Positions 1 to 64,000 of a stretch of DNA of 64,000 nucleotides are shown in pieces. The notes under the pieces are model-generated. The model made no database searches. It saw nothing but the letters and a program-made list of their open reading frames with translations, and was not told the origin of the DNA. Within the stretch, counting starts at the first letter, position 1. Each line of letters opens with the position of its first letter. The DNA lies in NCBI RefSeq assembly GCF_048771995.1, contig NC_133028.1, positions 1,828,001 through 1,892,000 of the forward strand, read 5' to 3'. The stretch is from Taeniopygia guttata. Taxonomy: Eukaryota > Chordata > Aves > Passeriformes > Estrildidae. A program made the position numbers and the translations under genes.

Positions 1-1130
1 GGGTTTTTTGGGGTTTGGGGAACTTGTGGGGTTTTTGGGAATTCCTGGAGTTTGTAGGGTTTGGGTATTCTTGGGGTTTGTGGGGTTTGGGGAACTTGGG
101 GGGGTTTGGGGGAGTTACTGGGCTTTGGGGTTTGTGGGGTGCTGGAGACTTGTGGGATTTGGGGGTTTCTGGGGTTTGGGGAACTTGTGGGGTTTGGGGG
201 AGTTCCTGGGCTTTGGGGTTTTTGGGGTTTGGGGAGTCTTGGGGTTTGTGGGGTTTTGGGAATTCCTGGGGTTTGGGGAACTTATAGGGTTTGGGGATTC
301 CTGGGTTTTTTGGGGTTTGGGGAACTTGTGGGGGTTTTGGGAATTCCTGGGGTTTGGGGGGTTTGGGGAATTTGTAGAGTTTGTGGGGTTTGTGAATTCC
401 TGGGGTTGTGGGAATTCCTGGGGTTTGGGGGTTTGGGTGTTCTTGGGGTTTGGGGGGTTTGGGGATTCCTGGGATTTGTGGGAATTCCTGGGGTTTGAGG
501 GGTTTGGGGGGGTTTGGGTGTTCTTGGGGTTTGGGGGGTTTGGGGATTCCTGGGATTTGGGGGAGTTCCTGGGGTTTGTGGGGTTTTTGGGGTTTGGGGA
601 GTCTTGAGGTTTGTGGGTTTTTTGGGAATTCCTGGGGTTTGGGGAACTTACAGGGTTTGGGGATTCCTGGGTTTTTTGGGGTTTGGGGAACTTGTGGGGT
701 TTTTGGGAATTCCTGGAGTTTGTGGAGTTTGGGTATTCTTGGGGTTTGGGGGGTCTGTGGGAATTCCTGGGGTTTGTGGGAATTCCTGGGGTTTGTGGGT
801 TTTTGGGGTTTGGGGAGTCTTGGGGTTTGTGGGTTTTTGGGAATTCCTGGGGTTTGGGGAACTTACTGGGTTTGAGGGTTTTGGGGGTTCCTGGGGTTTG
901 TGGGGTTTGGGGATTCCTGGGGTGTTGGGAGGTTTGGGTATTCTTGGGGTTTGTGGGAATTCCTGGGGTTTGAGGTTTGTGGGGTTTGGGGATTCTTGGG
1001 GTTTGGGAGTTTTTGGGGGGATTCCTGGGGTTTGGGGGGTTTGGGGATTCCTGGGGTTTGTGGGGTTTGGGGATTCCTGGGGTTTGTGGGGTTTTGGGGA
1101 TTCCTGGGGTTGGTGGGAATTCCTGGGGTT
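1..1130 (+). repeat. G/T-rich minisatellite in a ZNF638 intron
   Basis: Roughly 20-35 bp degenerate units built from GGGGTTTGGGGATTCCTGG and close variants fill the window from its left edge to just before the first recognisable exon. The + (coding) strand carries runs of four or more G every few bases, so G-quadruplex formation is plausible. No exon is visible here. Open frames on both strands, including a 341-codon minus-strand one, are repeat read-through. Confidence 0.9.
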
Positions 1131-1292
1131 CCCAAAACAATCCGGGTTTGGGGGATTTTGGGGATTTTTAGGGGTTTTTGGGAATTCTGCACTGCTGACT
1201 CATGGGATTTTTGGGGGTTGTACCCAGTCACTCGGGATTTTTGGGAATTTTTGGGAATTCTGCCCCCTCACCCCGTCTCTGTGGCCGCGCAG

Positions 1293-1439
1293 CTGCTGCG
1301 GGAGGAGCTGCTGAGCTGCGGGACGGTGCTGCAGATCTCGGAGCTGCCGGACTCGGGATTCTCTGAGCAGGACCTGAAGCGGCTGGTGCAGCCCTTCGGG
1401 AAGGTCAGCGACCTGATCCTGCTGCGCTCCCGCAACCAG
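1293..1439 (+). CDS. ZNF638: ZNF638 exon: first RRM, N-terminal half
   Basis: 49 codons, phase 0 in and out, between acceptor CCGCGCAG and donor CAG|GTACGG. Encodes [20 protein letters not shown] (beta1/RNP2 and helix 1) and then [18 protein letters not shown] (beta2). The intron cuts the RRM just before beta3/RNP1, which lies in the exon at 2621. The exon frame stays open to 1949, so extended forms using some downstream donor copies would not stop early. Confidence 0.93.
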
Positions 1440-4400
1440 GTACGGGAATTTGGGAATTTGGGAATTTGGGATTGGGAATGGGGGATTGGGATTGGTGCAG
1501 CCCTTCGGGAAGGTCAGCGACCTGATCCTGCTGCGCTCCCGCAACCAGGTACGGAAAAATGGGAATTTGGGATTGGGAATGTGGGATTGGGATTGGTGCA
1601 GCCCTTCGGGAAGGTCAGCGACCTGATCCTGCTGCGCTCCCGCAACCAGGTACGGAAAAACGGGAATTTGGGAATTTGGGATTGGGAATGGGGGATTGGG
1701 ATTGGTGCAGCCCTTCGAGAAGGTCAGCGACCTGATCCTGCTGCGCTCCCGCAACCAGGTACGGGAATTTGGGAATGTGGGATTGGGATTGGGAATGGGG
1801 GATTGGGATTGGTGCAGCCCTTCGGGAAGGTCAGCGACCTGATCCTGCTGCGCTCCCGCAACCAGGTACGGGAATTTGGGAATGTGGGATTGGGATTGGG
1901 AATGGGGGATTGGGATTGGTGCAGCCCTTCGGGAAGGTCAGCGACCTGATCCTGCTGCGCTCCCGCAACCAGGTACGGGAATTTGGGATTGGGAATGGGG
2001 GATTGGGATTGGTGCAGCCCTTCGGGAAGGTCAGCGTCCTGATCCTGCTGCGCTCCCGCAACCAGGTACGGCAATTTGGGAATTTGGGATTGGGATTGGG
2101 ATTGGGGGATTGGGAATGTGAGATTGGGAATGTGGGCATGGGAATGGGAAACTGGGATTGGGAATGTGGGATTTGGATTGGGAATGTGGGTTTGGGATTG
2201 GGAGTCCGGGATCCAGCGTTCCCAAAGATCCCTCCGGGCGATTTGGGATTGGGGTCAGCAGTTCCCTCTTGCAGTTCTGGGATTTTATGGATTTTTCCTC
2301 TTCCCCTTTCCCATTTTCTCTTTTCCCCTTTTTTTTCTCTTTTTCCTTTTCCCTTTTCCAATTTTCCCTTTTCCCCTTTTCCCTTTTTTTTGCTCTTTCC
2401 TCTTTTCCCCTTTTCCCCTTTCTCCTTTTTTCCCTTTCCCCCTTTTCCCTTTTCCCTCTTTTTCCCTTTCCCCCCTTTGTTCTCCCTTTATTCCCTTTAC
2501 TCCCCTTTCCCCCTTTTCCCCCTTTTCGTTTTTTCTCTTTTATTCCCTTTTCCCTCCCAATTCCCTGAACCCCCCGAAATCCCGGGAACCCCGGGAATCC
2601 CGGGAATTCCGTGGCCCCAGGCGTACCTGGAGATGAACTACAAGGAGGCCGTGATCGCCGCCGTCAAGTTCGCCGAGACGGCGCCGGTGCTGCTGAACGG
2701 GAAACGCGTCCGGGTCTGCGTGGCCGAGAGAGCCCCGGTGGGACAGCGCCCGGGATTCCTGCTGCTGGGAATTCCTGCTGCTGGGAATGCTGCCTGGGGA
2801 TCCTGCTGGGAATTCCTGTTGGGAATTCCTGCTGGGAATGCTGGCTGGGGTTCCTGCTGGGAATTCCTCCTGGGAATGCTGGCTGGGGTTCCTGCTGGGG
2901 GTTCCTGCTGGGAATTCCTGCTGGGAATGCTGACAGGGGGTTCCTGCTGGGGGTTCCTGCTGGGAATTCCTGCTGGGAATGCTGACAGGGGTTCCTGCTG
3001 CTGGGAATTCCTGCTGGGAATGCTGACAGGGGGTTCCTGCTGGGAATTCCTGCTGGGAATGCTGACAGGGGGTTCCTGCTGGGAATGCTGACAGGGGATT
3101 CCTGCTGGGAGTTCCTGCTGGGAATGCTGAGAGGGGATTTCCTGGGAATACTGAGAGGGAATTCCTGCTGGGGAATGCTGGCTGGGGTTCCTGCTGGGAA
3201 TTCCTGCTGGGAATGCTGACAGGGGGTTCCTGCTGGGAATTCCATCTGGGAATGCTGACAGGGGGTTCCTGCTGGGGGTTCCTGCTGGGAATGCTGAGAG
3301 GGAATTCCTGCTGGGAATTCCTCCTGGGAATGCTGAGAGGGGATTTCCTGGGAATACTGAGAGGGAATTCCTGCTGGGAATGCTGAGATGGGATTCCTGC
3401 TGGGAATTCCATGGGAAATCTGCGAGAGGATTCCTGCTGGGAGTTCCTGCTGGGAATTCTGACAGGGGATTCCTGCTGGGAATTCCTGCCGGGGATTCCT
3501 GCTGGGAATGCTGACAGGGGATTCCATGGGAATGCTGACAGGGGATTCCATGGGAATTATTCCTGCTGGGAGTTCCTGCTGGAAATTCTGAGAGGGGATT
3601 CTGTGGGGATTCTGAGAGGGAATTCCTGCTGGGAATTCTGAGAGGGGATTCCATGGGAATTATTCCTGCTGGAAATTCCTGCTGGGAGTCTTGCTGGGAA
3701 TGCTGAGAGGGGATTCCTGCTGGGAATTCTGAGAGGGGATTCTGTGGGGATTCTGAGAGGGAATTCCTGCTGGGAATTCTGAGAGGGGATTCCATGGGAA
3801 TTATTTAATCGTTCACTTCTTTTTTTTTTTTAAATTAATTAATTAAAGTGAATTAACACCAATCATGAATGAATTTTAATTTTCCCCTTGCAGGTAAAGA
3901 AAACGGTGAAGAAGCGAGTGCTGAACCCCAAAAAAACTCCAGCCAGCACCAAGTGAGGCCTGGCTCGTTAATTAGCGCTAACGGCACTAATTGGGGTTGT
4001 TAATTAATAATTCCTCATTAATAATTTGATTTTTGCTGCTTTTTCTCCTGCCAGGAAAATCCCCAGCAGCAGCAGCACCAAGAACCCCAAGGCCCTGCCA
4101 GGTATTAGCAATTAATCACTCATTAGTGCTTAATTAACCTGCCTAATTAATGAATTAATTGGCTGGATTAATTTTAATTTAACAGGAAATTATTGAAATC
4201 CCTTTTTTTTTTTTTTTCCCATATTTCTGGAATTCCTTGGATTTTTTGGGATTTTTTTTTTTTTGGTAGGGAAAAAGGAAAAAGTGAAGAAAATTCCGGG
4301 AGAGAAGAAAGTGAAGAAAACCTCAAATGTGGGAGGTGAGGGGGAAAATGGGAAAAAAAAAAGGGAAAATTCTTGGGGGAAAAAATGGGGAAAAAATTGG

Positions 4401-7400
4401 GAAATAAAAGTTAAAAAGCCTCAGAAAATGGGAAGTAAAAACTTGGGAAAATTGGAAAAGAAAATAGAAGGAAAGTTTAGAAAATGGGAAATAAATTGGG
4501 ATAAAAAGTTGGGAAAATCTTGGGAAAACGGGAAGGGAAAATGGAGGAAAAACTGAGGGAAAAACTTGGGAAAATGGGAAAAGAAAATGGAAAAAAATGG
4601 GGAAAATGGGAAATAAATCTTGGGAAAACGGGAAAAAGCACTTGGGAAAATGGGGGGAAAAAAGGAGAAATAAACCTTGGGAAAATGGCAAAAAAAACAT
4701 GGAAAAAAGGGGGGAAATGGGGAAAGACCTTGGGAAAATGGGAAATAAACCTTAGGGAAATGGGAAAAAATGGGGGGAGAAACTTGGGATAATGGGAAAA
4801 AATGTGGAAAAATGGGAAAAAACCTTGGGGAAATGGGAAAAAAAAAACTGGGAAAATGGGAAAAACCTTGGGAAAATGGGGGGAAAAGTGGGAAAATGGG
4901 GGAAAAAGCCTCGGGAAAATGGGAAAAAACTTGGGAAAATGAGGAAGAAAATGGGGGAAAATTATTGAGAAAATGGGGAAAGATGTGGGGAAAAAAGGGA
5001 AAAACCTGGGGGAAATGGGCAAAAATGGGGGGAAAATCTTGGGAAAATGGGGGGAAAGGGGAAACATTGGGAAAACGGGAAATAAACTGTGGGGAAAAGG
5101 GGAAAAAATGAGGAAATGCTGAAGAAAATGGGAAAAATGGGGGAAAATGGGAAAAAATCTTGGGAAAATGGGGAAAAATCCTGGGGAAATGGGGGAAGTA
5201 CCTTTGAAAAATGGGGGGGAAAAAAGGAAAATGGGATAAAAACATGGGAAAATGGAGAAAAAATGGGGAAAAACCTTGGGAAAATGATGAGAAAATGAGA
5301 AAAAAAGTGGAAAAATGGGAAAAGTGGGAATTGGGAAAATTGGGAATTGGAGAAAGCGAGAATTGGGAACAGCGGGAATGGGAAAATCGGGAATTTTTCC
5401 CTGCAGGAAAAGCAGCGGCTGAAGATTCTGGAGCCGCCGCCGAGGCCGGGCCGGAAACTCCGGGATCGGAGCCCTCAGACCCCAAAAATTCCGAGCCTAA
5501 AAATTCTGACCCCAAAAATTCCCCCAGTCCAGAGGAGCCCGGAACAGCCCCCGAGGAGAGGCCAGGTAATTCCAGGGAAATTCAGGAATTTTGGGAATTC
5601 CGGGTGATTTTAGTGGAGCTGCAATGGAAAAAATGGGGAAATTGGGGAAAAAAAAACTTTTGGGGAATTGGGAAAAGAAAATTGGGGAATGGGGAAAAGT
5701 CCTGGGGGGATTTGGGAAAAAAGTTTGGGAAAATGGGAAAAAAAATGGGGATGGAAGTTGGGAAAATGGGAAAAAAAGAGGGAATGGGAAAGGAAATGGA
5801 AAAAAGGTGGTGAAAAGGAAATGGGGGGAAAAAACTGGGAAAAAAAGTTTGGGGAAATGGGAAAAATTGGCAAAAAGAATTTTTGGGAAAATGAGGAGGA
5901 AATTTGGGGGAAAAAACTTGGGAAAATGGGAAAAGAACTTGGGAAAGGGGGAAAGAAAATGGGAAAAAAAATATGTTAAAATGGGAATTAAAAAGTTGGG
6001 AAATGGGATAAAAATCCTCTGGAAAATGGGGGGGAAATCTTAAGAAAAACTTGGGAAAATGGGGAAAAAATTTGGATAAATTGTCGGGGAAATGGGAAAA
6101 AAACATGGGGAAAAATGGGAAAAATGGGGGAAAAGGGTGTTAAAGGGAATTTGGGAATTCTGTGGGGTCGAGCTGCTCCTTTTCCCCCTTTTCAGAACTT
6201 CCAGTGAGCGAGGAGCCCACGGATCCAGGCGGGAAGGTCAGTGGGGATTTTGTGATTTGGGGGAATTTTGAGGGTTTGGGAATTGTGGAAATTTTGGGGG
6301 TTTGGGAACGGTGGGAATTTGGAAATTGTAGGAATTCTGGGAATTTGGGAATTGGGGAATTGGGGATTTGTAGGAGTTTGGGGGATTTGGGAATTGTGGA
6401 GATGGAGGGAAATTGGGAATTGTGAGAACTGTGGGGATTTGGGAATTGTGGTGGATTTGGTACCAGGATCAGGATTTGGGATGGGGCATCAAGATTTGGG
6501 ATCAGGATCAGGATTCAGGCTCAGGATTTGGGACAGGGATCAGGACCGGGATGGGGATCAGGATCGGGATCAGGATTTGGGACAGGGATCAGGATCAGGA
6601 TTTGGGATGGGGATCAGGATTTGGGACAGGGATCAGGATCAGGATTTGGGATGGGGATCAGGATTTGGGATGGGGATCAGGATTTGGGACCAGGATCAGG
6701 ATCAGCATCAGGATTTGGGACAGGGATCAGGATCAGGATTTGGGACAGGGATCAGGACCGGGATGGGGATCAGGATCAGGATTTGGGACAGGGATCAGGA
6801 TTTGGGACAGGGATCAGTATCAGGATTTGGGACGGGGATCAGGATTTGGGATCAGGATCAGGTTCAGGTTTGGGGATCAGGATTTGGGATCAGGATTTGG
6901 GACGGGGATCAGGATTTGGGATCAGGATTTGGGACGGGGATCAGGATTTGGGATCAGATTTTGGGACAGGGATCAGGACCGGGACGGAGATCAGGATCAG
7001 GATTTGGGATCAGGATCAGGATTTGGAATCAGGATCAGGATTTGGGACGGGGCTCAGGATTTGGGATCAGGATTTGGGATTGGGATTTGGGACCGGGCTC
7101 AGGATCAGGATCAGGATTTGGGATCAGGATCAGGATTTGGGATCAGGATTTGGGACCAGGCTCAGGATTGTGATCAGGATTTGGGACCGGGCTCAGGATT
7201 TGGGATCAGGTTTTGGGACAGGGATCAGGATCAGGATCAGGATTGGGATCAGGATTTGGGACGGGGCTCAGGATCAGGATCAGGATTGGGATCAGGATTT
7301 GGGACGGGGCTCAGGAGCGCTCCATCCCGCAGGACGCTGACCCCGAGCCCTGCTGCGTGCTGCTGGTGTCCAACCTGCCGGCCAAGGGCTGCTGGCAGGA

Positions 7401-10400
7401 GGAGCTCTGCAACCTGGCCCGGCCCTTCGGCGGCCTGCGGGACCTGCTGCTGCTCTCCTCACACAAAAAGGTAAAAGGGAATGGGGATTTGGGATTTTTT
7501 GGGGATTTTTTGGGTTTTTTTGGGATTATTTTGGAATTTTAGGGGATTTTTGGGGAATTTAGGGGGATTTGGCCAAGCCCTTCAGGGGCCTGTGTGACCT
7601 GCTGCTGCTCTCCTCACACAAAAAGGTAAAAGGGAGCGGGGATTTGGGGATTTTTTTTGGGATTTTTGGATAATTTTTTGGGATTTTGGGGGATTTTTTG
7701 GGGTTTTTTTGGGATTATTTTGAAATCTTAGGCGATTTTGGGGGAATTTAGGGGGATTTGGCCAGGCCCTTCGGGGGCCTGCGCGACCTGCTGCTGCTGC
7801 TCTCCTCACACAAAAAGGTACTGGCAGTGGGGGGTTTGGGGGATTTTTTGGCAAGTTTTGGGGATTTTTTGGGATTTTGGGGGATTTTAGGGGGAGTTCT
7901 TGGGATTTTTAGGAGAGTTTTTGGGATTTTTTGGGGATTAGGCCAAGCCCTTCAGGGGCCTGCAGGGCCTGCTGCTGCTCTCCTCCCACAAAAAGGTACC
8001 AGGAATGGGAGGTCTGGGGGATTTGGGATTTTTTGGGGGATTTTTTGGGGATTTTTGGGGATTTTTTGGAAAGTTTTGGGGATTATTTTGGAATTTTAGG
8101 GGATTTTTGGGGACTTTAGGGAGATTAGGCCAAGCCCTTCAGGGGCCTGCAGGGCCTGCTGCTGCTCTCCTCACACAAAAAGGTACCAGGAACGGGAGGT
8201 CTGGGGGATTTGGGATTTTTTTGGGGAATTTTTGGGGATTTTTTAGGGATTTTTGGGGATTTTTTGGAAAGTTTTAGGGATTATTTTGGAATTTTAGGGG
8301 ATTTTTGGGGACTTTAGGGGGATTTGGCCAGGCCCTTCAGAGGCCTGTGTGACCTGCTGCTGCTCTCCTCACACAAAAAGGTAAAAGGGAGCGGGGATTT
8401 GGGGATTTTTTGGGGGATTTTTTGGGGATTTTTTGGGGATTTTTTGGGATTATTTTGGAATTTTAGGGAATTCTTGGGGAATTTAGGGGGATTTGACCAG
8501 GCCCTTCAGAGGCCTGTGGGACCTGCTGCTGCTCTCCTCACACAAAAAGGTACTGGGAGCGGGGATTTGGGATTTTGGAGGGATTTTTGGGGGTTTTTTG
8601 GGATTATTTTGGGATTATTTTGGAATTTTAGGGGATTTTTGGGGACTTTAGGGGGATTTGGCCAAGCCCTTCAGGGGCCTGCAGGACCTGCTGCTGCTCT
8701 CCTCACACAAAAAGGCAAAAGGGAGCGGGGCATTTGGGGATTTGGGGTTTTTTGGGGGATTTTTTGGGATTTTTTAGGGATTTTTGGTGATTTTTTGGAA
8801 AGTTTTAGGGATTATTTTGGAATTTTAGGGGATTTTTGGGGACTTTAGGGGGATTTGGCCAAGCCCTTCAGGGGCCTGCAGGACCTGCTGCTGCTCTCCT
8901 CACACAAAAAGGTACTGGCAGTGGGGGGTTTGGGGGATTTTTTGGCAAGTTTTGGGGATTTTTTGGGATTTTTGGGGATTTTTGGGGATTTTAGGGGGAC
9001 TTCTTGGGATTTTTAGGAAAGTTTTGGGGATTTTTTGGGGATTTGGCCAAGCCCTTCAGGGGCCTGCGGGATCTGCTGCTGCTCTCCTCCCAAAAAAAGG
9101 TACCAGGAATGGGAGGTCTGGGGAATCTGGGATTTTTTTAGAATTTGGGGAGATTTTTGGGGGATTTTTGGGTATTTTTTGGAAAGTTTTAGGGATTATT
9201 TTGGAATTTTAGGGGGCTTTTGGGGACTTTAGGGAGATTTGGCCAGGCCCTTCAGGGGCCTGTGGGACCTGCTGCTGCTCTCCTCCCAAAAAAAAGGTAC
9301 TGGGAATGGGGCAGGGGCAGCTTGGGGATTTTTGGAATCTTCTGGGGATTTTTAGGGAATTTTTAGGGGATTTTTTTTCCAAAGTTTCCCCCCATTTTCC
9401 TGAGAATTTTTATCCCATTTTCCCACCTTTTTTATTCCCATTTTAACAAAGTTTTTCCCATTTTCTTTCTCCCTTTCCTTAAATTATTTTCCCAAATTTT
9501 CCCCTTCATTTCCCCAAATTATTTTTATCAATTTCTCCCATTTTCCCAAGTTTTTTCCAAATTTTTTCCCATTGTTTCCCCCTTCCCCAACTTTCTTCCT
9601 TTCTTTTTTCCATTTTCTGACTTTTTACCCATTTTCCCTTTTTTCCATTTACTTTCCCATTCCTTTTTTTTTCCCATTTTCCCAACTTCCGCCGCCATTT
9701 TATTTTCTGATTTTTCCTAAAATTTTAGGGGATTTTTTGGGGATTTTTGGTGACATTTTTGGAATTTTTTTGGGGGAATTTTGGAGATTTTTGGCGGGTA
9801 ATTTTTGAGAATTTTGAGCGAATCTTGCCGCATCCTTTTGGAATTCCTTTGGGATTTTTCCAAGGGTCAGCGTCAGATCTTTTAGGAATCTGTGGGGGTT
9901 CAGGGGGGATGCTGTGGGGTTTTGGGGTGCATTTTGGGATTTGGGCTGTGTGGCAGGCGTACCTGGAGATCCCCCAGCGAGCGGCCGAGTCCATGGTGAA
10001 GTTTTATGGCTTCTTCCCCATGTGCCTGGACGGGAACCAGCTCCGCATCCGGCCCGAGCCCCGGCACCAGGACCTGCGCGACGAGGTTTGGGATTGGGGA
10101 TTTGGGATTGGGGATTTGGGATTGGGGGATCTGGGTGATTGTGGGGTTCGACGGATTGAGAGAAGCTGGGGAATTTGGGGATTGTGGGAATTGGGGGATT
10201 TGCAGGCAATGGGGAATTGGGGGAATAGGAGGAGTTGGAAATTTGGGGGATTTCTGGGCGTTGAGAGAAGCTGGAGGATTTGGGGATTGTGGAGATTGTG
10301 AGAATTGGGGGATTGTGCGGGTTTGGGGGATTGTGGAGGTTTGAGGGATTGAGAGAACCTGGGGAATTTGGGGATTGTGGGAATTGTGGAGTTTGTGAGA

Positions 10401-13400
10401 ATTGGGGGATTTGCAGGGGTTGGGGAATTGTGGGAATTTAGGGGATTTGGGGAATTGTGGGGATTGAGAGAAGTTGGGGGATTGGGGCAGTTTGGAGATT
10501 TCTGGGGGTTGAGGGAAGTTGGGGATTTGGGGATTGTGGGAGTTTGAGGGAAATGTGGGGATTGGGGGATGGGGGGGATTGAGGGAGTTTGGGGGATTTG
10601 GGAATTGTGGGGGTTTGGGGATTGGGGGAATTGTGGGAAGTTGAGGAATTGTGCAGATTGCGGGAATTGGGGTTTTGGGGGATTTGCGGGTTTGGGGGAT
10701 TGTGGGGGTTGAGGGAAGTTGGGGGATTGGGGGATTGTGAGAATTGGGGGATTTGCAGGCGTTGGGGAATTGTGGGAATAGGAGGAGTTGGAAGTTTGGG
10801 GGATTGGGATTTGGGGGATTTCTGGGCGTTGAGAGAAGTTGGAGGATTTGGGGATTGTGGAGATTGTGAGAATTGGGGGATTTGCAGGGGTTGGGGAATT
10901 GTGGGAATTTAGGGGATTTGGGGAATTGTGGGGGCTTGGGGGAATTGTGGGGATTGAGAGAAGTTGGGGGATTGGGGCAGTTTGGGGATTTCTGGGGGTT
11001 TGAGGGAAGTTGGGGATTTGGGAATTGTGGGGGTTTGGGGATTGGGGGAATTGTGGGAAGTTGGGGAATTGTGCAGATTGTGGGAATTGGGGTTTTGGGG
11101 GATTTGTGGGTTTGGGGGATTGTGGGGATTGAGGGAAGTTGGGGAATTTGGGAATTGTGGGGGTTGGGGGAATTTTGGGGATTGGGGGAATTGTGGGGAT
11201 TGAGGGAAGTTGGGGGATTGGGGGCGTTTGGGGAATTTGGGAATTGTGGGGGTTTGGGGGGATTGAGAGAAGATGGGGAATTTGGGAATTGTGGGGTTTG
11301 GGGAATTTGGGGGAGTTTTAGGACATTCTGGGAATTTGGGGATTGCAGGGATTGGGGAATTGTGGGGATTTTGGAAATTGTGGGGACTGTGGGAATTTTA
11401 GGAATTGGAGTTGGAGGGTTTGGGGGAATTGTGGGATTGAGGGAAGTTGAGTTTGAGAGTTGGGAATTTTGGGAATTGGAGGAATTTTAGGAGTTGGGGG
11501 CATTGTGGGAAGGTGGGGAATTTGGGAATTTGGTGATTGTGGGGAATTTTGGGAATTGGGGGATTGAGGGAAATTGGGGCATTTTGGGGATTGTGAGAAT
11601 TTAGGAATTTGGAGATTGTAGGAATTGGAGGAATTGTGGAAAAAACTGAGAAAAAATCCCCAGTTTTCCACTTCAAGCAGGACTTGAGATTTAAATAGAA
11701 TTTAAATAGAATTTTTAGCGCTTCTGGAGTTTAAAACAAGGGATTTTTTTCCACCTGGGAATTGATCCTGGGAAATATTATTTTGGATTTTGACATTATG
11801 AACATATTAATTATGATTGATTAGTCAGTGATTAATTATTAGTCAATTATTACTTATTATTAATTAAGCTCCAATCCCTTTTTTCTCTCCCTAAAGGAAG
11901 CGATTTTCCTGTCCCTCATCAAGGATTCTGATCCCAAGGTGAGTTTTCCTCATTAGCCCATATTTTTTCTCATTTTATCCCAATTTTCTTTGGAATTTAA
12001 TTAACTGGGAGCTGGGAGTGCTCATTCCTGAGCATTTCAGGTTGGGATAAATCACATTTTATCCCCGGAATGGGATTTTTTGGGATTTCCAGAATCTCCC
12101 TTTGATCCTTTCAGAATTCCAGGATTTATTAAAGGATTTTCTCAAGTGACTCAGAGGTTTTCTCACTAAAAAAAAAAGTGCTGAAAAGTTCAAAATGGAA
12201 ATGGGGAATTTATCTCAATTCCAGCTCAAAACTCCATTCTTTTATAGATGGAGAGAGGATTTTTTTCCCTTCTCCCCTTTTTCCCCCTTTTTCCTCTTCC
12301 TTTTCCCCCTTTTCCCTTTTCTTCCCTTCCTTTCCTCTTTTCCTCCCTCTCCCCCATTTCCCCCCTTTTTTCCCCCTTTTTTCCTCCTTTTTCCCCCACT
12401 TTTTCTTCCCTTTTTTTCTCCTTCCTTTTCCCCCTTGTTTCCATTCTTTCACCCTTTTCCTATTCTTTCCCCATTTTTTTCCATTCCCTTTTCCCCCTTT
12501 CCTTCTCCTCTTTCCCTCTTTCTCCCTTTATTCCCATTTTTTCCCTTTTTCCCCCTTTCCCCTTCTTTCCCTTTCCCTTTTCCCCTTCTCCTTCCCTTTT
12601 CCTTCAATTTTTCCTTTTCCTCCTTTTTTCCTCCTCCCTTTTCCCCCTTTCCCTTTTTCCCTCTTTCGCCATCTTTATTCCATTTTCCCCTTTTCTTCCT
12701 TTCCCTCCTTTTTTTCTCCTTTCCTTTTTTTCCATTTTTCCCTATTTCCTCCTGTTCCCCCCTTCCTTTTTTTTCCTTTTTTCCTCTTTTCCCCTCTTTG
12801 TTCCATTCCCCCCCTTCTTTTCTCCTTCCTTTTTTCCTTCTTTCCACTTCTTCCCCTTCCCCTTTCCTCTTTCCCTTCCTTCATTTTCTTCTCTCTTTTT
12901 CCCTCTTTACCCTTCTTTTTCCATTTTCTCCTTTCCCCCCCTTCCCCCCCTTTTCTCCCCTTTTCCCCCTTTTCCTTCCCCACCCTTTTCCCTCCTTGCC
13001 CCCTTTCCCCCCTTTCTCCCCCTTTTTTTCTCCTCCTGTTTTTTCCCTTTTCCTTCCTTTTCCCCTTTCCCCTTTTTCCCCCTTTCTCCCCCTTTTCTCC
13101 TTTCCCCTTTTCCCTCCTTTCCCTGCTTTTTCTGCTTCTTTTCCCCTTCCTTTTTTCCCTTTTCCCCCCTTTCCCCTTGTTCCCCCTTTTTCCTCCTTCC
13201 CCCCTTTTCCCTTTTTTCCTCCTTCCCCCCTTTTCCCTTTTTTCCTCCTTCCCCCCTTTTCCCTTTCCCCCCTTTTCCCCCTTTTTTCTCTTTCCTTTTT
13301 CCCCCTTTCCCCCTTTTCCCTTCTTTTTCCCCTTTCCCCCCCATTCTCCCCCTTTCCCTTACCTCCACTTTTCCCCCATTCCCCTGTTTTTCATCCTTTC

Positions 13401-16400
13401 TGCCCGCTTTTCCCCCCTTTTTTCTCCTTTTTTCCCTTTTCCCCCTTTTTCCCCCCTTTCCACCTTTTCTCCCCTTCCCTCCCCTTTTCCCCCTTTTCCA
13501 CCTCCCCACTTTTTCCCCTTCCCCCCTTTTTCCCCTTCCCCCCTTTTTTCCCCTTCCCCCTTTTCCCCCCTTCCCGCCCTTTTTTTCTCCTCTTTTTCCC
13601 CTTTTTTTCCCCTTTTTTTTCCTTTTTCCCCCTTTTTTCCCTCCCCTTTCCCTGCTAACCCCGGGATCTCTCCTGCAGGTGGACACCTCCTCCCTCCGCT
13701 CTCACCTGGTGCACCTGGGGAACCTCCCGGCCGAGGGATTCCGGGAGCTGGAGCTGGTCTGTGCCGGGCTGCGCTTTGGGAAAGTGGAGCACTACGCCGT
13801 GCTCAGCAACCGCCGCCGGGTACTGCCCCTCAGGGGGAAAAATGGGAATTTTGGGAGATTTTTGGGGATTTTTTTGGGAATTTTTAATTGGGTTTTGCTG
13901 GAGGGGCTCCCAGAGCTGGAGCTGGTCTGTGAGGGCTGCGCTCCGGGAAGGTGGAGCACCACACCTGAGGGAAAAATCGGCTTTTTGTGGGGAAAATTGG
14001 GGTTTTCAGGAAAATAAAAGCCTGGTAATTTTTGGGGGGATTTTTGATGGACTTTTTTTGGGAATTTTTTCTTGGCGGAGAGGAGCTGGAGCTGGTCTGT
14101 GAGGGCTGCACTTCAGGAAGGTGGAGCGCTACACCATGCTCAGTAACCGCCCAGTGCCTGAGAGAAAAATCAGCTTTTTGTGGGGAAAATTGGGGTTTGC
14201 AGGGAAATAAACCCTGGGCATCTTTGGGGGGGAATTGTGGGGTTTTTTTGGGGGATTTTTGATGGATTTTTTGGGGAATTTTTAATTGGGTTTTGCTGGA
14301 AGGGCTCCCAGAGCTGGAGCTGGTCTGTGAGGGCTGCGCTCCGGGAAGGTGGAGCACCACGCCTGAGGGAAAAATCAGCTTTTTGTGGGGGAAAATTGGG
14401 GTTTTCAGGAAAATAAAACCCTGGCACTTTTTGTGGCGATTTTTGATGGACTTTTTTTGGGAATTTTTTCTTGGGTTTTTGGTGAAGGGCCTCTGGGAGC
14501 AGGAGCTGGTCTGTGAGGGCTGTGCTTCAGGAAGGTGGAGCACCACACCATGTTCAGTAACCGCCCAGTGCCTGAGAGAAAAATCAGCTTTTTGTGGGGA
14601 AAATTGGCGTTTGCAGGGAAATAAACCCTGGGAATCTTTGGGGGGGATTGTGGGGTTTTTTGGGGGGATTTTTGATGGATTTTTTTGGGAATTTTTAATT
14701 GGGTTTTGCTGGAGGGGCTCCCAGAGCTGGAGCTGGTCTGTGAGGGCTGCGCTCCAGGAAGGTGGAGCATCACGCCTGAGGGAAAAATCGGCTTTTTGTG
14801 GGGGAAAATTGGGGTTTTCAGGAAAATAAAAGCCTGGCAATTTTGGGGGGGATTTTTGATGGACTTTTTTTGGGAATTTTTTCTTGGGTTTTTGGCGGAG
14901 AGGAGCTGGAGCTGGTCTGTGAGGACTGTGCTTCAGGAAGGTGGATCACCACACCGTGCTCAGTAACCGCCCAGTGCCTGAGAGAAAAATCAGCTTTTTG
15001 TGGGGAAAGTTTGGGTTTGCAGGGAAATAAACCCTGGGAATCTTTGGGGGGGATTGTGGGGGGGTTTTTTTGGGATTTTTGATGGATTTTTTTGGGAATT
15101 TTTAATTGGGTTTTGCTGAGGGGCTCCCAGAGCTGGAGCTGGTCTGTGAGGGCTGTGCTCCGGGAAGGTGGAGCACCACACCTGAGGGAAAAATCGTTTT
15201 TTTTTGTGGGGGAAAATTGGGGTTTTCAGGAAAATAAAACCCTGGCAATTTTGGGGGGGATTTTTGATGGACTTTTTTTGGGAATTTTTTCTTGGGTTTT
15301 TGGCGGAGAGGAGCAGGAGCTGGTCTGTGAGGGCTGCGCTTCAGGAAGGTGGAGCACCACACCGTGCTCAGTAACCGCCCAGTGCCTGAGAGAAAAATCA
15401 GCTTTTTGTGGGGAAAATTTGGGTTTGCAGGGAAATAAACCCTGGGAATCTTTGGGGGGGATTGTGGGGATTTTTTATGGATTTTTTTGGGAATTTATTA
15501 TTGGGTTTTTGGCAGAGGGGCTCCAGGAGCCAGAGTGGGTCTGTGAGGGCAGTGCTTCAGCGGGGTGGAGCACCACGCCTGAGGGAAAAATCAGCTTTTT
15601 GTGGCGGAAAATTGGGGTTTGCAGGGAAGAAATATCTGGGAATGTTTGGTGGATTTTTGGGGGCATTTTTGGTTAATTTTTTGGGGGGAATTTTTAATTG
15701 GATTAATTTTAAATGGATTTTTGGCAGAGGGCCTCTGGGAGCTGGAGCTGGTCTGTGAGGGCTGTGCCAGGTACTGCCCTGTGCCTGAGGGAAAAATGAG
15801 CTTTTTTGGGGGAAAATTGGGGTTTGCAGGGAAAAAAAACCCCACAAAAATCAGGGAATCTTTAGGGGGATTTTTTCGGGATTTTTGATGGATTTTTTGG
15901 GAATTTTTTCTTGGGTTTTTGGCAGAGGGGCTCCCAGAGCTGGAGCTGGTCTGTGAGGACTCTGCCAGGTACTGCCCCGCGCCTGAGGGAAAAATCAGCT
16001 TTTTGTGAGGAAATTGGGGATTGCAGGGGAAAAAAAAACTGGGAATCTTTCAGAAGATATTTTGGAAAATTTTTGAGATTTTTTTTCAATTTGTTGGAGG
16101 ATTTTTTTTTTTTTACCATTGGGGGATTTTATTATTGGGATTTTTGATTAATTTTTGGGGGGTTTTTGATGGATTTTATGGGCAATTTTGAAGGTGTTTT
16201 GGAATTTTTTGTGGGGTTTCTGAGGGATCTTTTTGGAATTTAATGGGGTTTTTTGGGATATTTACTGAATTTTGGGGGGGTTTGATGGATTTTTTTTTAA
16301 ATTTTTGGGGGATTTTCAGAATTTTTTGGCAATTTTTTTGGTAATTTTTGAGGTTTTTTGGGAGGATTTTGAGGGTTTTTTTAATTCTAGGGGGATTTGG

Positions 16401-19400
16401 GGAGGATTTTGAAGGATTTTTAAAGGATTTTTTAGTGGATTTTTTTTAATTTTGGGGATGTTTTTCCAAATTTTGGGGCAATTGTGAATGTTTTGGGAGT
16501 TTTTGGGATTTTTCAGGAATTTTGGGGGATGTTGTGGGGAATTTTTTAGAAATATTTAGAGGGGTTTTGATGGATTTTTGAGGCATTTTGAGGGGGTTTT
16601 GAGGACTTTTTGGGAATTTTTTTGGAGGGTTTTTTGGGAACTTTGGGGATCTCTTTTGAAATTTTGGAGGATTCTCTGGGAATTTTGGGAGATTTTTTTG
16701 TTTTGTTTTGTTTTTTTTTTTAATTTTGGGGGCTTTTTAAATTTTTTGGCAGATTTGGGGGGGATTTTTTTATGGGATTTCCGGGAATTTTGGAGAATTT
16801 TTTTTTTGGGGGGGGAGATTTTCTTTGAATTTTTGGTGGATTTTTTGGCAAGTTTTGATGTATTTTGGGGTATTTCTCTGAATTTTTGGGGAGGATTTTT
16901 TGGCAATTTCTTGTGATTTTTTGGGAAATTTTGGGGGGGGGTTTTGGCAGTTTCTTGGAATTTTGAGATTTTTGTAGCATTTTGAAAGTATTGGAATGGC
17001 AGAATTGATGGGGTTTTTGTGGGATTTTCTAGGTATTAGATCCAAAAAAAACCACGGAAATGGTTTTTAAATTAAAAAAAAAAAACTGAGGAAAATGTCT
17101 TTCAATCCCAAAAAAACATCTGAAGAAAAGCAAGGGAAATATCCTTTAAATCCCAAAAAAACCAAGAAAACATTTTTAAAATCCAAAAACAAAAAGAAAA
17201 ACCCTATAGAAATATTCTTTAAAATCCAAGAAAAATGTCATTTCAATCCCAAGCAAACAAGGAAAATACCCTTTAAATCCCAAAATCCATTGCAAATGGA
17301 TTTTAAATCTGTAAAAAATCCAGAAAATGTTTTGAAAATCTCCAAATCCAATAAAAATATCTTTCAAATCCCAAAAAACCCAAGTTAGTTCCACTTTTAG
17401 GACCCAAATTAGGACGTTTCAAGGTGACTTATAACCCTTTTTACACCTGGATGGTGGCAGGAAACAAGCGAGGATTCCCCCAGCTTTAGGAATTCCTATT
17501 ATTTGATCCAGAAATTACCAGGAATTTTTTCTCTCAGGCCAGGTTTAGGAATTCCCATTATTTGATCCAGAAATTAGGGAATTACCAGGAATTCTTTCCC
17601 CTCAGGCCAGGTTTAAGAATTCCCCTTATTTTATCCAGAAATTACCAGGAATTTTTTTCTTCAGGCCAGATTTAGGAATTCCCATTATTTGATTCATAAA
17701 TGAAGGAATTACCAGGAATTTTTAAAGGAATAACCAGGATTTTTGTTAGGAATTACCAGGATTTTTTTCCCTTGCGCCAGGTTTTGGAATTCACATTATT
17801 TTATTCAGAAATTAAAGAATTACCTGGATTTTTTTCCCTCAGGCCAGGTTTAGGAATATCCATTATTTGATCCAGAAATGAAGGCATTACCAGGAATTTT
17901 TTAAGGAAGTACCAGGAATTTTTTAAGGAATTACCAGGAATTTTTAAAGGAATTACCTGGAATTTTTTTCCCCCAGGCCATCCTGCAGCTGGACAGCCCC
18001 AAATCCGCCCGTTCCATGTACAGCTTCCTGCAGCAATATCCTTATTCCATAGGGGATCACACCCTCACCTGCTCCTTGTCCTCCCACGGAGAAATTCCTG
18101 AGGTAAAAATTCCACATTTTCCACCAGCTGGGGTTTTTTTTGGGATGGGAGAACCTTTGGGAGAACCTTTGCCTCCTTTGGGGTGGTGGGATGTGAGAAT
18201 CCCACCCTGATCCCTCTGGAATTAGAAAATCCTGACCTGGGGTTTTGTTTTCCAGGCTGAAACCGGGAAAAGGGAAGTGAAGAGAGAGGATGGGAACAAA
18301 GGAAGGTACGGCCTGCGGGAATTTTTGGGAATTTTATCCATTTATTTTCCCTCTTGGAATGTTTATCCACAATTAGGGATTGCTGAGCCTCCCTCCAGCT
18401 GTGTCCTGCTGCTCCTCCTTCCCAATCCATGTGCTCCAGAGCCAAAATACTTAGGATTCATTAAAAAAAAAAAACATGGAAAAATGTGGAGAAATCCCAA
18501 TTTTTGTGGAGTTTTCCTTCGCCTGCTCAAGTCCTGGCTCCTCCTGTTGCTTTTATTCCATCCTGCATCTCTTCCCTCTATCCCTGCCTCTGGAATTCCT
18601 CTTCCAAACTGCTGAATTCCCAGAAATTTTTAGGAATTTTTGTTAAATATGGCTTTGATCCCTTTTTTCTGTGATTCCAACTCGGATTTCTGGATGAGTT
18701 TTGTTGTTAAAACCCCGAAACTGTGTAAGGATGATCCTAAGGAATTCCATTATGGAAAAGCTCTGTATTCCCAGATCCCGTTTCTTTCCTTGTCATTCCA
18801 TGAAACTGCTGAATTTTGAGAGCATTAATTCCCAAATTAACGGGAATCTCTTCCTTACAGCCACTTCTTGATTCCAGAAAAGTGGAATTAAAATTTAAAA
18901 AGTTACTTTTCCATGAATCCCAGCTCCTGAAAAGTTGGAAAATCAACATTTTTCCCTGCTCCACACATTTTCCACATAATTGATTCCATTTCTTAGGGAG
19001 CAGAAAACAGCTAAATTATTATTTTAATTATTAATTATTTTTCTGAAGCTTTAATTAATTAAACTTCACTCCTGGGCTCTGCCTTTCCCAGGCTGTGTTT
19101 CCCATGAATCCCAGGATTTTTCCATGAATCCCAGTAGAAAACAAATCGAGCACAGCCAGAAATGTTGAATTGATGGGAAAAATCTCTCTCGATTTTTTTT
19201 GGGATCTTTTGGAGGATCCCAAATCCCACTCTCCTGGACAATCCTGAGTTTTTCCAGGTTTTGGAGTAGAAATTCCCTCTGGAATTCTGCTGGAATGGGT
19301 GGGTGCTCCAAGCACAGCCATCCCTAATTCCAGCACTTCCCAAGCTCATCCTGTGGGATTCTTTCCTTCAGGGAAGAGTCTCTGGAATTCCCTGGAAAGC

Positions 19401-22400
19401 TCCATCCCGTGGCACCTTGGGCTGTGTTATCCCAGGCGGGAAAACAGGGATTTTAAACCCAAACCAAAACCTGATCCCAAATCCAATCCCAAATCCAAAC
19501 CTGCTCTCTCGGGATTGGGAACTGCAGACAGAGCAAAGCTCCTCTAATTCCCTTATCCCAGAGCTTCCTTTTGGTTGGGTATTCCCGACTTTCCCTCTGT
19601 GGGATGGAAATTTTCCAAGGCCTGAGGTCTCCGAAATGTGAATTGTTCACCTCAAGTTGTCACCTTGTCCCACAGAATTCCTAACCTAATTCCCTGATGC
19701 TCCAGGAAAACTCCCAGCAGTGGCATCCGGAGTTTTCAGTGAATTCTGGAATTCTCCCCCCCATGGTTTGATTTTTCTTTCTTTTAAATACTTTTAGCTC
19801 TGGCTTGAAAAAAAATCCAGAGGTATCGGGAACGGTGCAAAAAACAGCTGGAAATCCATCGGGAGAGGCCAGGAAAGGCCAAATTCCCACCCCAAGTGTC
19901 CCGGAGGAGATTCCAGCGGGACAACTGGAGATTCCCGAGCCTCAACCAGGAGGAGCAGCGAGGGAATCACCCGCAGGGATGGACGTGGAGGGATTGGATC
20001 CTGGAATTCCCGTGGATCCTGCTGGCAGCAAATCGCCGGGAGTGAGGTCAGAGGAGAAGGCGGCGCCGCTTTCCGGAGCAGAGATGGACAAAACTCGGGA
20101 TGAGCTGGAGCTGGAGATCCAAAAGGAGGATGAGGAACGCTCTGCTCCCGCCATGGAACCTCTGGAATCATCCAGCAAGGCGATGCCAGCAGCCGGAGGA
20201 ACGCCGGGAGCCATCCCTGGAACGTCCCCGAGCTCGGAGGAGGCCCCCGCGGTGTCACCCGCTGTCACCCAGCCCAGCATGGAGCCGGCTGCTCCGGAAA
20301 AAACTCCTGTTCCCGAGGCTGGGAAAAGCAGCCACGAAACGTCCACGGAGAGGAAAGCTGTCCCAAAAACTGTGGATGCTCCAGGGAAAAAATTGGATGT
20401 GGCTGGAGCAGAGAGAGAGGTGATGGCAGAGGAATCTGTGCTCAAAATCGGGGAAAATACGGGGAAGATTTGGGGCAAGGCTGGGATAGAGCTGGAGAAA
20501 ACACCTGGAAAAACACCATCCAAGGGTGGGGAAAACTCTGGGAATGCCGTTGGTGAGATCCACGTGGGAAGTTCGGTTAAAATCTCACAAAATAAAGGGA
20601 CGGGAGCTGCAAAATCCGACGAAAGCCGCGCGGCGGCTCCGGTAAATCCCGCTTGCATTGGGAAAACCCTTTTGAAGGCAGTGGTGTCCGTCCCGGACAT
20701 CTTGAAGCAGAGAATTCCCGTCACGATCACCGAGCCTTCCCTGGGAAGAGTTGGGGAGCAGAAAATCCCCCCCAAAGCGGGGCTGGAGAAGAAAATCCCA
20801 CCCAAAACCATGGCTCAGCCAGGAGCTGGGAACAGCCAATGGAAAGGGAACGGAAATTGTGGAGTGGATGCACAGGGAGATGGTGGGAAGAGCTCATCCC
20901 AGCAGGAAAAGGATTCCCAGCTGGAATCTCGGGCGAGTTGCAAGCAGAGCCAGCAGGGAGAGAGCGGAACAGCTGGAACGAGGGAGGATCCCAGCGGGAA
21001 TCAGGTGAGGAGGGCAGGAATGCTCTAGTGTTCCCTCCCACTCTGGTTTTCTGGGATCATTCCTTTCCCTTTTCCATAAATCCCGGGGCCACCAGAGGTG
21101 TTGCTGGGCAACCTGTTCCTTCTAGCTGCACCACGAGGGTGGAACTGGTTGGAAAATCCTATGGAAGTTGTTTCAGAAGTGAATCCAAACTGAATTCCTT
21201 GGAGCAGTTCCAAGTGGGAGTAAATTCCATGTCCTCTGAGCAGCTGGAATTTGCTTTTCCAAGCCCTGCACAGATGGAAAAGAGGCTCCTGAGCCAGGTG
21301 TCACCTGTTGGTGGCAAATCCCTGGAGCCGTGGGGACATCCCAGAGCAGCTCCTTGATCCAAACAAAGCTATGCTCAGCGAGGATTGGGATTTCCTGGGA
21401 TTCCATGGAATTTTTGTCCCATTTTGCAGGCTCCTGGTGGGAGTGGTGCTGCAGCTGGGAAAAGCGGCGCTGGCAGTGCTGGAAAACAGAAGGAGGTAAG
21501 GATGGAAAACTGTGGAATTAAAAGGATGGAGTGTGTGGAAAAGAGGATTTTTGACATTCCAGGAGGTGGGATTGGATGGGATTTAAGGTGTTTTCCAACC
21601 CAAACCACTCCAGGATTCCACGACATTCCTGCTCTTAGGAATCTTTCCCCTCTTCCCAAAATGGGATCACCAAATTCCTGCCCTTTTCCCATCTGGTGTC
21701 CATGGATCCCGTGGGCTCCAGGGTGCTGGATTCTCTTTGGATCCATTCCCTTTGAATCTCTCAGTCCCTATTTCCGGGCCTATGGAGCTGGGACCTCCAG
21801 GAAGCCCCAGCTGGGATCAAATCCCATAAATCCCAGTTTCCCAGCTTGTGTTAAATATCCATGAAAATGTGAGGGTAGGCTGGAATATTTTGGCAGAAAA
21901 AGTAACAAAACCTGGGAATTATCAATGGAGGAAATCAGAGGCATCATTTGGGGTGGGGTACTTGTTCCTTTGGACCCAGAACTTTGAATTGGCAGGAATT
22001 TTATCCCTTGAACTTTATCCACTGAATTTTATCCATTGGATTTCATGCATTGAAATTCATCCGCTGAATTTTTCCACTGAATTTTTCCCACTAGATTTTG
22101 TCCACTGAATTTTATCCATTGAATTTTATCCACTGAATTTTATCCATTGACCTTTATCCCACTGGATTTTATCCATTGGTTTTTATCTGCTGAATTTCAT
22201 CCACTGAATTTTACCCGTGGGATTTTATCCATGGAATTTTATCCCCTATCGATCTGCTGCGATTTCTCCAAAGGCCTTTGGCTTCCTGAACCAAACCTGA
22301 GTTAATTTAAATTAATTACTCAACACGACACTGTGATTTAAGCCCTGAACACAGGTTTTTATTCACCCTGCAATTAAATTTGGGGTTATTTTTTGGACGC

Positions 22401-25400
22401 TCCCGCTGGATATGACAGTTAAATATTCCATTCCCAGGAGGAAGAGCTCTTCCCGTTTAACCTGGACGAGTTCGTCACGGTGGACGAGGTGCTGGAGGAA
22501 GCCGAGTCTCCGGTGATGCCGCGGCGGAACCCCCCGAGGGGGAAGAGAAAAGAAGCTCCCAAAGCCAACCCTTCGGAGCCGGCGTCCAAGAAGAGGAAAG
22601 GGAAGAGTTGCGGAGCCGAAGGTGAGCTGTCCTTTGTCACCTTGGATGAGATCGGGGAGGAGGAGGACGCCCCGGTGCCGCTGCCGGGCGTCGACCCCCA
22701 GGGCCTGGTGGTGGTGGATGAGGTGGTGGAAGAGGAGGAGCTGTCGGAAGCAGTGAAGGATCCGCAGGCGCTGCTGACGCTGGATGAGATCTCGGAGCAG
22801 GAGGAGCCGGGCTCCCACAGGAACGGGCCCCGGGTGGAATTTGAGGAGCGGGATCTGAAGGCTGAGCCCTTGGTGACCGTGGATGAGATCGGGGAGGTGG
22901 AGGAGCTGCCCCTCAACGAGCCCGCGGAGCTGAGCGCCACCGAAGAAGGGAAGACCAATCCCGGGGATTGCGCGGCCTCCCAGGTGCCCGATGATCCCAA
23001 CGCCTTGGTGACCGTGGATGAGATCCAGGAGGACAACGAGGACAATCCTCTGGTGACTCTGGATGAGGTTAACGAGGATGAGGATGATTTCCTGGCCGAC
23101 TTCAATCACCTTAAAGAGGAACTAAACTTCGTTACAGTCGACGAAGTTGGTGATGAGGAAGAAGAAAACATTTTCCCAGGGAAGAACCCGCCCGAGGATG
23201 AAGATGATGAAGATATTGTTGCTGTTGCAGGACCAGAAGAAATGGGAATTCTAGGAGATACAAATCCAGAGGATGAAATGGCTGAAATCTCCAAGCCAAA
23301 AGGTGAGGAACATCAAGGCCAGCTTGGACGAGGCTTGGAACCAGCTGGGCTGGTGGAAGATGTCCCTGTCCATGTCCTTTAGGTGCCTCCCAACCCAAAC
23401 CACTCCATGGTTCCATTCCATCATGCCACGATTCTGTTCCGTGATTCTGTTCCATCACTCCATGATTCTGTTCCATGATGCCATGACTCCATCCCAACAT
23501 GCATTTCTGTCTCCAGCAGCTCAGGTGGGATCAGAAGATGCAGAACCAAAGTCTCAGCAGAAGAAAACGACTTTTCCAGGTGTCCCCAAGACACAGAGCA
23601 CTCCCAAAGGTAAATCCAAAGGCATGCCCTGAAATGCTCCAGGTTTTCCTGGCTGGAAGATTCTTTCCTGCCCGTTTGCAAACTCCTCCTGTGCCTCACA
23701 ACCACAGTGAACCTCAAAGTCAGGGCCCAGAATCCATGGTTTTTCTTGGCTCCTCCAAATCCATGTTTAACTAGTTGGTTAAACTTGGAAGCCTCCCATG
23801 GAAAGTTTTTTTTCTGGAAATTTCCAAATCCAGGTGGAATTATGGATTATTAGTGAGGTGCAGTGTGATGCCTCCTGAGGGTTCCCATCCTGTGGTGAGT
23901 TTTATTCCCAGCATTCACTGTGTGGAAAGGAGGGAATTGAAATGGGGATGTAGGGATATAGTGAATTCCATGGGGTCAGAAATTGTTCCAATTTCCATGG
24001 GGTCAGTCCTTCAGGAACTGCTCCAACATGAGTCACTTCCATGGAGTCTTTCCTTCAGGACCTGCTTTAGTGTGGGTCCCTTTTTCCATGGGATCAATCC
24101 TTCAGGAACTGCTCCAACCTCTGTGGGGTCAGTCCTTCAGGAACTTCCTGCATTTCCATGGGGTCAGTCCTTCAGGAACTGCTCCAACACGGGTCACTTT
24201 TCCATGGAGTCTTCCCTTCAGGATCTGCTCCAATGTGTCTCACTCTTCCATGGGGTCAGTCCTTCAGGAAGAGGCTGCTCCAACATGGGTCACTTTTCCG
24301 TGGGGTCAATCCTTCAGGAATTGTTCCGAATTCCATGGGGTCAATCCTTCAGGAGTTGTTCCAGCTTCCATGGGCTCAGTTCTTCAGGAACTGGTCCAAC
24401 TTCCATGGGGTCAGTACTTCAGGAACTGCTCCAAAATGAGTCACTTTTCCATGGAGTCAGTCCTTCAGGAATTGTTCCAACTTCCATGGGGTCAATCGTT
24501 CAGGAATTGTTCCAGGTTCCATGGGGTCAATCCTTCAGGAATATTTCCAGCTTGAGTCAGTCCTTCAGGAATTGTTCCAGGTTCCATAGCATCAATCCTT
24601 CAGGAATTGTTCCAACTTCCATGGGGTCAATCCTTCAGGAATATTTCCAGCTTGAGTCAGTCCTTCAGGAATTGTTCCAGGTTCCATAGCATCAATCCTT
24701 CAGGAATTGTTCCAACTTCCATGGGGTCAATCCTTCAGGAATTGTTCCAGGTTCCATGGAATCAATCCTTCAGGAATTGTTCGAATGTCCATGGGGTCAA
24801 TCCTTCAGGAACAGGCTGCTCCAACATAGATCACTTTTCCATGGGATCAGTTCTTCAGGAACTGCTCCAATGTGGGTCATTCTTCCCTGGGATTAATTCT
24901 TCAGGAAGGTGGGTCACACTTCCATGGGGTCAGTCCTTCAGGAACTGCTCTAACTTCCATGGGGTCGGTCCTTCAGGAACTGCTCCAACAGGGATCACTT
25001 TTCCATGGGGTCAGTCCTTCAGGAACTGCTCTGACTTCAATGGGGTCAATCCTTCAGGAACTGCTCCAACAGGGATAACTTTTCCATGGGGTCAGTCCTT
25101 CAGGACCTGCTCTGACTTCCATGGGGTTGGTTGCTTTATTCCCAGAAAACGGTGTGTTTATTGGAAATGGAGATGACCTGTGGATTGAAGCGGGGCAGGG
25201 ACCCGCTTGGGTGAAAAACCTGATTTTTTTGGAATGATAAATTTCCCCCCGAGGAATCACAAATTCCCCGTGTTTGGCTAAAGGAAGGTGAGGTTGGAAT
25301 ATTTCTTGGAGCTGTGTGTGGTGACTATGGTGTATCCACAGCTCTGGACATCCTGGTCCCAAAGGCTGGATTCTTCTGCCAGATCTGCTCCCTCTTCTAC

Positions 25401-25848
25401 GCCGACGAGCCCTCCATGATCAACCACTGCAGGACCCCCCTGCACCGGCAGAACATGGAGGTACCGCCCAGAAAAACGGGAATATCCCCCCAAATCCTCG
25501 GATTCAGGGCTGCCCAGAATTCCCCAGGAGTTCACGTTTGATGGGGTTTGGGAATACAGTGGGAACATGGAATATTTTTATTCCATGCCCAGATGGTGGG
25601 GAGTTCTGATCCCTGAGATTGGACCACGTTCCTCTCAGGAGTTTCCCGTGTCGAATTTGGGGGTTTTTATGGGACAAATCCCACCTTGGCCGTGGGAGGA
25701 GCTGACTGAACCTGACCCAGTTGTTCCTGGCCCAGGTTTTAGGGGATAATCCTGGAATATCCCTGCAGCACCATCTCTTCTCCCTTCTCCACAGAAATTC
25801 ATGGCCAAGCAGCAGGACAGCGGCGGGGAGGAGCCAAGCTCCAGGTGA
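1293..25848 (+). CDS. ZNF638: ZNF638 (NP220), C-terminal two-thirds, 19 coding exons
   Basis: Nuclear zinc-finger/RRM protein; the mammalian protein binds cytidine-rich DNA, works in splicing-associated speckles and in HUSH/SETDB1-linked silencing of unintegrated DNA. Coding exons: 1293-1439, 2621-2737, 3894-3952, 4055-4101, 4270-4335, 5407-5565, 6196-6236, 7333-7470, 9957-10085, 11897-11938, 13679-13819, 17977-18102, 18256-18305, 19798-21004, 21430-21495, 22438-23302, 23517-23609, 25342-25460, 25795-25848. Phases chain without a break to 1222 codons including TGA at 25846. Diagnostic segments: [103 protein letters not shown]. Human ZNF638 is about 1980 residues, so the N-terminal part lies left of the window. 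MATR3, the relative, lacks the acidic VTVDE repeats. Confidence 0.95.
1440..2066 (+). repeat. Seven tandem copies of the RRM1 exon 3' end plus donor
   Basis: The last ~55 bases of the preceding exon, from GGTGCAGCCCTTCGG through CGCAACCAG, plus the GTACGG donor recur seven times. Copies begin near 1494, 1595, 1704, 1811, 1918 and 2011 after the first junction, with exonic parts ending at 1548, 1649, 1758, 1865, 1972 and 2065 (six copies clearly delimited; the true exon itself makes the array head, and spacing is 93-110 bp). Copies are separated by GGGATTGGGAATG-type spacer and are nearly identical: one has GAG for GGG (near 1717), the last has GTC for GAC (near 2036). Each keeps a full CAG|GTACGG donor. 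Confidence 0.93.
2067..2560 (+). repeat. GGGATT repeats followed by a polypyrimidine tract
   Basis: 2067-2215 is a (GGGATT/GGGAATG)n stretch continuing the spacer of the previous array. 2280-2560 is almost uninterrupted C and T (CCCCTTTT-type units), typical of the acceptor-proximal part of introns in this window. No gene. Confidence 0.85.
2621..2737 (+). CDS. ZNF638: ZNF638 exon: first RRM, C-terminal half
   Basis: 39 codons, phase 0 both sides, acceptor GGCCCCAG, donor CCCCG|GTGGGA. Encodes [20 protein letters not shown] (beta3/RNP1 and helix 2) and [16 protein letters not shown] (beta4). Matches the human ZNF638 AYLEM...EAI segment closely. Confidence 0.92.
2750..3805 (+). repeat. Minisatellite, TTCCTGCTGGGAATGCTGA type
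   Basis: About 1 kb of 18-39 bp units combining TTCCTGCTGGGAA and TGCTGAGAGGGGA/TGCTGACAGGGGG blocks. It starts within about 15 bases of the donor at 2738. Long minus-strand frames here are repeat read-through and change frame repeatedly. 3806-3893 is AT-rich intron. Confidence 0.9.
3894..6236 (+). CDS. ZNF638: ZNF638 linker exons (five small exons)
   Basis: Exons 3894-3952, 4055-4101, 4270-4335, 5407-5565 and 6196-6236 encode the basic then acidic linker between RRM1 and RRM2. The first three give lysine-rich sequence ([52 protein letters not shown]). The fourth gives [18 protein letters not shown] and a [10 protein letters not shown] repeat. The fifth ends [12 protein letters not shown]. 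Phases 2, 1, 1, 1, 0 are consistent throughout. The human protein has a similar K-rich linker; low-complexity sequence makes exact exon edges less certain than in the RRMs. Confidence 0.8.
4340..5400 (+). repeat. Purine-rich tract, GGGAAAATGGGAAAAA type
   Basis: About 1 kb of degenerate 12-30 bp units of GGGAAAAT/GGGGAAAAA on the + strand inside a ZNF638 intron. It starts at the donor (GTGAGGGGGAAAATGGG) at 4336. The same family continues after the next exon at 5620-6130. Pyrimidine read-through frames on the minus strand are not genes. Confidence 0.9.
5620..6130 (+). repeat. Second purine-rich tract of the same type
   Basis: Same GGGAAAATGGGAAAAA-type units as the tract at 4340-5400, now in the intron after the exon at 5407-5565. 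Two consecutive introns therefore carry the same repeat family on the same strand. Confidence 0.88.
6237..7320 (+). repeat. ATCAGGATTTGGGA minisatellite
   Basis: 6237-6460 is GGGAATTTGGG-type sequence. 6460-7320 is a dense array of GATCAGGATTTGGGAC(A/C)GG units with frequent GATCAG hexamer expansion. All three + frames are open for about 300 codons ([12 protein letters not shown]-type), which is expected from the composition and is not coding. Confidence 0.9.
7333..7470 (+). CDS. ZNF638: ZNF638 exon: second RRM, N-terminal half
   Basis: 46 codons, phase 0 on both sides, acceptor CATCCCGCAG, donor AAAAAG|GTAAAA. Encodes [19 protein letters not shown] (RNP2/helix 1) and [19 protein letters not shown] (beta2), matching human ZNF638 VSNLPNKG and PFGGLKD. 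Split at the same RRM position as RRM1. The frame closes in the intron near 7542. Confidence 0.93.
7471..9300 (+). repeat. Ten tandem copies of the RRM2 exon 3' end plus donor
   Basis: The exon segment from GGCCxxGCCCTTC to CACAAAAAG with its donor recurs ten times. Copy starts near 7571, 7760, 7941, 8128, 8326, 8494, 8660, 8857, 9045 and 9241; exonic ends 7625, 7817, 7995, 8182, 8380, 8549, 8714, 8911, 9099 and 9296. Spacing is about 165-200 bp, filled by GGGGATTTTTTGGGGA-type spacer. Donors are GTAAAA, GTACTG or GTACCA; the copy ending at 8714 has GC instead of GT. One copy (7760) has an extra CTG. Substitutions such as CAG for CGG show the copies are diverged, not an assembly echo. Confidence 0.93.
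9301..9956 (+). other. Rest of the RRM2 intron: pyrimidine-rich, then unique
   Basis: 9360-9720 is rich in TTTTCCCATTTTCCC on the + strand. 9720-9956 is T/G-rich intron running to the acceptor GTGTGGCAG. I see no exon or other feature. Confidence 0.7.
9957..10085 (+). CDS. ZNF638: ZNF638 exon: second RRM, C-terminal half
   Basis: 43 codons, phase 0 on both sides. Encodes [20 protein letters not shown] (RNP1/helix 2) then [14 protein letters not shown], close to the human [17 protein letters not shown] and DGNQLSI. Donor GACGAG|GTTTGG is a weak match to consensus. Confidence 0.92.
10086..11650 (+). repeat. GGGGATTGTGGGAATTGGGG minisatellite
   Basis: About 1.55 kb of 12-30 bp G-rich units (GGGGATTGTGGGAATTTGG, with GAGGGAAGTTGGGG variants). 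It starts at the donor itself: the first intron bases GTTTGGGATTGGGGATTTGG are already the repeat. Larger segments recur, for example 10160-10500 against 10730-11000. No gene. Confidence 0.9.
11897..11938 (+). CDS. ZNF638: ZNF638 small exon between RRM2 and RRM3
   Basis: 14 codons, acceptor CCCTAAAG, donor CCCAAG|GTGAGT, encoding [14 protein letters not shown]. Human ZNF638 has the closely similar EEAIFITLVKENDPE at this place. Phase 0 on both sides. Confidence 0.88.
12255..13670 (+). repeat. 1.4-kb polypyrimidine tract
   Basis: Nearly pure C/T on the + strand (TTTTCCCCCTTTTCC-type), with only scattered purines, running right up to the RRM3 exon acceptor CTCCTGCAG at 13678. It is open in all + frames (F/S/P/L read-through) and is not coding. 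It is an extreme version of the polypyrimidine tract expected before an acceptor and a strong candidate for triplex (H-DNA) structure. Confidence 0.93.
13679..13819 (+). CDS. ZNF638: ZNF638 exon: third RRM-like domain, N-terminal half
   Basis: 47 codons, phase 0 on both sides, donor CGCCGCCGG|GTACTG. Encodes [19 protein letters not shown] then [18 protein letters not shown], parallel to human VHLDNLPEDG and LQFGKVDHHVFISNRN. Same phase-0 split before beta3 as RRM1 and RRM2. Confidence 0.93.
13820..16050 (+). repeat. Eleven diverged copies of the RRM3 exon 3' end
   Basis: GAGCTGGAGCTGGTCTGTG recurs near 13914, 14086, 14311, 14501, 14725, 14905, 15134, 15314, 15527, 15738 and 15942, each followed by a degraded copy of the rest of the exon. 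Two forms alternate. Form A keeps GTGGAGCACCACACC and then jumps to CTGAGGGAAAAATC. Form B also keeps CATGCTCAGTAACCGCC and ends CAGTGCCTGAGAG, so the original GGGTACTGCCC donor has become AGTGCC. An A+B pair is about 400-415 bp, giving a dimeric higher-order repeat. The last two copies are shorter and retain CCAGGTACTGCCC. Confidence 0.92.
16060..17976 (+). repeat. T/G-rich, A-rich and GGAATTACC repeats before the RRM3 second half
   Basis: 16060-17035 is T/G-rich (GGGGATTTTTTGGG) intron. 17040-17395 is A-rich (AATCCCAAAAAAACC units), as if the complement had been inserted. 17460-17970 is a degenerate array of 40-65 bp units containing GGAATTACCAGGAATTTTT and CAGGCCAGGTTTAGGAATTC. The acceptor CCCCCAG at 17976 is itself inside the last unit (CAGGCCAGG recurs at about 17536, 17606, 17663 and 17840), so the acceptor region seems to have been amplified too. 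Confidence 0.8.
17977..18102 (+). CDS. ZNF638: ZNF638 exon: third RRM-like domain, C-terminal half
   Basis: 42 codons, phase 0 on both sides. Encodes [20 protein letters not shown] then [12 protein letters not shown]; human has [20 protein letters not shown] and IGDHMLTCSLSP. Donor CCTGAG|GTAAAA. Confidence 0.94.
18103..19797 (+). other. ZNF638: Introns with one small ZNF638 exon (18256-18305)
   Basis: The 50-nt exon 18256-18305 (acceptor TTTTCCAG, donor GGAAG|GTACGG, phase 0 to 2) encodes [16 protein letters not shown]. The surrounding 18306-19797 is ordinary unique intron, lower in GC than the flanks, with no repeat array, ORF or RNA gene I can support. It is the longest apparently unique intron in the gene. 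Confidence 0.7.
19798..21004 (+). CDS. ZNF638: ZNF638 large low-complexity exon
   Basis: 1207 nt, phase 2 to 0, acceptor ACTTTTAG, donor CAG|GTGAGG. Encodes about 400 residues of poorly conserved, A/G/E/K/P-rich, probably disordered sequence with many PxEK and KTPGK-type motifs. The human gene has a long disordered region at the same place (between RRM3 and the acidic repeats), but I cannot align it in detail. One uninterrupted frame with balanced composition and flanking consensus splice sites supports it. An antisense frame across it is a shadow. Confidence 0.88.
21005..22437 (+). other. ZNF638: Introns with a small exon, a CR1 tail and a TTTTATCCA array
   Basis: Exon 21430-21495 (22 codons, [20 protein letters not shown]) lies between TTTTGCAG and GAG|GTAAGG. 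21550-21650 resembles a CR1 LINE 3' tail (GGATGGGATTTAAGG, then TTCCAACCCAAACCA). 22000-22260 is an array of 15-17 bp units of CACTGAATTTTATCCATTG. The rest appears unique. Confidence 0.75.
22438..23302 (+). CDS. ZNF638: ZNF638 acidic VTVDE-repeat exon
   Basis: 865 nt, phase 0 to 1, acceptor ATTCCCAG, donor AAAAG|GTGAGG. Starts [18 protein letters not shown] and contains about eight acidic repeats of the pattern (F/L)VT(V/L)DE(I/V)x[93 protein letters not shown] basic KRKGKS segment sits after the first repeat. This array is the signature of ZNF638/NP220 and is the best-conserved part of the gene here. The exon ends with acidic [11 protein letters not shown]. Confidence 0.96.
23303..23500 (+). 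mobile_element. CR1 LINE 3'-end fragment
   Basis: Beginning a few bases after the donor at 23303, the sequence follows the CR1 tail order: AAGGCCAGCTTGGACGAGGC, TGGTGGAAGATGTCCCTG, CCAACCCAAACCACTCC, then short CCATGATTCTGTT repeats. Only the 3' end is present, as is usual for CR1. Confidence 0.72.
23517..23609 (+). CDS. ZNF638: ZNF638 exon with a tandem (NAGNAG) acceptor
   Basis: 93 nt, phase 1 to 1, encoding [20 protein letters not shown] and onward to PKTQSTPK; donor AAAG|GTAAAT. The acceptor CTCCAGCAGC offers two AGs three bases apart (exon start 23517 or 23520), which would add or drop one codon. The much longer human segment between the acidic repeats and the zinc finger is not found; some of it may be in exons I did not recognise. 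Confidence 0.72.
23980..25130 (+). repeat. 35-bp minisatellite in a ZNF638 intron
   Basis: More than 30 units of about 35 bp, such as TTCCATGGGGTCAGTCCTTC plus AGGAACTGCTCCAAC. Because the unit is not a multiple of three, the same repeat is read in all three frames in turn ([30 protein letters not shown]), showing it is not coding. 23610-23980 and 25131-25341 look unique. Confidence 0.93.
25342..25460 (+). CDS. ZNF638: ZNF638 exon: matrin-type zinc finger
   Basis: 119 nt, phase 1 to 0, acceptor GTATCCACAG, donor ATGGAG|GTACCG. Encodes [19 protein letters not shown] and then [13 protein letters not shown]. The zinc ligands are C-x2-C-x12-H-x5-H, the matrin-3/U1-type spacing. Human ZNF638 has [15 protein letters not shown] at the same place near its C terminus. 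Confidence 0.96.
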
Positions 25849-26070
25849 TGGAGCTTCCCAGGAGCGACACTTCGGGGCCAGTCAGTTCTGTGTGTTTGGA
25901 TTTCCGTTGTCATTTGGGGTCGGGAAGGAGCATCCACGGTGTAAAAAATCGGAGCTGGGAACAGACTCAACCCAAAGCAGGAGAGGGTTGGATTTGCATC
26001 TCCGATCATCCAACGTCGGAGGGACTGTTCAGGTGTCTCCAGAAAATAAAATGTTCTTACTGTATAGTTA
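25795..26070 (+). terminator. ZNF638: ZNF638 last coding exon, 3' UTR and poly(A) signal
   Basis: Last coding exon 25795-25848 encodes [17 protein letters not shown] and TGA; human ends KFMAKQR...SSR. AATAAA at 26045-26050 is followed by a short spacer, giving a roughly 200-nt 3' UTR and cleavage near 26065-26075. The intron 25461-25794 holds no feature I can see. Confidence 0.85.
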
Positions 26071-26109
26071 CCCCAGGGCTTGAGTTTGGGGTGATTCTTT
26101 GGGGTTTGG

Positions 26110-26510
26110 TGACTCTGGATGACACAGGAGATCCAGGGGAGAGTCAAGGGAAGGAGCTGGAGCTCCAGGAGCAGCTGAGGGAGCTGGGAAAGGGGCTCAG
26201 CCTGGAGGAAAAAGGGAATTTCTGCCTGTGCAGAGCTCCCTGGATTCTTGGAGCCAGGAGCTGGGATCTGGTCCCAGGGAACAGGGACAGGAGGAGAGGG
26301 AATGGCCCCGAGCTGTGCCAGGTTGGATATTGGGAAAATTCCTTCCTGGAAAGGGCTGTCCAGCCCTGGCAGGGGTGCAGTCCCCATCCCTGGGGGATTT
26401 ACCAGCCCTGTGCTTGTGGCACTTGGGGACATGGCCAGCGGTGGCTTGGGCAGTGCTGGTCTTGATGGTCTCAGAGGGTTGTTCCCAAACAATTCCATGA
26501 TTCCATGAGT
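26110..26510 (+). mobile_element. CR1 LINE 3' fragment, + orientation
   Basis: GAGCAGCTGAGGGAGCTGGG and GGGGCTCAGCCTGGAGGAAA (26170-26215) match the usual CR1 order. They are followed at 26405-26510 by GTGGCACTTGGGGACATGG, CAGTGCTGGTCTTGATGG and a short ATTCCATG tail. Diverged and probably internally deleted. This supports a bird or reptile genome. 26510-26750 beyond it is unremarkable. Confidence 0.82.
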
Positions 26511-26753
26511 CCCTGCCCTGCACCCAACCTGCCCCCAGCCCCCTCAGTTCCATGGTGACATTCCAAACTTGGGAACCCCCCCCTGGAGCGCTCAACCCCT
26601 CCTGGTGCTCATTAGCAGCCGACAGAGCCGCGGGAATTCAGGAATTCCTTTAATTCCTTTGCCCGGCGCTTGGAGCATCCACTGCCTTTTTGGGGGGCAC
26701 ATGGGAACCATTTCTCCCCATGGACTTCAGCCAGGTGGGTGGGAAGAGGAAAC

Positions 26754-28049
26754 TCAGATTAACTCCCTGGCAATGCTGAATTTCTCTGAGGTGGGATCGG
26801 TGCCGGGCTCCGTGTGGGAAAGGCCCTGGAGGTCAGGATGGGCAGGGCTGGAGGGCGCTGACCCTGGCACCGGTGGTGTGGGCAGGGATGTGCCCCCTGC
26901 TCTGTTGCCTGAGCTCCTGCTCAAAAAAGTCTTTCCCACTGGGACATCTCTTGGTTGATGAAGTCTTCCCATTGGGACAGTTTTGTGTCCCTTGACATTC
27001 CCGTGACACTGCTCTGGGTGTCTCTTGGTGTCCTCTTGGCATGGGTCTTGGTCAGTGAATTCCTCCATTTGGGACATCTCGTGGTTGATTGATTCTTCCA
27101 TTTGGGACATCTCCTGGTGGATTAAATCTTCCCACTGGGACAGAGTTTTGTGTCCGTTGACTTTCCCTTGGTGCCGTTCTTGGTCTCTCTTGGCTTTTCC
27201 TTGGCATGGCTCTTGGTTGATGGATCCTTCAATTTGGAACATCTCATGGTTGATGGATCCTTCAATCTGGGACATCTCATGGTGGATTAAATCTTCCCAC
27301 TGGGACAGAGTTTTGTGTCCGTTGACTTTCCCTTGGTGCCGTTCTTGGTCTCTCTTGGCTTTTCCTTGGCACGGCTCTTGGTTGATGGATCCTTCCATTT
27401 GGGACATCTCATGGTTGATGGATCCTTCAATCTGGGACATCTCGTGGCTGATGGATCCTTCCATTTGGGACATCTCCTGGTGGATTAAGTCTTCCCATTG
27501 GGACAGAGTTTTGTATCCCTTGACATTCCCTTGGCACCATTCCTGGTGTCTCTTGGCTTTTCCTTGGCACGGCTCTTGGTCGATGAAATTTTCCACGTGG
27601 GACATCTCTTGGTTGAAGAGTTCTTCCATTTGGGACATCTCTTGGTTGATTAGATCTTGCCATTGTGACACGGTTTTGTATCCGTTGGCTTCTCCTTGGC
27701 ACTGCTCTTGGTATTTCTTGGATTTCCTTTGGCACCTCTCTTGGGATCTCTTGGGTTCCCCTTGGCGCCGCTCTTGGTTGGTGAATTCCTCCCGTTGGGA
27801 CAGATCCTCGTGTCCGTTGCCTTTCCCTTGGCGCAGCTCCTGGTCTCTCCTGGCTTTCTCCTGGCACAGCTCGTGGTCGATGAACTCCTCCATGTGGGAC
27901 ATCTCCTGGGTGATGAAGTCCAGCCATTGGGACAGATCTTTGTGTCCATGGCTCATCCCTTGGGATGTCTCTGCGTGCCCTCGGGATCCCTGTGGATCTA
28001 TGCCGTGTCCCCCTCGGGGACCGCAGAATTCCCTCTTTTCCTGCTCCAT
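26754..28049 (-). CDS. Candidate ORF of 11-residue (hendecad) repeats, unknown
   Basis: I do not recognise a family. On the minus strand an ATG in good context (GCCATGG, 28049) opens a 431-codon frame. After about 25 residues it consists of 30 consecutive units of exactly 11 residues (26988-27977), for example HQEMSQMEGSI, NQEPCQGKAKR, DQERHQGKVNG, HKTLSQWEDLI. Gln is at position 6 in 27 of the 30 units, and Glu at position 3 is frequent. Hendecads suit a long helix or coiled coil. Units differ from each other by up to half their residues, yet none is shifted by an indel. After the last unit a 2-bp deletion (near 26970) shifts the frame; without it the frame would meet TGA soon after SQWEDFINQEMSQWERLF. 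It may be only a 33-bp minisatellite: the + strand is also open (W-rich), and no splice sites or promoter are evident. Confidence 0.3.
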   Translation of the reverse strand: MEQEKREFCGPRGGHGIDPQGSRGHAETSQGMSHGHKDLSQWLDFITQEMSHMEEFIDHELCQEKARRDQELRQGKGNGHEDLSQREEFTNQERRQGEPKRSQERCQRKSKKYQEQCQGEANGYKTVSQWQDLINQEMSQMEELFNQEMSHVENFIDQEPCQGKAKRHQEWCQGNVKGYKTLSQWEDLIHQEMSQMEGSISHEMSQIEGSINHEMSQMEGSINQEPCQGKAKRDQERHQGKVNGHKTLSQWEDLIHHEMSQIEGSINHEMFQIEGSINQEPCQGKAKRDQERHQGKVNGHKTLSQWEDLIHQEMSQMEESINHEMSQMEEFTDQDPCQEDTKRHPEQCHGNVKGHKTVPMGRLHQPRDVPVGKTFLSRSSGNRAGGTSLPTPPVPGSAPSSPAHPDLQGLSHTEPGTDPTSEKFSIARELI

Positions 28050-28219
28050 GGCCAACACCCCCTGTCCCTCACAGCTCCTGGGAGTTGGGATGTGTCTTCT
28101 CCAGAGGGATCCAGGAGCTGCTCTCCTGGGAATGGACCTGAACCCTTTGGGATCACGCTGGAGTCGGGGTACGGCGCAGCTCCCGCGTCACAACGGGACA
28201 TCCCAGCACCCCAGCAACC

Positions 28220-29030
28220 ACAGGGCCCTCTGGAACCTTCTGGAACCTTCTGGAGCCTTCTGGAACCTTCTGGAACCTTCTGGAGCTGCAGCCCCAGCCG
28301 CACACGATACCAGGGGTGCGCAGGGAGGGTTGTCCCCTCCAGGTGACACTGGAAGGACACTGAGGGCACCCAGAGACACCTGGAGAAGCGGCACCAACCA
28401 CGGGGCCCTCTGGAACCTTCTGGAAACTTCTGGAACCTTCTGGAGCTGCAGCCCCAGCCGCATATGACACCAGGGGTGAGCAGGGAGGGTTGTCCCCTCC
28501 AGGTGACACTGGAAGGACACTGGGGACACCCAGAGACACCTGGAGAAGCGGCACCAACCACGGGGCCCTCTGGAACCTTCTGGAACCTTCTGGAGCTGCA
28601 GCCCCGGCCGCACACGACACCAGGGGTGCGCAGGGAGGGTTGTCCCCTCCAGGTGACACTGGCAGGACACTGGGGGCACCCAGAGACACCTGGAGAAGTG
28701 GCACCAACCACGGGGCCCTCTGGAACCTTCTGGAACCTTCTGGAACCTTCTGGAAACTTCTGGAGCTGCAGCCCCGACCGCATACGACACCAGGGGTGCG
28801 CAGGGAGGGTTGTCCCCTCCAGGTGACACTGGAAGGACACTGGGAGCACCCAGAGACACCTGGAGAAGCGGCACCAACCACGGGGCCCTCTGGAACCTTC
28901 TGGAACCTTCTGGAGCTGCAGCCCTGGCCGCACACGACACCAGGGGTGCGCAGGGAGGGTTGTCCCCTCCAAGTGACACTGGAAGGACACTGGGGACACC
29001 CAGAGACACCTGGAGAAGCGGCACCGTGAG
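28220..29030 (+). repeat. About 150-bp tandem repeats upstream of CPXM1
   Basis: Five copies of a unit of roughly 130-165 bp starting GGGCCCTCTGGAACCTTCTGG, then GAGCTGCAGCCCCAGCCGC, CAGGGTTGTCCCCTCCAGG-like sequence and GACACCTGGAGAAGCGGCAC. Within units the short block GGAACCTTCT varies from two to five copies. Frames on both strands stay open for hundreds of codons but vary with the GGAACCTTCT count and are treated as repeat read-through. Confidence 0.88.
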
Positions 29031-29639
29031 AACGTGCGCGGTTCATCCAGTCTGGGTGAAATCCCAGACTGGCTGGGAGCATCCCTGTGGGAAGGACTCG
29101 GCGACACGGGGACAGGGGACAGGACTGTCCCACTGCCACTCGGTGGCTTTGACCCCTCTCCGCTTGGGAGGTGCGGGGGACCAGAGCGGCTTCCCTGTAG
29201 GATTTCTACCGGGAACAGCCACGGCGCCTTTAAGGCATCTCCAAGCGGGATCTGGCGCTGCACCAGGAAATTCCTGACATCCCGGGAAGTGCTGAGCCAG
29301 CGCGAATCGGGCCCGGGAACGGCGCCAGGAGCGGGGCCGGGAGTTCTGCAAACCTCGAAAGGACAAAACCCATCCCAGCATCCAGCCCTTGGAATCGGGC
29401 AGGGAATGCCCGCTGCCCCTGTGCCAGCCCCGCTGTGCCCGCTGTGCCCGCTCCCAGGGATGGAGCGGTGCGGATCCAAAGGATCCCTGAGCAGTGCGCA
29501 GAGCCAAAGGGGTCTGTCCCCGTCCCTCCTGATCCCGGCAGGGTTCCGGGACACCTCCAGGGGGACACGGATGGCACCGGCGGGAAATCCCAATAAAAGA
29601 CGGGAAAGTCACACCGGGGAAGTTTTTCGGGGTGTGCGA
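29031..29639 (+). other. Intergenic sequence upstream of CPXM1
   Basis: Unique GC-rich sequence without a supported gene, RNA or mobile element. Open frames on both strands pass through it from the flanking repeats and CpG island. Confidence 0.6.
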
Positions 29640-30186
29640 GACCCCGCGCGGGGTGAAGGGAGCGGCGGGACCCAAACCAGCACCCGAACCCGCACCCCGA
29701 GTCCCACCCGGGGCACCCCCGAGGGGTCGGGGCTGGGTACCGCCCCTCGCCGCTGGGTTCGGCCCCGCTCCGCCCGCACCGGCGGCTCCGGGACCTGCCG
29801 GGTCCCCGGGCTCGAGCGGCGACGCCGCCGCTGCGGCGGGAGGAGCCCCCGCAGACCCCCGGGCCGCTCTCCGAGTGGTGGTGGGACAGTGGGGACACTG
29901 CGGGGGGCTGGGGACACGGTGAGAGGACAGTGGGGACACGGTGAGGGGATAGGTCGAGGCCCGCCGGTGAGACCCGGTGTCCCCCGTTGGAGCGGTGCGG
30001 TGACACGGGGAGCGGAACGGGGCCGTGTAACGGGACGGGCACGGCCGGGGGTCCCGGCAGGAGGCGGGCGGGGGTCCCGGGCAGGAAGCGGGCGGGGAGC
30101 GGGCGTGGGGCGGGGAGGGGCCGGGACCGGGACCAGGAGCGGGCAGGGACCGGCAGGAGCGGGCAGGGACCGGCAGGACCGCGGCC
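29640..30186 (+). promoter_or_regulatory. CPXM1: CPXM1 CpG-island promoter and 5' UTR
   Basis: CpG-dense sequence with several GC-box-like motifs (GGGGCGGGGAGGGGCC near 30107) and no TATA box near the start codon. The transcription start is not determinable by eye. A CAGGACCGCGGCC leader directly precedes the ATG at 30187. Confidence 0.6.
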
Positions 30187-47775
<17,589 letters not shown>

Positions 47776-47840
47776 CCGGGGCCGCCCCGGGGCCGCGGGC
47801 TCGGCCGGGGGGCGCGGGGGAACCGGGCGGGACGGCTCCC

Positions 47841-47846
47841 AGTAAA
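47841..47846 (+). terminator. CPXM1: CPXM1 variant poly(A) signal AGTAAA
   Basis: AGTAAA lies 66 bases after the stop codon, followed by GTTCGGGTGCGCTG. No AATAAA is seen in the next few hundred bases, so a very short 3' UTR is likely. 47880-47950 is a short (GGAACGGGA)n run. Confidence 0.6.
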
Positions 47847-47959
47847 GTTCGGGTGCGCTGCCGCTGAGAGTCTGCGGGCCTGGAGCGGCGGAGGGAGCGG
47901 GAACGGGAACGGGATAAGGAACGGGACAAGGAACGGGACCGGGACCGGGACTAGATCCT

Positions 47960-48310
47960 ATCCCGGGATCCCGCGTGGGAACTCGGCGAGGCCACGCCCC
48001 TCACCAGGCCACGCCCATTCGCTGCTGACCAATAGAAATTCCGTACGGGCCGCGCCCCCCCGTTAGGACACGCCCCCATCCGTGCCCACAAATGGCCATT
48101 CACTGTAAGCCACGCCCACAAACCACGCCCCCTTTGGCTGTCGATCAGACTCTGCGGCCACGCCCCCTTCCCCAATGGAACATCTGACCCCGCCCCTCCC
48201 GCATCTCTGGGCTCCTATTGGCTGCTGGCGGCGGGAGGGGCGGGGCGCGGCGGCGGCGGGGGCCAATAGAATGCGAGAGTTAGCGGAGGCGCGAAGGGGG
48301 CGGGGCTGGG
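47960..48310. promoter_or_regulatory. CpG-rich promoter-like region with CCAAT and GC boxes
   Basis: Contains CCAATAG on the + strand (near 48029 and 48263), ATTGGCT (near 48217), GGGGCGGGGC (near 48236) and repeated CCACGCCC motifs. Such opposed CCAAT boxes flanking GC boxes suggest an active, perhaps bidirectional promoter. It could start an upstream leader of the NAT8-like gene, or an unrecognised transcript on the minus strand; I see no minus-strand coding exon. Confidence 0.5.
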
Positions 48311-48920
48311 GGGACATTGAGGGGATACTGAGGGGACAATGAGGGACATTGGGGGACAATGAGGGGACATTGAGGGGCACTGATGGACAATGAGGGGACA
48401 TTGGGGGACATTGAGGGGACAATGAGGGGACACTGGGGAGACACTGAGGGAACACTGAGGGGACAATGAGGGGACACTGGGGGACACTAAGGGGACATTG
48501 AGGGGACGTTTAAGTGACACTGAGAGGACATTGAGGGGACATTTAAGTGACATTTAGGGGACACTGAGGTGACATTTAGAGGACATTGAGGGACACTGGG
48601 AGACAGTGAGGGGATACTGTGGTGACATTTAGGGGACACTGAGGTGACACTGAGGGGACACGGGGGGGGGGGGGAACATTTAGTGGACACTGAGGGGACA
48701 ATGAGGGGACACTGGGGAGACACTGAGGGACATTGAGGGGACATTTAAGTGACATTTAGGGGACACTGAGGTGACATTTAGAGGACACTGGGGGACAGTG
48801 AGGGGACACTGTGGTGACATTTAGGGGACACTGAGGTGACATTTAGGGGACAATGAGGGGACACTGAGGGACAATGAGGGGACACTGAGGTGACATCGAG
48901 GGGACACTGAGGGGACATTC
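48305..48920 (+). repeat. GGGGACATTGAGGGGACACTG minisatellite
   Basis: About 600 bp of 12-18 bp units (GAGGGGACATT, GAGGGGACACT, TAAGTGACATTTAGG). A block of about 130 bp is duplicated (48480-48640 against 48730-48870). Not coding. Confidence 0.92.
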
Positions 48921-48929
48921 AGAACCCCC

Positions 48930-49212
48930 CGGCACCCCCCAGCTCCCGGCATCTCTTTCCCGGCACCACCGGCGGGGGCGGCGCTCCCGTTCGGCGCCTG
49001 CGCCACCGGAGCCTCCGCCCGGCGCAGTTCGGTGTGTCCCCCCCATCCCCGGAGCCCCCAAAACCCACCGGAACCCCCCCAAATCCGAGCGATGGGCTGA
49101 GCGCGCCGGGCTGGGGGTGCAGGAGACAGAGACACCCCAAAAAACCCCCCCCGGGGGTCACCGAGATCCCCCCGGTGTGCACCGGGCCCGGTGGGAGCGG
49201 CGGGAGCAGCAG
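48930..49212 (+). promoter_or_regulatory. Probable NAT8-like 5' non-coding exon and CpG promoter
   Basis: CpG-dense sequence ending in a good donor, AGCAGCAG|GTGAGG (49212/49213). The NAT8 coding exon begins with an acceptor (CCCCACAG) eight bases before its ATG, so a spliced leader is needed; this is the best candidate. The 5' end is unknown. Confidence 0.5.
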
Positions 49213-50100
49213 GTGAGGGGGGGCGGCCGTGAGGGGTTTGGGTTTGGGGGTTTGGGTTTGGGGGGGGCGGCCGTGAGGGGTTTGGGTTTGGGGGATCGGG
49301 GGGGCGGCCGTGAGGGGTTTGGGTTTGGGGGTTTGGGGGTTTGGGGGGGGGCCGTGAGGGGTTTGGGTTTGGGGGATCGGGGGTTGGGGGATTTGGGGTC
49401 GGGCATCCCCCGCAGCGAAGGGTTTGGGGCGGTTTTGGGGATCCCCTCGTCGTGCCCACCCAAACCTGCGTGGGGGGGATGTGGTGGTGTCATTCTCCTG
49501 TCCCCCTCCTGTCCCTCTTTGTCCCACTCCTGTCCCCCTCGTCCTCCTCCTATCTCACTCCTGTCCCCTCCTGTCCCCCTCCTGTCTCTTCCTATCCCCC
49601 CCTTGTCCCCTCTCCTGTCCCCTCCTGTCCCCCCCTTGTCCCCCCCTTATCCCCTCCTGTCCCTCCTGTCCCCTCCTGTCCCCTCCTGTCCCTCCTTGTC
49701 CCCCTCCTGTCCCCCCTTGTACCCATCCTGTCCCCACTCCTGTCTCTCCTGTCCCCTCCTATCCCTGTCCCCCTCCTCTCCCCACTCCTGTCCCCTCCTG
49801 TCCCTCTCCTGTCCCCCTCTTGTCCCCCCCTTGTCCCCCTCCTGTCCCTCCTATCCCCTCTTGTCCCCCTCCACGTCCCCCTCTTGTCCCCCTCCTGTCC
49901 CCCCTTGTCCCCCTCCTGTCCCACTCCTGTCCCCCTCGTCCCCTCCTATCCCCTCTTGTCCCTCTCCTGTCCCCCTCCTGTCCCCCTCCTATCCCCCTCC
50001 TTGTCCCCCTCCTGTCCCCACTCCTGTCCCCTCCTATCCCCTCCTGTCCCCCTCCTATCCCCCTCCCCGTCCCCCTCCTGTCACCCTCCTGCCCAGCTGG
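49213..50100 (+). repeat. G-rich donor-side and C-rich acceptor-side repeats
   Basis: 49213-49400: about four units of GGGGGCGGCCGTGAGGGGTT plus TGGGTTTGGGGG, starting at the donor. 49490-50100: CTCCTGTCCCC and CTCCTATCCCC units, about 600 bp. The intron thus goes from G-rich to C-rich on the same strand. Read-through frames only. Confidence 0.9.
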
Positions 50101-50139
50101 GGTGGGGGATGAACCCCTGTTATGGGGGACCCCCGAGTG

Positions 50140-50410
50140 GCAGCAGCACTGGCACTGCCCTGACCCCCTGTGCCACCCCTGGGATGGGTCTGGGGGCACA
50201 CACCGGGGGTCACTGTGAGGGTGGGCACCCTCTAACCCCCTGTGCCACCCTAGGGATGGGTCTGGGGGCACACTGGGGGTCGCTGTGAGGGTGGGCACCC
50301 TCTAACCCCCTGTACCACCCCAGGAACGGGTCTGGGGGCACACCGGGGGTCTTTGTGAGGGTGGGCACCCTGTAACCCCCTGTGCCACCCTAGGGATGAG
50401 TCTGGGGACA
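50140..50410 (+). repeat. About 83-bp tandem repeat, four units
   Basis: Units of about 80 bp containing CTGTGCCACCCCTGGGATGG, GTCTGGGGGCACACCGGGGG and GTGAGGGTGGGCACCCTCTA, starting near 50158, 50238, 50320 and 50382. GGTGGGCACC makes a short palindrome in each. Confidence 0.88.
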
Positions 50411-50513
50411 CTCTGACCATCCCTAACCACCCCGTACCACCCCTTTCTTTCCCGTGCCCATCTCCCCCTTGGCACCCCCTAACCCCGACCCATGCCACCC
50501 CACAGGTGCCACC

Positions 50514-51173
50514 ATGGCGTCGTTCCGCATCCGGCAGTACCAGGAGCAGGACTTCGAGGCCGTGCGGGCACTTTTTGCCCGCGGCATCCTGGAGCACGCC
50601 CCGGCCGCCTTCCGCCACGTGCTGCGGGCGGCGCGGGTACGCCTGGCACTGCTGGCGGTCTTCGTGGCGGCGCGGGCGGCCGCCGGCTCCTGGCTGCTGG
50701 GGCTGGGCGCGGTGGCACTGGCGTTGGCACTGCTCTGGGTGTTGGTGCGTTCGCTCAGCGCCGAGTACGTCCGTGAAGCGCTGGGCACCGACCTGTGCGA
50801 CGTGCCCGGCACCTACCAGCGCCCGCCCGACCGCCGCTTCTGGGTGGCCGAGGAGGGTGGCACCGTAGTGGGCATGGTGGCGGCGATGCCCGCAGGCCGT
50901 GGCGAGCTGGAGTTGAAGAGGATGTCGGTGAGCCGCGAGCACCGGGGCCGCGGGATGGCACGGGCGCTGTGCCGGGAGGTGTTGGCCTTTGCCCGTGCCC
51001 GCGGTTACGGCGCCGTGGTGCTCAGCACCTCCATGGTGCAGGTGGCAGCACAGCGGCTCTACGAGGGGCAGGGATTCCGTAGGGTGGGCACCTCGTACCC
51101 GTCGCTGCTGGGCACGCTGCTCAACTTCCAGATCTTTCATTATCGCTGTGATTTGGGGGATGGAGATAAGTAG
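50514..51173 (+). CDS. NAT8: NAT8/camello-type N-acetyltransferase, single coding exon
   Basis: 219 residues (human NAT8 is 227). GNAT-fold enzyme of the ER membrane; mammalian NAT8 acetylates cysteine S-conjugates in mercapturic acid formation. The ATG at 50514 has a strong context (GCCACCATGG) and lies eight bases after an acceptor; an in-frame upstream ATG at 50454 lies in the intron and is rejected. MASFRIRQYQEQDFEAVRAL starts the protein, a hydrophobic segment spans about 42-78, and the acetyl-CoA loop REHRGRGMA (141-149, R-x-x-G-x-G/A) is intact, followed by STSMVQVAAQRLYEGQGF. Intronless coding sequence is typical of the NAT8 family. NAT8 versus NAT8B or another avian paralogue cannot be decided here; NAT8L is less likely. 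Confidence 0.88.
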   Translation: MASFRIRQYQEQDFEAVRALFARGILEHAPAAFRHVLRAARVRLALLAVFVAARAAAGSWLLGLGAVALALALLWVLVRSLSAEYVREALGTDLCDVPGTYQRPPDRRFWVAEEGGTVVGMVAAMPAGRGELELKRMSVSREHRGRGMARALCREVLAFARARGYGAVVLSTSMVQVAAQRLYEGQGFRRVGTSYPSLLGTLLNFQIFHYRCDLGDGDK

Positions 51174-51379
51174 GGACTGGGTGGTGACGCCGTGGTGACA
51201 CGGCAACAGGATGGAGGGTTTGGTGTGGCACCCCCAACCTGGCACCGCTCTGGCACCCCAAACCCAGCCCCGGGATGCGACCCCATCGCTCCGACCCCAC
51301 TCCTGGCACAGCAGCAGCGGCACAGCGCCACATTCCAGGACATGGAGCAGCACCATGGCACCCCAGCCTGGCGCTGCCT

Positions 51380-51749
51380 CGGCACGGTGACTCCAGGACG
51401 TGTGGCACTGCCTTGGCACGGTGACACCAGGACGTGTGGCACCGCCTTGGCACGGTGACACCAGGACGTGTGGCACCACATTGGCACCCCAGCCTGGCAC
51501 TGCCTGGGCATGGTGACACCAGGACGTGTGGCACGGCCTTGGCACCCCAGCCTGGCACAGCCTTGGCACGGTGACACCAGGACGTGTGGCACCGCCTTGG
51601 CATGGTGACACCAGGACATGTGGCACCGCCTTGCCACCACAGCACTCCAACCCTGGCGCGTGAAGCACCGCCATGGCACCCTCGATCCCCACCCTGGTAC
51701 GGGGGGCACCTCCCTGGCCCTTCCTGGATTTCCAGCGGCAGGAAATAAA
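51380..51749 (+). repeat. NAT8 3' UTR minisatellite and AATAAA
   Basis: 51385-51640: six to seven units of about 33 bp, GGTGACACCAGGACGTGTGG plus CACCGCCTTGGCAC. AATAAA at 51744-51749 (GGAAATAAAGAGAG) is the likely poly(A) signal, so the repeat would be transcribed in the 3' UTR. 51750-52020 has GGGGACAxxTTGGGG-type sequence and no gene. Confidence 0.82.
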
Positions 51750-52029
51750 GAGAGACCTGTGGGAACCGTGCGTGTGACAAGGGACATCTTGGGGCATGGG
51801 GACATCTCCTGGGGGGGCAGGACAGCCTGGGGGACAGTGAACACTGAGGGAGAAGGGACAGCTTGAGGGACACCTGTGTGGGACAAGGGACATCTTGGGC
51901 GACACCTTTGGGGATAAGAGACCTCTTGGGGAACTGGGAACACACTGGGGGACAACAGAAATTTTGGGGGAGAGGGCAAATCTTTGGGGACAGGCGACAC
52001 TGCGGGGGACAAGGCCTGTGCCCTCACCC

Positions 52030-52235
52030 AAGATGGCGGCGGTTCCTCTTTCTCGTTGCCCTCACCCAAGATGGCGCCGGTTCCCTTTTCTCGTTGCCCT
52101 CACCCAAGATGGCGTCAGTTCCCTTTTCACGTTGCCCTCATCCAAGATGGCGCCGGTTCCCTTTTCTTGTTGCCCTCACCCAAGATGGCGCCAGTTCCCC
52201 GTTCACCTGCCCGTGCCCTCACCCAAGATGGCGGC
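52030..52235 (+). promoter_or_regulatory. VPS16: Array of six YY1-like AAGATGGCG sites upstream of VPS16
   Basis: CCCAAGATGGCGCCGGTTCC-type units repeat at 52030, 52068, 52106, 52144, 52182 and 52225: exact 38-bp spacing for five, then 43. Each contains AAGATGGCG followed by GC, CC, TC or CA, matching the core of the YY1 site (AAnATGGCGGC). They sit 150-345 bases upstream of the VPS16 ATG in the correct orientation for a promoter YY1 site. Confidence 0.75.
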
Positions 52236-52374
52236 GCCCAGCCCGGCGTCACGGCGCGACGCGCGGGGCGTGGCGCGGTGAGGGAAGCGCCGGGACCGCC
52301 GGGTCCCGATCCCGGTACCGGTGCCGGTCCCGGTTCCCCTCGGCCCATCCCCGTCCCCCCGTCCCGGCCGCGCC

Positions 52375-62593
<10,219 letters not shown>

Positions 62594-64000
62594 GTGAGAG
62601 CCCCCCGGCCCCGGGAGCATCCCCAGCCTTCCCGTGGTTCCCAAATTATCCACGCCACAGTCCCTGTGCTGATATCCTCATCCTGTATTGCATATCCCAA
62701 AACCCCCATCCCACCTTCCCCGTCCTAAGGTTCCCACTCCTCATTCCACATCCTCCATCCCTCAATCTCCATCCCACATTCCCCATCCCAATTTCTCCAT
62801 CACACCTCCCCCATCCCAAAGCCCCCAAATCCCAGTTTTGCCATCCCAGTTTCCCCATCCCAAATTCCCCATCCCACATCCCCCATCCCAAATTCCCCAC
62901 CCCACATTTTCCATCCCACATTCCCCACCCCACATTCCCCATCCCAAAGCCCCCAAATCCCAGTTTTCCCATCCCAAATTCCCCATCCCACATTCCCCAC
63001 CCCACATTTTCCATCCCACATTCCCCACCCCACATTCCCCACCTCACATTCCCCATCCCAATTTCCCCATCCCAAATTCCCCATCCCAAATTCCCCATCC
63101 CAAATTCCCCATCCCAAATTCCCCACCCCACATTTCCCACCCCACACCCCCCATTTCCCACCCCACACCCCCCATCCCAAATTCCCCATCCCAAATTCCC
63201 CAATCCCACATTTTCCCACCCCAAATTCCCCATCCCAAATTCCCCATCCCAAATTCCCCATCCCACATTCCCCATCCCATTCCCATCTCCAGGGGCTGAG
63301 CAGCTCCCAGCACCTGGGGACCTCCCAAACCCCACCCAGCTCCTCAATTCCCTGTCCCCCCTCTGTGTGTCCCCCCTGTCCCCCCTGGTGTCCCCGTCCC
63401 TATGGTGTCCCTTGTCCCCTGCATGTCCCCCTGATCCCCAATGTGTCCCCTGACCCCCCTGGTGTCCCCTGTCCCCCCATATCCCCCTGTCTCCCAAGGT
63501 CCCCTGATCCCCCCCATGTCCCCTCTGTGTGTCCCCTGACCCCCAATGTGTCCCCTTGGCCCCTCATGTGTCCCCCTGACTCCCCTGGTGTCCCCTGTCC
63601 CCTCTGTGTGTCCCCTGACCCCCAAAGTGTCCCCTGTCCCTCCATATCCCCCTGACCCCTCCATGTCCCTCCTGCTGTCCCTGTCCTCGCAGTGTCCCCT
63701 GTCCCCCTGTGTCCCCTGTGCCTCCATATCCCCCTGACCCCTCCATGTCCCCTTACCCCTCTATGTCCCCTGTGAAGTCCCTGTCCCCCCAATGTCCTTG
63801 TCCCCCTGTGTCCCCTGTCCTCCTGTGTCCCTTTTTCCCCTGACCCCTCCATGTCCCGCTTATGTCCCTGTCCCCCTGATGTCCCTGTCCCCCTGATGTC
63901 CCTGTCCCCCCAATGTCCCTGTCCCCCCTGACCTCTCCATGTCCCTCCAATGTCCCTGTCCCCATGATGTCCCTGTCCCCCTGTGTCCCCTTTCCCCCCA
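62594..64000 (+). repeat. Start of next VPS16 intron: two C-rich arrays
   Basis: 62690-63290: CCATCCCAAATTCCC units of about 15-16 bp. 63350-64000: CCCCTGACCCCCAATGTGTC and TGTCCCTGTCCCCCTGATG units. No exon is seen; the next VPS16 coding exon (LVLRRLYPLA in human) must be beyond 64000. Confidence 0.9.

What the first reader, a model, noticed from the sequence alone, without database searches (positions are those of the whole stretch)
1293..17976. The same exon-edge amplification in all three RRM introns of ZNF638
Each RRM is encoded by two exons split by a phase-0 intron at the homologous point, just before beta3 (AYLEM, AYLEI, AILQL). In each case, and only for these homologous introns within ZNF638, the 3' end of the upstream exon plus the donor region has been copied in tandem into the intron, giving 8, 11 and 12 copies with the real one. 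Two arrays start at the same codon of the domain (the PFG motif: QPFGKV and RPFGGL). The three exons are old paralogues, no longer alike at DNA level, so this looks like three independent events at equivalent sites. That points to a property of the position (splicing, R-loop or nucleosome structure, or selection for decoy donors) and not to chance. I know of no described system like this.
Basis: partly seen in the sequence, partly recalled or inferred. Interest (0 to 1): 0.85.

Follow-up and report, generated by a model that had tools for sequence, protein, structure and literature searches.

The report
Exon-edge copies in bird introns
The ends of three exons of a bird RNA-binding gene have been copied in tandem into the introns beside them, a real but already described kind of DNA instability in repeat-filled bird genes, here seen three times at matching places in one gene.

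Summary
By the published "exon stuttering" screen, 22 copies in these introns pass the cut-off; 0 of 4 distal hits do, and shuffled introns reach 28.2 bits.

The interpretation mostly fails. This is the sequence/exon stuttering described in chicken by Hron et al. 2026 (PMC12954441). It is not confined to RRM introns or donors. An exon just upstream of the window, taken as ZNF638's, has an acceptor-anchored array (19 hits, 11 confident), and so has an RBM42-like exon on a 4.2-Mb contig. That was the only true case among 51 other RRM exon places examined, of 150 listed. The positives lie in repeat-saturated sequence. Copied donors decay, which argues against selected decoys.

Unexplained: all three RRM introns are among four positive introns of 20 (nominal p 0.0035, or 0.018 among introns of 1 kb or more; post hoc), and two arrays start at the same base of the domain.

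The parts
1293..1439 (+). ZNF638 RRM1, upstream exon; its last 56 nt are the source of array 1
   Evidence: Borders and frame; 6sxw match
1440..2620 (+). RRM1-splitting intron; 6 copies starting at 1493, 1594, 1703, 1810, 1917 and 2010 (array 1, youngest)
   Evidence: 103-111 bits; tandem-repeat coverage 0.91
2621..2737 (+). ZNF638 RRM1, downstream exon (AYLEM)
7333..7470 (+). ZNF638 RRM2, upstream exon; its last 49-56 nt are the source of array 2
7471..9956 (+). RRM2-splitting intron; 10 copies between 7570 and 9309 (array 2)
   Evidence: 58-76 bits; coverage 0.82
9957..10085 (+). ZNF638 RRM2, downstream exon (AYLEI)
13679..13819 (+). ZNF638 RRM3, upstream exon; source of array 3
13820..17976 (+). 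RRM3-splitting intron; 11 degenerate copies between 13901 and 15955 (array 3, oldest)
   Evidence: 6 reach 42.1 bits; coverage 0.78
17977..18102 (+). ZNF638 RRM3, downstream exon (AILQL)
41778..44371 (+). Intron of the M14 carboxypeptidase (CPX-type) gene with a weak donor-side capture below the published cut-off
   Evidence: Exon-edge score 16 against a null maximum of 11; no hit in the published screen

Best explanation
These are three cases of exon stuttering, the exon-involving form of avian sequence stuttering. In repeat-saturated, GC-rich bird gene regions, introns grow by local tandem duplication. Sometimes the duplicated segment spans an exon-intron border, so the edge of the exon and its splice site are carried into the intron and multiplied with it. 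Shown: the copies are local, direct and tandem; the exon stays intact; the arrays differ in divergence from their exon (98-100%, 89-94% and about 85-90%). Inferred: a first duplication joined the G/T-rich intron repeat to the exon at a short shared word (TGG in arrays 1 and 2), and slippage or unequal exchange then multiplied the unit. The outermost real splice site stays in use because the coding exon must survive: a donor-side duplication leaves the first border whole, an acceptor-side one the last. The copies need no function; they are by-products that may give occasional alternative donors. That all three RRM introns are hit is then mostly chance within a stuttering-prone gene, possibly helped by similar words at the exon edges.
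For: The published description fits feature by feature. Its screen, repeated here on 42 exons and 40 introns, gives 44 proximal hits, 33 of them confident and all in four introns, with 0 of 4 distal hits confident and a shuffled maximum of 28.2 bits. Acceptor-side cases: a non-RRM exon upstream and an RBM42-like exon on C35. Repeat coverage of the three introns is 0.78-0.91. Samples at 1.55-2.1 Mb of C5 are repeat-rich (7 of 7, 0.23-0.89), nine samples outside are not (0-0.17); RRM loci L020, L022 and L027 on the same contig have coverage 0-0.009 and scores no higher than the null maximum. Arrays 1 and 2 start at TGG in 6 of 6 and 7 of 10 copies, TGG being unique in exon 1 and one of three in exon 2.
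Against: C5 is 73.8 Mb long, whereas 190 of 236 chicken cases lie on dot chromosomes. All three RRM introns being among four positives of 20 has nominal p 0.0035 (0.018 among 12 introns of 1 kb or more). In the published cut-off the CPX and VPS16 genes, equally repeat-rich, have 0 of 20 positive introns, and another repeat-rich RRM locus, L024 (coverage 0.75), scores only 20 against 18: repeat richness alone does not suffice. Length variation between individuals, a main feature in chicken, could not be tested. The short-shared-word step rests on two arrays; three of ten array-2 copies do not show TGG.
Confidence: 0.85

Rival explanations
1. A property of the RRM-splitting border (exon-edge sequence, R-loop, nucleosome or splicing kinetics) makes it a recurrent duplication site, on top of general stuttering.
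For: Three of three RRM introns positive; two arrays start at the same base of the domain; G-rich sense strand over most of 1-17 kb.
Against: A non-RRM exon of the same gene is copied at its acceptor. Of 51 other RRM exon places only one was positive, and at the acceptor before beta1. Neighbouring introns with the same G-rich skew, such as 10086-11896, carry no exon copies.
Confidence: 0.09
2. The copied donors are kept by selection, as decoys that slow splicing or as sites for in-frame isoforms.
For: Array 1 keeps 6 of 6 donors at full strength, and two of them (1650, 1866) would extend the exon in frame without a stop.
Against: Array 1 is too young to tell. In array 2, 8 of 10 donors are weaker than the real one by a recalled weight matrix, one has lost GT, donor bases +1 to +6 differ in 9 of 50 cells against 55 of 558 in the whole exon part and 6 of 280 in its last 28 nt, and 10 of 10 read-throughs meet a stop. 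In array 3 the junction is gone from 11 of 11 alignments.
Confidence: 0.03
3. The arrays, or their place on C5, are assembly artefacts.
For: Array 1 copies are almost identical. Most listed contig lengths are multiples of 2500, which suggests computer scaffolding (inference). The repeat-rich block is an island on C5.
Against: Arrays 2 and 3 have diverged copies and array 1 has uneven spacing (93-109 bp), which simple misassembly would not make. There is no N in the window or in the C5 samples. The paper checked the PHF8 arrays of chicken in raw nanopore reads. A misplaced island would leave the arrays themselves real.
Confidence: 0.03

Closest known systems
Sequence stuttering / exon stuttering in chicken (Hron et al. 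2026, Genome Biol Evol 18:evag038, PMC12954441)
   Same: Lateral part of a coding exon with its splice site copied in direct tandem through the adjacent intron; exon part, copy number and span within the published ranges (20-187 bp, 1-44 copies, 112-23,555 bp); coding exon intact; intron full of local repeats.
   Different: A large contig (73.8 Mb) instead of a dot chromosome; another species (unnamed); three homologous introns of one gene; length variation between individuals not tested. ZNF638 is not named in the main text; its supplementary gene list was not open to me.
Minisatellites
   Same: Imperfect tandem units of about 100-200 bp of local origin, with short shared words at the unit border in two arrays.
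   Different: The unit includes coding sequence and a splice site. (General knowledge, recalled; the search was read as a listing only.)
Intron gain by tandem genomic duplication (PMC4974935 and PMC3443670, seen as search listing only)
   Same: Tandem duplication of a segment that holds coding sequence and a splice signal.
   Different: No new intron: the intron stands at one aligned column in three paralogous RRMs and so is older than the arrays.

Membership tests
Exon stuttering (Hron et al. [quoted passage not shown]
   all 33 confident hits lie in the adjacent intron, plus-strand search; the 4 distal hits are not confident. Inverted copies were not searched in these calls.
Exon stuttering (Hron et al. 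2026) | BLASTn-short hits of 20 nt or more, at least 42.1 bits and above the shuffled control | tested here: met
   6, 10 and 6 hits in the three introns; shuffled maximum 28.2 bits over ten shuffles. Exons were annotated by hand, and repeats were not masked by RepeatMasker as in the paper.
Exon stuttering (Hron et al. 2026) | Source at the exon border (more than 90% of published cases within 1 base) | tested here: inconclusive
   Arrays 1 and 2 run across the donor. Array 3 hits end 5 nt or more before the border (exon nt 136 of 141 at most), and the upstream acceptor array starts at exon nt 25, behind a run of CAGCCG units.
Exon stuttering (Hron et al. 2026) | Coding exon itself unaltered | tested here: met
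   Three open frames with AG/GT borders; RRM1 aligns with 6sxw over residues 12-83
Exon stuttering (Hron et al. 2026) | Intron heavily covered by simple repeats | tested here: met
   Coverage 0.91, 0.82 and 0.78
Exon stuttering (Hron et al. 2026) | Dot-chromosome location (strong association, 190 of 236 introns; not a requirement, 36 on macrochromosomes) | tested here: inconclusive
   C5 is 73.8 Mb; the window lies in a dot-like island seen at 1.55-2.1 Mb; correctness of the placement not tested
Exon stuttering (Hron et al. 2026) | Intron length varies between individuals | not testable with these tools
   One assembly, no reads
Selected decoy donors | Copied donors more conserved than their surroundings | tested here: not met
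   the cells are not independent events
Intron gain by tandem genomic duplication | A new intron inside a formerly continuous exon | tested here: not met
   Intron at the same aligned column in three paralogous RRMs; that it is therefore old is inference

The most novel reading that the evidence does not exclude
Exon stuttering is not random among borders. Paralogous exons that keep the same codons at their edge (a Leu codon read as CTGG, three codons before PFG) share the word at which the intron repeat invades, so the same border is hit again and again. Homologous exon edges would then act as recurrent duplication breakpoints, giving a natural replicate for the mechanism of stuttering.
Probability: 0.12. 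Interest if true: 0.6.

Novelty: new member of a known kind. Interest (0 to 1): 0.36.

Why it matters
In the library searched, exon stuttering is described in one paper, of 2026, on chicken, and its authors call the mechanism speculative. This locus adds a gene with four stuttered introns at visibly different divergence, three of them at equivalent borders, and acceptor-side cases in the same gene and in an RBM42-like gene. It suggests that the process also works in a dot-like island on a large contig, and the array starts give a testable lead on breakpoints (short shared words).

Tried and rejected
Decoy donors and in-frame isoforms: tested by donor decay and read-through frames, not supported. 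RRM-specific effect: tested on 52 RRM items (51 distinct places) of the 150 listed, within about 1.45 kb on each side. Of the four high scores, L030 is real; L014 is a run of N read as a match, so that locus could not be judged on that side; L016 and L017 are two RRMs within one exon. DNA likeness between the exons as a cause: distal hits reach only 28.2 bits. Intron gain: rejected, see the membership test. Self-similarity over the whole window marks 28 segments, among them most long introns, and so does not separate exon copies from plain minisatellites; Tandem Repeats Finder alone has the same limit. In one search six further edges of 64 beat their null maximum by 1 to 5 points (donors 4335, 36946, 41777 and 54049; acceptors 37234 and 41480); none of the six passes the published cut-off, so I do not count them. 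GC of exon edges does not separate the copied borders from several uncopied ones. L059 (10 kb further upstream) showed no clear exon. Some borders of the last ZNF638 exons (21429, 23608, 25459, 25843) are off by a base or two; none of these exons has a hit. The searches were read as listings, apart from the one paper. Li et al. 2022 (PMC9021737) is not held. Species names, chromosome identity and the names RBM42, NAT8 and CPX are recalled or inferred.

Full report
What is there. The window is bases 1,828,001-1,892,000 of C5, a 73.8-Mb contig of an unnamed 1.14-Gb, 41-contig assembly. That it is a bird is inference from gene content and contig sizes. On the plus strand lie ZNF638 (RRM1 matches the solved ZNF638 RRM, E 9e-22), an M14 carboxypeptidase gene (CPX-type, recalled), an acetyltransferase gene (NAT8-like, recalled) and VPS16 (Pfam hits). 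Tandem repeats cover 62% of the window.

The three arrays. Each RRM is split by a phase-0 intron at one aligned column. Behind RRM1's first exon there are 6 copies of its last 56 nt with the donor region, 98-100% identical, starts 93-109 bp apart. Behind RRM2's there are 10 copies, 89-94% identical. Behind RRM3's there are 11 degenerate copies; the six confident ones are 84.5-89.6% identical except a 21-nt piece at 100%. Exon-only edges scored 45, 39 and 28 against their own introns and at most 18, 13 and 12 against other introns of the window.

What it is. [quoted passage not shown] exon parts 20-187 bp, 1-44 copies (PMC12954441; I read the abstract, sections 7, 9 and 16, part 1 of 2 of section 8, and found passages). 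A search for the two terms found this paper alone. I repeated its screen, without its repeat masking, on 42 hand-annotated exons and 40 introns (20 of ZNF638, one of them partial; 8 of the CPX gene; 12 of VPS16): 44 proximal hits, 33 at or above 42.1 bits, in four introns; 4 distal hits, none confident; shuffled maximum 28.2 bits. Four of 40 compares with 190 of 5,572 (3.4%) dot-chromosome introns in the paper. All four are in ZNF638; the CPX gene and VPS16 have 0 of 20.

Not RRM-only and not donor-only. The fourth positive intron lies just upstream of the window. It ends at L058:7857, before an exon (L058:7858-8189) that codes an RS-rich stretch; I take it as ZNF638's because its open frame ends in phase 0, as RRM1's exon begins, but no homology search confirmed it. 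It carries 19 acceptor-side hits of 20-29 nt, 11 of them confident; many of the copied acceptors have lost their AG. A search for RRM exons over the genome scored 150 places, of which I could examine 51. One more true case appeared: an RBM42-like exon (name recalled; RRM_1 by Pfam) on the 4.2-Mb contig C35, with seven acceptor-side copies by Smith-Waterman, of which BLAST finds 3 of 20 nt or more and 1 confident. Three other high scores were a run of N or paired RRMs within one exon. RRM loci elsewhere on C5 (L020, L022, L027) have repeat coverage 0-0.009 and no copies. Against a simple rule that repeats suffice, L024, with coverage 0.75, has no clear copies (score 20 against 18).

Setting. 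Samples of 2 kb at 1.55-2.1 Mb of C5 show repeat coverage 0.23-0.89 and GC 0.55-0.66 (7 of 7), against 0-0.17 in nine samples of 2-2.5 kb at 0.3-1.45 and 2.3-10 Mb. The window thus lies in a dot-like island on a large contig. Whether the island belongs there is not verified.

Mechanism. Array 1 begins at the only TGG of exon 1 in 6 of 6 copies; array 2 begins at one of the three TGGs of exon 2 in 7 of 10 copies, the others reading AGG or TGA. Upstream of the junction stands the G/T-rich intron repeat. This fits a first duplication between short shared words, with later growth by slippage or unequal exchange; that step is inference. A duplication across a donor leaves the first border whole and one across an acceptor the last, so the exon survives either way. 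Donor decay argues against selection for decoys: in array 2, 9 of 50 donor cells differ, against 55 of 558 in the exon part and 6 of 280 in its last 28 nt, and 8 of 10 donors are weaker than the real one by a recalled weight matrix. These cells are not independent events. G-rich skew, which might favour R-loops, covers most of 1-17 kb, yet introns such as 10086-11896 share it without exon copies.

What remains. All three RRM introns are among the four positives of 20 ZNF638 introns: p 0.0035, or 0.018 among the 12 introns of 1 kb or more. Arrays 1 and 2 both start 56 nt from the donor, at the second base of an aligned Leu codon. Both facts were picked after the fact; I leave them as a lead, and as the bold reading: homologous exon edges as recurrent breakpoints.

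Verdict. A true feature and a good example of a newly described kind; not a new system.

Noticed in passing
L058:1700-8189 (about 8.3 to 1.8 kb before window base 1): Acceptor-side exon-edge array before an exon coding an RS-rich stretch; 19 hits of 20 nt or more, 11 confident.
   Followed up: yes
L060 (C35:1152501-1160500, minus strand): An RBM42-like RRM exon with seven acceptor-side copies in the preceding intron.
   Followed up: yes
C5:1.55-2.1 Mb: A repeat- and GC-rich, dot-like island on a 73.8-Mb contig; sampled stretches outside it are ordinary.
   Followed up: partly
1650 and 1866: Two copied donors of array 1 would extend the RRM1 exon in frame, without a stop, by 210 and 426 nt. Use unknown.
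   Followed up: partly
17475-17976: Repeats before RRM3's downstream exon include the acceptor region; score 27 when 30 intron bases are in the query, but only 9 with exon bases alone.
   Followed up: partly
40621-42992: In the CPX-type gene, intron minisatellites on both sides of exon 41480-41777 hold words like the exon edges: donor score 16 against 11, acceptor 12 against 11; below the published cut-off.
   Followed up: partly
43300-44120: A long AT-rich stretch of TA and TATAA-type repeats inside a GC-rich gene region (read; GC 0.18 at 43-44 kb).
   Followed up: no
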